NCBI RefSeq assembly: GCF_000711725.1
Contig: NZ_JONP01000003.1
Span: 1-64,000 of the forward strand
DNA: 64,000 bases
From: Roseomonas aerilata DSM 19363
Lineage (GTDB): Bacteria > Pseudomonadota > Alphaproteobacteria > Acetobacterales > Acetobacteraceae
Direction of reading: 5' to 3'
The notes below the pieces were generated by a model. That model was not told where the DNA came from. It worked only from the letters and a program-made list of their open reading frames with translations, and did not search any database. Numbering within the stretch: the first letter of the stretch is position 1; each line of letters opens with the position of its first letter. This document shows, piece after piece, positions 1 to 64,000 of this stretch. A program made the position numbers and the translations under genes.

Positions 1-1509
1 TCAGTGCGCGCCGGGCGTTGCCGGGGGCGGCGATGCGGCGTCCTTCGCGGCCGCGGGCGGGAAGGGATATTGCCCTGGCCGCGTCTCGACGGTGATCCAG
101 CGCAGCTCCGTGAACTCCGCGATCCCTGCGCGCCCGCCGAAGCGGCCGTAGCCGGAGGACTTGGTGCCGCCGAAGGGCATCTGCGCCTCGTCATGCACGG
201 TCGGGCCGTTCACGTGGCAGATGCCGCTCTCGATCCGCTGCGCCAGCGCGATGCCGCGCGCCACGTCCCGCGTGAAGATCGCGGCGGACAGTCCGTACTC
301 CGTGTCATTCGCCACGCGCAGCGCTTCCTCGGCGTCCTTCACGCGGATCATCGCGACGACCGGCCCGAAGGACTCCTCGGCATAGAGGGCCATCGCCGGC
401 GTCACGCGATCGACGATGGCGGCCGGCATGATCGTTCCCTGCCGCGCGCCGCCCCCGTGCACCACCGCGCCCTTGGAGGCCGCGTCGGCGATCATGCGCT
501 CCACCTTCACGGCGGAGGCCTCGTCCACCACCGAGCCGAGGAACACGTTGCCGCCGCGCGGGTCGCCCACCGGCAGCGCCGCGACGAAGTCGGCGAGCCG
601 CTGCGCGAACTCGTCCGCGATACTCTCCACCACCACCAGCCGCTCGGTGGACATGCAGATCTGGCCCTGGTTCATGAAGGCGCCGAAGGCGGCGGCCTTC
701 ACGGCCTCGTCCAGGTCCGCGTCCTCCAGCACGATCATCGGCGCCTTGCCGCCTAGCTCGAGCAGCACGGGCTTGAGGTGCCGCGCCGCGTGCACGGCCA
801 CGATCCGCCCCACCTTGGTGGAGCCGGTGAAGTTGATCCGCCGCACCGCCTTGTGCGCGATCATCGCCTCCACCACTGCCGGTGCGTCCTCGGCCGAGTG
901 CGTCACCACGTTCACCACGCCGGGCGGCACCCCGCCCTCGCGCAGGGCCTGGGCGATCAGGCTGTGCGTGCCCGGACAGAGCTCGCTCGCCTTCAGCACC
1001 ACCGTGTTGCCGCAGGCCAGCGGCAGCGCCAGCGCGCGCACGCCGAGGATGACCGGCGCGTTCCACGGCGCCATCCCCAGCACCACGCCGACGGGCGCGC
1101 GGATCGACATCGCAAGGCAGCCGGGCTTGTCCGAGGGGATCACCTCGCCCGTCGTCTGCGTCGTCATCGCCGCCGCCTCGCGCAGCATGCCGGCGGCCAG
1201 GTGCACGTTGAACCCGGCCCAGCCGGCCGTCGCGCCGATCTCCTCCGCCATCAGCCGGATGAACTCGGGCGCCCTGGCGGCCAGCGCGTCGGCGGCCTTC
1301 AGCAGGATGCCGCGCCGCGCGCCCGGGCCGATGGCGGACCAGGCGGGGAAGGCGGCCGCGGCCGCGTCGCAGGCGGCCTCGGCATCGGCCACCGTCGCGG
1401 CGGCGGCGCGGGTCGCGACCTCTCCCGTGACGGGGTTGCGGCGCTCGAAGGTTCCCTCGCCCGTGGCCGGGCGGTCGCCCTCGCCAATGATCAGCGGTAC
1501 GTCCAGCAT
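1..1509 (-). CDS. NAD(P)-dependent aldehyde dehydrogenase (aryl-aldehyde type)
   Basis: Complete 502-aa class 3-like aldehyde dehydrogenase of the usual family length; its TGA stop occupies the first three bases of the window. Visible family residues are the oxyanion Asn150 in APWNAP, the cofactor-domain FTGSTKVG, the general base Glu251 in LELGGKAP and the catalytic Cys285 in NQGQICMS. The closest family resemblance I recognise is to salicylaldehyde/vanillin/benzaldehyde dehydrogenases. It is the last gene of a minus-strand operon, 15 bp after a benzoylformate-decarboxylase-like gene, so the likely substrate is the aldehyde made by that enzyme, oxidised to the carboxylate. The family is clear; the substrate is inferred from context. 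Confidence 0.93.
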   Translation of the reverse strand: MLDVPLIIGEGDRPATGEGTFERRNPVTGEVATRAAAATVADAEAACDAAAAAFPAWSAIGPGARRGILLKAADALAARAPEFIRLMAEEIGATAGWAGFNVHLAAGMLREAAAMTTQTTGEVIPSDKPGCLAMSIRAPVGVVLGMAPWNAPVILGVRALALPLACGNTVVLKASELCPGTHSLIAQALREGGVPPGVVNVVTHSAEDAPAVVEAMIAHKAVRRINFTGSTKVGRIVAVHAARHLKPVLLELGGKAPMIVLEDADLDEAVKAAAFGAFMNQGQICMSTERLVVVESIADEFAQRLADFVAALPVGDPRGGNVFLGSVVDEASAVKVERMIADAASKGAVVHGGGARQGTIMPAAIVDRVTPAMALYAEESFGPVVAMIRVKDAEEALRVANDTEYGLSAAIFTRDVARGIALAQRIESGICHVNGPTVHDEAQMPFGGTKSSGYGRFGGRAGIAEFTELRWITVETRPGQYPFPPAAAKDAASPPPATPGAH

Positions 1510-1524
1510 GGTTGTCTCCTCCGG

Positions 1525-3141
1525 TTATTTCTTGTCGTAGAGCTGCGGGATGACCGGATCGATCACCACCTCGACCACCATCGGCCCCTTGCTCGCCATG
1601 GCCTCCGCCAGCGCGTCGTCCAGCTCGTCCGGCGTGGCCGCGATGCGCCCTGGGCATCCCATGCCGCGTGCCATGGAGACGAAGTCGAGCCCCGGCAGGT
1701 CGATGCCCGGCGCGTCCCGCACCTGCAGCACGCGCGAGAAGGAGCGCATCGCGCCGTAGCCCGCGTTGTTCATCACGACGACGGCCAGCGGCAGCTTCTC
1801 CTGCACCGCCGTCCAGATCGCCTGCGGCGAGTACATGAAGGACCCGTCGCCGATGAGGCAGACCACCCGCTGCCCGCGGTTGGCCAGCGCGACGCCCACC
1901 GCGCCCGGCAGGCTGTAGCCCAGCCCGCCGCTCGCCATGGTGAAGAAGCCTCCCCATTCGCGGATCGGCATCTGGGCGTGCATCGCCGGCCGGTGGGAGG
2001 GCGCCTCCTCCACGAGGATGGCGCCCTCCGGCATCGCGGCGTGCAGCCGGTGCAGCGCGTAGGGCGCGCCGAGCGGACTGCCCGGCTCGGGCGGCGCCGG
2101 GCGGGCGCGCGGAGTGGGCAGGGGCCGCGCCGCGCCCTCGATCAGCGCGGCCAGCGCCGGCAGCCCGTGCCGCAGCGCGCCGAGGATCGCCGTGCCCACG
2201 GGTGCAGAGGCCGCGGTCTCCGTGTCCGTCGTCATCTGGATGATCGGGATGCCCGTCGAGAACAGCGCGCATTCGCCCGGCACATGGAAGGTGAAGACCG
2301 GCGCGCCGATCACCAGCACCAGGTCGTGCCCGATGAGCGTATCCGAGACCTGCTGAGGCGAGGCGTGCAGGTGCCCGGCGAAGAGCGGGTGGTCCTCCGG
2401 GAAGGAGAGGCGGGAGGAGAAGGGGCTCGTCCAGACCGGCGCGCCGATGCGCTCGGCCAGTGCCACCATCGCCGGCCCCGCGCCCTCTGCATCGACCTCG
2501 GGGCCCACCACCAGCACGGGGCGGCGCGCGGCATCGATCGCGCGCGCGGCCTCTGCCAGCGCGGCCGGATCGGGCGCCGTGTCCGGGTACCAAGCGCGCG
2601 CCGTAACGGGCCGGCAGGACGCCGACCAGTCGTCGAAGGGGATGGAGACGAAGGTCGGGCCATAGGGCCGCTGCATGGCGATCCGGTGCGCCTGGGCGAT
2701 CGCCGCCGGCACGTCCTCTGCCCGAGCGGGCTCGACCGAGAACTTCACATAGGGCCTCGGGAAATGCGCCGCCTCGGTCGCGCCGAGAAAGGGATAGTTC
2801 GGCAGCAACGCCCGCGTCTGCTGCCCCGCCGTGATCACCATCGGCGCCCCGTTCCTCATTGCCGTGAACACGTTGCCCAGCGCGTGCCCGACGCCCGCCG
2901 CGGAGTGCAGGTTCACCATGGCGCAGCGGCCGGTCGCGCGGGCATAGCCGTCGGCCATCCCGACCACGCTCGCCTCCTGCAGGCCGAGCACGTAGTGGAA
3001 GTCCGAGGGCCAGCGGTCGAGGAAGGGCAGCTCCGTCGATCCCGGATTGCCGAAGACCGTGGTCATGCCGAGCTGCCGCAGCAGGTCAAAGGTCGCGTCC
3101 CGCACGGTGGTGCGGGACTGGGTGGCGTTTCCGTCCATCAT
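1525..3141 (-). CDS. mdlC: Benzoylformate decarboxylase-like ThDP enzyme
   Basis: 538-aa thiamine-diphosphate enzyme. Known Pseudomonas benzoylformate decarboxylase would turn benzoylformate into benzaldehyde and CO2. The N-terminal part closely follows that enzyme: FGNPGSTELPFL with Ser35, LQEASVVG with the ThDP-activating Glu56, NLHSAAG with His79, and later FTFH in the position of the second active-site histidine. The C-terminal ThDP/Mg motif GDGSFMYSPQAIW is present. The start is a double ATG whose first codon overlaps the stop of the upstream MarR gene (ATGA). The next gene is an aldehyde dehydrogenase, which fits an aryl-glyoxylate to aryl-carboxylate route. No mandelate racemase or dehydrogenase is in view, so the true 2-oxo acid is uncertain. 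Confidence 0.88.
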   Translation of the reverse strand: MMDGNATQSRTTVRDATFDLLRQLGMTTVFGNPGSTELPFLDRWPSDFHYVLGLQEASVVGMADGYARATGRCAMVNLHSAAGVGHALGNVFTAMRNGAPMVITAGQQTRALLPNYPFLGATEAAHFPRPYVKFSVEPARAEDVPAAIAQAHRIAMQRPYGPTFVSIPFDDWSASCRPVTARAWYPDTAPDPAALAEAARAIDAARRPVLVVGPEVDAEGAGPAMVALAERIGAPVWTSPFSSRLSFPEDHPLFAGHLHASPQQVSDTLIGHDLVLVIGAPVFTFHVPGECALFSTGIPIIQMTTDTETAASAPVGTAILGALRHGLPALAALIEGAARPLPTPRARPAPPEPGSPLGAPYALHRLHAAMPEGAILVEEAPSHRPAMHAQMPIREWGGFFTMASGGLGYSLPGAVGVALANRGQRVVCLIGDGSFMYSPQAIWTAVQEKLPLAVVVMNNAGYGAMRSFSRVLQVRDAPGIDLPGLDFVSMARGMGCPGRIAATPDELDDALAEAMASKGPMVVEVVIDPVIPQLYDKK

Positions 3142-3701
3142 TGAGCGTCCGTATCCAGCCCCGCGATCAGGCGGCGCAGCGTGTCGAGGAAGGCGGCGCG
3201 GTGCTCCGCGCCCACCAGCCGGTCGAGGGCGCGATCATGCGCCTCGGCGTGCCGGCTCAGCGCCGTGAGCGCCGCCTCGCCGGCGGGAGTGAGGGAGAGA
3301 GCGTAGCTCCGCCGGTCCGCACCCCTGTCCCGCCGCACGAGGCCGCAGCGCTCCAGCTCTGCCAGCGCGGGGGTGAGGGTGGATTTGTCGCGCCCCACGG
3401 CAAGGCCGAGCGCGGTCTGCGACAGACCGGGATTCTCACGGATCATGGCGAGGATTGCGAAGCGCCCGGGCTTCAGTCCCGACCCTGCCCCATCCGACCC
3501 CGCGTTGCGCCGGGCGAAGGCCGCGAAGGAGGCCTCCTGCGCCAGCCGAAGGTGGAAGCCGATCGTGTCCGTCAGCGGCCCGAGCCGCACCCCGCCGCGC
3601 TCCGCGGGCGCGCCCTCCAGCACGCGCAGCGCGGGCGCTGCGCCCCTGCGGGGCCGTGGCTGCGCGGCAGGCGCGGGACTTGCGGGCAAGGGCTGGGTCA
3701 A
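3138..3701 (-). CDS. MarR-family transcriptional regulator
   Basis: 187-aa winged-helix regulator. The first 45 or so residues are Pro/Ala/Arg-rich and unlike the family. The MarR core follows, with a helical dimerisation segment, RFAILAMIRENPGLSQTALG, the recognition-helix region GRDKSTLTPALAELE and the wing LVRRDRGADRRSYAL. It is the first gene of the operon with the benzoylformate-decarboxylase-like and aldehyde dehydrogenase genes and overlaps the former by 4 bp. Local control of aryl-glyoxylate breakdown is therefore the simplest role, probably with an aromatic acid as ligand (inference). A shorter translation starting nearer the core cannot be ruled out. Confidence 0.88.
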   Translation of the reverse strand: MTQPLPASPAPAAQPRPRRGAAPALRVLEGAPAERGGVRLGPLTDTIGFHLRLAQEASFAAFARRNAGSDGAGSGLKPGRFAILAMIRENPGLSQTALGLAVGRDKSTLTPALAELERCGLVRRDRGADRRSYALSLTPAGEAALTALSRHAEAHDRALDRLVGAEHRAAFLDTLRRLIAGLDTDAQ

Positions 3702-3758
3702 GTCGCTTCCTCTTCCGGCGGCGCGTCATGGATCGCGCACCGCTCGGGGAGAACCGTA

Positions 3759-3778
3759 GGGGATCAAACGATCGCCCC
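3759..3778. promoter_or_regulatory. Possible MarR operator upstream of the decarboxylase operon
   Basis: In the 99 bp between mutM and the MarR gene lies an imperfect palindrome, GATCAAACGATC at 3762-3773, with GATC arms and flanking G and C runs. MarR proteins commonly bind 16-20 bp imperfect palindromes next to their own gene, and this is the most symmetric element here. No convincing -35/-10 pair was found. Position and symmetry are seen; binding is inferred. Confidence 0.28.
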
Positions 3779-3800
3779 GCAAGGGCGGCGTGGGGCGGGC

Positions 3801-4694
3801 TTATCGTTGAGTGCGCGGGCAGAAAAAGCTGCTGCGGCCACTCTGCACGATCCGCGCGACGCCCGCGCAGGCCGGCGGCCCTGGGCAGCGCGGGCAGGGC
3901 TGGCCGAGCCGGTCATAGACCTCGAAGCGGTCCTGAAAGCGGCCGATCTCGCCGTCGCTCCGCACGTAGTCGCGCAGCGAGGACCCGCCGGCCTCGATGG
4001 CTTCCGTCAGCACCGTCTTGATCGCGGGCACCAGGCGCGCGGCGCGAGCCCCCGGCACCGTCGCGGCCAGGCGGCGGGGCGAAATGCCCGCGCGGAACAG
4101 CGCCTCCGCCACGTAGATGTTGCCCAGCCCGGCCACCACGCCCTGGTCGAGCAGCGCCGCCTTGATCGGCGTGTTCTTGCCGATCAGCGAGCGGGAGAGG
4201 GAGACGGCGTTGAACCCCTCCTCCAACGGCTCCGGCCCCATGCCCTGCAACAGCCGGTGCGAATCCTCGCCCTCGGTCGGCACGAGGTCGAGGCAGCCGA
4301 AGCGTCGCGGGTCCTGGAAGCCGACGCGCCACCCGTCTTCCGTCTCCATCATCAGGTGCTCGTGCGCGAGCCCGTCGAAAGCACCGCGCGCGTCCGAGAA
4401 GGCGCCCTGAGGCGCGATTCGCGGCACCGGACCCTCACCCGGCGGCCGCGCCACCATCCGCCCGGACATGCCGAGATGGATGAGGGCCGACTCCCCCTCC
4501 GACAGCCGCATGAGCATGTACTTGCCCCGCCGCCGGAACCCCTCGACGCGCCGGCCGCCGAGCCGTTCGGCCAGGTTCTCGGGGAAGGGCCAGCGCAGGC
4601 CGGCCCGGCGGGTCTCGGCGCGGGCGATGGTCCGGCCGGTGAGCACGGCGGAGAGGCCGCGCATCACGGTCTCGACTTCGGGCAGTTCGGGCAT
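3801..4694 (-). CDS. mutM: Formamidopyrimidine-DNA glycosylase
   Basis: 297-aa Fpg/MutM, a base-excision repair enzyme that removes 8-oxoguanine and formamidopyrimidines and nicks the strand. It starts MPELPEVE, giving the catalytic Pro and Glu after Met removal. It also has the RRGKYML lysine loop and the helix-two-turn-helix with [12 protein letters not shown]. It ends with the zinc-finger beta-hairpin. The finger is unusual: the terminal CPxC becomes CPRTQR, so the standard fourth cysteine is Thr. Upstream, however, there are three cysteines (PCPRC and PACAG), so four in total remain. It sits next to the ubiE-coaBC-dut neighbourhood, as is common in alphaproteobacteria, but separated from it by two unrelated genes. 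Confidence 0.95.
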
Positions 4695-4801
4695 GGGGGG
4701 GATATGGGGATCGTGCGCGGCACCTTCAGCCGGCGGGGCGGGACCCTCGCCCGCGGCGCCCGGCGGCCATAAGCTCCGCCACCTGCCCCGGGAGAGAACC
4801 G

Positions 4802-6493
4802 ATGCGCCTGCGTCCCGCCCTCCTCATCGCCGCGCTCCTGGCCGTGGGCGCCCCAGCGGGCGCCGTCGAGGGCCCCGCCCGGCAGATGGTCGCCGCCGCC
4901 CACCCGCTCGCGGCCTGGGCCGGCCTCGACATCCTCCGGGCCGGCGGCAGCGCGGCGGATGCGGCGGTTGCGGTGCAGGCCGTGCTCTCGGTCGTGGAGC
5001 CGAACGCCACCGGCCTTCTCGGCGGCGCCCTCCTTCTCCACTGGGATGCCGCCGCGCGCCGCCTTGCGGGCTACGAGGGCATTGCCTCGGCCCCGGCCGC
5101 CGCCACCTCCCGCCTCGTCGAAGCGGCGGAGGGCACGCGTGTCGGCGCGGCGACCGTCGCCCGCTCCGGCCGCGCGGTTGGCGTGCCCGGCACACTGCGG
5201 ATGCTCGCCCTCGTCCATGCCGACCACGGGCGCCTGCCCTGGCGCGACTTGCTGACCTCCGCCATCCGCGCGGCGGAGGAGGGCTTCCCGATGCCGCCCA
5301 CGCTCCACCGCGTCATCGGCACCCGCGCCGCGGAGCTTGCGCGCGATCCCGATATCCGTGCCCTCTTCTTCGGCCCCGACGGCAAGCCCCTTTCGGTCGG
5401 CACCCCGATCCGCAATCCCGCCCAGGCCGCCGCCTTGCGCCTGCTCGCTGAAGCCGGCCCCGAGGCCCTCTACCGCGGCCCGCTCGTCGGCGCGATTCTG
5501 GAGGCAGCTGGCCGCGAGCCCGTGCCCGGCTGGATGACCGCCGAGGACCTTGCGGGCTACGAGGCCAAGCGCCGCGACCCCGTCTGCTCCGCCGCCTTCG
5601 GTCGCCAGGTCTGCTCGGCCTCGCCACCTTCCTCCGGCGGTGTCGCTGTGCAGCAGCAAGTGGGGATGCTCGACCGCCTCGGCATCGCGCGCCTCGCGCC
5701 GGATTCAGCGGAGGCTGCACATCTCATCCTCGAGGCCAGCCGCCTCGCGACCGCCGACCGCCGGCGCTGGATGGGCGACCCGGATCGCGTGCCCGTGCCC
5801 ACCGCGCCCCTTGTCTCCCCTGCCTATCTCGATTCGCGCGCCCAGCTGATCGACCTCGCCCGCGCCATGGCCGAGGCCCCCGCCGGCAACCCGCTGGAGC
5901 GCCACGGCGCCCTTCCCGCCGCCTCCGATCCCCTCGCGCTCGCCGGCACCTCGCATATCGCCATCGTGGACGCCGCGGGCAACGCGGTCTCCTTCACCAC
6001 CACCAACAACCTCAACTTCGGAGCGGAGCGGCTGGCCGCCGGAATCACCCTCAACAACGGCCTGACCAACTTCGCGGCCAATCCTGGCCCCGCCGAGGCC
6101 CCCACCTTCAACGCGATGGCCGGCGGCAAGCGCCCCGTCACCACCATGGCGCCGACCATCGTCCTCGGGGCGGACGGCCCGCCGGAACTCGTCGTCGGCG
6201 CTGGCGGCGGGGCGCGCATCGTCGATTCCGTCGCGGTCGCGATGGTGGAGGTCCTTGCCTGGGGCGCCGACACCCGCCGCGCCACCGGCCGCCCGCGCAT
6301 CGGCGCCCAGAACGGCGCAGAGGAGCTGGAGGCGGGCACCGAAGCCGCCACCCTCGCCGAACCGCTGCGCGCCATGGGCCATGCGCCGCGCCTTGTGGAG
6401 ATGAACACGGGCCTGCAGCTCATCCGCCGCGTCCCCGGCGGCTGGGAAGGGGCGGCGGATCCGCGGCGCGACGGGATAGCGTTAGGGGAGTAA
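4802..6493 (+). CDS. ggt: Gamma-glutamyltranspeptidase, periplasmic
   Basis: 563-aa Ntn-hydrolase precursor. A cleavable signal peptide ([21 protein letters not shown]) points to the periplasm. Family landmarks are [15 protein letters not shown] near the N terminus, the autoprocessing site [11 protein letters not shown] with nucleophile Thr383, TTTNNLNFG, and [10 protein letters not shown] with [12 protein letters not shown] in the small subunit. It would cleave gamma-glutamyl bonds of glutathione and related peptides after splitting into two subunits. The start is the ATG that begins the signal peptide, 107 bp from the divergent mutM. It has no operon partner; the gene behind it is unrelated and broken. 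Confidence 0.92.
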
Positions 6494-6612
6494 GGGCGGG
6501 GGCGCAGCCCGGCGGAGCAAGGATGGCTCGGGTGATTCAGCCATGATAGAGCAGTGCCAGCCGTTTCTGCCCGTCAGCAGGGCGAGACGAAGCGCAGGAT
6601 AGTTCGACACAG

Positions 6613-8834
6613 GTGATGATCCGGTCATTCTCTGGAAATAGGAAGCACCTTCTCCAGTTGCTGTTTGGAGCTTCGCTGGCCGGCGCCATCGCCATCGCGC
6701 TGCTCTTCGCACTTCGTCTTTCGATCATGGTGCCGCTCGGGCAGGGCGACGGTGCGTACCAGACCGCAAGCGGGCTGCACCGCCTGCTGGATGGGCAGTG
6801 GCCTGGCCGTGACTTCTTTCCCTATCTCGGCCTCAGCCTTCTCTATGCCCTCTTTCCTGCCTTCCTGGCGGGCGGCGGTACCATGGCGGCCAGCGTTTTC
6901 TCCGCCTATTTCCTTGTCCTGCTCTCCTTCGCGTTCAGTGTTGGGCTTATCGCCGTCCTCCTCGCGCGCCGGTTGGCGGTTGGCACCCTCATCGGCGTGG
7001 TGCTGCTTTGCACCGCGGTTTTATTCTACAACTCCCTTCCAGCTGAGTTCGTCAGCCGCCTCACGCCGGGTAACAGCCTGCGGCCACTCCGTGCCTGCAT
7101 CCCTTATATCGTCGCGGCCTGCTTCTTCGGAGTCGCGCGGCTGCCGATCCGTCTGCGGTGGAAGGCGGGGATCATCGGTGCCGTTATTGGCTTCGCGCTG
7201 ACCTGGGCAACCGACAATGGCCCGCCAACAGCCCTTGTTTTCGGACTGCTCGGCATGATCTGGCTCTTTGGCCAGACCGGTTCCTTCTGGCGCAGCCTGG
7301 CCATCCCCGCCGTGAGCCTCGGCGCAGCGGCGGTCTTTTCACACTGCTCACCGCCGGTCATCCGCTGGAACTGGTGACGTATTACGCAGGGGTCAGCCAC
7401 GATCAGGGCTGGTATTTCCCTTGTTGGTCCGAAGGCTGCCGGATCTTCACGCCGATGGACCTCTACACCCGGTTCGTCGGACCGGTTCATGGCTATTGGC
7501 TCGCCGTTCCGGTCCTGCTCACGCTGGCCGCCACGCTTCGCCGGTCCTTGCCGCTCGGCTTGGCCGCAGGGATAGGCTGGTCCCTGTTCCTCGGCAGCGT
7601 GGTCGCAGCCGTGGGCGGGCACATCGAGGTCGACTACGCGTCCGCGTACCTCTTTTGGGCGAAAGCGGCCGCTGCCGCCTCTCCGCTGCTGCTGCTGGCG
7701 CGCTGGTTCGAGGCTGACCGCCGGATGCCCGAATTGCCGACGGCAGCGGCGGTCACGGTCCTGACCCTGGTGACGCTGACGCAGGCCTGGAGGGTCTACG
7801 CGAGCGAACTCGCGGCGGCCAAGGTCAGTCCACTATCCTTCCATTCCGCTGAACTCGGCGGCTATGTTCATATCGCGTGGAAGGATTATATCAGCTTCGC
7901 GCTGTCGCATCGGAACGACTCTGTCGTCGAAGATTACTGGGGGCTGTGGAGCGCCGCGACACGTGTCCGAAGCCCCTATCCCACCGACTCCGCTATCCAC
8001 GCTCTGGGCGGCACGCGTGAACTTTTTGCGGCGCGGTTCCGCGCGGCGCTGCCGGATTTTGCAGTCACTCCCCTGCCAGTGCAGCTGGGATATTTCACCG
8101 GCTGGCTCTACAGCACCAATTGGTGGCTCTACGGAAGCTTGCTGCAGCATTACAGTTCGGAGGTATCCAGTCCGACCACAACGCTCTGGCGACGCGACGC
8201 CGCGGCACGAACCTGGCCCTCCGTCGGATGCCATGTGGAAAACGGGCCCGACCCTGCCGTGATCGTCGAGAGCGAGTCGACTGGATACTACGAAGTCACC
8301 CTCTCCTATGAGGCGCACTTCGCTCGTACGACGCTACTTCGTGTGCGAAACAACATTAATTTCGCCGTCGATGCCGACGGTTTCCTCTCGATCGACCCCA
8401 AAGCCGGGCAATGGGTGTTTCCCGCAGCCATCCTCGTGCCCGGCCGCAACCGTCTGAATTTTCAATTGACGGCGCGGTTCGACACCCTGGCGGGCCTGCA
8501 ACTCCGTGGGTGCACCGCGCGCGAAATCATCGTGGACCAGCCGACGGTATTCCCGAAGCCGGCGACCGGCACGGATGACCTTCCGATGGACCTGACGGAC
8601 GGGAACTGGATCAACGGCGTCTACCGCTTCTCGCCAGCCTTCGTCATTGAGAACTCTCCGTCAAACCGTGAGCGGCTGACGCCTGGCACTACCTTGACCT
8701 TCTTCGATGGCAAGTCGCTCAAGATCATACGCCAGGATCAGAATGGTCCCTACCTCAATGTCTTCCTTGAGGGCACGTTCCCCCTTCACGGCGGCCATGG
8801 CTTCCCTCACCGTTTCGAGGTGCAGCGGCCCTGA
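6613..8834 (+). pseudogene. Polytopic membrane protein with soluble C-terminal domain, frameshifted
   Basis: Two overlapping reading frames together make one protein of about 740 aa. The first (6613-7377) encodes roughly eight hydrophobic segments and ends abruptly at CSPPVIRWNW. The second frame (usable from about 7338 to 8834) continues with TLLTAGHPLELVTYYAG, more membrane segments, and then about 380 residues of soluble, probably beta-rich sequence. The join falls at the T4 run 7336-7339; one extra T would restore a single frame. The layout resembles GT-C-type membrane glycosyltransferases, with acidic and aromatic loop residues such as GQGDGAYQ, but no family is firmly recognised. GC content looks lower than in the neighbours, and the gene separates mutM/ggt from ubiE, which suggests an acquired segment. 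A sequencing error in the T run is an alternative to real inactivation. Confidence 0.6.
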
Positions 8835-8893
8835 GGGAGCCCTCGCCTCCCACCCCGCGTGACGCCGGCGCCTGCCGCCCCTATCCTCCCCCC

Positions 8894-9640
8894 ATGTCCC
8901 AGCACGACGACACCATCGACTTCGGCTTCACCCCCGTCCCGCGCGAGAGCAAGGCGGGTCTCGTCCGCCAGGTCTTCGACAGCGTGGCGCCGAAATACGA
9001 CGTCATGAACGACCTCATGTCGGTTGGCCTGCACCGCCTCTGGAAGCGCGCCTTCGTCAACGCCATCGGCGCGAGCCCGCGCGACACGCTGCTCGACCTC
9101 GCGGCCGGCACGGGCGACATCGGCTTCCTCGCGAAGGAGCGCGGCGCGGGCCGCGTGATCCTGGCCGACATCAACGCCGCCATGCTCGGCGTGGGGCAGG
9201 GCAGGGCGCTTGGCCGGGGTCTCGCCTCGGGGCTCGACTTCGTCTGCTGCGACGCGGAGAAGCTTCCCTTCCCCGACCGTTCGGTGGAGCGCGTCTCCAT
9301 GGCCTTCGGCCTCCGCAACTGCACCGACAAGCCCGCCGTGCTGCGCGAGGCCCGGCGCGTGCTGCGCCCCGGCGGCCGTTTCCTCGTGCTGGAGTTCTCC
9401 CGCCTGCAGGTCGCCGCGCTCGACCCCCTTTATGACGCCTGGAGCTTCAAGGCCCTGCCCGCCATCGGCGCCCGCATCGCCAAGGATTCCGAAAGCTACC
9501 GCTACCTCGCCGAGAGCATCCGCATGATGCCCGACCAGGAGGCGCTGGCGACGATGTTCCGCGAAGCGGACCTCGAGAACGTCACCTACCGCAACCTCTC
9601 CGGCGGCATCGTCGCCATCCATGCCGGGTGGCGGCTGTGA
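8894..9640 (+). CDS. ubiE: Ubiquinone/menaquinone biosynthesis C-methyltransferase
   Basis: 248-aa class I SAM methyltransferase that methylates the quinone ring in ubiquinone biosynthesis. UbiE signatures are visible: FDSVAPKYDVMNDLMSVGLH near the N terminus, SAM-binding motif I DLAAGTGDI, AFGLRNCTD, and RVLRPGGRFLVLEFS followed by YDAWSFKALP and DSESYRYLAESIRMMPDQE. It is the first gene of the coupled series ubiE-coaBC-dut. In relatives ubiB usually lies directly after ubiE; here coaBC follows with a GTGA overlap, so ubiB must lie elsewhere or be missing. Confidence 0.96.
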   Translation: MSQHDDTIDFGFTPVPRESKAGLVRQVFDSVAPKYDVMNDLMSVGLHRLWKRAFVNAIGASPRDTLLDLAAGTGDIGFLAKERGAGRVILADINAAMLGVGQGRALGRGLASGLDFVCCDAEKLPFPDRSVERVSMAFGLRNCTDKPAVLREARRVLRPGGRFLVLEFSRLQVAALDPLYDAWSFKALPAIGARIAKDSESYRYLAESIRMMPDQEALATMFREADLENVTYRNLSGGIVAIHAGWRL

Positions 9641-11067
9641 GACTGAACGGCAAGCGCGTCCTCCTGATCGTCTCGGGCTCGGTCGCCGCCTACAAGTCGT
9701 TGGAACTGGCCCGGCTGCTGGGCAAGGCTGGCGCGACCGTTACCGGGCTGCTGACCGCCGGCGGCGCCCGCTTCGTCACGCCCCATGCGCTGCAGGCCAT
9801 CACCGGCCGCCCGCTCGCGCAGGACCTCTGGTCGCTGGGGGAGGAAGCCGCCCGCGGCCATATCCGCCTCGCGCGCGAGACCGACCTCGTCGTCGTTGCC
9901 CCTGCCTCCGCGGACCGCCTCGCCCGCATGGCGGCGGGCCTGGCGGACGACCTCGCCGGCGCCGCCCTCCTGGCCTGGAACGGCCCTGTGCTCGTCGCCC
10001 CCGCCATGAACCCGACCATGTGGTCCCACCCTGCCACGGGCGCGAATGTTGCGACCCTCATGGCGCGCGGCGTCACCATCGTCGGGCCCGAGGACGGCCC
10101 CATGGCCGAGGCCGAGAGCGGCACCGGCCGCCTCTCCGAGCCCGCCACGATTCTCGCGGCCATCGAGGCCATCCTCTCCGACCCCGACCACGGCGCCCCC
10201 GACGCCGCGCTGGAGGACGCGCTCGACGCCGCCATTGCCGAGCAGGAGGGCGAGCCCGCGCCGCGCCCGCGGGCGCCATCTACCTCCAGCTTCACCGAGG
10301 GCCTGCCTCATCCGGCGGACCACCACGCCGACCCGGTGGAGGCCGCCTCCTCCTCCTTCTCCGCCTCCCGCGCCGGGGATGGCCCGGCGCCGCACAGCCT
10401 TCGCGGCGCCGCCCCGGGCGCCCTGCCGCTGGCGGGCCGCCACGCCCTTGTCACCTCCGGCCCCACGCACGAGCCGATCGACCCCGTGCGCTACCTCGCC
10501 AATCGCTCCTCCGGGCAGCAGGGCCACGCCATCGCGGCGGCGCTGGCGGCGCTCGGCGCGCGCGTCACTCTCGTCTCAGGCCCTGTCTCCATTCCTGATC
10601 CCCGGGGGGTGGAGGTCGTGCATGCCGAAACCGCCCGCGACATGCTGGCAGCCTGCGAGGCTGCGCTTCCGGCTGATGTCGCGATTTTCGCTGCCGCCGT
10701 CGCCGACTGGCGCCCGGCTGCCGTGGCCGCCCAGAAGATGAAGAAGCCCCTCGACCAGTCGGCGCCGCCGCTGGCGCTGGTGCCGAACCCGGACATCCTC
10801 GCCACCCTCTCGCGCCATCCGCGGCGCCCCGAACTCGTCATCGGCTTCGCCGCCGAGACGGAGCGGGTGATCGAGCACGCCCAGGCGAAGCTCGCGCGCA
10901 AGGGCTGCGACTGGATCGTGGCCAACGACGTCTCGGGCGATGCCATGGGCGGCGCGGAGAACACCGTCCACCTCGTGACCGGACACGGGGTGGAGCACTG
11001 GCCCCGGCTTCCCAAGGCGGAGGTTGCCGGCCGCCTGGCGGACCGCGTAGCCGAGACCTTCCGCTGA
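9637..11067 (+). CDS. coaBC: Bifunctional phosphopantothenoylcysteine decarboxylase / phosphopantothenate-cysteine ligase
   Basis: 476 aa from the GTG at 9637, which overlaps the ubiE stop as GTGA; an in-frame GTG at 9628 is possible. It catalyses two steps of coenzyme A synthesis. The N-terminal flavoprotein CoaC domain (about 1-185) shows [15 protein letters not shown], the active-site GHIRLAR histidine region and PAMNPTMW. The C-terminal CoaB domain (about 265-476) shows [20 protein letters not shown] and FAAAVADW. The decarboxylase loop reads [11 protein letters not shown], without the cysteine found in the E. coli enzyme (ACGDIGPGRM); as far as I recall some alphaproteobacterial homologues also lack it. 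The linker between domains is unusually long (about 70 residues, rich in Ala, Pro, Ser, His and acidic residues). Confidence 0.95.
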
Positions 11068-11516
11068 TGACCGCGACCATCCGCGTCACCCGCCTGCCTC
11101 ACGCGCAGGACCTTCCCTTGCCGAGTTACGTGACGGAGGGCGCGGCCGCGATGGACCTGCTGGCCGCCGTCGGCGCGCCTGCGGTGATCCCGCCCGGAGG
11201 GCGCGCCCTCATCCCCACCGGCCTTCGCGTGGCCCTGCCACCCGGTCACGAGTGGCAGATCCGCCCTCGCTCCGGCCTCGCGCTCAAGCACGGCATCGTC
11301 CTTCCGAACTCCCCCGGCACGATCGACGAGGACTATCGCGGTGAGGTGCAGGTCATCCTGCTCAACGCCGGCAACGAGCCCTTCCGGGTGGAGCGCGGCA
11401 TGCGCATCGCCCAGGCGGTGCTCGCCCCGGTGCTACGCGCCGTGTTCGAGGAGGTGCCCGATCTGCCGGACACGCCGCGTGGCGAGGGCGGCTTCGGCAG
11501 CACCGGCGAGCGCTAG
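11067..11516 (+). CDS. dut: dUTP diphosphatase (dUTPase)
   Basis: 149-aa trimeric dUTPase that hydrolyses dUTP to dUMP, keeping uracil out of DNA and feeding dTMP synthesis. All family motifs are present: [36 protein letters not shown] with the catalytic Asp and the uracil-binding hairpin, RIAQAVLAP, and the C-terminal Gly-rich P-loop-like motif [10 protein letters not shown]. Its start overlaps the coaBC stop by one base (TGATG), so it is translationally coupled as third gene of the ubiE-coaBC-dut set. About 100 bp of non-coding DNA follow, without an obvious terminator hairpin. Confidence 0.97.
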
Positions 11517-11620
11517 CCAGCGGAATGGAAATTCTTATCCATCTTGTAACGATGAAGTAAGGCTCCGAAACGTCCTCGGGGAACAGGGCGGCGTCGGATT
11601 GCCGCAGGAGTGGGGGAAGG

Positions 11621-14011
11621 ATGCCTGGTCTCCATCAGCGCAGCGCCCGGGAGCCGCTCGACGACGGCCTGCCGGGTCAGGACCGGATGGAAGGGCCGGC
11701 GAACGGCACCGCCAACCCCTGCGAGGCAACCCTCGCCTCAACCGTGGTCCCGGTCGGGATGGAGGTTGGCCCCGCTGGCGAGTTGGACCTTTTCTCCATG
11801 CCGTCCGGCCAGACGCCTGGGGAAGCCGGCGCAACGGGCACGCTGTCGGGCGCAGTTACCGCGGCCCTTCCCGTCTACAGCAACGCGCAAATCGCCGATT
11901 ACCTCGTGCACGGACCCTACTCGCACCCCGCCATCGGGGCGGTAAGCCTCTCGCTTTACGGAGGCATCACCTACAACATTGACGGGCTGACCGAAGGCGG
12001 GCGAGCCCTGGCGCGGGCGGCCCTGAACGCCTGGTCCGCGGTCAGTCCCATCAACTTCATTCAGACGAGCGCTGCCGCCGACATCAACTTCGACGACAAC
12101 GCGAACGGCGCCTACGCGACGAGCGGCTACCACTTCTCGTTCCCGGCATTCATCACCGACGCACGCGTCAATGTCGGCCCGGACTGGCTGAGCCACTACG
12201 GCACCGGCCTGCTCAGCTACTCCTTTCAGAGCTACATCCACGAGATCGGCCACGCCCTCGGCCTCGGCCATGCCGGTCCCTACAACAACACGGCCACCTA
12301 TGGCGTGGACAACATCTACCGCAACGATTCCTGGCAGGCGACGGTGATGTCCTATTTCGACCAGGACGAGAACACCTACATCAACGCGTCCCGTGCCTAT
12401 GTGATCGGCCCGCAGGCGGCGGACATCCTCGCCGTTCAGGCGCTCTACGGCGCCTCGGTCGAGCGCGCGGGAAACACGACCTACGGCTTCAACTCGAACG
12501 CCGAGGACATCTACCGCGCGGCCACCTTTGCTGCGACCGACTACCTCCCCGTCAACTATAGCTACACGATCTTCGACAGCGGCGGCACCGACACGCTCGA
12601 TTATTCCGGTTACGCGAGCGCTCAGCGGATCAGCCTTCTCCCCGGCGCCGCCTCCGATATCGGCGGCGAGGTCGGCAACATCATGATCATGGGCGGCACG
12701 GTCATCGAGAATGCCAAGGGTGGCTCGGGGAGCGACCAAGTCACCGGCAACGGCGCTGCGAACTGGCTCATCGGCAACGGCGGCGTGGACACGCTGTACG
12801 GCGATGCCAGAAACGACCGGCTGGACGGCGGCGCGAACGACGACGTGCTCTACGGCGACAGCGGCGCCGACATCCTCATCGGAGGCAGTGGCGTCGACAT
12901 CGCCGCCTACCAGACCTACGCCACCATCGGAGTTGCCTGGGCCGGTGTCTGGGCGAGCCTGGCCGACCCAGCCGTCAACCGGGGCGATGCCGCCGGCGAC
13001 ACCTTTATCGAGATCGAGGGCCTGACCGGCACGAATTACGACGACATGCTCGCCGGCGACGAGAGCGCGAACAGGATCGAAGGCCTGGAGGGCAACGACA
13101 TGCTCCTCGGCAATGGCGGGAACGATACCCTGCTCGGCGGCACCGGCGCCGATATCTTCCTTTGCGGCACGGGTAGCGACCTCGCCTTCGGCGGCTTCGC
13201 CAATGACACGATCTACGGCGAGGGCGGCGACGACCTCCTGCGCGGCGACGAGGGCGACGACACGCTGGTGGGCGATGCCGGCGCCGACATCCTCGTCGGT
13301 GGCGCCGGCAACGACCTCGCCTTCGGCGGCCTCGACAACGACACCTTCTACGGGGAAGCCGGCAACGATCACCTGCGCGGCGACGAGGGCGACGACACGC
13401 TGGTGGGCGATGCCGGCGCCGACATCCTCGTCGGCGGCGCCGGCAACGACCTCGCCTTCGGCGGCCTCGACAACGACACCTTCTACGGAGAAGCCGGCAG
13501 CGATCACCTGCGCGGCGACGAGGGCGACGACACTCTGGTGGGCGATGCCGGCGCCGACATCCTCGTCGGCGGCGCCGGCAACGACCTCGCCTTCGGCGGC
13601 CTCGACAACGACGCCTTCTACGGTGAGGCCGGCAACGATCACCTGCGCGGTGACGAGGGAGACGACATCCTCTTCGCCGGCGCCGGCAACGACATTCTGG
13701 TCGGCGGCACCGGCGCGGACGTGCTGCTGGGGGAGGGCGGCGACGACACGCTCTACGGCGAGGGTGGCGATGACCGCTTCGTCTTCGACCCCGGCGGGGG
13801 CAATGACATCGTCGCAGGCTTCGGCCACGCCGCCGGCGACCACGACGTGCTCCAGTTCCGGCCCGGCACGCTCGTCAGCTTCGCGCAGGTTAGCGCGGCC
13901 AGCCAGCTCGTCGGCGGGAATCTCGTCATCGCCTATACGGCGACGGACACGGTCACCATCCTCGGCGCCTCCCTTGGGTTCCTCACCCCGGGCAACCTCC
14001 TCTTCGGCTGA
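11621..14011 (+). CDS. Secreted RTX metalloprotease (serralysin-like, M10B)
   Basis: 796-aa secreted calcium-dependent zinc protease. The N-terminal 75 or so residues are unlike the family and contain no Sec signal. The catalytic domain follows, with the zinc site HEIGHALGLGH beginning at His207 and the Met-turn VMSYFDQ at about Met243. From about residue 370 onward there are Gly/Asp nonapeptide repeats (GGxGxDxLx) that fold as a Ca-binding beta-roll. The end, LTPGNLLFG, follows the small/hydrophobic pattern of type I secretion signals. No HlyB/HlyD/TolC genes or protease inhibitor lie nearby, so export would depend on a distant type I system. A Shine-Dalgarno-like GGGGGAAGG abuts the ATG very closely, so a start further in is possible. 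It splits dut from the moeB-like gene. Confidence 0.9.
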   Translation: MPGLHQRSAREPLDDGLPGQDRMEGPANGTANPCEATLASTVVPVGMEVGPAGELDLFSMPSGQTPGEAGATGTLSGAVTAALPVYSNAQIADYLVHGPYSHPAIGAVSLSLYGGITYNIDGLTEGGRALARAALNAWSAVSPINFIQTSAAADINFDDNANGAYATSGYHFSFPAFITDARVNVGPDWLSHYGTGLLSYSFQSYIHEIGHALGLGHAGPYNNTATYGVDNIYRNDSWQATVMSYFDQDENTYINASRAYVIGPQAADILAVQALYGASVERAGNTTYGFNSNAEDIYRAATFAATDYLPVNYSYTIFDSGGTDTLDYSGYASAQRISLLPGAASDIGGEVGNIMIMGGTVIENAKGGSGSDQVTGNGAANWLIGNGGVDTLYGDARNDRLDGGANDDVLYGDSGADILIGGSGVDIAAYQTYATIGVAWAGVWASLADPAVNRGDAAGDTFIEIEGLTGTNYDDMLAGDESANRIEGLEGNDMLLGNGGNDTLLGGTGADIFLCGTGSDLAFGGFANDTIYGEGGDDLLRGDEGDDTLVGDAGADILVGGAGNDLAFGGLDNDTFYGEAGNDHLRGDEGDDTLVGDAGADILVGGAGNDLAFGGLDNDTFYGEAGSDHLRGDEGDDTLVGDAGADILVGGAGNDLAFGGLDNDAFYGEAGNDHLRGDEGDDILFAGAGNDILVGGTGADVLLGEGGDDTLYGEGGDDRFVFDPGGGNDIVAGFGHAAGDHDVLQFRPGTLVSFAQVSAASQLVGGNLVIAYTATDTVTILGASLGFLTPGNLLFG
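13241..13645 (+). repeat. Three tandem 135-bp coding repeats in the RTX domain
   Basis: Copies begin at 13241, 13376 and 13511, and a diverging partial copy starts at 13646. Each unit encodes 45 residues, i.e. five RTX nonapeptides (GDEGDDTLV, GDAGADILV, GGAGNDLAF, GGLDNDTFY, GEAGNDHLR). The copies differ at only a few bases, for instance AGND to AGSD and DNDT to DNDA, so they look like recent unequal duplications that could change the length of the beta-roll. Confidence 0.93.
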
Positions 14012-14081
14012 CTGGGCTTCTCGGCCGCGATTGCACGCCCCCCGCTTGTCGCGCCGCGCCGGACCGCCGACATCCCTCACC

Positions 14082-14879
14082 ATGGATGGATCCCTCCCCC
14101 AGGCGCCCAGCCTCGACTTCACCGAGGAGGAGCTTCACCGCTACTCCCGCCACATCCTCCTCGGCGAGGTCGGCGCCATCGGCCAAGCGCGGCTGCGCGA
14201 GGCCCGCGTGCTGGTGGTCGGGGCCGGCGGCCTCGGCTCGCCGCTGGCGATGTATCTCGCGGCCGCCGGCATCGGCACCATCGGCCTCGTGGACCACGAC
14301 ACGCTGGAGCTCTCCAACCTCCAGCGCCAGGTCGCCCACGCCACCGACCGCGTCGGCCGCCCGAAGGTGGAGAGCATGGCCGGGACGCTGCGCGCCCTGA
14401 ATCCCCTCACCACCGTCGAGCCCTATGCGGTCCGTCTTACCGAGGAGACGGCGCGGGACCTCATCCCCCGCTACGACATCGTCTGCGACGGTACGGACAA
14501 CTTCCCCACCCGCTTCCTTCTCGGCGATGCCTGCCACCGCCTCGGCCGGCCCCTCGTCTCCGCCGCCGTGCTGCGCTTCGAGGGGCAGCTCTCCACCTTC
14601 AAGTCGCATCTCGGCGCGCCGCATCCCTGCCACCGCTGCCTGCACCCCGAGCCGCCGCCCGAAGGCCTCGTCCCCTCCTGCGGGGAAGCGGGCGTGCTCG
14701 GCGCCGTAACCGGCGTTATGGGCACGCTCCAGGCGACAGAGGTCTTGAAGGAGGTGCTGGGCATCGGCCAATCCCTGTCCGGCCGCCTCCTCCTCTGGGA
14801 CGCGCTGGACACGCGCTTCCGCACCATCCGCCTCCGCCGCGACCCCGCCTGCAAGCTCTGTGGCGCCGGGGAGGCATGA
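14082..14879 (+). CDS. MoeB/ThiF/HesA-family E1-like adenylyltransferase
   Basis: 265 aa starting MDGSLPQAPS; a second ATG lies four bases further but out of frame. It activates the C terminus of a ubiquitin-like sulfur carrier (MoaD or ThiS type) by adenylation. Visible are RYSRHILLGEVG, the nucleotide-binding VLVVGAGGLGSPLAMYLAAAG, DxDxxxxSNLQRQ (DHDTLELSNLQRQ), CDGTDNFPTRF, the two zinc-binding CxxC pairs (CHRC and CKLC) and the cysteine loop VPSCGEAGVLG. It overlaps the DsrE-like gene by ATGA, which supports a sulfur-transfer role. No rhodanese domain is fused. MoeB and ThiF cannot be told apart from sequence alone. Confidence 0.92.
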   Translation: MDGSLPQAPSLDFTEEELHRYSRHILLGEVGAIGQARLREARVLVVGAGGLGSPLAMYLAAAGIGTIGLVDHDTLELSNLQRQVAHATDRVGRPKVESMAGTLRALNPLTTVEPYAVRLTEETARDLIPRYDIVCDGTDNFPTRFLLGDACHRLGRPLVSAAVLRFEGQLSTFKSHLGAPHPCHRCLHPEPPPEGLVPSCGEAGVLGAVTGVMGTLQATEVLKEVLGIGQSLSGRLLLWDALDTRFRTIRLRRDPACKLCGAGEA

Positions 14880-15247
14880 ACCCCCTCGGCATCCTCCTCC
14901 GCGGGGAGGGGCACGAGCCCGCGCACTACGCCCTCGTGCTCGCCACCGCCGCGGCCGCCATCGGCCGCCCGGTCACGCTCTTCGCCACCAATGCCGGCCT
15001 CGCCCTCTTCCGCCGCGACGCGCCGCTTCTTTCCGATCCACGGGAAGCGCTGCTCGCCGGGCGCGGCGTCGCGGGCATCGCCACCCTGCTGGAGGCGGCG
15101 GAGGAACTCGGCCTCCGCCGCATCGCCTGCGAGGCCGGGCTGCGCGCCGAGGGGATCATGCCCGAAGCCCTGGCCGAGGGCGTGGAGGTGGCGGGTGTCG
15201 TGACCTTCCTTGAGGCGGTCGGGCCAGGCAACGCCCTCTCCCTGTAG
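14876..15247 (+). CDS. DsrE-family small protein
   Basis: 123-aa DsrE/DsrF-like protein with the alternating beta/alpha pattern of the family: LATAAAAIGRPVTLFATNAG, a central helical stretch, the cysteine in RIACEAGLRAEGI and GVVTFLEAV near the C terminus. DsrE-family proteins handle sulfur, and the single cysteine would be the acceptor residue. It is coupled by ATGA to the upstream MoeB/ThiF-like gene, so it probably serves the same sulfur-transfer route (inference). It ends the operon; 77 bp of non-coding DNA follow. Confidence 0.78.
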   Translation: MNPLGILLRGEGHEPAHYALVLATAAAAIGRPVTLFATNAGLALFRRDAPLLSDPREALLAGRGVAGIATLLEAAEELGLRRIACEAGLRAEGIMPEALAEGVEVAGVVTFLEAVGPGNALSL

Positions 15248-15324
15248 CCGCGGCGGTTTTACAACGGGTGGTTGCACGCGGCGCCTTGACCCGCGGGCAG
15301 GGTTTTGCGCGTGATCGGGCCCTG

Positions 15325-16251
15325 ATGAAACGCCTGCTCCCCTTCCTATCCCTCCTGCTCGCGCTCTCGCCGGAGGGCTGGGCTCAGACGGCCGGATCGC
15401 TGCCGCCCCCGGTTCCCCGCGGCGCCGCCGGGGCGCCCGCGCCGGCCGCCATGACACCTGCGCCGGGTGCCGCAGCGCCCGCCCCCTCCGGCCAGGCATC
15501 GCCGGCCGCCCCCGCGGCCGCGCGCCGCCCCGGCGCCAACCCGCCCCGCCCGGCCAGCGGCAGCGCCGCGCCTTCCGGGGCCGCACCCGCTGCCCGGGCG
15601 AACCCCTCGGCCAGCCCTGGCCGCCCGGCCAACCCGCCCGCCGGTGGCGCCGCGCCCTCCCGCCCGGGCCAGCCAAGGGGCGCCGAGGGGCGGGGCACGC
15701 AGCGCCGCCGCGCGGCCGGCGCCGCTGCGGGGACTGCGGCCGGAGCCGCCGCCGGCGCCGCGGCCGCGCCCCCCGCGCCGAGCCCCGCGCCCGCCCCGGC
15801 CGAGCCCCCGCCACCGCCGATCGGTCCCGTCACCAACCTTCCGCTGCCGCGCTTCGCCTCGCTGCGCGCCGAGGAGGTCAACCTCCGCGCCGGCCCCGGC
15901 ACGCGTTACCCGATCGAGTGGACCTACCAGCGCCGCGACCTGCCCGTGCAGATCGTGCGCGAGTTCGAGCTCTGGCGCCGCATCCGCGACATGGAGGGCA
16001 CGGAGGGCTGGGTGCACCAGTCCAACCTCACCGGGCGCCGCAACCTCGTCGTGACGGGGGAGGAGAGGGTGCTCCGCCGCCGCCCCGAGGAGTCGGGCGC
16101 CGTTGTCGCGCGCCTCCAGCCGGGCGTGCTCGGCCGCATCCGGCTCTGCGCGCCGGGGGAGGGCTGGTGCGAGGTCCAGGTGGGCGACCTCCGCGGCTGG
16201 CTCCGCCGCACCGACTTCTTCGGGACGATGCCGGGGGAGGAGGTGAAATGA
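15325..16251 (+). CDS. Secreted protein with two bacterial SH3-like domains
   Basis: 308 aa from the ATG that opens a signal peptide (MKRLLPFLSLLLALSPEGWA). A long low-complexity Ala/Pro/Gly-rich segment covers about residues 25-170. The conserved C-terminal half holds two SH3-type repeats: LRAEEVNLRAGPGTRYPIEW through EGWVHQSNL, then VLRRRPEESGAVVARLQPG through CEVQVGDLRGWLRRTDFFG. This pattern belongs to the family of periplasmic SH3-domain proteins that bind cell-wall material. The start was chosen because the longer in-frame extension lacks a signal sequence. Exact role unknown. Confidence 0.85.
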   Translation: MKRLLPFLSLLLALSPEGWAQTAGSLPPPVPRGAAGAPAPAAMTPAPGAAAPAPSGQASPAAPAAARRPGANPPRPASGSAAPSGAAPAARANPSASPGRPANPPAGGAAPSRPGQPRGAEGRGTQRRRAAGAAAGTAAGAAAGAAAAPPAPSPAPAPAEPPPPPIGPVTNLPLPRFASLRAEEVNLRAGPGTRYPIEWTYQRRDLPVQIVREFELWRRIRDMEGTEGWVHQSNLTGRRNLVVTGEERVLRRRPEESGAVVARLQPGVLGRIRLCAPGEGWCEVQVGDLRGWLRRTDFFGTMPGEEVK

Positions 16252-16348
16252 TCCGCCCCCCGCCCTGGCTTGCCGACCGCCGCCCCGAGGCCCTATCCCG
16301 CTGAGGAGGGAGCGCCCGGCAGGGGCGCCGCGCAGGGGAAACGCCGCA

Positions 16349-17326
16349 ATGACCGCACCGCACCGCCTCGGCCGCAGGCTCGCGCTTGCGCTTCCCGCGC
16401 TGGCCCTCGCCGCACGCGGGGCCGGGGCGCAGACCGCGGGCGGCGCGCCGCTCCGGCTCGTCGTGCCCTTCCCGGGCGGCACCACGCCCGACACGCTCGC
16501 CCGGCTTTACGGCGCCGCCATCTCCGGCCCGCTCGGCCAGCCCGTGGTGGTGGACAACCGCGCGGGCGGCGGCGGCATGATCGCGGCCGAGTTCGCGGCC
16601 CGCGCGGCGCCCGACGGCAATACCCTCTTCGTGGGCAGCAACGGCACGATCTCGATCAACAAGCACATTACCGACCGCATGCCCTTCGACCCCGACCGGG
16701 ACTTCCGCCCGGTCGCCTTCCTCGGGGTCTCCATGCAGGTCCTCGTCGTCCGCCCCGGCCTCGCGACGGACCTCGCGAGCTTCCTCGCCCGTGCGCGGGC
16801 GCAGGAGGTGAACTACGCGAGCGTGGGCGCGGGCTCCGCCGGGCACCTCTTCATGGCGGGCCTCGTCAACCAGCTCGGGCTCAAGGGCCAGCACGTCCCC
16901 TACCGCGGCGCCCCTCAGGCCCTGCTCGAGATCGCCGCCGGGCGCGTGGAGGTGATGGTCGCCGCCATCGGCTCCGCCTTGCCCCTCATCCGGGAGGGCA
17001 AGGTGGTCGCGCTCGCCGTCACCGGCCCCGCCCGGGATCCTCTGCTGCCGGAGGTGCCGAGCTTCGAGCAGGCGGGCGTGCCCGGCTTCGCCCTGGGTGT
17101 CTGGAACGCCCTCTTCGCCCAGCGCGCGGTACCGGACGCGACGGTCGGGCGGATCGCCGCCGCCATCGCTGATGCCCAGCGGGACGAATCGGTGCGCCGC
17201 GGCGTGACGGCCGCCGGCTTCACGGTGGAGGCGCTCGATCCTGCCTCGATGAGCCGCTTCATCGCCGAGGAAAGCGCCCGCTGGGGCGAGATCGCGCGCG
17301 CGACGGGCGTCCGCCTGACTGACTGA
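16349..17326 (+). CDS. Bug-family (TctC) periplasmic solute-binding protein
   Basis: 325 aa with signal peptide (cleavage near AARGAGAQ). It is a tripartite tricarboxylate transporter receptor of the Bug type: LRLVVPFPGGTTPDTLAR, VVVDNRAGGGGMIAAEFAAR, APDGNTLFVG, VPYRGAPQALLEIAAGRVEVM and the C-terminal EVPSFEQAGVPGF. Such receptors bind small carboxylates. No TctA/TctB membrane genes adjoin it, which is usual for the many orphan Bug receptors. It stands alone between unrelated genes. Confidence 0.9.
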   Translation: MTAPHRLGRRLALALPALALAARGAGAQTAGGAPLRLVVPFPGGTTPDTLARLYGAAISGPLGQPVVVDNRAGGGGMIAAEFAARAAPDGNTLFVGSNGTISINKHITDRMPFDPDRDFRPVAFLGVSMQVLVVRPGLATDLASFLARARAQEVNYASVGAGSAGHLFMAGLVNQLGLKGQHVPYRGAPQALLEIAAGRVEVMVAAIGSALPLIREGKVVALAVTGPARDPLLPEVPSFEQAGVPGFALGVWNALFAQRAVPDATVGRIAAAIADAQRDESVRRGVTAAGFTVEALDPASMSRFIAEESARWGEIARATGVRLTD

Positions 17327-17501
17327 CCGGCGCGCCGGGCAGGGAGGCTTCGCCCGCTGCCCGGGCAAGGCGCCGGCGCGGCCCTCTGGCCACAACCGCC
17401 TCGCCTTGCGCCCGAACGCGCCGCTCCCCGAATTCCAGCCGTGTGCGAAAGAGTCTACAAGACTCGGCGCATCCGTTCCCCCCGCATGAGGTCGTCGCGC
17501 C

Positions 17502-19415
17502 GTGCCTGACCTGCTGCATCCCCAGGAGCGCGACCGACTGCTCGCGGGCCTGCGCCGGCTGCTTCGCCGCACCCTCCTGGATGGTCGCCCGCTTTCCGGC
17601 CTCGCGCATGCCGAAGCGCCCGGCGCCGCGCTCGCCGTGCTCGACAACGCCGTCGCGGCCGAGGCCCTGGCGATCCCTGCCCTGCGCGAGGCGGACCCGG
17701 TACTGGCAGAGGATCTCCTCCTCTTCCTCTCGGCGGTGGCGGAGGAGCCCGGCCCCACCACGCGGGGCCTGCGGCCACTCGAGGCCCAGGAGGCGTCGCG
17801 ACAGGTTGAGATAGTGCGGAACGACCCCGCTGGCTTCCATATCCTCACCCCCTGGCACGAGTTCACGGGCGACCTCACCCGCGGCCTGCTGCGCCAGCGG
17901 GTGCGCGAGGCGCCGGGGAGCCGCGCCAACCTCCCGGAGGAGGAGCTGCGCAAGCGCAGCGTGCTCCACACCGGCAACATGGTTCGCCTGCGCGCCACCA
18001 ACGGCGTGCCGGGCCTGCTCGGCCGCCTCTCGCTCCGCGCGCGCACGCTCGACGTGGAGGAGGCGATCACCGCCCAGGGGATCGAGGCCGAGGGCGAGGA
18101 GGCGGTGCTGTGGCACGAGAGCGCGCTGCGCCTGCGCCCCCTGCCGGGCCTCTCGCTCGATGTCGGTACCGTCCGCTACGAGTATCGGGTCTCCGCCGCC
18201 GATCCGCTGCTGCGCCTGGCCGTGACGCTGCGCGCCAGCCCCCGCACCGGCTTCTCCTCCATCCGCCTGACGACGGCGGCCGACGCGCTGTCCGACGCCG
18301 CCCCTCCCTTCGAGCACGCCTCGGTCGGCCGGGACGGCGCCCAGGTGCCCCGTTCGGAAGCTCCCTTCGATGAGGACGAGCTGATCGCGCAGGGCGCCAT
18401 CGATTCCTTCCACCTCTGGCAGTCCGGCCAGCCTGAGAAAGCGCTTGCCCTGCATATCCGGCCCCGCGCGGGGGAGGCGGTGTTCAGCGTCCGCGCCCGC
18501 GGGCGGAACGGCGCGCCGCACTGGCTCGTCCTGCGCCACGGCCTGCCCGACCTGCCGGCCGGCGGCACCGCCACCGTGCGGGAGGACCGGCTGCTCGCCC
18601 TCGGCGCCGCCCAGGGGGGGGCCGCCGCCGCGCTCCGCCTCATGCGCGTGCCCACGATGCTGACGAGCCGCGACCCTGGTCAGATGGGCATCGGCTCCAC
18701 CCTCTCCGCCCTCGCGGCCACGGTGCTGAACGCGCCCGGCTTCGCTCGTCCCCTTCCGCGCGATCGCCTCGCCGCGCTTCAGGACCTGCTCGACCGGCAG
18801 ATCACCGCCCTGCCGGAGGAGGAGGCCTCCGCGTCCCCGGTGGCGGAACTGGCCGCGCTTTCCCTCACGATGGACGCCGCCTGGCGCGCCGGCGGCCTGC
18901 CGCGCGACCGGCGCCGGCTGCGTGCCCTTCTCGGCCGCCTCGCCAAGGCCGCCTCCCCGGAGGGCGCCTTCGGCAGGGGCCTGGAGGAGCACGGCGCGGC
19001 CGTCCTGGCCCTTGCCCGCGGCGCCACCCTCATTCCCGAGCCCTGGCTGCTCGACGCGTTGCGCCGCGCCGTGCTGGCCCTGGAAGCCGAGGGGCCGCGC
19101 CTCGCCGGCACCCCGCCCGAGCCCGGCCTCCCCTCCACCCGGGCCCTTGCCGCCCTGCTGCGCGGGGTCCGGGCGGTGGAGTTCCTGGCCGAGACGGGCC
19201 GCATCCCGCCCGACGCCGCCGTGCTCGCCCGCGCCGCCGCCCTGCGGGAGGCCTCGCTCGCCACCCTATCCGGCCGCCTGCGCGCCACGGGCGACCGGCT
19301 GGAGGTGCTTTCGACCGAAGGGGGCAAGCCCGATGCGCTCGCCACCGCCTCGCTTCTCCTCGCCGTACTCTCGCCCGACGAGGTGGCGCTTTCCATGGGT
19401 CTGGTGGCGGCTTGA
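17502..19415 (+). CDS. Unrecognised 637-aa protein coupled to a DUF2272 gene
   Basis: No family is recognised. It starts with GTG, preceded by GAGGT nine bases upstream. There is no signal peptide and no clear membrane span. Residues about 1-95 are helical. About 95-380 are beta-rich with regular charged and hydrophobic alternation and distinctive stretches such as FHILTPWHEFTGDL and VLHTGNMVRL. About 390-637 are Ala/Leu/Arg-rich helices, reminiscent of an alpha/alpha toroid. That architecture occurs in some carbohydrate-active enzymes, but no catalytic signature was identified. The stop overlaps a TTG start of the next gene (TTGA), so the two are co-translated and probably act together. Confidence 0.7.
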   Translation: MPDLLHPQERDRLLAGLRRLLRRTLLDGRPLSGLAHAEAPGAALAVLDNAVAAEALAIPALREADPVLAEDLLLFLSAVAEEPGPTTRGLRPLEAQEASRQVEIVRNDPAGFHILTPWHEFTGDLTRGLLRQRVREAPGSRANLPEEELRKRSVLHTGNMVRLRATNGVPGLLGRLSLRARTLDVEEAITAQGIEAEGEEAVLWHESALRLRPLPGLSLDVGTVRYEYRVSAADPLLRLAVTLRASPRTGFSSIRLTTAADALSDAAPPFEHASVGRDGAQVPRSEAPFDEDELIAQGAIDSFHLWQSGQPEKALALHIRPRAGEAVFSVRARGRNGAPHWLVLRHGLPDLPAGGTATVREDRLLALGAAQGGAAAALRLMRVPTMLTSRDPGQMGIGSTLSALAATVLNAPGFARPLPRDRLAALQDLLDRQITALPEEEASASPVAELAALSLTMDAAWRAGGLPRDRRRLRALLGRLAKAASPEGAFGRGLEEHGAAVLALARGATLIPEPWLLDALRRAVLALEAEGPRLAGTPPEPGLPSTRALAALLRGVRAVEFLAETGRIPPDAAVLARAAALREASLATLSGRLRATGDRLEVLSTEGGKPDALATASLLLAVLSPDEVALSMGLVAA

Positions 19416-20266
19416 AAAGCACTGCCCGTTCGGCATCGCGCCTCGCTTCCCTGGCGTTGCTCCTCGCGGCCGCTGCGTGCGCTGCCCCGGCCCCGCCGCG
19501 GGAGCCGCCAATCGCCTATCCGCCCTCCGTCCGGTCCCGGATGCTGCGGATCGTCGAGGCGGAATGGATGGAGTGGGGGCGCCTTGCAGCCGGCCCCGGC
19601 CTTCCCCGCCCGCCCAGCGGTGCGGAAGGTGCGGTCGAGGCCTTCCCGCGCGTCCTCGCCTACTGGCGCGCGGTGCCCGAGGAGGAGGCCACCTCGGCCA
19701 TTGCGCGCAACCGCGCCCGCTGGTCCGCCGAACTGGGCGGCACCCCGCGCGAAGGGGTCTGGTCCGAGCCCGCCTGGTCCGCCGCCTTCGTCTCCTACGT
19801 CATGCGCGCGGCGGGGGTGGACGAGCGCGAATTCCACGCCTCCGCCTCCCACGCCTTCTACCTGGACGCCATCCTGCGCGACGCCGCCGAATTCCCCGCG
19901 CGCGCGCCCTTCCTTCCGCACGACCCCACCGGGCGCGCGCCCGAGCCCGGCGATCTCATCTGCGCCGACCGATCCCGCCGCCCGCTCGCCTCCTGGCGGG
20001 ACCGGCTGGCCGAGGTCGGGCGCTTCCGCCCGATGCACTGCGACATCGTCCTGCGCACCGCGCCGGGCGTCGCGGAAGCGGTGGGCGGCAACATCGCCGA
20101 CGCCGTGACGCTGACCCTCTATCCCACCGATGCGGCCGGGCTGGTGATGCCCCGCGGCCCCGGCGAACCAGCTGTTTTCGCCATCGTCGAGAACCGACTG
20201 GGCCGGTTGCCGCCGTTTCAGCCCACCCTGATTATTTCGGGACAAAGGGGACAGAACCCGGGCTAG
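19412..20266 (+). CDS. DUF2272-domain exported protein
   Basis: 284 aa from a TTG that overlaps the preceding stop (TTGA). The N terminus has Arg/Lys followed by LASLALLLAAAACAAP, a signal peptide with a cysteine at a possible but non-canonical lipobox. The body matches the DUF2272 pattern: EPAWSAAFVSYVMRAAGV, SASHAFYLDAIL, PEPGDLICADR, MHCDIVL and VGGNIADAVTLT. The Cys/His arrangement resembles CHAP/NlpC-like amidases, so a cell-wall hydrolase activity is plausible but not shown. It is paired with the unrecognised 637-aa protein. Confidence 0.75.
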   Translation: MKSTARSASRLASLALLLAAAACAAPAPPREPPIAYPPSVRSRMLRIVEAEWMEWGRLAAGPGLPRPPSGAEGAVEAFPRVLAYWRAVPEEEATSAIARNRARWSAELGGTPREGVWSEPAWSAAFVSYVMRAAGVDEREFHASASHAFYLDAILRDAAEFPARAPFLPHDPTGRAPEPGDLICADRSRRPLASWRDRLAEVGRFRPMHCDIVLRTAPGVAEAVGGNIADAVTLTLYPTDAAGLVMPRGPGEPAVFAIVENRLGRLPPFQPTLIISGQRGQNPG

Positions 20267-20311
20267 CCGCTTTGGTGTTCTGCCTTTCCGCTGTTTCTTG
20301 CAAAGCGGCTA
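20264..20311. repeat. 10-bp perfect inverted repeat between the DUF2272 and H-NS genes
   Basis: TAGCCGCTTT at 20264-20273, starting on the stop codon of the DUF2272 gene, is the exact reverse complement of AAAGCGGCTA at 20302-20311, with a 28-nt loop. There is no T tract behind it. It could be a weak terminator of the upstream pair or a control element for the H-NS-family gene; a possible -10 (TATAAC, 20329-20334) lies just downstream. Confidence 0.5.
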
Positions 20312-20416
20312 TCGACAAGCCTTGCCGATATAACCATGTTCCGCGCCCGTGCCGTCGCCCGCGAATTTCGGGATTCGGTGCGCCGAGTGTTGCACAGTAT
20401 TTCTCAAGGAGTTCCG

Positions 20417-20800
20417 ATGCCCGAAACAACCGAAACCACCTCGCGGCGCAAATCGGGTTTCGACCTTGACTCCATGAGCGCGCAGGAGTTGACCGCCCTT
20501 ATCGAGGCCGCGGAGGCAAAGCGCGCCGAGAAGCAGGAAGAGGCCCGCAACGCACTTATCGAGGAATTCCGCAGCAAGGCCGCTGAGATCGGGCTCGATT
20601 TCAAGACGCTCGTTCCCGCGGCCGCCGGAGCCTCCGCGCCGCAGCCCACGGGCCGCCGCACGCGGCGCGATGCCGGCGGTTCTGTCGCAGTGCGCTTCCG
20701 GGGGCCGAACGGCGAAACCTGGAGCGGCCGTGGCCGCATGCCGCGCTGGCTCTCCGCCATGGAAGCTTCCGGGCACAAGCGCGACGAATTCCGCGTCTGA
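20417..20800 (+). CDS. H-NS-family nucleoid-associated protein
   Basis: 127 aa. The ATG at 20417 is preceded by AAGGAG with good spacing, which makes it preferable to an in-frame start further upstream. The N-terminal half is a charged helix suited to oligomerisation (SAQELTALIEAAEAKRAEKQ). A flexible Ala/Pro/Arg linker follows, then the H-NS C-terminal DNA-binding domain with the minor-groove core WSGRGRMPRWLSAM and the terminal HKRDEFRV. It is expected to bind AT-rich DNA and act as a silencer of acquired genes. Single-gene unit, probably ended by the hairpin at 20909-20932. Confidence 0.9.
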   Translation: MPETTETTSRRKSGFDLDSMSAQELTALIEAAEAKRAEKQEEARNALIEEFRSKAAEIGLDFKTLVPAAAGASAPQPTGRRTRRDAGGSVAVRFRGPNGETWSGRGRMPRWLSAMEASGHKRDEFRV

Positions 20801-20908
20801 TCGATCGGCCCACCATGCGTGGCCGCCGGATATCTCTGCCGGGGATTATCTCGCCGATCTGTATTCCGGCTGGTTTTTCCCGGAAGCGGTTTCATCCGTA
20901 AGAGCGGG

Positions 20909-20932
20909 AAGGGAAGAGGCGTTTCTTCCCTT
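20909..20932 (+). terminator. Hairpin downstream of the H-NS-family gene
   Basis: AAGGGAAG and CTTCCCTT form a perfect 8-bp stem, extendable by two pairs, around an 8-nt loop. It is followed by CTCCGGAG and ATTTTC. It lies between the H-NS-family gene and the convergent Bug gene, a natural place for transcription termination, although the T tract is short. Confidence 0.45.
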
Positions 20933-20983
20933 CTCCGGAGATTTTCTCGGGGCAGGTTACGAACTGGGTGACGTTGCAGGCTC

Positions 20984-21952
20984 CTAATCGGCCGTGATGC
21001 GCGCCTCCCGGATCACCGCGCCCCATTCCGCATGATCCGACCGCCATAACGCGCCGAGCGTCTCGGGCGGGGCAGTCCGCACCTCGTTCCCGCCGCGGTC
21101 GAGCGCCTCCCGCACCCTCGGGTTGTCCATGGTGGCCACCGCGAAATCGGCCAAGGCGCCAATGATCGGGGCAGGTGTTCCCCGCGGCGCCGCCAGGGCC
21201 AGCCAGGTGTTCGCGTCGAAGCCGGGCAGGCCGCTCTCGGCCACGGTCGGCAGGTCGGGTAGCCAGGGCAGGCGCGTGATGGCCGCCGCCGCGACCGGCC
21301 GAAGCTTGCCCTCCTCGATCAGTGGCCGCGCCGTCCCGAAGGGGGAGGCCATGGCGGCCACCCGCCCGCCCATGAGGTCGGTCAGCCCCGCGATGGTGCC
21401 GCGATAGGGCACATGGGTCATCTCCACTCCTGCCCGCTGGCAGAGCAATGCCATGGCCAGGTGATGCGGCGAGCCGTTGCCGGCGGAGGCATAGGCCAGG
21501 GCCCGGGGCGCGGCCCGCGCCTGCGCGACGAGGCCGCCGATGTCGCGCACCGGTGAGTCGGCGCCGACGACGAAGACGAGCGGGCTGCGCGCCAGCAGCG
21601 CCACGGGCGCGAGGTCCGTCAGCGGGTCGATCGCCATGCGCCCGATATGCGGGTTCACGGCCACGATGTTGTTGCTCATCAACAGCAGCGTGTGCCCGTC
21701 GGGCGCGGCGCGGGCCACGGCTTCGGCGGCGATGTTGCCGCCCGCGCCGGGCCGGCTCTCCACCACGACGGCATGGGGCCAGCGCCGCCCGCTCTCCTCC
21801 GCCAAGGTGCGCGCAACGAGATCCGGCGCGCCACCGGGAGTGAAGGGCACGATGAGCCGCGGGGGCCGCATGGGGAAGGCTGGCTGGGAGAGGCCCGGCC
21901 GCGCCGCGAGCAGCAGCCCCGTCAGCGCGCCGATGCCGCGGCGGGCGATCAT
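20984..21952 (-). CDS. Bug-family (TctC) solute-binding protein, copy 1 of a pair
   Basis: 322-aa periplasmic receptor with signal peptide (MIARRGIGALTGLLLAARPG). Bug motifs are LIVPFTPGGAPDLVAR, VVVESRPGAGGNIAAEAVAR, APDGHTLLLMSNN, VPYRGTIAGLTDLMGGRV and LPTVAESGLPGFDANTWLAL. It is very similar to the next gene upstream (22032-23003), so the two look like a tandem duplication. It is the most distal gene of the minus-strand set with the dioxygenase and molybdenum hydroxylase, suggesting uptake of the aromatic or N-heterocyclic acid handled there (inference). Confidence 0.9.
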   Translation of the reverse strand: MIARRGIGALTGLLLAARPGLSQPAFPMRPPRLIVPFTPGGAPDLVARTLAEESGRRWPHAVVVESRPGAGGNIAAEAVARAAPDGHTLLLMSNNIVAVNPHIGRMAIDPLTDLAPVALLARSPLVFVVGADSPVRDIGGLVAQARAAPRALAYASAGNGSPHHLAMALLCQRAGVEMTHVPYRGTIAGLTDLMGGRVAAMASPFGTARPLIEEGKLRPVAAAAITRLPWLPDLPTVAESGLPGFDANTWLALAAPRGTPAPIIGALADFAVATMDNPRVREALDRGGNEVRTAPPETLGALWRSDHAEWGAVIREARITAD

Positions 21953-21958
21953 CCCTCG

Positions 21959-22031
21959 GTGATCCGCGCAGCGGATCGTCCGATGGTGATCCGCGCAGCG
22001 GATCGTCCGATCACAATCCGCGCGGCGCCCT
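21959..22031. repeat. 27-bp tandem repeat between two Bug genes
   Basis: Two copies at 21959-21985 and 21986-22012 differ at one base, and a degenerate third copy runs to about 22031. Each contains the inverted repeat GATCCGC-GCA-GCGGATC. The unit resembles the 3' end of the neighbouring Bug genes (the codons for VIRDARITAG), so it probably arose by repeated partial duplication of a gene end. The repeats fill nearly all of the 79-bp gap. Confidence 0.85.
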
Positions 22032-23003
22032 TCATCCGGCGGTGATCCGCGCGTCCCGGATCACCTTGCCCCAGGTCGCGTGCTCGCGCCGCCAGAGCGC
22101 GCCGGTCTCCTCCGGCCCCATCGTGTCGGGCACCAGTGCCACGCGGTCCTGCGCCGGGCGCAGCTTCGGGTCGTTCATGACGGAGGAGCAGAACTCCGCG
22201 AGGAACGCGACAGTGGCCGGCGGCGTGCCGCGCGGCACGGCCAGCGCCAGCCAGCTTCCCGCGTCGAAGCCGGGCAGGCCGCTTTCCGCGACAGTCGGTA
22301 AGTCGGGCATCCAGGGCAGGCGCGTCGCGCCCATGGCCGCGATCGGCCGCACCATACCGGCCTGGATCAGCGGCAGGGCCGGGCCGAAGGGCGAGGCCAT
22401 GCAGGCGACGCGTCCGCCGCCGACATCCGACAGGCCCTCGGGCGTGCCGCGATAGGGTACGTGGGTCATCTCGATCCCCGCCATGCCGCAGAGCATGGCC
22501 ATGGAGACGTGATGCGGCGTGCCGTTGCCGATGGAGGCGTAGGTCAGCATCCCCGGCTGCTCCCGCGCCATGGCCAGCAGTCCCGCCAGGTTGGTGGCGG
22601 GGATGTTCGTCGCGCCCACCAGCACGAAGGGGCTCTGCGCAAGCATCGAGACGGGCGCAAGGGCGGTCAGCGGGTCGATCGGCATCGGCCCGACATGCGG
22701 GTTCATGGTGATCATGTTGTTGCTGACCACCACCATGGTGTGCCCGTCCGGCGCGCTACGGGCCGCGAGTTCCGCGCCGATATTCCCCGCCGCGCCCGGC
22801 CGGTTCTCCACCACCGCGCCGAACGGCCAGCGCCGCCCGCTCTCCTCCGCCAGCATCCGCGCGGCCACGTCCAGCGAGCCGCCGGGGGTGAAGGGCACGA
22901 TGATACGGGGTGGGCGTTGCGGGAAGCCCGCGGGCTGGGCGAGGGCGGCACGCGCCAGGAAGGGGGCGGCGAGAAGGGCGGGGAGAGAGCGGCGGCGGAT
23001 CAT
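22032..23003 (-). CDS. Bug-family (TctC) solute-binding protein, copy 2 of a pair
   Basis: 323 aa from the ATG at 23003, which overlaps the stop of the molybdenum hydroxylase gene (ATGA); longer in-frame extensions run through that gene and are rejected. Signal peptide MIRRRSLPALLAAPFLARAALA. Bug signatures are IIVPFTPGGSLDVAAR, VVENRPGAAGNIGAELAAR, APDGHTMVVVSNN, VPYRGTPEGLSDVGGGRV and LPTVAESGLPGFDAGSWLAL. Translational coupling to the hydroxylase is a direct link between a receptor and a catabolic enzyme. The ligand is unknown. Confidence 0.92.
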   Translation of the reverse strand: MIRRRSLPALLAAPFLARAALAQPAGFPQRPPRIIVPFTPGGSLDVAARMLAEESGRRWPFGAVVENRPGAAGNIGAELAARSAPDGHTMVVVSNNMITMNPHVGPMPIDPLTALAPVSMLAQSPFVLVGATNIPATNLAGLLAMAREQPGMLTYASIGNGTPHHVSMAMLCGMAGIEMTHVPYRGTPEGLSDVGGGRVACMASPFGPALPLIQAGMVRPIAAMGATRLPWMPDLPTVAESGLPGFDAGSWLALAVPRGTPPATVAFLAEFCSSVMNDPKLRPAQDRVALVPDTMGPEETGALWRREHATWGKVIRDARITAG

Positions 23004-25351
23004 CGGCGGGCGTCCTGCAAGGCGGCCCAGACGCGCTCGGGCGTCGCGGGCATGTCGAGGTGCTCCACCCCCAGCGCGTCGCAGATGGCGGAGATGACGG
23101 CGGGCAATGCACCCACCGTGCCGGCCTCCCCCGCGCCCTTGGCGCCGATCGGGTTGGTGGCCGTCGGCTGCGGGTTGGACAGCACCTCGAACTCCGGCAG
23201 GTCGCCCGCCCGCGGCAGGGCGTAGTCCATGAAGGAGGCGGCGAGGAACTGCCCGCTCTCGGCGTCGAAGCGCGCCTCCTCCATCACCGCCTGGCCGAAG
23301 CCCTGGGCGATGCCGCCATGGATCTGCCCGTGCATGAGCAGCGGGTTCACCACCGTGCCCACGTCGTCGGCGACGGTATAGCGGTCGAGGGTGATGCGGC
23401 CGGTCTCGGGATCGACCTCCACCTCGCAGAGATGACACCCGTTCGGGAAGGTCGCGTCGCCCGGCGCGGCCATGGTCTGCGCGGTCAGCCCGCCATCCTC
23501 CCCGGGTGGCAGGGGGCCGGGCGCGTGGGCGGCGGCGGCCACCTGCGCCAGCGTCACGCCCTTGTCCGTGCCCGCCACGGCGAAGCGGCCGCCGGGGAGG
23601 GGGGTGAACTCGATGTCGCCTTCGTCGCATTCGAGCAGCCGGGCCGCGATCCGCCGCCCCCGCTCGATGATCCGCTCGGAGGCGCGGGCGACGGCGGTGC
23701 CGCCCGCCACCATCGTGCGGCTGCCGAAGGAGCCGCGGCCCTGCGACACCGCGTCCGTATCCCCCGCCACGATCCGCACCATTTCCGGCGCCAGGCCGAG
23801 CATGCTCGCCGCCATCTGCCGGAACACCGTCTCGTGCCCCTGGCCGTGGTTGTGCGTGCCGAGCAGGAAGGTCGCGCTGCCATCGGCGTTCACGCGGATC
23901 TCGGCCGATTCCGGGGCGGGCGTGCGCGGCGGGCCCGCGCTGATCTCGATGGCATTGGCGACGCCGAGGCCCCGCCGCATCCCCCGCGCCTCGCTGGCGG
24001 CGCGACGGGCGGGGAAGCCCGGCAGGTCGGCGGCCTCCACCGCCATCGCCATGCCGCGCGCGAAGTCACCGCTGTCGTAGGTGAAGATGAGGCCCGTCTT
24101 GTACGGCATGGCCTCGCGCGGGATGAGGTTGCGCCGGCGCAGCTCGATCCGGTCCACGCCGAGGCGCGAGGCCGCCACGTCGATCGCGCGCTCGATCGCA
24201 TAGGTCGCCTCCGGCCGCCCTGCGCCGCGATAGGGGGCCAGCGGCTGTGTATTGGTGAAAGCCCCGCGCACGGTCGCCGCAATGCGCGGCGTGCGGTAGA
24301 CGCCCGCCAGCCCGCCGAGATTGTTCGTGCTCGCATGCGGCCCCATCAGCGCGAGATAGGCGCCGAGATTGGCCGCCGTCTCGACCCGGAGCGCGAGGAA
24401 ATCTCCCTCCGCGCTCAGCGCCAGCTCCACGCGGTTATGCGTGTCGCGCCCGTGCGGGTCGCTCTGCATCCCCTCCGTCCGGTCGGCGGTCCAGCGGATC
24501 GGGCGGCCGAGGGCGCGGGCGGCGAAGAGCAGCGCCGCATGCTCCTGCGTCGGCTGCCCGCGCAGCCCGAAGGCGCCGCCCATATCCGGCGAGATCACCC
24601 GGAGCGAGGAGGCGGGGATGCCGAGGATAGCCGCCAGTTCGTCCCGCACGGGATGCGCGCCCTGCACGCCGCTGCGAAGGGTGAAGCGCCCCTCCGCCGG
24701 GTCGTGCCAGGCGACCGCCGCGCGCGGCTCCATGAAGGCGCCGACGACGCGGCTGATGCGGAAATCGAGGGAGACGACATGCGCCGCCCCCGCGATCGCC
24801 GCCGCCACCGCCGCGTGGTCGCCGAGCTTCCACTCGAAGGCGAGGTTGCCGGGCGCGAGCCCCGGCCAGACCTCCGGCGCGCCGGGCGCCAGCGCCGCCG
24901 CGGCCTCCGTCACCGCCGGCCTCGTCTCCCAATCCACGACGATGGCCTCGGCCGCATCCCGCGCCTGGGCCGCCGTATCGGCCGCCACCAGTGCCACGGG
25001 ATCACCGACATGCGCGACCGCTTCGACGGCCAGCGCCCGGTAGGGCGGCCGCGGCATGGGCGCGCCGCCGGGCAGGGCGCGCGGCACGGCGCAGGGCAGG
25101 GGCCGCAGCCCGGCTATATCCGCGCCTGTCAGGATGCCCCGAACGCCCGGCATCTCGCGCGCGTCCGTCGTGTCGATGGAAAGGATGCGCGCCGCGGCGT
25201 GCGGACTGCGCAGGAACACCGCGTGCAGCGCGCCCGGTGGCACCTCGTCCTCGGTGTAGCGGCCGAGGCCGCGCAGCAGGCGCTTGTCCTCGTGCCGGCG
25301 GACCGGGGCGCCGATGCCGGCCTCCGTGGGAAGAACCGAGCCGTCCATCAC
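23000..25351 (-). CDS. Molybdopterin-binding hydroxylase large subunit (CoxL/xanthine dehydrogenase family)
   Basis: 783 aa, the usual length for the large subunit. It begins with GAPVRRHEDKRLLRGLGRYTED, typical of CoxL-like proteins. Mo-cofactor motifs are GGAFGLRGQ, the active-site loop APYRGAGRPEA (not the AYRCSFR of genuine CO dehydrogenase), HGQGHETVF, GSFGSRT and the catalytic-glutamate segment IGAKGAGEAGTVGALPAV near the C terminus. Known relatives hydroxylate aromatic or N-heterocyclic rings or oxidise aldehydes. No [2Fe-2S] or FAD subunit genes adjoin it. It is 25 bp after the dioxygenase beta gene and overlaps a Bug receptor gene. Substrate unknown. Confidence 0.9.
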   Translation of the reverse strand: MMDGSVLPTEAGIGAPVRRHEDKRLLRGLGRYTEDEVPPGALHAVFLRSPHAAARILSIDTTDAREMPGVRGILTGADIAGLRPLPCAVPRALPGGAPMPRPPYRALAVEAVAHVGDPVALVAADTAAQARDAAEAIVVDWETRPAVTEAAAALAPGAPEVWPGLAPGNLAFEWKLGDHAAVAAAIAGAAHVVSLDFRISRVVGAFMEPRAAVAWHDPAEGRFTLRSGVQGAHPVRDELAAILGIPASSLRVISPDMGGAFGLRGQPTQEHAALLFAARALGRPIRWTADRTEGMQSDPHGRDTHNRVELALSAEGDFLALRVETAANLGAYLALMGPHASTNNLGGLAGVYRTPRIAATVRGAFTNTQPLAPYRGAGRPEATYAIERAIDVAASRLGVDRIELRRRNLIPREAMPYKTGLIFTYDSGDFARGMAMAVEAADLPGFPARRAASEARGMRRGLGVANAIEISAGPPRTPAPESAEIRVNADGSATFLLGTHNHGQGHETVFRQMAASMLGLAPEMVRIVAGDTDAVSQGRGSFGSRTMVAGGTAVARASERIIERGRRIAARLLECDEGDIEFTPLPGGRFAVAGTDKGVTLAQVAAAAHAPGPLPPGEDGGLTAQTMAAPGDATFPNGCHLCEVEVDPETGRITLDRYTVADDVGTVVNPLLMHGQIHGGIAQGFGQAVMEEARFDAESGQFLAASFMDYALPRAGDLPEFEVLSNPQPTATNPIGAKGAGEAGTVGALPAVISAICDALGVEHLDMPATPERVWAALQDARR

Positions 25352-25376
25352 GTCCCCCGCCGCCGCGCTGCCGCGG

Positions 25377-25868
25377 TCAAAGTATGATCGATATGCCGTC
25401 CAGCACGGCGTCGCAGTCGATCATGTCGAAGCGCTTGCGGCTGATCAACCAGCCCCCGGCCCCGTCCGCCTCGAACTCGTGGGTTGCCCGTCCGACATAG
25501 CGCCGGTGCCGGTTGTTGCGGAACTCCGCTACCTCGTAGGAGCAGAGCGTGCTGTTCGGCACCGGCCCCGCGCGCAGGTTGGTGACGAGCCGCACCGTCC
25601 GGCTTGGCGGCTTCTGCGCGTGGAACATTGCGTGCCGGAAGCGCCGCACCCGCGTCTCCAGCAACCGCCGGTCGTCGTAGATGTGGCTGACCGTGTCGTG
25701 CGGGCTCGCCTGGTCCCACTCCGTCGGCACCCAGTAGGCGCAGACGGGCGCGTACATCGCCAGCCACTCCTCCAGCTTCCAGGCATCCAGCAGCGCGGAT
25801 TCCTGGATCACCAGGGAGGCCAGCGCGGGGTCGAGCGCCGGGGCGGGCGCCTCCAGAACCGCGCTCAT
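25377..25868 (-). CDS. Aromatic-ring-hydroxylating dioxygenase beta subunit
   Basis: 163-aa small subunit of a Rieske dioxygenase, with the cystatin/NTF2-like fold of the family. Visible pattern: LVIQESALLDAWKLEEWLAMY, YWVPTEWDQ, SHIYDDRRLLETRVRRF, PSRTVRLVTNLRAG and a C-terminal SRKRFDMIDCDAVLDG. The start at 25868 overlaps the stop of the alpha subunit by ATGA; upstream in-frame extension is shadow sequence. It stabilises the alpha subunit in an alpha3beta3 complex. A separate ferredoxin and reductase are required but not encoded here. Confidence 0.9.
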   Translation of the reverse strand: MSAVLEAPAPALDPALASLVIQESALLDAWKLEEWLAMYAPVCAYWVPTEWDQASPHDTVSHIYDDRRLLETRVRRFRHAMFHAQKPPSRTVRLVTNLRAGPVPNSTLCSYEVAEFRNNRHRRYVGRATHEFEADGAGGWLISRKRFDMIDCDAVLDGISIIL

Positions 25869-27199
25869 GCCGTCATCCAGCGGCGCCAGGCCGCGAACTG
25901 GGCGCGCAGGTGGATCTCGCTCGTGCCGGTCTGGCCGCGCAAGGTGCCGTTGGCCTCGTTGGCGTCGCCGCCCATGCCGCGCTTCACGTCCACCCAGTCC
26001 CCGCCCTGGCTCGCCAGCCCGTCCTGCACGCGGGCATAGGTCTCGAGGTCGTCGGTCAGCACGAGCGAGCCCACGCCGTTCACCACATTGGCGAAAGCGA
26101 TGCTGTCGCGGAACATCTCGGGCGGCGCGAGGGGCATCCTGAAGGTGTAGGTCGTCACCACCGTGCGGTTCACACTGATCGGCTGCACGACGCGAAGCTG
26201 GCGGAAGCGGCTCATGAAGGAGAGGTTCGGGTAGACCACGGTATTGAAGCGCTGGATGGAGAGAATTTCCTCCGTCCGCTCCACCCCGTGCGTCTCCTCC
26301 AGCGCGCGGCCGTAGGCCATCTGCACCGGGTCCTCCGCCGGGCGCGCGGCCATGTGGGCGTCCGTGTGGTAGTCGCCCATGAAGGAGTGGCCGGACGCGC
26401 TGGCCCAGATGCCCAGGCTCTCCCAAACCGCCGCCGGCGCGCCGTTCTGGCGCATCTGCTTGATCTGCACCTCGCCCGCGCCGTCGCTGTGCACCGTGTC
26501 CTTCTGGTCCCGCGCGGCGGCGACGGAGGAGGCATGGACGAAGCGCGGGTGCAGCGTGTCGTTGTGGTTCTCGATCACGAGCTTCCAATTGCCGTCATAG
26601 GCATGGCGCGAGACGCCGCCCGCGACCTCCAGCAACCCGCCCGGCGCCCGGTCCACCATGTCGTCGAAGGAGGAGGCGACAGGGCCGAGGAACTCCGCCA
26701 GCGTCGGCCCCTCGGCCGCGAGGCTCGCGAAGATGAAGCCGCGATAGTTCTCCACCCGCGGCACGCGCACGAGGTCGAGCGAGCCGTCCTCCGGCGGATA
26801 GGCGCTGTCGCCGTAACCCTCCGGTAGCGGCACCTCGGCCAGCTTGCCGTCGAGGTCGAAGGCCCAGCCGTGGTAGCAGCAGACGAAGCGCTTCGCCTGC
26901 CCCGTCTCGTCCATGGTCAGCTTCGCGCCGCGATGCGTGCAGCGGTTGAACATGGCGCGGATCACGCCGTCCCGCGCGCGGGCCACGATCACCGGCTCCC
27001 GCCCCATCTGCGTCGCGAAGAAGCGGCCGGGGGTGGCCACCTGGCTCTCGTGGCAGAGATACAGCCAGGCCCGCCCAAAGATCCGATCCATCTCCATCTC
27101 GAAGATGGCGGGGTCCACATAGGCGGCGCGGTGAACGCGCCCCTCCTGGACCATCTCGGCCGGTTCCAGCCGGCTTCGCGTCGGGAGCGGCATGTCCAT
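25865..27199 (-). CDS. Aromatic-ring-hydroxylating dioxygenase alpha subunit (Rieske)
   Basis: 444 aa from the ATG at 27199, chosen because AAGGAG sits 8 bases before it; an upstream in-frame start would add 13 residues. The Rieske [2Fe-2S] site is C87-T-H89 and C107-x-x-H110. The mononuclear iron site is ENHNDTLHPRFVH with His217 and His222, bridged by Asp214, and a later TDDLE aspartate completes the facial triad. It should dihydroxylate or monohydroxylate an aromatic ring using O2. It is the first gene of a minus-strand operon with beta subunit, molybdenum hydroxylase and two Bug receptors, divergent from iorA-like. The ring substrate cannot be deduced from sequence. Confidence 0.93.
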   Translation of the reverse strand: MDMPLPTRSRLEPAEMVQEGRVHRAAYVDPAIFEMEMDRIFGRAWLYLCHESQVATPGRFFATQMGREPVIVARARDGVIRAMFNRCTHRGAKLTMDETGQAKRFVCCYHGWAFDLDGKLAEVPLPEGYGDSAYPPEDGSLDLVRVPRVENYRGFIFASLAAEGPTLAEFLGPVASSFDDMVDRAPGGLLEVAGGVSRHAYDGNWKLVIENHNDTLHPRFVHASSVAAARDQKDTVHSDGAGEVQIKQMRQNGAPAAVWESLGIWASASGHSFMGDYHTDAHMAARPAEDPVQMAYGRALEETHGVERTEEILSIQRFNTVVYPNLSFMSRFRQLRVVQPISVNRTVVTTYTFRMPLAPPEMFRDSIAFANVVNGVGSLVLTDDLETYARVQDGLASQGGDWVDVKRGMGGDANEANGTLRGQTGTSEIHLRAQFAAWRRWMTA

Positions 27200-27238
27200 G
27201 GTCGTATCTCCTTGACGCGATGCTAGGCGGGCCGCCAA

Positions 27239-27267
27239 ACTATATGCAAGTGGTTATAACCTGTCGG
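27239..27267. promoter_or_regulatory. Divergent promoter/operator between dioxygenase and IorA-like genes
   Basis: The 79-bp gap is visibly AT-richer than its surroundings. On the minus strand a -10 TATAGT (complement of 27239-27244) and a -35 CCGACA (complement of 27262-27267) are 17 bp apart and point at the dioxygenase gene. Within that spacer lies a perfect palindrome GGTTATAACC (27252-27261), whose TATAAC could also be a -10 for iorA. A MarR gene closes the iorA operon, so the palindrome is a candidate operator for both directions. The sequences are seen; function is inferred. Confidence 0.38.
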
Positions 27268-27278
27268 GAACCTTTCCT

Positions 27279-29447
27279 ATGGAGCGATCCTTCGCAAAGG
27301 AGGTGTCCCTTCTCCGCCTGGGCGAGGGCGAGGTCTTTGAGGGCGAGGGGATCCTCGCCATCACCAAGGCCCTGCTCGAATCCGGCGTTTCCTACGTCAC
27401 GGGCTACCAGGGCGCGCCCGTCAGCCATCTGATGGACGTGTTCAGCGACGCCAAGCCGCTGCTCGACGAGCTCGGTGTCGTCTATGCCCCCGCCGCGAAC
27501 GAGGCCGGCGCCGCCTCCATGCTGGCGGCCAGCATCAACTATCCCGTGCGTGGCTGCGCGGTGTGGAAGTCCACCGTCGGCACCAACGTCGCCTCGGACG
27601 CGCTCTCGAACCTCGCCTCCGCCGGCGTGGTGGGTGGCGTGGTGATGGTGGTCGGCGAGGACTACGGGGAGGGCGCCTCCATCATGCAGGAGCGCACCCA
27701 CGCCTTCGCCATGAAATCCTCGATGTGGCTGCTGGACCCGCGCCCGGACCACGAGAATCTCGTCCGCACCATCGGCCTCGCCTATGAGATGTCCGAGGCC
27801 TCCTCCACGCCCGTCATGGTGGAGGTCCGCATCCGCGCCTGCCACCTGCGCGGCCGCTTCACCGCGCGCGACAATGTCCGGCCCAAGGTGGGCCTTCACA
27901 GCCCGCTCACCGAGCCCGTCTTCGACTACGAGCGCGTGATTCTTCCCCCCAGTACCTACCGGCAGGAAAAGGACAAGATCGCCCGCCGCTTCCCCGCGGC
28001 CAAGCGCTTCATCCTCGAGCACGCGATGAACGAGCACCTGCCCGGCGATGTCTCCGACATCGGCATCATCGTCCAGGGCGGCCACGCCAACACGCTTCTC
28101 CGCAGCCTCGCCCGCCTGGGCCTGGCGGACGCCTTCGGCAACAGCCGCATCCCCATCCTCGTCCTCAACGTCACCTACCCGATCGTGGAGGAGGAGGTGA
28201 CCGGCTTCTGCGCGAGCAAGCGCGCCGTGCTGGTGGTGGAGGAGGGCAACCCCGAATACCTGGAACAGGCCATCGGCCAGGCGCTGCGCGAGGCCTCCGT
28301 GCACACGAAGGTCCTCGGCAAGAAGTGCCTTCCCATGGCCGGCGAGTACACCGCCGAGGTCATGCTCGCGGGCGTCGCCAAGTTCATCGAGGGCTCCATG
28401 CCCGCCGGCATCGACATCGCCGCCGTCGCCCGGATCGCGGCGGAGGTGGCCGCCCCCGCCGAGCGCGCCCGCGCCCTGATCGGCGCCGAGCTTCCCCAGC
28501 GCCCGCCCGGCTTCTGCACGGGCTGCCCCGAGCGCCCGGTCTTCGCGGCCATGAAGATCGTCCAGAAGAGCGAAGGCCCCGTCCACGTCGCCGCCGATAT
28601 CGGCTGCCACTCCTTCGCGACGCTGCCGCCCTTCAACATGGGCAGCAGCATTCTCGGCTACGGCCTCGGCCTCTCCTCTGCCGCAGCCCTCGCGCCGCTC
28701 TTCGGGAAAAAGCGCACGGTTACGGTCATGGGCGACGGCGGCTTCTGGCACAACGGCCTCTCCACCGGCGTCTCGGCCGCCGTGCAGAACGGCACGGACG
28801 GCGTGCTGATCGTCATGGACAACGGCTATTCCAGCGCGACCGGCCAGCAAGACATCCCCTCCTCCCGCGCGGAGAAGCGCGACGGCCCGCGCATCCCCAT
28901 CGAGACCGCGCTGCGCGCCATGGGCGTCACCTGGATCCGCACCCAGGGCACCTACGTGGTCAAGGACATGGTCCGTACGTTGCGGGAGGCGCTGACCACG
29001 AAGGAGGGCGGCCTGAAGGTCATCGTCGCCCAGCAGGAGTGCCAGCTCGCGCGCCAGCGCCGCGTGAAGCCCGAATACGCCCGCGCGCTGAAGGCCGGCG
29101 AGCGCGTGGTCCGCACCCGCTACGGCGTGGACGCCACGACCTGCACGGGCGACCATTCCTGCATTCGCCTCTCCGGCTGCCCCTCCCTGACATTGAAGGA
29201 AAACCCGGACCCGCTGCGGAGCGACCCGGTGGCGCATGTGAACCAGGATTGCGTCGGCTGCTCCCTCTGCGGCGAGGTGGCGGACGCCGCGCAGCTCTGC
29301 CCCTCCTTCTACCGCGCCGACATCGTCAGCAACCCGACCCGCGCCGATGCCCGCCGCATGCGCTGGCGCGACGCCGTGATCGCCCGCCTGCAATCCTGGG
29401 CCGAGCGCCGCGCCGAAGCCCGTGCAGGCATAGGGGCCGCCGCATGA
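27279..29447 (+). CDS. iorA: Indolepyruvate:ferredoxin oxidoreductase alpha-subunit-like (IorA)
   Basis: 722 aa. Members of this family oxidatively decarboxylate arylpyruvates to aryl-acetyl-CoA using ThDP and Fe-S clusters. The pyrimidine-binding half includes GYQGAPVSHLMDV and the ThDP half GDGGFWHNGLSTGV...MDNGYSSATGQQDIPS. C-terminal cysteines (CTGDHSC, SGCPSL, CVGCSLCGEV and QLCPSF) provide the ferredoxin-like [4Fe-4S] region. ATG at 27279, divergent from the dioxygenase operon. It overlaps the beta-subunit gene by ATGA. The split alpha/beta form is present here rather than the long fused protein of many proteobacteria. Confidence 0.9.
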   Translation: MERSFAKEVSLLRLGEGEVFEGEGILAITKALLESGVSYVTGYQGAPVSHLMDVFSDAKPLLDELGVVYAPAANEAGAASMLAASINYPVRGCAVWKSTVGTNVASDALSNLASAGVVGGVVMVVGEDYGEGASIMQERTHAFAMKSSMWLLDPRPDHENLVRTIGLAYEMSEASSTPVMVEVRIRACHLRGRFTARDNVRPKVGLHSPLTEPVFDYERVILPPSTYRQEKDKIARRFPAAKRFILEHAMNEHLPGDVSDIGIIVQGGHANTLLRSLARLGLADAFGNSRIPILVLNVTYPIVEEEVTGFCASKRAVLVVEEGNPEYLEQAIGQALREASVHTKVLGKKCLPMAGEYTAEVMLAGVAKFIEGSMPAGIDIAAVARIAAEVAAPAERARALIGAELPQRPPGFCTGCPERPVFAAMKIVQKSEGPVHVAADIGCHSFATLPPFNMGSSILGYGLGLSSAAALAPLFGKKRTVTVMGDGGFWHNGLSTGVSAAVQNGTDGVLIVMDNGYSSATGQQDIPSSRAEKRDGPRIPIETALRAMGVTWIRTQGTYVVKDMVRTLREALTTKEGGLKVIVAQQECQLARQRRVKPEYARALKAGERVVRTRYGVDATTCTGDHSCIRLSGCPSLTLKENPDPLRSDPVAHVNQDCVGCSLCGEVADAAQLCPSFYRADIVSNPTRADARRMRWRDAVIARLQSWAERRAEARAGIGAAA

Positions 29448-30913
29448 CCCGCCCGATCTGCATCCTCGTCTCCGCCATGGGCGGGGAGGGCGGTGGCGTG
29501 CTGACGGACTGGATCGTCGGCGCCGCCCAGCGCGCGGACCTGCCGGTGCAGGGCACCTCCATCCCCGGCGTCGCCCAGCGCACCGGCGCCACCACCTACT
29601 ACATCGAGATGTGGCCCGAGCCCTGGCCGACGCTGGGTGGCCGCCGCCCCGTCTTCGGCCTCGGCCCCTCGCCCGGTGACGTGGACGTGGTGATCGCGAC
29701 CGAACTGGTGGAAGCCGGCCGGTGCTGCGAGCGCGGCTTCGTCTCGCCGGACCGCACGACCCTCGTCGCCTCCACCCGCCGCGTCTTCGCGACGAGCGAG
29801 AAGTCGGCCATGGGCGACGGCCGCTTCGACGTGGCGCGCGTCATGCGCGCCATCCGCGAGATGCCGCGCCGCGCCCTGCTGGTGGACGCCTCGGCCGCCG
29901 AGGGCCAGGCGCTGAACGCCGTCCTCCTCGGCCGCATGGCCGCGAGCGGCGCGGTGCCCATCCCGCTCGATGCCCTGCGCGCCGCCATCGCCGCCGGCGT
30001 CGCGCCTGAGGCCAACCTGCGCGCCTTCGAAACGGGCCTCGCGCTCGCCGATCCCGCGCCCGCCGCTGCCCCGGCGCCCACGCCGCGCGCCAGCCTGCCC
30101 GCGCTGCTGGCCGACGCCGCAGCCACCCTGCCGCCGGAGGTGCTGGCCGTCGCCGATATCGCGCTCCCGCGCCTCGCCCGCTACCAGTCCGCCCGCTACG
30201 CCGCGACTTGGATGGAGCGAGTGCGCCGGGTGCTGGCCGCCGATCCCGCGCCCAGCGGCAACTGGCGCCTCTCGGCCGAGGTCGCGCGCCAGCTCACCCT
30301 CTGGATGGCCTATGAGGACGTGGTGCGGATCGCCCAGCACAAGTCGGCCGCCGCCCGCTTCGCCGAGATCCGCGCGGAGGTCCGAGCCCGCCCCGGTGAG
30401 CCCGTCACCGTCACCGAGCATATGAAGCCCGGCTGGGAGGAGGTCGCCTCCCTCCTCCCGCCCGCGCCCGGGCGCGCCCTGCTGCGCTGGGCCGAGCGCA
30501 CAGGGCGGCTGGAGGGCGGCATGTCCCTCCGCCTTCGCAGCACCACGCTGTCCGGCTTCCTCCGCCTCTTCCTCCTCGCCCGCCTCCGCCCCTGGCGCCC
30601 CTTCACCCTCCGCTGGGCAGAGGAGAGGGCAGGCATCGAGGAATGGCTCGCCCGCGTCATCGAGGCGGCCGAGCGCGGGGACCACGCGCTAGCCATCGAA
30701 ATCGCCGCCCTGCCGCGCCTGCTGAAGGGCTATGGCGAGACCTATCGCCGGGGCCGCCAGGCCTTCGCCGCGGTCATGAAGGATGCGGTGGAGCCCGCCC
30801 TCGCCGGCCCCGCGGGCGATCCCCTGGCCGCCGGCCGCGTCGCCCGCGCGCGGGAGGCCGCGCTGGCCGATCCCGACCACGTCGCCCTGCGCGGCGCGCT
30901 GGCGAACGCCTGA
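29444..30913 (+). CDS. iorB: Indolepyruvate oxidoreductase beta-subunit-like (IorB) with C-terminal extension
   Basis: 489 aa, starting at the ATG that overlaps the iorA stop. Residues about 1-190 are the gamma/beta domain of 2-oxoacid oxidoreductases, with GGEGGGVLTDWIVGAAQ, VQGTSIPGVAQRTGATTYYIE and DVVIATELVEAGR. The remaining 300 residues form a helical extension, rich in Arg and Ala, seen in the longer proteobacterial versions and of unclear role. With IorA it should make the active enzyme, passing electrons to a ferredoxin not encoded here. The MarR gene follows with a one-base overlap. Confidence 0.88.
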   Translation: MTRPICILVSAMGGEGGGVLTDWIVGAAQRADLPVQGTSIPGVAQRTGATTYYIEMWPEPWPTLGGRRPVFGLGPSPGDVDVVIATELVEAGRCCERGFVSPDRTTLVASTRRVFATSEKSAMGDGRFDVARVMRAIREMPRRALLVDASAAEGQALNAVLLGRMAASGAVPIPLDALRAAIAAGVAPEANLRAFETGLALADPAPAAAPAPTPRASLPALLADAAATLPPEVLAVADIALPRLARYQSARYAATWMERVRRVLAADPAPSGNWRLSAEVARQLTLWMAYEDVVRIAQHKSAAARFAEIRAEVRARPGEPVTVTEHMKPGWEEVASLLPPAPGRALLRWAERTGRLEGGMSLRLRSTTLSGFLRLFLLARLRPWRPFTLRWAEERAGIEEWLARVIEAAERGDHALAIEIAALPRLLKGYGETYRRGRQAFAAVMKDAVEPALAGPAGDPLAAGRVARAREAALADPDHVALRGALANA

Positions 30914-31389
30914 TGCCGGCGCTCGACTCCATGGGCGGGGAGGAAGAGCCCGACCTCGTCCCCTTCCGACTGAACCGCCTGATGGCCGCCTGGAACGCGC
31001 GGCTGGAAGCCCTGCTGGCCGAGCGCGGCGCCGGCTTCGCCCAGTGGCGCGTGCTGATGGTGGCCGCCCGCGCCGGGAGCCCGCTGACCATCGTGGAGCT
31101 CGCGGCCCACACCCTCGTGCCGCACTCCACCCTCTCGCGGCAGATCGCGGCGATGGAGCGGGACGGGCTTCTCCGCCGTGGCCGCCACGCCGCCGACGGG
31201 CGCGCCGTCTCGGTGGAACTCACCGCCCGCGGCCGTGCCCGCTACCGCGAGTGGCTGCCGCTGGCGCTGGAGGAAGCGGAAGCGGGCCTCGCGGCGCTGG
31301 ACCCCGCGGAGCGCGCCCTTCTCCTCCGCCTCATCGACCGGCTGGAAGGGGCGGTCGCGCCCCCTCAGACGAGCGCGAGCATCGCCTGA
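30913..31389 (+). CDS. MarR-family transcriptional regulator of the iorAB operon
   Basis: 158-aa winged-helix protein. The core runs from PFRLNRLMAAWNARLEALL through WRVLMVAARAGSPLTIVELA, the recognition helix HSTLSRQIAAMERDGLL and the wing RRGRHAADGRAVSVELTA. The start overlaps the iorB stop (TGATG), so it is made with the enzyme. It probably senses an aryl acid or CoA ester and acts at the divergent iorA/dioxygenase promoter (inference). Its last 25 bp overlap the convergent hydrolase gene. Confidence 0.9.
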   Translation: MPALDSMGGEEEPDLVPFRLNRLMAAWNARLEALLAERGAGFAQWRVLMVAARAGSPLTIVELAAHTLVPHSTLSRQIAAMERDGLLRRGRHAADGRAVSVELTARGRARYREWLPLALEEAEAGLAALDPAERALLLRLIDRLEGAVAPPQTSASIA

Positions 31390-32153
31390 TGCACCGGACC
31401 CTCCGCCAGCGCATAGGCCGTGGCGAAGTGGTTCGTCCCCTCCAGCACGATCGGCTCCACGCCCATCAGCTTCGCGAAGTCCTGCGACTGCCGGATGAAC
31501 TCGGGGCTCTCCGCCGTGCCGTAGCCGATCACCACGGGCGCCGCGATGCGCCGGACATGGTGCACCGGGCTCAGCGCCATCGCCTCGGCCGCGTCCAGCG
31601 CCACATAGGCGCCGCGGGCCGAGAGCAGCGCGGGCTCCAGGTCGTACAACCCCGAGAGCAGCGTGACGGAGCGCAGCAGGGGCCCCACGCGCGGATCGGT
31701 CGCGACCACCGCCGCGACATGTGCACCCGAGGAATGGCCGGAGAGATGCAACGGCCCGCGCGCCGCAGCCCAGAGGCAGGCGGTCACCACGTCCTCGACC
31801 ATATGCGGCAGGCGGAACTCCGGCAGCAGCCGGAAATCGGGGACGGCGACATCCAGCCCGGCCGTGACCAGCGCGGGCGCGGCCATGCCCGCATCGGCCC
31901 GCGTCAGGCTTCGCCAGGCGCCGCCATGCACGTGCAGGTGGATGCCGCGCGCAGGCGGCTTGGCACGATAGAGGTCCAGCAGCCCCGCCCCGGTGTCATA
32001 CACCTCCGGCGGATGGGCCGCGCGTGCGGCGGCCGTGTCGGCGGCGTAGCGCGCGATCCAGTCGGCGGCGTCCTTTGCCCAGACCCGCTGGTCATAGGCG
32101 GCGTCCAGCCCCGCCTGATCGTAGTCGCGCCAGATCTTCGTGCCGGGTGTCAT
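31365..32153 (-). CDS. Alpha/beta hydrolase, arylformamidase-like
   Basis: 262-aa alpha/beta hydrolase. It has the oxyanion motif HVHGGAWRS, the nucleophile elbow GHSSGAH, an acid region near PVVIGYGTAESPEF and the histidine in GTNHFAT. The N-terminal WRDYDQAGLDAAYDQRVW is typical of the kynurenine-formamidase/esterase branch (BD-FAE-like). Such an activity would release a formyl or acyl group from an aromatic amine. Combined with the neighbouring dioxygenase and arylpyruvate enzyme, this hints at breakdown of tryptophan- or indole-derived compounds, but it is only contextual. Its 3' end overlaps the MarR gene convergently. Confidence 0.85.
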   Translation of the reverse strand: MTPGTKIWRDYDQAGLDAAYDQRVWAKDAADWIARYAADTAAARAAHPPEVYDTGAGLLDLYRAKPPARGIHLHVHGGAWRSLTRADAGMAAPALVTAGLDVAVPDFRLLPEFRLPHMVEDVVTACLWAAARGPLHLSGHSSGAHVAAVVATDPRVGPLLRSVTLLSGLYDLEPALLSARGAYVALDAAEAMALSPVHHVRRIAAPVVIGYGTAESPEFIRQSQDFAKLMGVEPIVLEGTNHFATAYALAEGPVHQAMLALV

Positions 32154-32224
32154 GGCCGCCAGCTTGCTGCCAGCCTTTTCCCCGTCAATCCCCCGATTCC
32201 CGTCACCTTGGAGAGAGGTCGCCC

Positions 32225-33202
32225 ATGAACCGCCGCCACGCCCTCGCGCTGCTCGCCGCCAGCCCGCTCGCCCGACCCTGGGCGGCGCGCGCGCAGGCGA
32301 CGGAGGTGAATTTCCTCCTTCCCTCCATCCGCTTCCTCACGGCCTTCGCGCCCCACAACCTTGCGGAGGCTCGCGGCTACTACGCGGCGAACGGGGTGAA
32401 GCCGAACTTCATCACGCTGCGCGGCGGCGCGGCGGTGGCCACCCAGGTCGGCGCCGGCAACGCGCCCATGGGCGGCGGCATCGGCGACACGCCGATCATC
32501 GTGCGCCCGAATGGCGTGCCCGTGCGCGCGGTGATGGCGCTCGGCGGCGGCGCTCTGGTCACCGTGGTCGCGCGCAAGGACCGCGGCATCAACAGCCTGC
32601 GCGACCTCGCGGGCAAGAAGATCAGCGTGCAGTCCGTGCAGGACACGACCTACTACTCGCTGATCGGCGCCATGGGCTCGGTCGGCCTCACCCCGCGCAG
32701 CGCCGAGATCCAGTCCCTCGGCCCCGCCGGCGTCTGGCAGGCCTTCGTCGCGGGCACCGTGGACGCGATGGCCGCCGTGCCCGACTGGATCGTGGATGCG
32801 GAGGCTGAGGGCGTGCCCGTCACGCGCCTCTCCAACCGCGGCAACACGCCGAGCATGGCGCAGGTCGTCATCGCCAGCGACAACGCCATCCGCACGCAGA
32901 AGGAGCCGATCGCCGCCACCTGCCGCGCCCTGCTGCGGGCCCTGGCGGACCTCCAGGCGGACCCCGAGGCCGCCTCGGCCGACCTTGTCGCCTTCCTCGG
33001 CCGCAACGGCGCGCCCGTGCAGGCCCCGCGCGTGCTGGCGACGCTGAAGCTCTACAACGAGGGTGTCTATACCGACATGGCCGTGCCCGGCCGGGTGGAC
33101 GAGGCGAGGATGGACCTCGTGCAGCGCTTCTACGTCGATGCCGGCATCATCCCGCGCGCCTCGCCGCTCGCGGACCTCTACACGCACGACCTGTTCGGCT
33201 GA
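32225..33202 (+). CDS. ABC-type substrate-binding protein (SsuA/TauA/NMT1 type)
   Basis: 325 aa with signal peptide (MNRRHALALLAASPLARPWA, cleavage near ARAQA) and GGAGAGAGG upstream of the ATG. The fold pattern is that of nitrate/sulfonate/taurine/pyrimidine-precursor receptors: HNLAEARGYYAANGVKPNFI, GIGDTPIIVRPNGVPVRAVM, VARKDRGINSLRDLAGKKI, then a helical C-terminal lobe. No ABC permease or ATPase gene is adjacent, so its transporter must be elsewhere. The ligand is unknown; context allows an aromatic or amine-containing compound. Confidence 0.86.
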   Translation: MNRRHALALLAASPLARPWAARAQATEVNFLLPSIRFLTAFAPHNLAEARGYYAANGVKPNFITLRGGAAVATQVGAGNAPMGGGIGDTPIIVRPNGVPVRAVMALGGGALVTVVARKDRGINSLRDLAGKKISVQSVQDTTYYSLIGAMGSVGLTPRSAEIQSLGPAGVWQAFVAGTVDAMAAVPDWIVDAEAEGVPVTRLSNRGNTPSMAQVVIASDNAIRTQKEPIAATCRALLRALADLQADPEAASADLVAFLGRNGAPVQAPRVLATLKLYNEGVYTDMAVPGRVDEARMDLVQRFYVDAGIIPRASPLADLYTHDLFG

Positions 33203-33212
33203 TCCGCGCGGC

Positions 33213-33233
33213 CGGGAGGGGCGGCCCCTCCCG
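33213..33233. terminator. Hairpin between convergent genes
   Basis: CGGGAGGGG and CCCCTCCCG form a perfect 9-bp stem with a 3-nt loop, 11 bp after the binding-protein stop and 10 bp before the end of the convergent methyltransferase gene. There is no T tract on either side, so it would act as a bidirectional or Rho-assisted stop signal. Confidence 0.5.
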
Positions 33234-33242
33234 AAGGGCGGG

Positions 33243-34049
33243 CTATTCCGCCGCCGCGCGCGCCTGTGCCCGGGCGAGGATGTCCTCGCGGGCGGTATGG
33301 TACCAGGGCCTCGTGGAATCCATCTCGATCGCCCGCGCGATGGCCACCTCGGCCGGGCCGATCTTGCCGCGGTCGCGCAGGAAGAGCGCCTGGCGGTAGA
33401 AGCTCTCGGCCGTCGCCTCGCCGCTCTCGAGCAACTGCGCGACCCGTGCCTCGACGGCGTCGAGGTTCGTCCGCGCCGACTTCCAAATGGCGACCGCGCT
33501 GGGGAAGGCCTCGATGCGTTCGATGTCCGCGCGCTGCCGTGTCGCCACCTCCCCGAAGAAGCGGCCGAAATGGTCGGTCGGCGGGCACTCGGCCGTCCCG
33601 CGCCAGTAGGAGGCGTTGGGCCCCACATGGGCGTTCAGGTCCTCGATCACGTAGCAGCCGCCGGGGACGAGGTGGCGGAACATGTGCTCGAAGGTGAACA
33701 TGATGTGGTCGGCCTGGTGGGAGCCGTCGTCGATGATGATGTTCGGCCGCGTCCAGCGCGCCACCTCGTCAAGGAAGGCGGCGTCCGTCTGCGAGCCGAT
33801 GACGACCTCGATCCCCTCCGCGGCATGCTTGAGGCAGCTGCGGTCGATGTCGAGGCCGACAATCCGCGCGCGGGAGAAAAACTGGCGCCAGGTGCGGAGG
33901 GAAGCGCCATCGAAGACGCCGATCTCCACGAGAGTGATCGGGGCGTGCTGCCAGGGGGCGAAGAGGCGCTCGTAATGCTTCAGATAGCCGTGGCAGGCGG
34001 AGGACTTGTCCGTTCCCTGCACGATGCCGAGGTCGTCGAGTGACAGCAT
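33243..34049 (-). CDS. Class I SAM-dependent methyltransferase with C-terminal repeats
   Basis: 268 aa. The opening LGIVQGTDKSSACHGYLKHYERLF, then LVEIGVFDGASLRTWRQFF and IVGLDIDRSCL, followed by IIIDDGSHQADH and GGCYVIEDL, is the pattern of the MycE/cephalosporin-hydroxylase-like methyltransferase group that modifies sugars or secondary metabolites. Two acidic residues in DDGSH suggest a metal-dependent member. The last 80 residues look like a TPR-like helical pair (SFYRQALFLRDRGKIGPAEVA). It stands alone; the nearby aldose epimerase hints at sugar modification, but that is weak evidence. Confidence 0.8.
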   Translation of the reverse strand: MLSLDDLGIVQGTDKSSACHGYLKHYERLFAPWQHAPITLVEIGVFDGASLRTWRQFFSRARIVGLDIDRSCLKHAAEGIEVVIGSQTDAAFLDEVARWTRPNIIIDDGSHQADHIMFTFEHMFRHLVPGGCYVIEDLNAHVGPNASYWRGTAECPPTDHFGRFFGEVATRQRADIERIEAFPSAVAIWKSARTNLDAVEARVAQLLESGEATAESFYRQALFLRDRGKIGPAEVAIARAIEMDSTRPWYHTAREDILARAQARAAAE

Positions 34050-34134
34050 GTCCTGCGCGCCTTCGCCTGTGGCTGCGCTGCCGTATCATTCAGCGCCGGA
34101 GGTGACAACATCGTGAGGTATCCGCGCCTCCTGC

Positions 34135-35010
34135 TCAAGGCCGTTCCGCCGAAACCCACCAGCTGAAGGATCGTGCGGCGCCCGGGGCGAGGATGACGAC
34201 ACCTGGCTTCATCATGAAATCGCCGTCCCAGCCCATCGGTGCCGCCGTGCCGCACCAGGGTTCGAGGCAGAGGAAGCCCGCGCCGCCCGGCTTCGACCAG
34301 AGGCCGAGGTCGCCGTAGCCCTCCCACCCCATTTCGAGCGCCGCCCCCGGCGCCTCCAGGCGAAGGCGTCGGCCCGGGAAGTCCGGCAGCACAATCGCGT
34401 CGGCGTCAAAAAGGCCTGGATGCAGCGGCAGCCGCCCGCCGGGCAGGGGAATGCTCTCCGCCGTGTCCAGCAACCCGCCCGTCAGCCGCCTGGCGGAGAG
34501 GGAGTCCAGCTCGACCTCCGGGAAGGTCAGGGCGTGATCCTGCTGCGCCGCCGTGCCGGGCAGCGGCCAGGCAAAGGCGGGATGGGCGCCGAGGCTGAAG
34601 GGAAGGGGCCCCGGCCCAGGGTTCGAAACGGTGGCGGTACAGGCGAGCCGCCCCTCCGCCACCGTCCAGTCGAGATCAAGGATGAAGGGGAAGGGATAGG
34701 CCGCGAGCGTTGCCGCATCCGCCTCCAGCCGCAGTCCGCAGCCATCGGCCGCGCGACGCCTCCAGGCAAAGCGCCGGTCGCGCGCGAAGCCGTGCTGTGT
34801 CAGCCGGTAGCTGCGGCCCTCGTGGCGCAGCGTGTCGTTGGGCAGGCGCCCGACGATGGGGAAGAGCACCGGCGCGTGGCGCGGCCATTCCTGCCCCGCG
34901 CCCCAGAGCCACTCCTCGCCGGAGGCGTCGCGGAGCGAGCGCAGCTCCGCCCCCTCCGCCGAGACGCTGGCGAGGAGGCGGGAGTCGCCGAAGCGGTGAA
35001 GGTCAGCCAT
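34135..35010 (-). CDS. Aldose 1-epimerase-family protein (LacX-like)
   Basis: 291 aa from the ATG opening MADLHRFGDSRL. A longer in-frame version begins with Pro/Arg-rich sequence and is less likely. It is a beta-sandwich protein of the galactose-mutarotase superfamily: VSAEGAELRSLRD near the N terminus, PVLFPIVGRL, YRLTQHGFARD with the catalytic-type His, FSLGAHPAFAWPL with the second His, and EPWCGTA with a Glu base. It would interconvert anomers of a hexose or hexose phosphate. It is not co-transcribed with the second epimerase-like gene at 49169-50008. Confidence 0.85.
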   Translation of the reverse strand: MADLHRFGDSRLLASVSAEGAELRSLRDASGEEWLWGAGQEWPRHAPVLFPIVGRLPNDTLRHEGRSYRLTQHGFARDRRFAWRRRAADGCGLRLEADAATLAAYPFPFILDLDWTVAEGRLACTATVSNPGPGPLPFSLGAHPAFAWPLPGTAAQQDHALTFPEVELDSLSARRLTGGLLDTAESIPLPGGRLPLHPGLFDADAIVLPDFPGRRLRLEAPGAALEMGWEGYGDLGLWSKPGGAGFLCLEPWCGTAAPMGWDGDFMMKPGVVILAPGAARSFSWWVSAERP

Positions 35011-35118
35011 GCGCCAGGGATCGCCCGTCGGCGGAAGCCGCGCAAGCGTGCGGACGCAACCCGGCCCCGCCGCGCGCGTCCCTTTCAACAGGGACCGTTA
35101 CAACCCTCGGGAGACGCC

Positions 35119-35715
35119 ATGCTGCAAGTCCTGCCCGCCGGCTTCGGCCGCCTCCTCTCGCGCATGCGGCCCGGCATCAACGCCCTGCTCTTCGCCGGGG
35201 TGAACGTGCCGGCCGTAATCGAGGTGACGAGCCCTGCCTTCGTGCAGGGCGGGATCATTCCCGCTCTCTACACCGCGGACGGTCCGGGCCTCTCCCCGCC
35301 CATCGCCTGGCGCGGCCTGCCCGAGGACGCCGCCGCGCTGATGCTGGTGGTGGAGGACGCCGACAGCCCGACGCCCCGCCCCCTGGTACACGCGATCGCC
35401 ACGCGCCTGCCCGTTCAAGGGGCGGGCCTCGCCGCGGGCGACCTGCCGGGGCTTTCCGGGGTGGGGATGGGGCGGAACTCGTATTTCCGGACGGACTGGC
35501 TGCCGCCCGACCCACCCCCGGGCCACGGACCGCACCGTTACGCGTTTCAGCTCTTCGCGCTCAGGCGCCGGCCGGAAGGCCTCGGGGAGAACCCTGGCCG
35601 CGGTGCCATCCGCGCCGCGCTGGGGAAGGGGGTGGTCGCGAAGGGCTGCCTTATCGGCGTCTATGCACGCCCGGCGTCGCGATCCCTCGGCCGTATCAGC
35701 CGAGGATCTCGCTGA
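35119..35715 (+). CDS. YbhB/YbcL-type PEBP-family protein
   Basis: 198-aa member of the phosphatidylethanolamine-binding/Raf-kinase-inhibitor-like family. Family features are VTSPAFVQGGIIPALYTADGPGLSPPIAW, LVVEDADSPTPRPLVHAI, the GMGRNSYFRTDWLPPDPPPGHGPHRY loop (long Pro/Gly/His ligand-binding segment) and FQLFAL. The first 35 residues, up to VNVPAVIEV, are hydrophobic in part but lack a clear cleavage site. Function in bacteria is unsettled. Its last 20 bp overlap a small convergent reading frame. Confidence 0.85.
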   Translation: MLQVLPAGFGRLLSRMRPGINALLFAGVNVPAVIEVTSPAFVQGGIIPALYTADGPGLSPPIAWRGLPEDAAALMLVVEDADSPTPRPLVHAIATRLPVQGAGLAAGDLPGLSGVGMGRNSYFRTDWLPPDPPPGHGPHRYAFQLFALRRRPEGLGENPGRGAIRAALGKGVVAKGCLIGVYARPASRSLGRISRGSR

Positions 35716-35815
35716 CGATCTGGCGGATCTCCGCCTCGGTGAGGGTGCCGGCCGGCGCGGGACGAGAGGAGGGGGTAGGCGGCCTGGGAGGCTGCCGCTG
35801 GGTAAGATAACTCAT
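35696..35815 (-). CDS. Possible 39-aa small protein
   Basis: Short frame beginning MSYLTQRQPPRPPTP and ending in a compact helical segment LTEAEIRQIVSEILG, the kind of ending seen in genuine small proteins rather than shadow frames. AAGGAATC about 12 bases before the ATG could serve as ribosome site. It overlaps the 3' end of the PEBP gene by 20 bp. The surrounding DNA is less GC-rich than average. No function can be proposed. Confidence 0.38.
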   Translation of the reverse strand: MSYLTQRQPPRPPTPSSRPAPAGTLTEAEIRQIVSEILG

Positions 35816-35997
35816 GATAGAAGTGATTCCTTGTTTTTCATTGTTTTCCGGCGGTCTTGGCTGCACTGGGTCGAATAACGCGGGGCCGGAGGGCCGCACT
35901 CATGCAGCCGTTCCACCAACCATTCGATGAACGATGTGGCCTGCCTTCACGAGGCCTTAACCTGCAAAGGTCCAGCCTCGGCCTAGGAGGTTCCTGC

Positions 35998-36387
35998 ATG
36001 GCCCAGCCCACCGCCGCAGCCGCCCATGCCCAGGATGAGGTCAGGGACGCGCGCCTCCGCATCGCCCGCCATCTGGCGGAACTGCACAGGCTCCACCTCG
36101 CGCTAGCCCAGGACACGCGGGAGTTGAAGCGCTTCAGCCTTGGCGGACACCCAAGGATCGAGGCGGAGATCGCCGCCGAAACACTTGAGCAGTATCTCAG
36201 CGCTACCGGCGCGTTCCTGGAGAACATGCGCGGACGCTTTGAAGCGAGGCTCCCGACCATCCGTCGTGGAGAGCCGCAGGGAACCGGCGGCGCGGCCGAC
36301 ATGGCGGCGGGACACGGTGCCTTCTGGCTTGTCTTTTCCCGGCTATGCGCCGTGCTGCGCCAGGTTGAACGGCGAGTGGCCGGATAA
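35998..36387 (+). CDS. Hypothetical helical protein, 129 aa
   Basis: No family recognised. The ATG at 35998 is preceded by a strong AGGAGG with 7-bp spacing, which supports real expression. The sequence is mostly helical and charged (VRDARLRIARHLAELHRLHLALAQDTRELKRF in overlapping heptad-like pattern), so a coiled-coil or helical bundle is likely. There is no signal peptide or membrane span. An upstream in-frame extension lacks a ribosome site. Single-gene unit before the cspA region. Confidence 0.65.
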   Translation: MAQPTAAAAHAQDEVRDARLRIARHLAELHRLHLALAQDTRELKRFSLGGHPRIEAEIAAETLEQYLSATGAFLENMRGRFEARLPTIRRGEPQGTGGAADMAAGHGAFWLVFSRLCAVLRQVERRVAG

Positions 36388-36477
36388 CGGACGTACCACC
36401 ATGCCACCAGCATCCGGGTAGCACGCCCGGCACTTCAGCCGGCCTTGAATGACGAATGCCGGTTGAGAAGTGCTGAA

Positions 36478-36513
36478 GCGGGCGCCACAAGCCTTTACGC
36501 TACTGGCGCCCGC
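36478..36513. repeat. 10-bp inverted repeat between the hypothetical gene and cspA
   Basis: GCGGGCGCCA at 36478-36487 pairs exactly with TGGCGCCCGC at 36504-36513 across a 16-nt loop. It lies downstream of two convergent genes (the 129-aa protein and cspA) and could contribute to terminating either transcript. Confidence 0.5.
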
Positions 36514-36519
36514 CGGCTT

Positions 36520-36535
36520 GGGCGGCGAACCGCCC
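36520..36535 (-). terminator. cspA downstream hairpin with UUCG loop
   Basis: On the minus strand GGGCGG-TTCG-CCGCCC forms a 6-bp stem closed by a UUCG tetraloop, 12 bp after the cspA stop. Flanking CCGCC/GGCGG can extend it. UUCG loops are common in stable terminator stems; no T tract follows. Confidence 0.5.
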
Positions 36536-36546
36536 GGCGGATCAGC

Positions 36547-36753
36547 TCAGCCCATCTGCAGGTTGGCGGCGGACATCTTGCCCTTCGGATCCTTCTGGAC
36601 CTCGAAGGAGAGCTTGTCGCCCTCGTTCAGGCCGCGAAGGCCCGCGCGGGTGACGTCCGAGATGTGGACGAACACGTCCTTGGAGCCGTCATCCGGCTGG
36701 ATGAAGCCATAGCCCTTGGTCGCGTTGAACCACTTCACGGTTCCGGTCGGCAT
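36547..36753 (-). CDS. cspA: Cold-shock-domain protein (CspA family)
   Basis: 68-aa single cold-shock domain, the normal length. It carries the nucleic-acid-binding motifs [11 protein letters not shown] (RNP1) and VFVHISDV (RNP2), and begins [14 protein letters not shown]. It should act as an RNA chaperone that melts secondary structure, at low temperature or constitutively. A long untranslated leader is likely because the next gene upstream is pnp, read the other way from 37312. Which member of the family it is (cold-induced or not) cannot be told. Confidence 0.95.
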
Positions 36754-37311
36754 CGGTCGCGTATCTTTCGAGAGAGGTTGCCCCGCGGGCCGGTCCCGAC
36801 GAGGAGCCAGGAACCGGCGGGGAGGCGTGGCCGGTCGCCCCGTGGCAGGGCGAGGAAAGCGTCCGAACCAGCGTGGCGTGTCTGAGGTAGGGTCCGGATG
36901 AACGGATTGCAACTACCCAGCCGCTGGTCGGATTAGCCCTTGTTAAAGACGCCCGTAGCGGCCTCTGTGGGTGCCGCCTGTGATGGGGCGATCAGCCTTT
37001 CCCCCAGGCCTGTTTTCCCCTGGCCTTCGGCGGGCGAAGGGGCCATATAGCGGCCCGCCGGGCTTGACCTCCATGGTCCAGCCCGCCCTCCGCGTATGCG
37101 GTGGGCTGACAGGAACGGCCACGCCGCGGCGTTTCCGGCCACATGGACCCCGTCGCGCAGACCCGGCGCGCGGACCCCATGCCGCCCGAAGCGCCGGGGA
37201 CCCCCAAGCCCGAAGCGCGGGCCAGCGGGGCGCAGAGACCCTTCATCCCATCCGCGTCGCAACACCGTCCCGCCAGGCAATCCGGCCCGGTGGGGCCGAC
37301 AGGATGCACGC
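36754..37311. other. 558-bp non-coding region between cspA and pnp
   Basis: No convincing gene is present; the open frames here lack ribosome sites and recognisable content, and rpsO, which commonly precedes pnp, is absent. The left part should hold the cspA promoter and 5' leader; a less GC-rich stretch at about 36900-36960 is the likeliest place. The right part is the pnp leader, with a strong stem-loop at 37079-37108 (CAGCCCGCC against GGTGGGCTG, one G-U pair). AGGA at 37301-37304 precedes the pnp start. A TTGACC at 37064-37069 has no matching -10. Confidence 0.6.
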
Positions 37312-39552
37312 ATGTTCGACAACTACTACCGCAAGGACATCGAGTGGGGCGGCAAGACGCTCACCCTCGAGACCGGTAAGGTGGCCCGCCAGGCCGACGG
37401 CGCCGTGATGGCCCGCCTGGGCGACACCATCGTCCTCTGCACGGTGGTCGGCGCCCGCTCGGTCAAGCCGGGTCAGGACTTCTTCCCGCTCACCGTCAAC
37501 TACCAGGAGAAGGCCTTCGCGGCCGGCAAGATCCCGGGCGGCTTCTTCAAGCGCGAGGGGCGTCCCTCCGAGAACGAGACCCTCGTCTCCCGCCTCATCG
37601 ACCGCCCGATCCGCCCGCTCTTCCCGGAGGGCTTCCGCAACGAGGTCCAGGTGGTCGCGACCGTTCTGTCGCACGACCTCGAGAACAACCCGGACGTGGT
37701 CGCCATGGTCGGCTGCTCCGCCGCCCTGACCCTCTCGGGCATTCCCTTCTTCGGCCCGATCGCCGGCGCCCGCGTGGGCTATGCCGGGGGTGAGTACATC
37801 CTCAACCCGACGATGGACCAGGTGAAGACGAGCGAGCTCGACCTCTTCGTCGCCGGCACCGCCGAGGGCGTGCTGATGGTCGAGTCCGAGGCGAAGGAGC
37901 TCTCCGAGGAGGTGATGCTCGGCGCCGTCGAGTTCGGCCACAAGTCCTTCCAGCCGGTCATCCGGGGCATCATCGAGCTGGCCGAGCGCGCCGCCAAGGA
38001 GCCCTGGCCGCTGGCCGAGGTGTCCGACGCCGAGAAGGCCCTCAAGGCCCGCATCGCCGAGCTCGGCACCGCCGAGATGACCGAGGCCTACAAGGAGACG
38101 GTCAAGCAGACGCGCTATGCCAAGGTCGGCGCGGTGAAGAAGTCCATCCTCGAGAAGCTGGAAGCGGAGGGCCACGACCCCGCCGCCGCCAAGGGCCTGA
38201 TGAAGGGCCTCGAGGCCGACGTGGTGCGCAACACCATCCTCGACACCGGCATCCGCATCGACGGCCGCGACACCAAGACCGTTCGCCCGATCGTGGCCGA
38301 GGTCGGCGTGCTGCCGCGCGCCCACGGTTCCGCCCTGTTCACCCGCGGCGAGACCCAGGCGTTCTGCGTGGCGACCCTCGGCACCGGCCAGGACGAGCAG
38401 ATCATCGACGCCCTCCCGGGCGAGTACCGGGAGAACTTCATGCTGCACTACAACTTCCCCCCCTACTCGGTGGGCGAGACCGGCCGCATGGGCTCCCCGG
38501 GCCGGCGTGAGATCGGCCACGGCAAGCTTGCCTGGCGCGCAATCCACCCGCTGCTGCCCGAGAAGGAGAAGTTCCCCTACACCATCCGCGTGGTGTCGGA
38601 GATCACGGAGTCCAACGGCTCCTCCTCCATGGCCACTGTCTGCGGCACCTCGCTGTCGCTGATGGACGCGGGCACGCCGCTCAAGCGCCCCTGCGCCGGC
38701 ATCGCCATGGGCCTCATCAAGGAGGAGAAGGGCTTCGCCGTGCTGTCCGACATCCTCGGCGACGAGGACCACCTCGGCGACATGGACTTCAAGGTGGCCG
38801 GCTCCGAGCAGGGCATCACCGCCCTGCAGATGGACATCAAGATCACGTCCATCACCTTCGAGATCATGCGCATCGCGCTCGATCAGGCGAAGGACGGGCG
38901 GATCCACATCCTCGGCGAGATGGCCAAGGGCCTGTCCGGCAGCCGCGGCGAAGTGGCCGCGACGGCGCCCCGGATCACCGTGATCCAGGTGCCCAAGGAC
39001 AAGATCCGCGAAGTGATCGGCACGGGCGGCAAGGTGATCCGCGAGATCGTCGAGCAGACCGGCACGAAGATCGACATCGAGGACGACGGCACGATCAAGA
39101 TCGCGTCGAGCAGCCCCGAGGCGACCCAGGCCGCGATCGACCGGATCAAGGGCATCACGGCCGAGGCCGAGGTGGGCGCGATCTACAACGGCACCGTCGT
39201 GAAGGTCGCCGACTTCGGCGCCTTCGTGAACTTCCTCGGCGCCAAGGACGGCCTCGTCCACATCTCCGAGCTCGGCCAGGAGCGGGTGAGCCGCACCGGC
39301 GACGTCGTCTCCGTCGGCGACAAGGTGAAGGTGAAGGTCATCGGCTTCGACGACCGCGGCAAGGTGAAGCTGTCCATGCGGACGGTGGACCAGGCCACGG
39401 GCGCCGACATCACCGAGCAGGTCGGCGCCAAGCGTCCCCGCCCCGAGGGCGAGGAAGGCGGCGACCGCGGCCCGCGCCGTGAGCGTGGCGACCGCGACGG
39501 CTATCGTGGTGACCGTGGGGGTGACCGCGCCCCCCGCCGCCGCGAGGACTGA
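37312..39552 (+). CDS. pnp: Polyribonucleotide nucleotidyltransferase (PNPase)
   Basis: 746 aa, starting [20 protein letters not shown] after AGGA. It is a phosphorolytic 3'-5' exoribonuclease and poly(A)-type polymerase central to mRNA decay. Order of domains: first RNase PH core (about 10-145), helical domain, second RNase PH core with the phosphate-binding and catalytic segment around [23 protein letters not shown] and [20 protein letters not shown] domain ([17 protein letters not shown]), then S1 domain ([28 protein letters not shown]). A C-terminal tail rich in Arg, Gly and Asp follows and may bind RNA or a partner. rpsO is not upstream. A strong terminator hairpin follows. Confidence 0.98.
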
Positions 39553-39603
39553 TGAAACCAGGGGGCGGAGCCAGGGGTTTCGCTCCCTGAGAACATCGCC
39601 CAG

Positions 39604-39638
39604 CGGCCCGGAGGACTGTTCCATTCCTCCGGGCCGTT
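39604..39638 (+). terminator. pnp terminator hairpin
   Basis: CGGCCCGGAGGA at 39604-39615 is exactly complementary to TCCTCCGGGCCG at 39625-39636, with a 9-nt loop and TT after the stem. It is the clearest terminator-like structure in the window. It also argues against starting the next gene at the ATG at 39643, only six bases beyond it. Confidence 0.75.
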
Positions 39639-39696
39639 CCATATGGGCTTCTCTCGCTTAACCCATGTTTGTCCCCGTTTCAGGAACACCCCGGCT

Positions 39697-41097
39697 GTGA
39701 AGGCGATCAACACCATCCGCATGGGCGGTGCCGACGTTCTCCCCCTCGTCGAGGGCGGCAAGGGCGTCTCCGCGTCGAACGGCGCCTCCGCCGGCAACTG
39801 GGCCGCGGAAGGCGGCGTCGGCACCTTCTCCGCGGTCAACGCGGACAGCTACGACGCCGGGGGGCGCATCATCCCCCAGGAATACCACGGCAAGACCCGG
39901 CGCGAGCGGCATGAGGAGCTGGTCGCCTATGGCATCGCCGGGGGCATCGCCCAGGCGCGTGAGGCCTATGAGCGGTCGAACGGCAAGGGCCGCGTCCACG
40001 CCAACATCCTCTGGGAGATGGGCGGGGCAGAGCGCGTGGCGCGCGGGATGCTGGAAGGGGCGCGCGGCCTCATCAACGGCATCACCTGCGGCGCTGGCAT
40101 GCCCTATCGCCTGGCCGACATCGCGCGCGAGTACCGCGTGCACATCTATCCCATCGTCTCCTCCTCCCGTGCCTTTTCCGCGCTGTGGAAGCGCGCCTAT
40201 TCCAAGGCCAGCGAGTGGCTGGGCGGCGTGGTCTACGAGGATCCCTGGCTGGCCGGCGGCCATAACGGCCTCTCCAACTCCGAGGACCCGCGCAAGCCCG
40301 AGGCGCCCTATGCCCGCGTGCTGAAGCTGCGCCAGCAGATGCGCGAGTTCGGCCTCGGCGACGTGCCGATCATCATGGCCGGTGGCGTGTGGTGGCTCGA
40401 GGAGTGGGAGGACTGGATCGACAACCCCGAGCTCGGCCCGATCGCCTTCCAGTTCGGCACCCGCCCGCTGGTGACGCGCGAGAGCCCGATCCCCGACGCC
40501 TGGAAGCAGCGCCTGCTGACGCTCAAGCCCGGCGACGTGTCCCTCCAGAACTTCTCCCCCACCGGCTTCTATAGCAGCGCGGTGCGCAACGATTTCCTGC
40601 GCGAGCTGGAGGGGCGCAGCCACCGTCAGGTGGCCTATACCGTGCAGCCCGTGGGCGAGCACTCCGCGACCTATGGCGTCGGGCCGCGCAAGCGCCCCGT
40701 CTATCTCGTGCCGGCGGACCTCGAGCACGTCCGCCAGTGGGAGGCCGAGGGTCATACCGAGGCGCTGCGCACGCCCGACGACACGCTCATCTTCGTGACG
40801 CCCGAGACCAGCCGCGAGATCGTGGCGGACCAGATCGCCTGCATGGGCTGCCTCTCCCAGTGCCGCTTCTCCAACTGGGCGCAGCACACCGACGACCACT
40901 CCAACGGCAAGAAGGCCGACCCGCGCAGCTTCTGCATCCAGAAGACCCTGCAGGACATCGGCCATGGCGGCGACCCCGAGCACAACCTCATGTTCGCCGG
41001 CCACAACGCCTACCGCTTCGCGCAGGACCCCTTCTACTCCAACGGCTTCATCCCGACCGTGAAGGAACTCGTCGGCCGGATCATGACCGGCCGCTGA
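39697..41097 (+). CDS. Nitronate monooxygenase-family flavoprotein
   Basis: 466 aa from a GTG at 39697 with AGGAA about 10 bases before it. The ATG at 39643 is in frame but lies right behind the pnp terminator. The TIM-barrel FMN-binding core of the nitronate monooxygenase/FabK group is visible: PLVEGGKGVSASNGASAGNWA, GLINGITCGAGMPYRLADIA, IYPIVSSSRAF, EDPWLAGGHNGL, VPIIMAGGVWW and FQFGTRPLVT. It is about 100 residues longer than simple nitronate monooxygenases. The C-terminal addition has cysteines CMGCLSQC and SFCIQ that could bind metal or a cluster. The exact reaction is uncertain: nitronate oxidation or another flavin-dependent step. Confidence 0.82.
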   Translation: MKAINTIRMGGADVLPLVEGGKGVSASNGASAGNWAAEGGVGTFSAVNADSYDAGGRIIPQEYHGKTRRERHEELVAYGIAGGIAQAREAYERSNGKGRVHANILWEMGGAERVARGMLEGARGLINGITCGAGMPYRLADIAREYRVHIYPIVSSSRAFSALWKRAYSKASEWLGGVVYEDPWLAGGHNGLSNSEDPRKPEAPYARVLKLRQQMREFGLGDVPIIMAGGVWWLEEWEDWIDNPELGPIAFQFGTRPLVTRESPIPDAWKQRLLTLKPGDVSLQNFSPTGFYSSAVRNDFLRELEGRSHRQVAYTVQPVGEHSATYGVGPRKRPVYLVPADLEHVRQWEAEGHTEALRTPDDTLIFVTPETSREIVADQIACMGCLSQCRFSNWAQHTDDHSNGKKADPRSFCIQKTLQDIGHGGDPEHNLMFAGHNAYRFAQDPFYSNGFIPTVKELVGRIMTGR

Positions 41098-41117
41098 TCG
41101 CACCTGCCGCCTGCTGG

Positions 41118-41150
41118 AAGGCCCGTTCCCTCCGGGGAGCGGGCCTTTCT
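41118..41150 (+). terminator. Terminator hairpin after the nitronate-monooxygenase-like gene
   Basis: AAGGCCCG and CGGGCCTT form an 8-bp stem that continues inward with a G-U pair and four more pairs (TTCCC against GGGAG) to a short loop, followed by TCT. It starts 20 bp after the stop codon. Confidence 0.7.
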
Positions 41151-41194
41151 CATACGCTTTCGCCGGAGAGTGATGGTGGGTTGTGCCAGCCCCG

Positions 41195-41224
41195 CTGACA
41201 TTCTTGCCAGAAGCCCGCTAGCTT
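41195..41224 (+). promoter_or_regulatory. Candidate promoter of the two-subunit molybdenum hydroxylase
   Basis: CTGACA (41195-41200, five of six consensus -35 bases) and TAGCTT (41219-41224, weak -10) are 18 bp apart, 40 bp upstream of the [2Fe-2S] subunit gene and just after the preceding terminator. The placement is good but the -10 match is poor. Confidence 0.32.
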
Positions 41225-41264
41225 AGATCGATGGCCTTCAGGGGCCGAAGGAACGGAGCCGGCA

Positions 41265-41714
41265 ATGCTGGAACTCAACATCAACGGCCAGACGAAGCAG
41301 GTGGACGCCGAGGGCGACACGCCGCTGCTCTGGGTGCTGCGCGACACGCTCGGCATGACCGGTACGAAATATGGCTGCGGCATCGCCCAGTGCGGCGCCT
41401 GCACGGTGCTGGTGGACGGCAACGCCACCCGCTCCTGCGTCACTCCCGCCGAGAGCGTGGTGGGCGCGCAGGTGACGACCATCGAGGCGATGGAGAGCGA
41501 TCCCGTCGGCGCCAAGGTCGTAGAGGCCTGGGTTGCCGGCCAGGTGGCGCAATGCGGCTACTGCCAGTCCGGCCAGGTGATGGCCGCGACCGCGCTGCTG
41601 AAGGCGACGCCCAAGCCGACTGACGAGGACATCGCGGCCGCGATGACCAATCTCTGCCGGTGCGGCACCTACAACGCCATCGCCGCCGCCGTGCGGCAGG
41701 CCGCGACGGCCTGA
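41265..41714 (+). CDS. [2Fe-2S] subunit, isoquinoline 1-oxidoreductase type
   Basis: 149-aa small subunit. The plant-ferredoxin-type cluster has GCGIAQCGACTVLVDG plus the cysteine in TRSC. The second, all-helical cluster domain has QCGYCQSGQVM and NLCRCGTYN. These four-plus-four cysteines match the xanthine-oxidase-family small subunits. It passes electrons from the molybdenum centre of the next gene product towards an acceptor, often a cytochrome in this two-subunit type that lacks an FAD subunit. No signal peptide; the large subunit carries the Tat signal. It directly precedes its partner. Confidence 0.93.
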   Translation: MLELNINGQTKQVDAEGDTPLLWVLRDTLGMTGTKYGCGIAQCGACTVLVDGNATRSCVTPAESVVGAQVTTIEAMESDPVGAKVVEAWVAGQVAQCGYCQSGQVMAATALLKATPKPTDEDIAAAMTNLCRCGTYNAIAAAVRQAATA

Positions 41715-41728
41715 GCGGGGATCGCATC

Positions 41729-43978
41729 GTGGACGGCATGAACATCCCCGGCACCGACGCGCTTCTCGGCACGCCGGTCTCCATCCCCGAGCGGGGCGTG
41801 GCCAACCTCTCCCGCCGCGGCCTCTTCGGTATCGGCGCGGGCGCGCTGCTGCTCGGCACGATGGTCCGCACCCGCCCGGCCCGCGCGCAGGGCGAGGGCA
41901 TGGCGGCCGTCGCCCCTCGCCCGGGCACGCAGGTCCCGGCCTTTCTCGAGATCCGCAACGACGGCAAGGTGCGCCTCCTCTCGCCCTTCGTGGAGGGCGG
42001 GCAGGGCATCGCGACGGCCATGGCGCAGATCGTCGGCGAGGAACTGGACTTCGAGCCCGCGAACTTCATCGTGGACTGCGCCCCGCCCGGCGCCGACTAC
42101 CTCATCGTCAACGGACGGCGCCTGACGGGCGGCAGCCTCTCGGTCCGCTCCAGCTACGCCACCATGCGCCAGCTCGGCGCCACCGCGCGCAACCTGCTCG
42201 TCCGCGCCGCCGCCGCGCGGCTGGACGTGCCGGAGGGCGAGCTGACCACCGAGCCCGGCCGCGTGATCCACAAGGCCTCGAACCGCAGCCTCGCCTATGG
42301 CGAGCTGGCCGAGGCCGCGATGAAGCTGCCGCCGAGCGAGGTCGCCTCCCTCCGCGACCCCGCGACCTTCCGCTGGATCGGCAAGCCCGTGCCGCGGCTG
42401 GATGCGCGCGACAAGTCCACGGGACGCGCCCAGTACGGCATCGACCTCACCGTCGAGAACATGCTCCAGGCGAGCGTGGTTCACGCCCCGCGCCTCGGGC
42501 AGGAGCCCGGCGCGATCGCGAACGAGGCGGAGGTGCGCGGCATGCCCGGTGTGCACTCCGTCCATAAGCTGCCCGGCGCCGTCGCGGTGCTGGCCGATAG
42601 CTGGTGGCGCGCCCGCAAGGCGTCCGAGGCGCTGAACGTCACCTGGGCGGAGGGGCGGCATGACCGCGCCTTGCCCGCCGACTTCTCCTCGGCCGGCATG
42701 CTGGCCACGCTGCGCGCCGAGAAGGGCGCCGGCAGCCCCGCGGAGGAGAGCGGCAACCTCGCCGCCGCCTTCGCTAGCGCCAGCAAGACGATCGAGGCCG
42801 AGTACGACGCGCCCTACCTGGCCCACGCGCAGCTGGAGCCGCCCTCCACCATCGCCCGCTTCAACGGGGACGGCACGCTGGAGCTCTGGATGCCCAACCA
42901 GGCGCCGGAGGTGTTCCAGGAACTGGCTGCCAAGGAGGCCGGGCTGGACGCGTCGAAGGTGAAGGTCCACTCGCCCATCCTCGGCGGCTTCTTCGGCCGG
43001 CACTTCACCTACGACGCCGCCGCGCCCTACCCGCAGGCCATCGCTCTCGCCAAGGCCGTGAACCGCCCGGTGAAGGTGATCTGGAAGCGCGAGGAGGAGT
43101 TCCTGCGCGACGGGCTGCGCCCCATGGGCTTCGTGCGCTTCAAGGGCGCGGTGGGGGCGGACGGCATGCCCGTCGCCCTCCAGGCCGCCGCGGTGGGGGA
43201 GGGGCCCATCGGCCGCTACTTCGCCGCCAATGCCCCCGTCGATCCCTCGATGGTCGAGGGCATCGCCGGCAAGCCCTACGCCATCGGCGCGAAGCGGGTG
43301 GACTGCGTGAAGCTGCGCCAGCCGCCGGTCATCGCCTTCTGGCGCTCGGTCGGCCACTCGATGAACGACTTCTTCTACGAGTCCTTCCTCGACGAGCTAG
43401 CGACCGCCGGCGGCAAGGACCCCTTCGAGATGCGGCTGGCGATGCTGAAGGACAGCCCGCGCCACGCGACGCTGCTGCGCGCGGTGGCCGATCTCTCGGG
43501 CGGCTGGAAGCGCGGTCCCTTCGATGCCGAGGGCGGCAAGCGCGCCCGCGGCGTTGCCATGGCCTCGCCCTTCGGCTCGGAGGTCGCGACCATCGCCGAG
43601 GTCTCCATCACCGACGGAGAGATCCAGGTCCACGACCTCTGGATCGCGATCGATCCGGGACGGGCGGTGAACCCCGGCCTGATCGAGGCCCAGGTGCAAT
43701 CCGCGGCCGCCATCGGCCTCTCCTCCGCCCTGCTGGAGGAGGTGGTCTATGAGAATGGCGAGCCGCAGGCGCGGAACTTCGACGGCTACACCATCCTTCC
43801 TCATGCCCGGATGCCGCGGGTGCATGTGAAGGTGGTGGAGAGCGGCGCGGCGCTCGGCGGCGTGGGCGAGCCTGGCGTGCCCGGCGTGCCGCCGGCGGTG
43901 GCGAACGCGGTGGCCGCGCTGACCGGCCAGCGCATCCGCAGCCTGCCGATGTCAAAGGCCCGGCTCGGCTCCGCCTAG
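41729..43978 (+). CDS. Molybdopterin-binding subunit, isoquinoline 1-oxidoreductase beta type
   Basis: 749 aa from a GTG with GGGGA eight bases upstream; an ATG nine bases further is the alternative. A twin-arginine signal, SRRGLFGIGAGALLLGTM, near residue 30 indicates export as a folded Mo enzyme together with the [2Fe-2S] subunit. Family features are RWIGKPVPRLDARDKSTGRAQYG, GGFFGRHFTYD, FWRSVGHSMNDFF in place of the usual CoxL-type loop, and the catalytic-glutamate motif GGVGEPGVPGVPPAV. This branch hydroxylates N-heterocycles such as isoquinoline or oxidises aldehydes in the periplasm. The substrate is not deducible. A strong hairpin follows. Confidence 0.92.
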   Translation: MDGMNIPGTDALLGTPVSIPERGVANLSRRGLFGIGAGALLLGTMVRTRPARAQGEGMAAVAPRPGTQVPAFLEIRNDGKVRLLSPFVEGGQGIATAMAQIVGEELDFEPANFIVDCAPPGADYLIVNGRRLTGGSLSVRSSYATMRQLGATARNLLVRAAAARLDVPEGELTTEPGRVIHKASNRSLAYGELAEAAMKLPPSEVASLRDPATFRWIGKPVPRLDARDKSTGRAQYGIDLTVENMLQASVVHAPRLGQEPGAIANEAEVRGMPGVHSVHKLPGAVAVLADSWWRARKASEALNVTWAEGRHDRALPADFSSAGMLATLRAEKGAGSPAEESGNLAAAFASASKTIEAEYDAPYLAHAQLEPPSTIARFNGDGTLELWMPNQAPEVFQELAAKEAGLDASKVKVHSPILGGFFGRHFTYDAAAPYPQAIALAKAVNRPVKVIWKREEEFLRDGLRPMGFVRFKGAVGADGMPVALQAAAVGEGPIGRYFAANAPVDPSMVEGIAGKPYAIGAKRVDCVKLRQPPVIAFWRSVGHSMNDFFYESFLDELATAGGKDPFEMRLAMLKDSPRHATLLRAVADLSGGWKRGPFDAEGGKRARGVAMASPFGSEVATIAEVSITDGEIQVHDLWIAIDPGRAVNPGLIEAQVQSAAAIGLSSALLEEVVYENGEPQARNFDGYTILPHARMPRVHVKVVESGAALGGVGEPGVPGVPPAVANAVAALTGQRIRSLPMSKARLGSA

Positions 43979-43985
43979 CCGAAGC

Positions 43986-44016
43986 GGCGGGCGGGGAGGA
44001 TCACTCCCCGCCCGCC
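43986..44016. terminator. Bidirectional hairpin between hydroxylase and amidase genes
   Basis: GGCGGGCGGGGA pairs perfectly with TCCCCGCCCGCC (12 bp, 7-nt loop). It starts 8 bp after the hydroxylase stop and includes the stop codon and last codons of the convergent amidase gene. Its placement between convergent genes suggests termination in both directions. Confidence 0.6.
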
Positions 44017-45353
44017 AGCGCGCCTTCCACCGCGCGGGCGACGGCAAGCAGCCGCCGGTCCCCGCCGTTCTCCCCCATCAGCATCAGCCCCACCGGCGCT
44101 TCGCCCGGCGTGTGGCAGGGAAGACTGATCGAGCAGCGGTCGAGGAAGTTACCGACCGCCGTGTTCCGCAGCAGCAGCAGGTTGATCCGGTTGAAGCTCT
44201 CGGCCGTCGCGAGTTCCGCGATGGCGGGCGGCGTCAGTGGGCAGGTGGGGGCGACAATGGCGTCGAAGGGCGCCGTGCGCGGGGCGGTGGCCGCGATGAT
44301 GCTGGCGCGCGCGGCCCCCAACGCGATGAGGTCCGCCGCCGTCATGCCTGCGCCGCGCTCGATACGCGCGAGGATCAGCGGGTCGTAGAGGTCGCGCGCG
44401 CGGGCGATGAGGTCGCGGTGCAGCGCCCAGGATTCGGCCGCGGCAAAACCGCCGGTGGCGTTGGCCGCCGGGATCTCCGCCAGTTCCGGCAGCGCCACGT
44501 CCATCAGCCGCGCCCCCGCCGCTTCCAATCGCCGCAGCGCCAGCTCGAAGGCGGCGATGACGGCCGGGGCTAGCCCGTCGAAGAGAGCGGTCGAGCTGGG
44601 CAGGCCGAGGCGCAGCCCGTCGAGTGAAGCGGCCGGCGGCGGGGCGGCATCCTCCTCCCCCGCCATCACCGCATCCAGGATGGCGCAGCAGGCGGCGGAA
44701 GGCGCGAGGGGGCCGATGCTGTCGAGCGTGGTCGAGAGCGGGAAGGCACCCGCCAGCGGCACGCGCCGGGCCGTCGGCTTGAAGCCCGCGATGCCGCAGA
44801 ACGCCGCCGGCACGCGGCAGGACCCGCCGGTGTCGGAGCCGATCCCGCCGAAGCCCATCCCGTCCGCCACCGCGACCGCAGCGCCGGAGGAGGAGCCGCC
44901 CGGCGCCCGCCCCGTCGCGCGGTCATAGGGCGAGAGGGGCGTGCCGAGATGCGGGTTGAGGCCGGTGCCGGAGAAGGCGAACTCCACCATGTTCGTGCGC
45001 CCGAGCACGACGAAGCCCGCGCGTTCCAGCCGCGCGATGGCGGGAGCGGTCGCCGTCGCGGGCGGTGCGTCGCGCAGCGCGACCGAGCCCGCGCGCGTCA
45101 CCGCGCCCGCCTGGTCGAAGAGGTCCTTGATGCTGATGGGGATGCCCGCATAGGGGCTTGGCGCACGGCCGGCGCGGCGGAGCGAATCCATCGCCCCCGC
45201 GGCCGCGCGCGCGGCTTCCGCCTGCACCTCGACGAAGGCGCGCGCGCCCTCGCCGGCGGGGTCCGCAATTCGGCCGAGGGCCTCCTCCACAAGCTGCGCG
45301 GCGGTGGTCCCACCATCGGCGAGGGCGCGGGCGGCGGCGTCGATCGTCATCAT
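44001..45353 (-). CDS. Amidase (amidase-signature family)
   Basis: 450 aa from the double ATG at 45353; longer in-frame starts run into the promoter of the TRAP operon. The Ser-cisSer-Lys triad is visible: Lys in PISIKDLFD, Ser in GGSSSGAAVAVADG and the nucleophile in GSDTGGSCRVPAAFCG. It hydrolyses an amide to acid and ammonia; related entries include aryl-acylamidases and GatA-like proteins, but no GatB/GatC is nearby. It stands alone between a Mo hydroxylase and a TRAP transporter, so the substrate is open. Confidence 0.9.
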   Translation of the reverse strand: MMTIDAAARALADGGTTAAQLVEEALGRIADPAGEGARAFVEVQAEAARAAAGAMDSLRRAGRAPSPYAGIPISIKDLFDQAGAVTRAGSVALRDAPPATATAPAIARLERAGFVVLGRTNMVEFAFSGTGLNPHLGTPLSPYDRATGRAPGGSSSGAAVAVADGMGFGGIGSDTGGSCRVPAAFCGIAGFKPTARRVPLAGAFPLSTTLDSIGPLAPSAACCAILDAVMAGEEDAAPPPAASLDGLRLGLPSSTALFDGLAPAVIAAFELALRRLEAAGARLMDVALPELAEIPAANATGGFAAAESWALHRDLIARARDLYDPLILARIERGAGMTAADLIALGAARASIIAATAPRTAPFDAIVAPTCPLTPPAIAELATAESFNRINLLLLRNTAVGNFLDRCSISLPCHTPGEAPVGLMLMGENGGDRRLLAVARAVEGALAGGE

Positions 45354-45399
45354 AGCGCGATGATGCGGCGCCCGTGGGGGGACGGCAATGCGAGCGACG

Positions 45400-45450
45400 T
45401 TGACAGCGGATGGCGGCTGGCAGCACGTTGCGGATAACCATTGGGTTACC
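45400..45450 (+). promoter_or_regulatory. Candidate promoter and palindromic operator of the TRAP/uronate operon
   Basis: A consensus -35 TTGACA is at 45400-45405; the -10 region about 17 bp later is weak (around CACGTT). At 45435-45448 TAACC-ATTG-GGTTA forms an inverted repeat, inside the longer near-palindrome GGATAACC...GGTTACC. It sits close to the expected transcription start, 35 bp before dctP, where a repressor would block initiation. No regulator gene lies in the operon. Confidence 0.42.
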
Positions 45451-45484
45451 GTCAAGGGGCCCCTGCGACACCGGGAGACTGTCC

Positions 45485-46471
45485 ATGACCATCCACGCGC
45501 CTCGCCGCGCCCTGCTCCTGGGCGCGCTCGCCGCCCCCTTCATTGCCGGCCGCGCCTTCGCGCAGGCGATCACGCTCCGCTCCGCCGACGTCCATCCGGA
45601 CGGCTACCCGACGGTCGAGGCGGTGAAGTTCATGAGCAAGCAGGTCGAGGAGCGCTCGGGCGGGCGGCTCCGCATCCAGGTCTTCGGCTCCCGCCAGCTC
45701 GGCGAGGAGAAGGACACGCTGGAGCAGACGCGCTTCGGCGTCATCGACCTGAATCGTGTGAACTCCGCGAGCCTCAACTCCCTCATCCCCGAGACGGTGA
45801 TCCCCGGCCTGCCCTTCCTGTTCCGGGACGAGGCGCACATGCACCGCGTGCTGGACGGCGCGATCGGCGACGACATCATGTCCAGCGGCCCGCGCCATAA
45901 CCTCATCCCGCTCGGCTACTACGACAGCGGCGCGCGCAGCTTCTACATGCGCACGAAGGCGATCCACGAGCCGGGCGACCTGCGCGGCCAGAAGGTCCGC
46001 GTGCAGGCCTCGGACATGTGGGTGGCGATGATGCGCGCCTTCGGCGCCAACCCGACGCCGCTGCCGACCGGCGAGGTCTACTCCGCCCTCCAAACCGGCG
46101 TGGTGGACGGGGCCGAGAACAACTACCCCTCCTACCAGTCCTTCCGGCACTTCGAGGTCGCGAAGTTCTACTCCGTCTCCGAGCACTCCATGGCGCCGGA
46201 GATCCTGGTCATGGCCAAGCGCTCCTACGACCGCCTGCCGAAGGAGCTGCAGGACATCCTGCGCCAGGCCGCGAAGGACAGCGTGCCCGAGATGCGCCGC
46301 CTGTGGCAGGCCCGCAGCGAGGAGGCCAAGGCCGCCGTCATCGCCGCCGGCGCCCAGATCAACACCATGGACAAGACGCCCTTCGAGCGCGCCATGGGCC
46401 CGGTCTACGACCGCTTCGTGAGCGACGCCCGCATGAAGGGCATCGTCTCCCGCATCCGCGAGTCGACCTGA
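45485..46471 (+). CDS. dctP: TRAP transporter substrate-binding protein (DctP family)
   Basis: 328 aa with signal peptide (MTIHAPRRALLLGALAAPFIAGRAFA). The DctP pattern is clear: ITLRSADVHPDGYPTVEAVKFMSKQVEERSGGRLRIQVFG, a substrate-binding Arg in the LRGQKVRVQAS segment, ALQTGVVDGAENNYPSYQSF and YFVS-like SVSEHSMAPEILVM. It captures an organic acid in the periplasm for the DctQM permease encoded by the next two genes. The uronate dehydrogenase and mutarotase-like genes in the same operon suggest hexuronate as the ligand. GGGAG precedes the ATG. Confidence 0.93.
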   Translation: MTIHAPRRALLLGALAAPFIAGRAFAQAITLRSADVHPDGYPTVEAVKFMSKQVEERSGGRLRIQVFGSRQLGEEKDTLEQTRFGVIDLNRVNSASLNSLIPETVIPGLPFLFRDEAHMHRVLDGAIGDDIMSSGPRHNLIPLGYYDSGARSFYMRTKAIHEPGDLRGQKVRVQASDMWVAMMRAFGANPTPLPTGEVYSALQTGVVDGAENNYPSYQSFRHFEVAKFYSVSEHSMAPEILVMAKRSYDRLPKELQDILRQAAKDSVPEMRRLWQARSEEAKAAVIAAGAQINTMDKTPFERAMGPVYDRFVSDARMKGIVSRIREST

Positions 46472-46473
46472 TC

Positions 46474-47007
46474 GTGCTCGCCACCACTCAGCGCGGCTTC
46501 TCGGCCGCGCTGGATGCCATCTGCCGCGTCACCCTCTTCGTCGCTGCCTTCGCGCTGCTCGCGATGGTGGCAGTGGTGGCCTACGCCGTCTTCGGGCGCT
46601 TCGTCTTGAACGACACGCCCTCCTGGGCGGAGTCGGCCGCGATGATGCTGATGGCCTGGACCATTATGGGTGCCGCCGCCGTCGGCGTGCGGGAGGGCTT
46701 CCACATGGGCTTCGACACGCTAAAGACCCTGCTGCCCGCCCCGCTCGAACGGCTCTGCGACGTGGTGTCCGACCTCTGCATCACCGCCTTCGGCATCGGC
46801 ATGGCCTGGTTCACCGGCCAGCTCGCGGCTGAGGTGGCCGACACCACCCTGCCCACCATCGGGCTCAGCGGCGCGGTGGAGTACCTGCCGCTGGTCCTCG
46901 GCGGCGTGCTCATCACCCTGTTCGGGATCGAGCGCCTCCTTGCCCACGCGGCCGGGATGCGGGCGCCGGCGGACATGCACCCCAAACCCATCCTAACCGA
47001 CGCCTGA
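46474..47007 (+). CDS. dctQ: TRAP transporter small membrane subunit (DctQ)
   Basis: 177 aa from a GTG only 2 bases after the dctP stop. Four hydrophobic segments are visible (around LFVAAFALLAMVAVVAYAVFG, WAESAAMMLMAWTIMGAAA, VVSDLCITAFGIGMAW and YLPLVLGGVLITLFGI), the standard topology of DctQ. The motif FGRFVLNDTPSWAESAAMM is typical. It pairs with DctM to form the sodium-driven permease. There is no homology to an enzyme. Confidence 0.9.
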   Translation: MLATTQRGFSAALDAICRVTLFVAAFALLAMVAVVAYAVFGRFVLNDTPSWAESAAMMLMAWTIMGAAAVGVREGFHMGFDTLKTLLPAPLERLCDVVSDLCITAFGIGMAWFTGQLAAEVADTTLPTIGLSGAVEYLPLVLGGVLITLFGIERLLAHAAGMRAPADMHPKPILTDA

Positions 47008-47032
47008 CGCCCCGGGCGCGGAGAGACAATCC

Positions 47033-48313
47033 ATGGATATCGCGGTCCTGCTCGGCAGCTTCGCGCTGCTGCTGCTGATCGGCACGCCCGTTGCCTTCGC
47101 GCTGGGCATCGCCGCCTTCGTCACGGTGCTCTGGATGGATCTGCCGGCCATCGTGGTCTTTCAGCAGATCGCCTCTGGCATGAACATCTTCTCCATGCTG
47201 GCGATCCCCTTCTTCATCTTCGCCGGCGACCTGATGATGCGCGGCCAGATCGCCGACCGCCTCGTGGCGCTGGCCTCCGCCATGGTGGGCCACCTGCGCG
47301 GGGGTCTGGGCCAGGTGAACGTGGTCGCGGCGACGCTCTTCGGCGGTGTCTCGGGCTCGGCCGTCGCCGACGCCTCGGCCATCGGCGGCGTGATGATCCC
47401 GCAGATGCGGGCGCGGGGCTACGCGCCGGACTACGCGGTGAACGTCACCGCCAACGCGGCGCTGATCGACCTGCTGATCCCGCCCAGCCACAACATGATC
47501 CTCTACGTCATCGCCGCCGGCGGCGCGATCTCGGTGGCGGACCTCTTCACCGCGGGCCTCATCCCCGGCCTGCTGCTGATGCTGACCATCATGTTCGTCG
47601 CCTGGCTCGTCGCCGTCCGCCGCGGCTACCCGCGGGAGACCTTCCCGGGCTGGTGGGCGCTGCTGCGCCTCGCCGTCGGCGCCATCCCCGGCCTGATGCT
47701 CATCGTCATCATCTTCGCCGGCGTCCGCTCGGGCATCTTCACCGCCACCGAGAGCGCCTGCGTTGCCGTGATCTACGCCCTGCTGGTCATCGGCCTCGTC
47801 TATCGCAGCCTCACCTGGGGGGCCTTCAAGGAGGCCGTCCTCGGCGCCTGCCGCACCACGGGAATGGTGCTGCTGATCATCGGCACGGCCTCCGCCTTCG
47901 GCTGGCTGATGGCGCTGATGCAGGTGCCGGCCGCGGCCGTCGCGATGATGAAGGGCATCACCTCCGACCCGTTGGCCATGCTGCTGCTGATCAACGTCGT
48001 CCTGCTGGTGCTCGGCACCTTCATGGACATGGCGCCGCTGATCATGATCGGCACGCCGGTCTTCCTGCCGGTGGCCGTGGCCGCCGGGATGGACCCCGTG
48101 CAGTTCGGCATCGTGCTCATCCTGAACCTCGGCATCGGCCTGATCACGCCCCCGGTCGGTCCCCTGCTCTTCGTCGCTTGCGCGGTGGGCAAGGTCTCGA
48201 TGTGGGAGGCCACGCGCACCAGCGCGCCCTTCTACATCGCCAGCTTTGTGGTCCTGTTGGCCGTGACGTACATTCCCTGGCTCTCGCTCTGGCTCCCGTC
48301 CGTCTTCCACTGA
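47033..48313 (+). CDS. dctM: TRAP transporter large permease subunit (DctM)
   Basis: 426 aa, about twelve hydrophobic segments. Family landmarks are FALLLLIGTPVAFALGIAAF at the N terminus, IPFFIFAGDLMMRGQIADRLV, GGVSGSAVADASAIGGVMIP, the conserved PPSHNMILY, and the late LNLGIGLITPPVGPLLFVAC. It forms the transport pore of the secondary (sodium-gradient) TRAP system with DctQ. The next gene, uronate dehydrogenase, starts 7 bp later, so transport and first catabolic step are linked. Confidence 0.95.
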   Translation: MDIAVLLGSFALLLLIGTPVAFALGIAAFVTVLWMDLPAIVVFQQIASGMNIFSMLAIPFFIFAGDLMMRGQIADRLVALASAMVGHLRGGLGQVNVVAATLFGGVSGSAVADASAIGGVMIPQMRARGYAPDYAVNVTANAALIDLLIPPSHNMILYVIAAGGAISVADLFTAGLIPGLLLMLTIMFVAWLVAVRRGYPRETFPGWWALLRLAVGAIPGLMLIVIIFAGVRSGIFTATESACVAVIYALLVIGLVYRSLTWGAFKEAVLGACRTTGMVLLIIGTASAFGWLMALMQVPAAAVAMMKGITSDPLAMLLLINVVLLVLGTFMDMAPLIMIGTPVFLPVAVAAGMDPVQFGIVLILNLGIGLITPPVGPLLFVACAVGKVSMWEATRTSAPFYIASFVVLLAVTYIPWLSLWLPSVFH

Positions 48314-48320
48314 GGCCCTC

Positions 48321-49163
48321 ATGACCGACAAGACACGCCCCGTCCTGCTCACCGGGGCGTCCGGCAACCTCGGCCGCGCGCTCGCGCCCGCGCTGACCGC
48401 GGCCGGCTACACGCTCCGCCTGACCGACATCGCCCCCTTTCCGGACGCGGTGCCGGCCGGCGCCACCTTCACGAAGGCGGACCTGAACGACGGCCCGACC
48501 ATCCTGCGCCTGGCCGAGGGCTGCCAGGCGATCCTGCACTTCGGCGGCGTCAGTACCGAGCAGGCCTTCGAGGTGGTGCTCGGCCCCAACATCCGCGGCC
48601 TCTACCACATCTACGAGGCCGCCCGGCGGGAGCGCGCCCGCGTCCTCTTTGCCAGCAGCAACCACAGCATCGGCTTCCACGAGCGTCCGGCCGGCAACGC
48701 GGAGCTGCTGGACGCCGACTGCGCCTTCCGCCCGGACGGCTTCTACGGCCTCTCCAAGGCTTATGGCGAGCTGATGGGCCGGCTCTACTGGGACAAGCAC
48801 GGGGTGGAGAACCTCAACCTCCGCATCGGCTCCTCCTTTCCCGAGCCGGTGGACGCGCGGATGCTCTCCACCTGGCTCTCCTACGCGGACCTCGCGCGGC
48901 TGATGGAGCGCTTCCTGGAGGCACCGCGCATCGGCCATGCGGTGGTCTGGGGCGCCTCGAAGAACCCCGCGACCTACTGGGGCGGCGATCACCGCGACCG
49001 CATCGGCTGGGAGCCGCAGGACACGGCCGAGGCCTTCCGCGACAAGGTCGGCGGCAAGGTCTCGGGCGACCCGGTGACGGAGCGCTACCAGGGCGGCGGC
49101 TATACCGCCATGGACTACACGCGAGAGACGCCCTCGCCGAAGGACCAGTTCTCGCTGGACTAG
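48321..49163 (+). CDS. udh: Uronate dehydrogenase
   Basis: 280-aa short-chain (extended SDR) dehydrogenase of the normal size. It follows the Agrobacterium uronate dehydrogenase closely: the NAD site TGASGNLG (11-18), LHFGGVS, NIRGLYHIYEAAR, FASSNHSIGFH, catalytic Tyr142 and Lys146 in FYGLSKAYGE, LRIGSSFPEP, RMLSTWLSYAD, VVWGASKNPATYW and RYQGGGY near the end. It oxidises glucuronate or galacturonate with NAD to the aldarolactone, the first step of the oxidative uronate pathway. It lies right after the TRAP permease genes. No lactonase or aldarate dehydratase is in view. Confidence 0.92.
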   Translation: MTDKTRPVLLTGASGNLGRALAPALTAAGYTLRLTDIAPFPDAVPAGATFTKADLNDGPTILRLAEGCQAILHFGGVSTEQAFEVVLGPNIRGLYHIYEAARRERARVLFASSNHSIGFHERPAGNAELLDADCAFRPDGFYGLSKAYGELMGRLYWDKHGVENLNLRIGSSFPEPVDARMLSTWLSYADLARLMERFLEAPRIGHAVVWGASKNPATYWGGDHRDRIGWEPQDTAEAFRDKVGGKVSGDPVTERYQGGGYTAMDYTRETPSPKDQFSLD

Positions 49164-49168
49164 GCGGG

Positions 49169-50008
49169 ATGATCGAGATCGCCGGCGGCGAGTGGCGGGC
49201 CGGCCTGCTGCCCGCGCGCGGCGGCGCCCTGGCCCGCCTCACCCATGCGGGCGAGGACGTGCTCGTCCCCTTGCCCGAGGGCGCGGATCCCAACGACAGC
49301 TGGGCCGGCGCCTTCGTCATGCTGCCCTGGACGAACCGGCTGGACGAGGGGCGGCTGCCGCATCCGGGGGGCGTCGCGCATTTCCCGTGCAACCGCGTGG
49401 CCGAGCGCACCGCGCTGCACGGCCTCTCGCGCGAGCACGCCTGGGAGGTGGAGAGCGCCGGGGCGGACCGCGCCGTGCTCGTGCAGCGGATCGACATTGC
49501 GCCCTACCGCTACGTCGCGCGGATGGAGCTGCGGCTGGGCGCGGCCTTCGGCCTCGTGCTGACGGTGACGAATGACGGGGCGGAGGGGATGCCCTTCGGC
49601 AGCGGCTGGCACCCCTTCTTCGTCCGCCCAGCCGGCACGCGCATCGCCTTCCGCGCGAGCGGCATGATCGAGCGCGACGTCCGGAACCTTCCCGTCGGCC
49701 TCGCTGCCTCCGACGGCCTGGAAGGCGGCGAGGAGGCCTTTGCGGGGCAGGACACGCACTACACCGGCTGGGACGGCGCGCTGCGGCTCAATCTCGGCGC
49801 GCGCGCCTTCGCGATGACGGGCGAGGGCGCCTGGTCGCGCAACCTGCAGGTCTTCGCGCCGCGCGGCGCGGGCGTGATCTGCGCCGAGCCCGTGAGCCAC
49901 GTGCCGGACGTGGCGAACCGTCCCGACTTCGCCTCCTTCGGTGACATGCGGCACCTCGCGCATGGCGCGGCGATCACAGGGGGAGTCTCGTTGATGCCCG
50001 TGACGTGA
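49169..50008 (+). CDS. Aldose 1-epimerase-family protein of the uronate operon
   Basis: 279-aa galactose-mutarotase-like beta-sandwich protein. Features are LLPARGGALARLTHAGEDVLVP, GAFVMLPWTNRLDEGRL with the conserved NR, ALHGLSREHAW with a catalytic-type His, and FGSGWHPFF with a second His. A Glu near the C terminus (ICAEPVSH) would be the base. It starts 5 bp after udh and probably speeds conversion between uronate anomers for the dehydrogenase, which uses the cyclic form (inference). Last gene of the operon that begins with dctP. Confidence 0.87.
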   Translation: MIEIAGGEWRAGLLPARGGALARLTHAGEDVLVPLPEGADPNDSWAGAFVMLPWTNRLDEGRLPHPGGVAHFPCNRVAERTALHGLSREHAWEVESAGADRAVLVQRIDIAPYRYVARMELRLGAAFGLVLTVTNDGAEGMPFGSGWHPFFVRPAGTRIAFRASGMIERDVRNLPVGLAASDGLEGGEEAFAGQDTHYTGWDGALRLNLGARAFAMTGEGAWSRNLQVFAPRGAGVICAEPVSHVPDVANRPDFASFGDMRHLAHGAAITGGVSLMPVT

Positions 50009-50069
50009 TGCAACCGGCAACCTTCGGGAGCAGCACCGCGTTCGCCAGCGAACTGCGGAGATCCTCACC

Positions 50070-50933
50070 ATGGCATCCGGCACGGCGCGCAGAACAGACC
50101 CGAAGCTCTGGGAGAAGGTGAAGGCGCGCGTCACGCGCGGCAGCAAAGGCGGCGATGCCGGCGAGTGGTCGGCGCGCAAGGCGCAGCTGGCGGTTGCCGA
50201 GTACAAGAAGGCGGGCGGCGGCTACGAGGGCGGCAAGAGCGCCGACAACCACCTCTCCCAGTGGACGGAGGAGGACTGGGGCACGAAGTCGGGCCGCGAG
50301 AGCGGGAAGACCGGCGAGCGCTACCTTCCCCGCAAGGCTAGGGAATCGCTGAGCAGCACGGAGTACGCGCGCACGACAGCAGCCAAGCGGCGCGACACGG
50401 CGGCTGGCAAGCAGTTCTCCCGCCAGCCCGCGGATGTCGCGCGCAAGACGGCGAAGGCGCGGGACACCGGCAAGGCGGCGCCGGCGAAGCGGGCGACCGC
50501 GGCGAAGCCGGCCGCGACGAAGGGCACCACCACGCGCCGCGCCGCGCCCGCCGCGCGCAAGCCGGCCGCGGCGGCGACGAAGCGCTCGCCCGCGGCCAAG
50601 AGGACGACGACCGCGCGCAAGGCATCCGCGACGAGCAGCACAACGCGCAAGCCAGCGACCCCGGCGGCGAAGCGCGCCCCGGCGGCGAAGCGCGCCCCGG
50701 CGGCGAAGCGCGCCCCGGCGGCGAAGCGCGCCCCGGCGGCGGAGCGCACCGCCCCGGCCGCCCGCAAGGCCCCGGCCAAGCGCCCGGCAGCGAAGGCAGC
50801 CACGCGGACCACCACCAAGCCGGCCGCCCGCAAGGCGCCCAGCCGGGCGGCGGCGGCCCGCGCTACCCCCGCGACGCGCCGCGTCACGACCAAGCGCCCC
50901 ACCAAGGGCCCGAGCAAGGGGAAGACCCGGTGA
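50070..50933 (+). CDS. DUF5872-domain protein with histone-H1-like tail
   Basis: 287 aa. Residues about 7-130 match the DUF5872 pattern: DPKLWEKVKARVTRG, GEWSARKAQLAVAEYKKAGGGYEG, SADNHLSQWTEEDWGTKSG and TGERYLPRKARESLSSTEY. The remaining 150 or so residues are an extended tail of Lys, Arg, Ala, Pro and Thr, like the C-terminal domain of eukaryotic H1 and bacterial Hc1/AlgP-type proteins, including four RAPAAK-type repeats. Such tails bind DNA without sequence preference. The stop overlaps a GTG start of the second tailed protein (GTGA). Nucleoid or stress function is inferred, not known. Confidence 0.85.
   Translation: MASGTARRTDPKLWEKVKARVTRGSKGGDAGEWSARKAQLAVAEYKKAGGGYEGGKSADNHLSQWTEEDWGTKSGRESGKTGERYLPRKARESLSSTEYARTTAAKRRDTAAGKQFSRQPADVARKTAKARDTGKAAPAKRATAAKPAATKGTTTRRAAPAARKPAAAATKRSPAAKRTTTARKASATSSTTRKPATPAAKRAPAAKRAPAAKRAPAAKRAPAAERTAPAARKAPAKRPAAKAATRTTTKPAARKAPSRAAAARATPATRRVTTKRPTKGPSKGKTR
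50671..50742 (+). repeat. Four 18-bp tandem repeats in the H1-like tail
   Basis: Units at 50671, 50689, 50707 and 50725 (AGCGCGCCCCGGCGGCGA; the last copy differs at its end) encode the hexapeptide KRAPAA/RAPAAK. They are the only exact tandem run in the tail and are a likely site of length variation between strains. Confidence 0.9.
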
Positions 50934-52087
50934 GCGACGACACGACCGATCCGCAGGATCTCCTGCGCGCCTTCCGCGAGGCGGTGAACATGGAAGCAGC
51001 CGCGCTGCGCGACTGGCTCGAGACCGAGGAGAGCCGCTCCGTCGGCTTCGTCCGGGAGGGCGAGAGCGAGGCGGTGGGCCACGAGATGGGCCACCACATC
51101 GTCCGGCTGCTGGAGAACCCGCCCGAGGAACCCTCGGAGGAGGATCTCGCGCATATGCGCAAGGTGGTGGGCTATGTGCACCGCCACATGGCGCAGGGCC
51201 CGGCGGAGGATATCGAGCACTCCCGCTGGCGCTACAGCCTGATGAACTGGGGGCATGACCCCATGAAGGGGCCGGACGCGCGGCAGGACGCGCCCACCCC
51301 GGCGCGCAAGCCCGCGACGCGGCGAACGACCGCACGCAAGCCGGCTGTGCGCCAGCCCGTCGCGCGGGAGACCGCCGCGCGCCGTACTGCTCCTCGCAAG
51401 GCTGCGGCGCCCGCGGGCGCTCGCACCGCAAGGCCGGCGGGACGGAAAGCGAGCGCGGAGCCTTCGGCCACGAAGTCCACCAGGGCCGCGGGCACCAAGG
51501 CCTCGGCGACGCGGACGACGGGCGGGAAGGCGGGGGCAACGAAGGCCAGCGCCGGCCGCACTGCCGCGAAGGCCACCGCAAGCAGGGCTTCGGGCGGCAA
51601 GGCATCGGGTAGCGGCGCGGCGAAGGCCCCGGCGCGGCGGACGGCCGCCAAGGCACCGGCCACGGCGCGGCGCAGCACCGCCAAGGCCGCCACGAAGCCC
51701 GCCACGAAGCCCGCCACTCGGGGCGCGGCGGCGCGCACGGCGGCAAAGCCCGCGGCCCGTGCGACGAAGGCCGCCCCGGCCAAGCCGCGCGCCCCTGCGA
51801 AGGCACCCGCCCGGACGGCCAGGGCAGCCGCACCGAGTAAGGGGCGCGCGACGAAGGCCGCGCCTGCCAAGACCCCTGCCAAGGCCCCTGCGAAGACGCG
51901 CGCGACGAAAGCCGCCCCGGCGAAGGCTCCGGCGAGGGGCCGCGCGACGAAAGCTGCCCCGGCAAAGGCAGCCCCGAAGGGGCGGGCGGCGGCCGCCAAG
52001 CCGCGCGCGGGCCGCGCGGCCGCGCCGAAGACCACCGCCGCCCGCCGCACGACCACCCCGCGCAAGCCGCCCACGCGCCGCGGCTGA
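50930..52087 (+). CDS. DUF3140-domain protein with histone-H1-like tail
   Basis: 385 aa starting with GTG that overlaps the previous stop. Residues about 9-112 match DUF3140: LLRAFREAVNMEAAALRDWLETEESRSVG, ESEAVGHEMGHHIV, AHMRKVVGYVHRHMAQGP and SRWRYSLMNWGHDPMKGP. About 270 residues of Lys/Ala/Arg/Pro/Thr-rich tail follow, resembling the H1 C-terminal domain. Stand-alone DUF3140 proteins normally end soon after NWGHDP, so the tail is an addition. The upstream partner carries the same kind of tail on a different domain, which suggests one DNA-compacting or DNA-protecting module (inference). Confidence 0.85.
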   Translation: MSDDTTDPQDLLRAFREAVNMEAAALRDWLETEESRSVGFVREGESEAVGHEMGHHIVRLLENPPEEPSEEDLAHMRKVVGYVHRHMAQGPAEDIEHSRWRYSLMNWGHDPMKGPDARQDAPTPARKPATRRTTARKPAVRQPVARETAARRTAPRKAAAPAGARTARPAGRKASAEPSATKSTRAAGTKASATRTTGGKAGATKASAGRTAAKATASRASGGKASGSGAAKAPARRTAAKAPATARRSTAKAATKPATKPATRGAAARTAAKPAARATKAAPAKPRAPAKAPARTARAAAPSKGRATKAAPAKTPAKAPAKTRATKAAPAKAPARGRATKAAPAKAAPKGRAAAAKPRAGRAAAPKTTAARRTTTPRKPPTRRG

Positions 52088-52139
52088 CGGCCCGCCGCCC
52101 CGGTTGGCACCCGGGCGCGGCGGGGCGCAGTATGGGGGC

Positions 52140-53276
52140 ATGCAGCGCGCGCTTGTCCTCGGGGCCGGGATCATGGGCCTCTCCGCCGCCTGGGCGCTGG
52201 AGGCCGCCGGCCATGCCGTGAGCGTGGTGGAGGCCCAGGAGGTGCCAAATCCGCGCGGCGCCTCGGTGGACGAACACCGCCTGATCCGCCACGCCTACGG
52301 CGCCGCCGCCGGCTACATGCGGATGGTGGACGAGGCCTACGCCGCCTGGGACGACCTCTTCGCCGCGATCGGGGAGCGGGCCTATGCCGAGACGGGCGTG
52401 CTCGCCCTCTCGGACGGCGCGAACGGGGAGGCGGACTGGTTCGCCGCCAGCCGCCGCGCGCTACGGGGCCACGCGCTGGCCGCCGAGGACCTCCGTCCCG
52501 ACGCGCTCGAGGCGCGCTTCCCCTGGCTGCGCGCCGCCGGCGTCGCGGAGGGCTTCCACATGCCCCGCGGCGGCGTGCTCCTCGCGCGCCGCATCGTCGC
52601 TGGGCTCGCGCGGCACCTGCGGGCGCGGGGCGTCGCCTTCCACCGCGCGCGGGCGGTGGGGGTCGATCCGGCGCGCGCCAGCGTCACGCTGTCCGGGGGC
52701 AATACGATGGCCGCCGACATGCTCGTCGTCGCGGCCGGGCCCTGGGCGCCGCGCCTGCTGCCCGAACTCGCCGGGCGCGTGACGCCGTCGCGCCAGGTGG
52801 TGGTCTATCTCGAGCCGCCGCCCGCGCAGCGCGAGGCCTGGGTACGGGCGCCCATGGTGCTCGACCTCTCGGAAGCGGGCGGGTTCTACGCCGTGCCGCC
52901 GGTCGCCGGCACGGGGCTGAAGATCGGCGACCACCGCTTCTCCCTCCGTGGCGACGCCGAGGACCCGCGCGAGGCGACGGCGGAGGAGCGCGACGCCATC
53001 CTCGGCCTCGCGCTGCCGCGCCTGCGCGATGCCGGCGCCTATCGCGTGATCGAGGCCCGCGCCTGCTACTACGACGTGGCCGAGGGGGAGCGATTTGTGG
53101 TCGAGCCGCTCTCCGGCCGCTGCGTGGTCATGAGCGGCTTCTCGGGTCACGGCTTCAAGTTCGGGCCCGTGCTCGGACGGGCGGTCGCCGCGGCGCTCGG
53201 TGATCCCGCCCGCATGGCCGCCCTTCCAGGCTGGGCCGCGGGTGATGCGCAGCAGAGAGGGGATGTCGCCGCATGA
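52140..53276 (+). CDS. FAD-dependent amine/amino-acid oxidase (DadA/SoxA family)
   Basis: 378 aa. The dinucleotide-binding VLGAGIMGLSAAWALEAAGHAVSVVE is at the very N terminus. EHRLIRHAYG, VVAAGPWAPRLL and the C-terminal GFSGHGFKFGPVLGRAVA are typical of monomeric sarcosine oxidase/N-methyl-amino-acid oxidases, where a Cys or Lys near the end may hold FAD covalently. No clear cysteine is at that place here. It oxidises a secondary or N-methyl amine using O2 (family knowledge). It overlaps the acyl-CoA dehydrogenase gene by ATGA. Substrate unknown. Confidence 0.87.
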   Translation: MQRALVLGAGIMGLSAAWALEAAGHAVSVVEAQEVPNPRGASVDEHRLIRHAYGAAAGYMRMVDEAYAAWDDLFAAIGERAYAETGVLALSDGANGEADWFAASRRALRGHALAAEDLRPDALEARFPWLRAAGVAEGFHMPRGGVLLARRIVAGLARHLRARGVAFHRARAVGVDPARASVTLSGGNTMAADMLVVAAGPWAPRLLPELAGRVTPSRQVVVYLEPPPAQREAWVRAPMVLDLSEAGGFYAVPPVAGTGLKIGDHRFSLRGDAEDPREATAEERDAILGLALPRLRDAGAYRVIEARACYYDVAEGERFVVEPLSGRCVVMSGFSGHGFKFGPVLGRAVAAALGDPARMAALPGWAAGDAQQRGDVAA

Positions 53277-54862
53277 TGATGCCCGCCGCCGAGGCCCTGG
53301 CCCTCGCACTCAACCGCCTGCACGACCTGCCGGGCCTCTCCGCGCGGCTCGGCACGCCGCTCGCGGCCGATGACGTCGTGGCCATCCTGGAGGAGGCCGC
53401 GCGCTTCGCCGAGGAGCGAATCGCTCCTGGGCGAGTGGAGGCGGACCGCACGGGTTGCACGATCGAGAACGGCGTCGTCCGCACGCCACCCGGCTATGCG
53501 GCGCTGCTGGAGGAATGGCGCACGGCCGGCTGGCAGGGCATTGCGGCGCCGGAAGCCCAGGGCGGGCAGGGCCTGCCGCACGCGATGCTCACCTCGGTCT
53601 TCGAGCTGGCGACCTCCGCCGACATGGCCTTCGCCCTGATGCCCATGCTGACCGCGGGCGCCATCGAGCTGCTGGCGCACCACGCGAGCGAGGAGCAGGC
53701 CGCGCGGCTGCTGCCGCCCCTCGTCTCCGCCGCCTGGAACGGCACGATGTGTCTGACGGAGCCCCAGGCGGGCAGCGACCTCTCGGCCATCCGCACGCGG
53801 GCCGTGCCGGACGGCGCCGGCGGCTACCGGATCAGCGGTGGGAAGATCTACATCACCTGGGGCGAGAATGATCTCGCGGAGAACACGCTCCACCTCGTCC
53901 TTGCGCGCCTACCGGACGCGCCGCCGGGCTCGCGCGGCATCTCGCTCTTCGCCTGCCCGAAGGTGCTGCCGGACGGCCGGCGCAACGCGCTCCGCTGCGG
54001 GGGCATCGAGCGCAAGCCGGGCATTCACGCCTGTCCCACCTGCACGATGATCTTCGAGGAGGCGGAGGCCGAGCTGGTGGGCGAGCCGCACCGGGGCCTG
54101 GCCGCCATGTTCTCCATGATGAACGCGGCCCGCCTCGCCGTGGGGGTGGAGGGCGTCGGCCAGTGCGCCCGCGCGACCCTCCTCGCCGAGGCCTATGCAG
54201 CGGAGCGCGTGCAGGGCGGAAGGCCGATCGCCGAATACCCGGACGTGGCGCGGATGCTTTCCGAGATGCGCGCCGTGACCCATGCCGCGCGCCTGCTGAC
54301 GCTCGACGCCGCGGTCTGCATCGACCGGGCGAGGGCAGGGGAGGCGGGCGCCGGATCGCGCCTCGCCCTTCTGATCCCTATCGTGAAGGCCTGGTGCACG
54401 GACCGGGGCGTGGAGGTCGCGAGCCTCGGCATCCAGGTGCATGGCGGCGCCGGCTATGTCGAGGACTCCGGGGCGGCGCAGATCTGGCGCGATGCCCGGA
54501 TCGCGCCGATCTACGAGGGAACCAACGGCATCCAGGCGGCGGACCTCACCCTCCGCAAGATACCCCGCGCGCTGCCGGATTTCCTTTTGCTGGTGGAGGA
54601 GGCAGGGGCGGCCGACCCCGCCCTGCGCGCGCCGGCCGAGGCCCTGGCAGATGCCGCCCGGCGGCTGGCCGAGGCGCCGCCGGAGGTGGCGGGTGCTGCG
54701 GCCGTGCCCTTCCTCGACGCCGCCGGCTGGGTGCTCGGGGGTGGCTGGCTGGTCCGGGCGGCGGCGGCCGAGCCGGCGCTCGCGGCCGATGCCGGCTTCT
54801 TCCTTCGCCGCCTGCTGCCCCGGGCCGGGGCCCGGCTGGTCGAGGCGATGGCGCCCGCTTGA
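53273..54862 (+). CDS. Acyl-CoA dehydrogenase (DmdC/AcdA-like)
   Basis: 529 aa, longer than standard acyl-CoA dehydrogenases and like the 580-600-aa DmdC-type. The flavin and substrate motifs MCLTEPQAGSDLSAIRTRA, ISGGKIYITWGEND, QVHGGAGYVEDSGAAQIWRDARI and APIYEGTNGIQAADLTLRK are clear, the YEGTNGIQ acid being the catalytic region. A C-terminal helical extension (about 440-529) is present. It would introduce a double bond into an acyl-CoA. Coupled by ATGA to an amine oxidase gene; the biological link between the two is not obvious. Confidence 0.9.
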   Translation: MMMPAAEALALALNRLHDLPGLSARLGTPLAADDVVAILEEAARFAEERIAPGRVEADRTGCTIENGVVRTPPGYAALLEEWRTAGWQGIAAPEAQGGQGLPHAMLTSVFELATSADMAFALMPMLTAGAIELLAHHASEEQAARLLPPLVSAAWNGTMCLTEPQAGSDLSAIRTRAVPDGAGGYRISGGKIYITWGENDLAENTLHLVLARLPDAPPGSRGISLFACPKVLPDGRRNALRCGGIERKPGIHACPTCTMIFEEAEAELVGEPHRGLAAMFSMMNAARLAVGVEGVGQCARATLLAEAYAAERVQGGRPIAEYPDVARMLSEMRAVTHAARLLTLDAAVCIDRARAGEAGAGSRLALLIPIVKAWCTDRGVEVASLGIQVHGGAGYVEDSGAAQIWRDARIAPIYEGTNGIQAADLTLRKIPRALPDFLLLVEEAGAADPALRAPAEALADAARRLAEAPPEVAGAAAVPFLDAAGWVLGGGWLVRAAAAEPALAADAGFFLRRLLPRAGARLVEAMAPA

Positions 54863-54964
54863 TCGGCGGATGCCTTCGCATCGCCCGCGCAACCTGCTTC
54901 AACGAGCCCTTGCGCACGCGGCTTCCGCGCAAACATCCCCGGTGTCCCTGCCCGACGGAGTCCG

Positions 54965-56512
54965 ATGAACGCCCTAAGCCGCCCCTCCTTGCGCCCTGAG
55001 CGGCCGCACGCCGTCGTCATCGGGGCGGGGCCCGGTGGACTGGCCTCGGCCATGCTGCTCGCGGCCCGGGGCCTGCGCGTCACCGTGCTGGAGAAGGACC
55101 GGGTGGTCGGCGGCCGCAGCCGCACGCTGGAGACGGAGGCGGGATACCGCTTCGACCTCGGCCCCACCTTCTTCCTCTATCCCCGCATCCTCGGCGAGAT
55201 CTTCGCCGAATGCGGCACCCGGCTGGAGGACGAGGTGGAGCTGATCCGCCTCGACCCGCAGTACCGCCTTGTCTTCGAGGCCGCCGCCGGCAACGTCACC
55301 ATCGACGCGACGCCCGACCTGGAGCGGATGGAGCGGGAGATCGCGAAGATCGACCCGCGGGACGCCGCGGGGGTGCGCCCCTTCATGGCGGAGAACCGCC
55401 GCAAGCTCGCGGCGTTCCGCCCGGTGCTGGAGCGCGCCTTCAGTAAGGCCGCCGACCTGATGGCGCCCGATATGCTGCGCGCGCTGCCGCTGCTCAAGCC
55501 GGGCCGCTCGGTCGATGCCGACCTGCGCCGCTTCTTCCGGGACCCGCGCACGCGGCTCGCCTTCTCCTTCCAGTCCAAATACCTGGGGATGAGCCCGTTC
55601 CGCTGCCCCAGCCTCTTCACCATCCTCTCCTTCCTCGAATACGAGCACGGCGTGTTTCACCCGCGTGGGGGCTGCGGCACGGTCGCGACAGCCATGGCGC
55701 GCGTGGCGGCCGATCTCGGCGTCGAGTTCCGCCTGGGCACGCCGGTGGACCGCATCACCTTCGAGGGCGAGCGCGCGACAGGGGTGGAGGCGGGCGGCAC
55801 GCTGATCCCGGCCGCTTCCGTCGTTCTCAACGGTGACTTTGCCCATGCCATGCCGCGGCTGGTGCCCGACGCGATCCGCCGAAAATGGTCGGACAAGCGG
55901 ATCGAGCGCTCGCGCTACTCCTGCTCCACCTTCATGCTCTACCTCGGGGTAGAGGGAGAGTTCCCCGGCCTCGCCCACCACTCGATCCTCCTCTCGGAGG
56001 GGTACCAGCGGAACATCACGGAGATCGAGCAGGGCATCGTGCCCGAGACGCCCTCCCTCTACCTGCACAATCCCACCGCGACCGACCCGAGCATGGCGCC
56101 GCCGGGGCATACAAGCCTCTACGTGCTCGTGCCGGTGCCGAACCTTACCCACGGGCACGAGTGGACGGAGGCGGACACTGTCCGCTACCGCAAGCTGGCG
56201 CTGGACCGTCTGCGCGGCCTCGGCGTGCCTGATATCGAGCAGCGCATCCGCTACGAGCGCATCGTAACGCCGCGCGACTGGCGGGACGACTATGCCGTGG
56301 GTTATGGCGCGACCTTCAACCTCGCGCATGATCTGCGCCAGATGCTCATGTTCAGGCCCGGTAACCGGTTCGGCGACACGAAGGGGCTCTACCTCGTCGG
56401 GGGCGGCACGCATCCCGGCTCCGGCCTGCCCGTGATCTACGAGGGGGCGCGGATCAGCGCCAACCTCCTGCTGCGCGACCTCGGCCGCGCACCCGTCTCC
56501 ACGAGGATCTGA
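54965..56512 (+). CDS. CrtI/CrtN-family carotenoid desaturase or oxidase, first copy
   Basis: 515-aa FAD-dependent enzyme. N-terminal VVIGAGPGGLASAMLLAARGLRVTVLEK and GGRSRTLETEAGYRFDLGPTFF bind FAD; the C-terminal FAD motif is LYLVGGGTHPGSGLPVIYEGARISANLL. This is the phytoene-desaturase/diapophytoene-desaturase architecture. It precedes a second such gene by 2 bp. With a C30 synthase, acyltransferase and glycosyltransferase in the same run, it probably desaturates or oxidises a C30 (squalene-derived or diapophytoene-type) chain. CrtN (desaturase) and CrtP (terminal oxidase) roles cannot be assigned from sequence alone. Confidence 0.88.
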   Translation: MNALSRPSLRPERPHAVVIGAGPGGLASAMLLAARGLRVTVLEKDRVVGGRSRTLETEAGYRFDLGPTFFLYPRILGEIFAECGTRLEDEVELIRLDPQYRLVFEAAAGNVTIDATPDLERMEREIAKIDPRDAAGVRPFMAENRRKLAAFRPVLERAFSKAADLMAPDMLRALPLLKPGRSVDADLRRFFRDPRTRLAFSFQSKYLGMSPFRCPSLFTILSFLEYEHGVFHPRGGCGTVATAMARVAADLGVEFRLGTPVDRITFEGERATGVEAGGTLIPAASVVLNGDFAHAMPRLVPDAIRRKWSDKRIERSRYSCSTFMLYLGVEGEFPGLAHHSILLSEGYQRNITEIEQGIVPETPSLYLHNPTATDPSMAPPGHTSLYVLVPVPNLTHGHEWTEADTVRYRKLALDRLRGLGVPDIEQRIRYERIVTPRDWRDDYAVGYGATFNLAHDLRQMLMFRPGNRFGDTKGLYLVGGGTHPGSGLPVIYEGARISANLLLRDLGRAPVSTRI

Positions 56513-56514
56513 GC

Positions 56515-58131
56515 ATGGCAAAGGTTGCCGTCATCGGCGGGGGCCTGGGTGGCCTTGCCGCCGCCTGTGTGGCCCAGGCCCGCGGGCACCAGGTGACGCT
56601 GTTCGACAAGAACGAGTGGCTGGGCGGCAAGGCCGCCGTTCTGCACCTCGACGCCCCCGCGACGCCCGGCGGGCGCAACGGCGGCAGCTTCCGCTTCGAC
56701 ATGGGGCCGACGATCCTGACGGTGCCGCGCGTGCTGCGCCGCATCTTCGCGGAGGCCGGGCGCGATCAGGCGCGCGACCTGCCGCTCGTCCGCCTCGACC
56801 CGCAGTGGCGCTGCTTCTTCGAGGACGGCACGCGCATCGACCTCTCCGAGAACGTCGAGGAGATGGCGTCCAAGATGGACGCCTTCGCGCCCGGCAACGG
56901 CGCGGGCTATCGCGCATTCCAGCGCGAGTCCGAGAACCTGCACCGCATCTCCGAGGGTTTCTTCTTCTGGAAGTCGGTCGAGGACCTGACGGACACGATG
57001 GACTTCCGGTCCAATATGCAGGCCGACACGCTGAAGGACGTGATGGCGCTGCGGATGGGCAAGACGGTGGCCAAGGTCATCCGCGGCCATGTGCCGGACG
57101 CGCGCCTCGCGCAAATGCTGGACCACTACACGCAGTATGTCGGCTCCTCGCCCTATCTCGCGCCCGCCGTCATCTGCGGCATCGGCGACATGCAGGCGAG
57201 CGAGGGGGTCTGGTATCCCGTGGGCGGCACACGCGCCGTGGCGGAGGGGCTGGCGAAGCTCGCGGAATCCCTCGGCGCGGAACTGCGTCCCTCGACCGAG
57301 GTGACGGGCCTCGACCTCCGCGACAACGGCACGCGCATCGCGGGCGTGATCGCCAAGGGCGAGACGATTCCCTTCGACGCCGTGATCTCGAACATGGACG
57401 CGATCCGCACCTACAAGGAGCTGGTCGGCGGCAAGCCGGGGCGCAAATACGAGAAGAAGGGCTTCAAGCCCGCCTGCTCCGGCGTCGTGCTCTATCTCGG
57501 CCTCAACAAGCGCTACGAGCATCTCGGCCACCACGACTTCGTCTTCTCGCGCGACGCGGAGGAGGAGTTCGACGCGATCTACAAGAAGGGCATCCCCGCG
57601 CCCGATCCCACCGCCTATCTCGCCGCCCCCTCGGGCACGGACCCGAGCGTGGCGCCGGATGGCGGGGAAGCGCTCTACGTCCTCGTGCACACCCCGCATC
57701 TGCGCCCTGGGCAGGACTGGTCGAAGATGCTGCCCGAGTACCGGCAGGTGATCCTCGACAAGCTCAAGCGCACCGCGGGCATGGAGGACATCGAGGAGCG
57801 CATCGTGGTGGAGCGGGCGCTGACGCCGCAGGACATCCACGAGCGCTACAAGGTGCTCGACGGCGCGATCTACGGCCTCGCCTCGCACGGTGCCTTCCTT
57901 GGCGCCTTCAAGCCGGGCAACCGCTCGCGGCAGGTGAAGGGCCTCTACCTCGCGGGCGGGGCGGCGCATCCGGGGCCGGGCATGCCGATGGTGATGATGT
58001 CCGGCTGGATCGCGGCCGACGCGCTCGACAAGGACATGGGCGGGCCCGGCATGTCCGAGGCAGCCCGCCGCGCCGGCACGCGCGACGCGGTGCTGGCGCG
58101 GATGGATGCCGCCATGGCCCCGGCGGAATAA
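56515..58131 (+). CDS. CrtI/CrtN-family carotenoid desaturase or oxidase, second copy
   Basis: 538 aa. MAKVAVIGGGLGGLAAACVAQARGHQVTLFDKNEWLGGKAAVLH opens the FAD domain; FRFDMGPTILTVPRVL and the C-terminal LYLAGGAAHPGPGMPMVMMSGWIAADAL close it. It differs from the first copy throughout, so they are old paralogues with separate steps rather than a recent duplication. The middle segment GVWYPVGGTRAVAEGLAKLAESLG is conserved in this family. It starts two bases after the first copy ends and two bases before the acyltransferase gene, so all are in one operon. Confidence 0.88.
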   Translation: MAKVAVIGGGLGGLAAACVAQARGHQVTLFDKNEWLGGKAAVLHLDAPATPGGRNGGSFRFDMGPTILTVPRVLRRIFAEAGRDQARDLPLVRLDPQWRCFFEDGTRIDLSENVEEMASKMDAFAPGNGAGYRAFQRESENLHRISEGFFFWKSVEDLTDTMDFRSNMQADTLKDVMALRMGKTVAKVIRGHVPDARLAQMLDHYTQYVGSSPYLAPAVICGIGDMQASEGVWYPVGGTRAVAEGLAKLAESLGAELRPSTEVTGLDLRDNGTRIAGVIAKGETIPFDAVISNMDAIRTYKELVGGKPGRKYEKKGFKPACSGVVLYLGLNKRYEHLGHHDFVFSRDAEEEFDAIYKKGIPAPDPTAYLAAPSGTDPSVAPDGGEALYVLVHTPHLRPGQDWSKMLPEYRQVILDKLKRTAGMEDIEERIVVERALTPQDIHERYKVLDGAIYGLASHGAFLGAFKPGNRSRQVKGLYLAGGAAHPGPGMPMVMMSGWIAADALDKDMGGPGMSEAARRAGTRDAVLARMDAAMAPAE

Positions 58132-58133
58132 GC

Positions 58134-58928
58134 ATGCCCGCGCCGTCGCCCGTCACGCTCCGGGACGCGCGGCTCTTCGCCTTCTTCCACGTCGTCTTCT
58201 CGCGTCATTTCCGCCGGGGAATGGGCGCGCTGCGGGTGCCCCCCTGGGGCATCCCGGCCGAGTATCGCGGGCGGCCGCTGATCGTGCTGGCCAACCACCC
58301 CTCCTGGTGGGACGGGGTGGCCTTCATGCTGCTCTCGGCGCGCCTCTTTCCTAGCCGCCACGTCTTCATTCCAATGGCGGCGGAGGCGCTGGCGAAGTAC
58401 CGCTTCATGCGCCGCCTCGGCGTCTTCGGCATCGAGCCGGGCGCGCGAGGGGCGGCGGCCTTCCTCCGCACCGCGAACGAGGTGCTGGCCGCGCCGCGCG
58501 CCATGCTCTGGATGAACGTGCCCGGCCGCTTCCAGGACGGGCGGGAGCGCCCGGTGGTCATCGCGCCCGGCGTCACGCGCCTGGCCGAGATCGCGCCCGG
58601 CGCCGTCATCCTGCCGCTGGCGCTGGACTACGTTTTCTGGACCGAAAGCCGGCCGGAAATGCTGGCCGCCTTCGGCCCCCCGATGGAGGCGGCCGACCTC
58701 CTGGCACTCGACCGCGAGGCGCGGGAGGGCGCGCTGCGCGAGGCGCTGACCGCCACGATGGACCGACTGGCGGCCGAGGCCATCACCCGCGACCCCGCCC
58801 GCTTCGAGGTCGTCGCGGCTGGCGCGGAGGGGATGGGCGGGTTCTACGACCTCTGGCGCCGCTTCCGCGCCCTGCTGCGCGGCCGGCGCTTCGACCCCCG
58901 GCATGTGCGCGACGCCAAATCCGGCTAG
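58134..58928 (+). CDS. PlsC-like acyltransferase of the carotenoid cluster
   Basis: 264 aa. The acyltransferase block I NHPSWWD (His55, Asp60) and the later GVFGIEPGARGAAAF with RFQDGRERP correspond to the 1-acylglycerol-3-phosphate acyltransferase family. A hydrophobic N-terminal part may hold it at the membrane. In C30 carotenoid clusters of other bacteria an acyltransferase adds a fatty acid to the sugar of the end product; that is the expected role here. It lies directly between the second desaturase-like gene and the glycosyltransferase. Confidence 0.8.
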   Translation: MPAPSPVTLRDARLFAFFHVVFSRHFRRGMGALRVPPWGIPAEYRGRPLIVLANHPSWWDGVAFMLLSARLFPSRHVFIPMAAEALAKYRFMRRLGVFGIEPGARGAAAFLRTANEVLAAPRAMLWMNVPGRFQDGRERPVVIAPGVTRLAEIAPGAVILPLALDYVFWTESRPEMLAAFGPPMEAADLLALDREAREGALREALTATMDRLAAEAITRDPARFEVVAAGAEGMGGFYDLWRRFRALLRGRRFDPRHVRDAKSG

Positions 58929-58973
58929 ACTGCCCCGCGTGACGCCCGAAGCAGCCAATGGGGAGGATGCGCG

Positions 58974-60068
58974 GTGATCGACATCCTCTCCCTTCTCATC
59001 GCGACCTTCCCCGCCAGCATGACGGCGGCCAACCTGTTCCTGCTCGGCCGGGCGGAGGGGGTGCCCGCGCCGGATACCCTCGTCTCGGTCCTCATCCCCG
59101 CACGGGACGAGGCGGCGAATATCGGCGCCTGCCTCGACGCCGCGCTCGCCAGCACGGGCGTCGCGGTCGAGGTGCTGGTGATGGACGACGGCTCGACCGA
59201 CGGCACCGCCGCGATCGTCGCCGCGCGGGCGGAGGCGGACCCGCGCCTGCGCCTCCTCCGCGCTCCGCCGCTTCCGCCGGGGTGGACGGGGAAGGTGCAT
59301 GCCTGCGCCCGGCTGGCCGAGGCCGCGCGGGGGACGCACCTGCTCTTCATCGACGCCGATGTGCGCCTCGCGCCCGACGCCGCCGCGCGCATGGCGGCCC
59401 ATGCCCGCGCGAACGGCCTGGCGCTCGTCAGCGGCGTGCCCCGGCAGATCCTGGGCTCGCTGGGGGAGGGGATCACGGTGCCCGCGATCAACCTCATGAT
59501 GCTCGGCTACCTGCCGGGGGCCGGCCGCGCCTTTACCGAACACCCCGCCATGGCCGCCGCCTGCGGCCAGCTCCTGATGGCCGAACGCGGTGCCTACGAG
59601 GCCGTGGGCGGCCACGCGGCCTTCCGCCACCGCTTGCACGACGCCATGGCCCTCTCGCGCAACCTGCGCGAGGCCGGTCGCCGGACGGAGGTGGTGGACG
59701 GCAGTCCCCTTGCCGAGTGCCGCATGTATTCCGGCTTCGCTGAGGCCTGGCGCGGCTTCATCAAGAACGCCCGCGAGGGTATGGCCACCCCCGCCGGCCT
59801 GCCGGTCTGGACGGTGCTGCTGGCCGGGCCGCATCTTCTGCCGTGGCTGCTGCTGCCGAGCCCCTGGGCTGTGGCGGCGCTGGTTCTTTCCTTTCTCACC
59901 CGCGCAGCGATCACGATCCGCGTGCGCGAACCGCTCTGGACCATTCCCCTGCATCCCCTGACCGTCGCCGTCGCCCTCGCCATCCAGTGGACTGCCCTCA
60001 TCCGCTCCGCCCTCGGTCGCCCCGCGGGATGGAAGGGTCGGGCCTATCAGCCGGCGGACGGGCTGTGA
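58974..60068 (+). CDS. Family 2 glycosyltransferase of the carotenoid cluster (CrtQ-like)
   Basis: 364 aa starting with GTG after GGGAGGA. The GT-A fold signatures are VSVLIPARDEAANIGACLDAAL, VLVMDDGSTDGTAAIVAAR and the DxD metal site LLFIDADVRLAPDA. The N terminus has one hydrophobic segment, and the C terminus has two to three (WTVLLAGPHLLPWLLLPSPW and beyond), so it is membrane-bound. It resembles CrtQ-type glycosyltransferases that glycosylate C30 carotenoid acids. The stop overlaps the GTG start of the HpnC-HpnD fusion gene (GTGA). Confidence 0.85.
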   Translation: MIDILSLLIATFPASMTAANLFLLGRAEGVPAPDTLVSVLIPARDEAANIGACLDAALASTGVAVEVLVMDDGSTDGTAAIVAARAEADPRLRLLRAPPLPPGWTGKVHACARLAEAARGTHLLFIDADVRLAPDAAARMAAHARANGLALVSGVPRQILGSLGEGITVPAINLMMLGYLPGAGRAFTEHPAMAAACGQLLMAERGAYEAVGGHAAFRHRLHDAMALSRNLREAGRRTEVVDGSPLAECRMYSGFAEAWRGFIKNAREGMATPAGLPVWTVLLAGPHLLPWLLLPSPWAVAALVLSFLTRAAITIRVREPLWTIPLHPLTVAVALAIQWTALIRSALGRPAGWKGRAYQPADGL

Positions 60069-61690
60069 GCGCGCAGATGGCCCCGGAGATGGAGGGGGTC
60101 GCCGCCGGGGCGCCGACGCGCGGGCCGGACAGCGAGAACTTCCCCGTCGCCTCCCGCCTGCTCTCCCCGGCGGTGCGGGCCAAGGTGCTCGCTTTCTACC
60201 GGGTGGTGCGCCTCTCGGACGACATCGCGGATAGCCCCGACCTCGACCCCGCCGAGAAGCTGCGGCGGCTGGACGCGATCGAGGCTGCCCTCGACGGCGC
60301 CCCTGGCGTCCCCGAGGCGGCGGCGCTGCGGGCGAGCGGCGCCGGGGTGGAGGAGGCGCGCGCCATGCTCACCGCCTTCCGCCGCGACTCCCGCAACGAG
60401 GGCTGTGAGGACTGGGCAGGGTTGGTGGACTACTGCGCCTATTCCGCCGTGCCTGTCGGCCGCATCCTGCTCCGCCTGCACGGGGAGGGCCCGGCGCCCC
60501 AGCCCGCGGCGGATGCGCTCTGCATCGCGCTCCAGGTTCTCAACCACCTCCAGGACATGGGCGAGGACCGCGCGCAGATCGGCCGCATCTACCTGCCGCG
60601 AGCCTGGATGAACGAGGTCGGGGGCGAGGCGGCGGTCTTCAACGAACCGGCGCCGCGCCGCGCCCTGCTCGACGCCTTGCTGGACCGCTGCGAGGCGCTG
60701 CTCGACATCGCGGCCGCCCTGCCGCACCGCCTGCAAAGCCGTCGCCTGGCCCTCGAATCCGCCACCACCATCGGCTGCGCGCGGCGGCTGCTGGCGCGGC
60801 TGCGCGCGGCCGACCCCATGGCCGGCCGCGTGGCGTTGACGAAGGCGGACGCGCTGGCGGCGCTGCTCGCCTCGCCGCGCCCGGCCTCCGACGCGGCGGT
60901 GGTGCGCGCGGCGGTCGCGCGGGCGGGCTCCTCCTTCTCCCGCGGCATGGCCTCGCTGCGCGGGGAGCGGCGGCGGGCGCTCTACGCCGTCTATGCCTTC
61001 TGCCGCGCGGTGGACGACATCGCCGACGGCGCCGCCCCCTTCACGGAGAAGCGCCGCTTCCTCGCGGAGTGGCGCGCGAAGCTCGACGCGCCCGACTGCG
61101 CCCTCTCGCGCGAACTGGCCTGGGCCCGGGCCCGCTTCGACCTGCCGCACTCAGAATGCATCGCCATGATCGAGGGCATGGAGACCGACGCCGCGCCCCG
61201 GCTGCGCCTGCCGGACGAGGCGGCGTTGGAACTCTACTGCCGCCGCGTCGCCGGCAGCGTCGGGGCCATGTCAGTGCGGATCTTCGGCGCGCCGGAGGCG
61301 GTGGAGTTCGGCCTCGCCCTCGGCCGCACCCTGCAGCTCGTCAACATCCTGCGCGACATCGACGAAGACGCGGAGCGGGACCGGGTCTACATCCCTCTCT
61401 CCTGGCTCGGCCCCGATGCCTCCCCGGCAGAGCTTCTCGAGCGCCCCGACCTGCACGAGGCCTGCCACCGCCTGCTCGGCCGCGCCGAAGCCGGGTTCGC
61501 GGCGGCCGAGGCCGAGCTGACCTCCGCCAATGCCGGCCCGCTGCGGCCCGCGCGGGTGATGATGTGGGCCTATCGCCGCATCCTCGACCGCCTCGTCGCC
61601 CGCGGCTTCCACCCCCCGCGCCTCCGGCCGCGGCTGGGCACGGCGGAGCGGGCGCGGCTGGCGGCGATGGCGCTCGGCTGGGGGGGATAA
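60065..61690 (+). CDS. HpnC-HpnD fusion (two trans-isoprenyl synthase domains)
   Basis: 541 aa from a GTG overlapping the upstream stop; ATG at 60077 is an alternative. Two squalene/phytoene-synthase domains lie in tandem. The first (about 20-270) is HpnC-like: SENFPVASRLLSP, DDIAD (52-56) and NHLQDMGED. The second (about 275-541) is HpnD-like: SSFSRGMASLRGERRRALYAVYAFCRAVDDIADG (Asp-rich site 317-321) and LVNILRDIDEDAERDRVYIP. HpnD makes presqualene diphosphate from two farnesyl diphosphates and HpnC turns it into hydroxysqualene (family knowledge). The usual separate genes are fused here in reverse domain order relative to the reaction sequence. No HpnE is recognised unless a CrtN-like protein replaces it. 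Confidence 0.9.
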   Translation: MSAQMAPEMEGVAAGAPTRGPDSENFPVASRLLSPAVRAKVLAFYRVVRLSDDIADSPDLDPAEKLRRLDAIEAALDGAPGVPEAAALRASGAGVEEARAMLTAFRRDSRNEGCEDWAGLVDYCAYSAVPVGRILLRLHGEGPAPQPAADALCIALQVLNHLQDMGEDRAQIGRIYLPRAWMNEVGGEAAVFNEPAPRRALLDALLDRCEALLDIAAALPHRLQSRRLALESATTIGCARRLLARLRAADPMAGRVALTKADALAALLASPRPASDAAVVRAAVARAGSSFSRGMASLRGERRRALYAVYAFCRAVDDIADGAAPFTEKRRFLAEWRAKLDAPDCALSRELAWARARFDLPHSECIAMIEGMETDAAPRLRLPDEAALELYCRRVAGSVGAMSVRIFGAPEAVEFGLALGRTLQLVNILRDIDEDAERDRVYIPLSWLGPDASPAELLERPDLHEACHRLLGRAEAGFAAAEAELTSANAGPLRPARVMMWAYRRILDRLVARGFHPPRLRPRLGTAERARLAAMALGWGG

Positions 61691-62743
61691 TAACCGTCCC
61701 GGTGAATGACCGTTTACGGCCTCTTGAGTCCTCCCGAACAAGGCCCGGACCTGGGGACATGGAGGGGGGTTCCGGGGCTTGCTACAAACCGGTGACGCCG
61801 CACCTTTTTCGGCCTAGCCGCCGGCCAGCTCCGCGTCGGCGCGTTCGGCGGCGAGTACGAAAGCCCTCAGCTTGGCGGCATCAAGGCGTCCGCTGGTTCG
61901 AACACCGGAGCACAGGTCCAGCCCAAACGGGCGCACCTGCCTTATCGCGTCGCGAACGTTGGCGGCGGACAAACCGCCAGCCAGGAAGACCGGCCTTTCG
62001 CTCGCCCTCACGAAGTCGGCGCTGACCGCCCAGTCATGGCAGCGGCCGGTGCCGCCAAGTTCGGCAACCACGGCATTAGGCCTGCCGGAGTCGAGCAGGA
62101 AGGCATGCACGTAAGGGCTGTACGCCGGGATCAACTTCAGGGCTTCCGGCCCTTCGACATGAATAACCTGCACTCGGCGCACATGAGGCTCCACCGCTGC
62201 CAGCCGTGCCGCCTCCACCGGAGCGATGTGCGAGACCACCTGCACGGTTGAAGGCCGAGTGGCCCGGATGTGCGCCGAGATGGTGTCCGCCGTTGTTTCG
62301 GAGGTCAGTAGGAAGGTCGCCACCGGTGGTGGCACCATGGCGGTGATTTCCGCAATCGTCCCGTCCGCGATGGGGCCAGGCCCCGAGGGCATGCGCGCAA
62401 CCAGGCCCAACGCGTCGGCGCCAGCCTCGATCGCGACCATGGCCTCCTCGACGGAGGAGATGCAGCAAACCTTGATCCGTGTCCTCATGGGAAAGCTCAT
62501 GTTCTTGCCTGACGCCGAGCGCAACGCTCGCTTCCAGGCTACACAGCCGACTTCACGAACGTGCTCAGGCCGGTTGGTAGCAGTTCCTCCGCCCCTCACC
62601 CAAATTGTCGGCGTCACCATACGGGCGCCCTCGAGCTGCCGCTCCGCCCCCGACCGGACCACACCATCAAGGGCGAACGCAGAGGGCTCGCAGTTGGGTC
62701 CGCTCGCAGGGCCGGAGCGGTCGTTCAACAGGGCGGTTATTAT
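61687..62743. mobile_element. 1.06-kb cassette with terminal inverted repeats, carrying a TrpF-like gene, no transposase
   Basis: The 26 bp at 61687-61712 and the reverse complement of 62718-62743 agree at 22 of 26 positions, with the first ten (ATAATAACCG) identical. TA dinucleotides sit at both edges (61688-61689 and 62741-62742), as after TA-target insertion by IS630/Tc1- or IS427-like transposases. The enclosed DNA looks lower in GC than the neighbours and encodes only the TrpF-like protein on the minus strand. The left end contains the stop codon of the HpnC-HpnD gene, and the right end lies 26 bp from the DsbA-like gene. It resembles a mobile insertion cassette or cargo-only element moved in trans. 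Confidence 0.62.
61814..62488 (-). CDS. TrpF-like phosphoribosylanthranilate isomerase homologue
   Basis: 224 aa from the ATG opening MRTRIKVCCIS; an in-frame ATG four codons earlier is possible. It is a TIM-barrel of the TrpF family: KVCCISSVEEAMVAIEAGADALGLV has the catalytic-type Cys, HAFLLDSGRP has the second active-site Asp, and GLDLCSGVRTSGRLDAAKL is the C-terminal phosphate loop (usual form DVSSGVE). Differences from standard TrpF (CC in place of CG, LCSGVRT) place it in a divergent paralogous branch that may not act in tryptophan synthesis. No trp genes are near. It is the only gene within the inverted-repeat-bounded cassette. Confidence 0.82.
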   Translation of the reverse strand: MRTRIKVCCISSVEEAMVAIEAGADALGLVARMPSGPGPIADGTIAEITAMVPPPVATFLLTSETTADTISAHIRATRPSTVQVVSHIAPVEAARLAAVEPHVRRVQVIHVEGPEALKLIPAYSPYVHAFLLDSGRPNAVVAELGGTGRCHDWAVSADFVRASERPVFLAGGLSAANVRDAIRQVRPFGLDLCSGVRTSGRLDAAKLRAFVLAAERADAELAGG

Positions 62744-62769
62744 GAGAGGGTGCGCGCCCTTCCGTTCCG

Positions 62770-63426
62770 TCAGGCCGCCTCGCGGAGGCCCGCGCGGATG
62801 GCGGCCGCCATCGCTTCCGGCTGCTGGGCGCCCGAGACGATGAGATGCCGCCCGAGGATGATTGCCGGCACGCCGCCCAGCCCGGCGGCGCGGGCGGCGT
62901 CCTCCGCCACCTCCGCCGCGAGGTCGTCACTCGCCAGCATCGCCGCGGCGCGGCCGGGCGGCAGGCCCGCGGCATCGCCGATTGCGGCCAGCACCGCGGG
63001 GTCGCCGATGTCACGACCCTCGGAGAAGTAGGCGGCGAAGACCCCCTCGGCCACAGCATCGGCGAGGGTCGGACCGCCCTCCAGGGCCGCGAGGCGGATG
63101 AGGCGGTGGCTGCCGAGGGAGTTGGGCGAGCGCTCGATCCGCTCGAAGTCGAAGGCCAGCCCGTCCTTCGCGCCCTCGGCCGCCAGCCGCGCGTCCAGCT
63201 CCCGCCCGCGCTCGACGCTGCCGAACTTCCGCGCCCGGTACTCGGCGCGCGGCATCCCGCCCGCGGGCATATCTGGGTTCAGCTGGAAGGGGTGCCACTG
63301 GCGGGCGAGGTGCAGGTCTTCTGCCGCTAATATGGCAAGTGCCGCGTCCAGCCGCCGCTTGCCGAGCCAGCACCAGGGGCAGACCGTGTCCACCACCACA
63401 AGCAGCGTTGCGTCGAGCCCGGGCAT
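62770..63426 (-). CDS. DsbA/FrnE-family thioredoxin-fold oxidoreductase
   Basis: 218 aa from the ATG opening MPGLDATLLVVVD; longer frames upstream lack a ribosome site. The redox motif C16-P-W-C19 (TVCPWCWLGKRRLD) starts the thioredoxin fold, a helical insertion follows (GMPRAEYRARKFGS...ERIERSPNSLGSHRLIR), and GLGGVPAIILGRHLIVSGAQ carries the cis-Pro. This is the cytoplasmic FrnE/2-hydroxychromene-2-carboxylate-isomerase-like branch; there is no signal peptide. It may be a disulfide isomerase or glutathione-linked enzyme. It ends 26 bp from the right end of the TrpF cassette. Confidence 0.9.
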   Translation of the reverse strand: MPGLDATLLVVVDTVCPWCWLGKRRLDAALAILAAEDLHLARQWHPFQLNPDMPAGGMPRAEYRARKFGSVERGRELDARLAAEGAKDGLAFDFERIERSPNSLGSHRLIRLAALEGGPTLADAVAEGVFAAYFSEGRDIGDPAVLAAIGDAAGLPPGRAAAMLASDDLAAEVAEDAARAAGLGGVPAIILGRHLIVSGAQQPEAMAAAIRAGLREAA

Positions 63427-63606
63427 GCGCGCTTTCCTCTTCTCATCCGGGGAGTGATGCAACCATCTCCCGCGCGCCGGCGCCATGGCCGCGCAGGGCA
63501 CCGCCGGTCGTGCCACTGGTTGCACGACGGGGCACGGGTTCGTGAAACCGAGACTCAGCCCCGTCCCGCGTTGTGAGCTTTGAATCATGGAATCGGGTGG
63601 AACGAC

Positions 63607-64000
63607 GTGTTGCGTAAGGGATTTCTCCTCGTGGGCCTGCTGGCGCTGGGCGGTTGCTGGGAGGATGCCGCACCCAAGGGCCAGTCATCCGGGACCGCCG
63701 CCGGGAATGGCGCCGTCTCCCGCGTGAGGGCGGCCGCGGAGGAGCGCGTGCGCGCCGCCGCCCGCGACCCCGAGAACCTGCGCTTCCGCGCGGTCGAGAC
63801 GCATCGCCAGGCGATCGCGGACACCTATGCCGTCTGCGGCCAGGCCACCGTTTCCGGCGATTCCGTCTTCGTGCCCTTCGTTTCCGTGGTGAAGACCGCG
63901 GGCGGCACGACCGAGGTGGAGCAGTATATCGGCCGCAGCAACATCGAGGCGACGCGCGTCTATGTGGAGCTGGTTGGCCGCTGCTTCGACGGCGGCGGGC
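63607..64000 (+). CDS. Putative lipoprotein, 3' end beyond the window
   Basis: The frame runs from a GTG at 63607 (GGTGGA six bases before it) to the end of the window, about 131 codons without stop. It begins MLRKGFLLVGLLALGGCWED, a lipoprotein signal with lipobox LGGC, so it should be anchored to a membrane on the periplasmic side. The rest has an acidic/Arg helical segment (VRAAAEERVRAAARDPENLRF) and a domain with two cysteines (YAVCGQATV and VGRCFDG). No family recognised. It is divergent from the DsbA-like gene. Confidence 0.72.
   Translation, partial: MLRKGFLLVGLLALGGCWEDAAPKGQSSGTAAGNGAVSRVRAAAEERVRAAARDPENLRFRAVETHRQAIADTYAVCGQATVSGDSVFVPFVSVVKTAGGTTEVEQYIGRSNIEATRVYVELVGRCFDGGG

What the first reader, a model, noticed from the sequence alone, without database searches (positions are those of the whole stretch)
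61687..62743. TrpF-like gene carried inside a transposase-less cassette with 26-bp inverted ends
The first 26 bp and the reverse-complemented last 26 bp match at 22 positions, ten of them consecutive at the tips, with TA at both edges. Between them is a single metabolic gene of a divergent TrpF branch and about 230 bp of untranslated DNA before it. Cargo-only elements with an enzyme gene are uncommon. The HpnC-HpnD stop codon lies inside the left end, so the insertion appears to define the 3' end of that gene.
Basis: partly seen in the sequence, partly recalled or inferred. Interest (0 to 1): 0.75.

Follow-up and report, generated by a model that had tools for sequence, protein, structure and literature searches.

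The report
TrpF-like gene in transposase-less mobile cassette
A 1-kb DNA cassette that carries a spare tryptophan-pathway-like enzyme gene, but no gene for moving itself, appears to have jumped onto the stop codon of a neighbouring gene, and it belongs to a family of such cassettes in Roseomonas and related bacteria.

Summary
In detail: the ends of 61687-62743 match at 22 of 26 positions, above all 40 shuffles. Similar ends bracket 7 other elements in 6 genomes, each with different cargo (a Thoeris-like TIR NTPase, aldo/keto reductase plus LysR, GDSL hydrolase, glyoxalase, unknowns). The target duplication is TNA (3 bp), not TA. In the window it is probably the TGA stop of hpnCD: right copy TGA, left copy now GGA, with TAA in the cassette tip as the new stop. 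Ten of ten kin hpnD loci lack the ends. In a sister MIC, 7 of 7 uninterrupted orthologues fit a single TNA. IS630-family copies in the same genus share TACCAA tips and TNA repeats (8 of 8 pairs), so an IS630-type transposase acting in trans is the likeliest mover. No transposase-bearing element with identical ends was found, and the window's own ends resemble IS630 ends only weakly. The cargo is a second, divergent but constrained TrpF. New variant of a known kind.

The parts
61688..62742 (.). Mobile insertion cassette body, 1055 bp, TAATAACC...GGTTATTA
61688..61712 (+). Left terminal inverted repeat (downstream of the cargo gene)
62718..62742 (-). Right terminal inverted repeat (upstream of the cargo gene)
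61685..61687 (+). Left copy of the target duplication, now GGA; probably the former TGA stop of hpnCD
   Evidence: kin G010 reads GGCTGGGGGTGA here
62743..62745 (+). Right copy of the target duplication, TGA
61814..62500 (-). Cargo: divergent TrpF-like (phosphoribosylanthranilate isomerase-like) gene, 228 aa if the ATG at 62500 is the start
62501..62717 (-). 217 bp upstream of the cargo gene inside the cassette; not shared with kin copies of the gene
   Evidence: homology to kin copies spans only the gene
59843..61690 (+). Upstream gene hpnC-hpnD (fused frame; its start is not settled); its stop TAA (61688-61690) is supplied by the cassette tip

Best explanation
61688-62742 is a mobile insertion cassette: a non-autonomous DNA transposon made of two terminal inverted repeats around a cargo gene. 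A transposase supplied in trans, most likely of the IS630 family, recognised the ends (family consensus TACCAACCGCCCTGGTGAATGACCG) and joined the cassette to a TNA target, here the TGA stop of hpnCD, duplicating three bases. The left TGA later became GGA, and the TAA in the cassette tip now ends HpnD one codon later. The cargo is a second, divergent TrpF that keeps the Cys and Asp aligned with known isomerases. Shown: end family, three-base duplications, absence in kin, different cargo between the same kind of ends. Inferred: transposition in trans, the identity of the transposase (about 0.7), the order of the T-to-G change, enzyme function.
For: End family: 4 sites in the own genome at up to 3 mismatches, 0 for the reversed control; 18 sites against 3 control sites in 60 genomes; a matrix leaving out the window finds both ends first. 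Eight two-ended elements, 700 to 3185 bp: the middle base of the TNA repeat is the same on both sides in 8 of 8, all three bases in 6 of 8. T stands at -2 in 26 of 29 ends, which no pattern that found them asked for. The R. pecuniae element interrupts a gene; 7 of 7 uninterrupted orthologues show a 2-nt gap against flanks joined with two extra bases, as one 3-bp target predicts. DNA shared between different elements lies within about 160 bp of the ends. G+C 0.656 in the element against 0.766 and 0.726 in its flanks. 10 of 10 kin hpnD loci have no such end. IS630: 8 of 8 two-ended copies show identical TNA repeats beside TACCA tips; ten TACCAAC/TACCAG-type IS630 ends score 8.5 to 27.1 on the cassette matrix and the 13 non-window cassette ends 17.2 to 28.5 on the IS630 matrix, shuffled window 11.3 to 17.3.
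Against: No element with a transposase gene and cassette-identical ends was found; mobility was not observed. On the IS630 matrix the window's own ends score 13.8 and 11.8 (first and third in the window), inside the range of the best hits of 5 shuffles (11.3 to 17.3), so the IS630 link runs through the other cassettes. The window's tip reads TAATAACC where the family has TACCAACC, and blastn found no similarity between this element and the other 13 stretches at E 1e-3. Its duplication is GGA/TGA, not exact. The closest kin, G010, has about 785 bp of other DNA at the same spot, and G009 and G008 have short but diverged spacers, so no clean empty site was seen. Reported IS630 elements duplicate TA, not TNA. 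Not every small ORF in the elements was searched for transposase.
Confidence: 0.86

Rival explanations
1. It is a cassette, but moved by another transposase family, for example an IS5-type (IS1031-like) enzyme.
For: TNA is the duplication I recall for the IS1031 group of IS5, whereas reported IS630 elements duplicate TA. IS5-type DUF4096 matches are abundant (175 in 7 genomes). No IS630 with identical ends was found.
Against: None of the 30 DUF4096 loci returned (30 of 175 matches) has an end above 9.3 on the cassette matrix, whereas IS630 loci reach 25.6 and carry TNA repeats of their own. 145 DUF4096 matches and other families were not examined.
Confidence: 0.15
2. It is the remnant of an IS or transposon that lost its transposase and happened to keep the neighbouring TrpF gene; not part of a cassette system.
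For: The window's ends have diverged from the family consensus and share no blastn similarity with the others.
Against: Seven other two-ended elements carry unrelated cargo between similar ends, with intact TNA repeats in 6 of 7, so cargo without transposase is the usual state here.
Confidence: 0.1
3. The inverted ends are chance or an unrelated palindrome, and the gene is an ordinary resident.
For: IR matches of 20 to 21 of 26 occur in some shuffles (7 of 40 at 20 or more).
Against: A matrix from other loci finds these two ends and no others; kin lack the DNA; G+C differs.
Confidence: 0.02

Closest known systems
Mobile insertion cassettes: MIC231 of Bacillus cereus, mic-qnrD, mic-qnrS2 (PMC3913671, passages read)
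   Same: Two imperfect inverted repeats around a passenger gene, no transposase inside, target duplication; mic-qnrD has 24-bp repeats with 6 mismatches. MIC231 is reported as mobilised in trans by the IS231A transposase.
   Different: Other ends; mic-qnrD has a 2-bp CA duplication, here TNA; several related cassettes with different cargo in one genus; IS231A is an IS4-family element (recalled), here IS630-type is inferred.
IS630 family insertion sequences, e.g. ISY100 (PMC2170065, passages read)
   Same: IS630 copies in this genus and in Rhodovastum have TACCAA/TACCAG tips and TNA repeats like the cassettes.
   Different: Reported IS630 elements carry a transposase gene and duplicate TA; this element has neither feature.
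MITEs
   Same: Non-autonomous, inverted ends, target duplication.
   Different: MITEs are short and carry no gene (recalled); this one carries a conserved gene. Short MITE-like units with the same tip exist (L061).
TrpF, phosphoribosylanthranilate isomerase
   Same: PRAI domain, aligned Cys and Asp.
   Different: 125.3 bits against a cut-off of 215 in the best NCBIfam model; a canonical TrpF stands elsewhere in the genome (G000:C7:102313-102930).

Membership tests
Mobile insertion cassette (MIC) | Imperfect terminal inverted repeats bracketing the unit | tested here: met
   22 of 26
Mobile insertion cassette (MIC) | Passenger gene and no transposase gene inside | tested here: met
   PRAI domain is the only Pfam match of the cargo; no other gene recognised in 1055 bp
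Mobile insertion cassette (MIC) | Target-site duplication | tested here: inconclusive
   GGA/TGA in the window (2 of 3 bases); exact TNA in 6 of 7 other two-ended elements
Mobile insertion cassette (MIC) | Ends shared with an IS whose transposase moves it in trans | tested here: inconclusive
   Similar, not identical, to IS630 ends through the other cassettes; mobility not testable here
IS630 family element | IS630-type transposase gene | tested here: not met
   No such gene in the cassette
IS630 family element | TA target duplication | tested here: not met
   TNA; 7 of 7 orthologous sites of a sister cassette fit one TNA
TrpF | PRAI domain with catalytic Cys and Asp | tested here: met
   Cys and Asp aligned with T. 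maritima TrpF 1lbm; their catalytic role and the organism are recalled
TrpF | Score above a curated TrpF equivalog cut-off | tested here: not met
   125.3 bits against 215
TrpF | Isomerase activity | not testable with these tools
   -

The most novel reading that the evidence does not exclude
An IS630-type lineage in Acetobacteraceae duplicates three bases (TNA) instead of TA and moves a family of one- or two-gene cassettes in trans: an integrase-free gene-shuffling system whose cargo includes a defence-like gene and metabolic genes, and whose TNA target lets it land on stop codons (TAA, TGA) without destroying the gene.
Probability: 0.45. Interest if true: 0.65.

Novelty: new variant of a known kind. 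Interest (0 to 1): 0.5.

Why it matters
For some reported MICs no mover is known (for mic-qnrS2 no suitable transposase was found; PMC3913671). Here one genus holds several related cassettes with different cargo, a testable three-base target rule, and candidate transposases in the same cells. That lets cargo capture and mobilisation in trans be tested directly. A TNA duplication at IS630-type copies, if confirmed, would depart from the TA rule reported for that family.

Tried and rejected
TA as target duplication: rejected for the cassettes, because it would need TNATATNA targets, while 7 of 7 uninterrupted orthologues of the R. pecuniae site fit a single TNA. It was not tested on empty sites of the IS630 copies.

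IS1182 as mover: an IS1182-like transposase (by eye) lies beside one end in R. nepalensis (L045:9550), but its own TGTTGAAAAAG ends lie inside the cassette end (by eye). IS5/DUF4096 as mover: 30 of 175 matches scanned, none with such ends. IS630/DDE_3: 61 matches in 5 genomes; 30 loci plus 20 further regions scanned, no cassette-identical end.

Ends in plasmids: queries of 43 and 44 nt gave 1 and 3 records, all partial (context); a 39-nt query gave 32 records, of which I looked at two, Methylosinus and Rhodovastum. Ends in viral contigs: 0 exact matches. Class-wide pattern: 2 of 385 genomes; the second (G535) has no second end nearby and looks like coding DNA by eye. One ancestral place for the trpF-like gene: five contexts compared pairwise; only G005 and G014 share theirs.

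Rows dropped or selected: the eight IS630 pairs are those of 31 loci (L140-L170) in which both tips fit T.ATACCA[AG] 900-1400 bp apart; L165 repeats L155; loci with one tip or none were left out. T and A there are by construction, the equal middle base is not. The IS630 matrix uses ten ends of TACCAAC/TACCAAG/TACCAG type, two of them duplicates of others; the TACCAAGTC-type ends were left out. The seven gene orthologues are those whose match reached the insertion point; G003, G008, G009, G011 and G013 gave only other or shorter matches, G001 and G004 none. The 29 ends include weak ends and ends on two MAG contigs; the patterns favoured ATA at the tip.

Full report
What is there. The ends of 61687-62743 match at 22 of 26 positions, ten in a row at the tip; the best such pair in 40 shuffles was 21. 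Between them lies one gene, a PRAI-domain protein of 228 aa if the ATG at 62500 is used. The upstream frame is HpnC fused to HpnD, both equivalog models over their cut-offs; it stops at 61690, inside the left end.

The ends belong to a family. In the window's own genome the end pattern gives 4 sites at up to 3 mismatches and none with the reversed pattern. In 60 genomes (own, genus, family, class) a looser pattern gives 18 sites in 7 genomes against 3 control sites; the single sites in G001 and G022 look like chance. In 249 genomes of the family 7 have sites, the control none. Among 84,980 species genomes a degenerate pattern gave 10 stretches: Roseomonas nepalensis (4), Roseomonas sp. SXEYE001, R. 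pecuniae, Belnapia moabensis, Belnapia sp. F-4-1 and two MAG contigs. Equal contig lengths identify G009, G004, G007 and G157 with R. nepalensis, SXEYE001, R. pecuniae and Belnapia sp. F-4-1. The consensus is ATACCAACCGCCCTGGTGAATGACCG. A matrix made without the window's ends puts its two ends first in the window.

Eight elements have both ends (lengths as TACC...GGTA): window 1055, G000:C19 3185, G007:C4 898, G004:C51 1067, G009:C73 2549, G009:C54 2450, G008:C81 700 (its left end scores low), G128:C1096 747. Cargo: TIR-domain NTPase with a ThsB match of 1e-52; aldo/keto reductase plus LysR regulator; GDSL hydrolase; glyoxalase; TrpF-like. The proteins tested from G007, G004 and G008 matched no Pfam family. 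No transposase was recognised inside, though not every small ORF was searched. Pairwise blastn of 14 elements or single-ended stretches finds similarity between elements only within about 160 bp of the ends; the window element gave no hit at E 1e-3. Further single ends lie beside other genes, for example a GNAT acetyltransferase and a LysE transporter, but without a second end these are not shown to be cargo.

Target rule. With the element written as TACC...GGTA, the flanks are TNA on both sides: middle base equal in 8 of 8, all three equal in 6 of 8. The two exceptions, the window (GGA/TGA) and G007 (GCA/TCA), differ at the first base of the left copy. Over 29 ends T stands at -2 in 26, and the middle base is mixed. 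One further end pair, only 106 bp apart on a MAG contig (L061), does not share the middle base. The R. pecuniae element splits a gene that I read as GFA-type (by eye). With the flanks joined so that two extra bases remain, 7 of 7 orthologues in other genomes show a 2-nt gap there, as one TNA predicts.

The window site. G010, 96% identical over the query, reads GGCTGGGGGTGA; the window reads GGCTGGGGGGGATAA. So the target was probably the hpnD stop TGA: the right copy persists, the left is now GGA, and TAA in the tip stops the frame. G010 carries about 785 bp of other DNA at the same spot, with a gene that I read as SRPBCC-like (not searched); G009 and G008 have short spacers. None of 10 kin hpnD loci has a site above 6.6 on the end matrix. 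Of 59 other genomes none holds the element; outside the gene only two short weak matches were found. The element's G+C is lower than that of its flanks.

The mover. A Rhodovastum plasmid IS630 has TACCAACCGCCC and TACCAGCCGCCC tips with TCA on both sides. IS630 copies in R. nepalensis (L141), in R. pecuniae (L142 and L154, one tip each) and in the window's own genome (G000:C68, with stops inside) have tips of the form TACCAA..GCCT. Eight of eight two-ended IS630 copies show identical TNA repeats. Published IS630 elements duplicate TA. Cross-scoring links the two sets of ends, but the window's ends alone do not exceed shuffles on the IS630 matrix. I hold the IS630 assignment as inference, about 0.7.

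The cargo. Ten of ten genomes searched (partly chosen because one search had hit them) have a canonical TrpF; six (G000, G001, G005, G008, G014, G036) have the divergent one too, in differing contexts except G005 and G014. It also lies on two sphingomonad plasmids, without such ends within 8 kb (best 17.1, one site each). Differences to five homologues fall mostly at third codon positions, for example 40, 25 and 113 in 222 codons, which indicates constraint. A 155-bp remnant of a second copy lies at G000:C8:241669-241823.

Literature. Passages were read in PMC3913671, PMC3129680 and PMC2170065. Searches for IS630 with TNA, MIC with IS630, Roseomonas with IS630 or MITEs and TrpF with transposon passengers listed nothing that by title or abstract start describes this; other listed papers were not opened. 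Most subscription journals are not in the library and ISfinder was not available.

Noticed in passing
L020:3172-5646 (cassette G000:C19:41727-44913): A sister cassette in the same genome carries an 824-aa protein with a ThsB-like N-terminus, a TIR domain and an AAA-type NTPase region, apparently a defence gene as cassette cargo.
   Followed up: partly
L020:5982-6980: A TniQ-domain gene (Pfam) lies directly beside that cassette.
   Followed up: no
L044:5554-5710 and L065:1832-1988 (R. nepalensis): Two stretches share 157 bp at one end at 94% and then diverge into different genes. Many cassettes have one end continuing like CTCAGGGTGGGAAGCGG and the other like GTCCCGACCCGAAACGGA.
   Followed up: partly
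L045:6190-6840 (G009:C54): The cassette G009:C54 abuts an ORF that looks like an IS5-type transposase; the ORF's stop TAA, read on the minus strand, coincides with the right TNA repeat, a second case of a stop codon as apparent target.
   Followed up: partly
L061:1242-1347 and L062:3161-3186 (MAG contigs): The same tip with different inner DNA; in L061 two inverted tips stand 106 bp apart, a MITE-like unit.
   Followed up: no
L072:2286-3069 (G010): The closest kin genome has a different gene segment at the same hpnD 3' spacer, without recognisable ends; G001 and G006 also have over 1 kb of other DNA between the two flanks.
   Followed up: no
G000:C8:241669-241823: A 155-bp remnant of a trpF-like gene, 83% identical to the cassette cargo, without recognisable ends. 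Shorter matches to the same 3' part of the gene stand in G009 and G030.
   Followed up: partly
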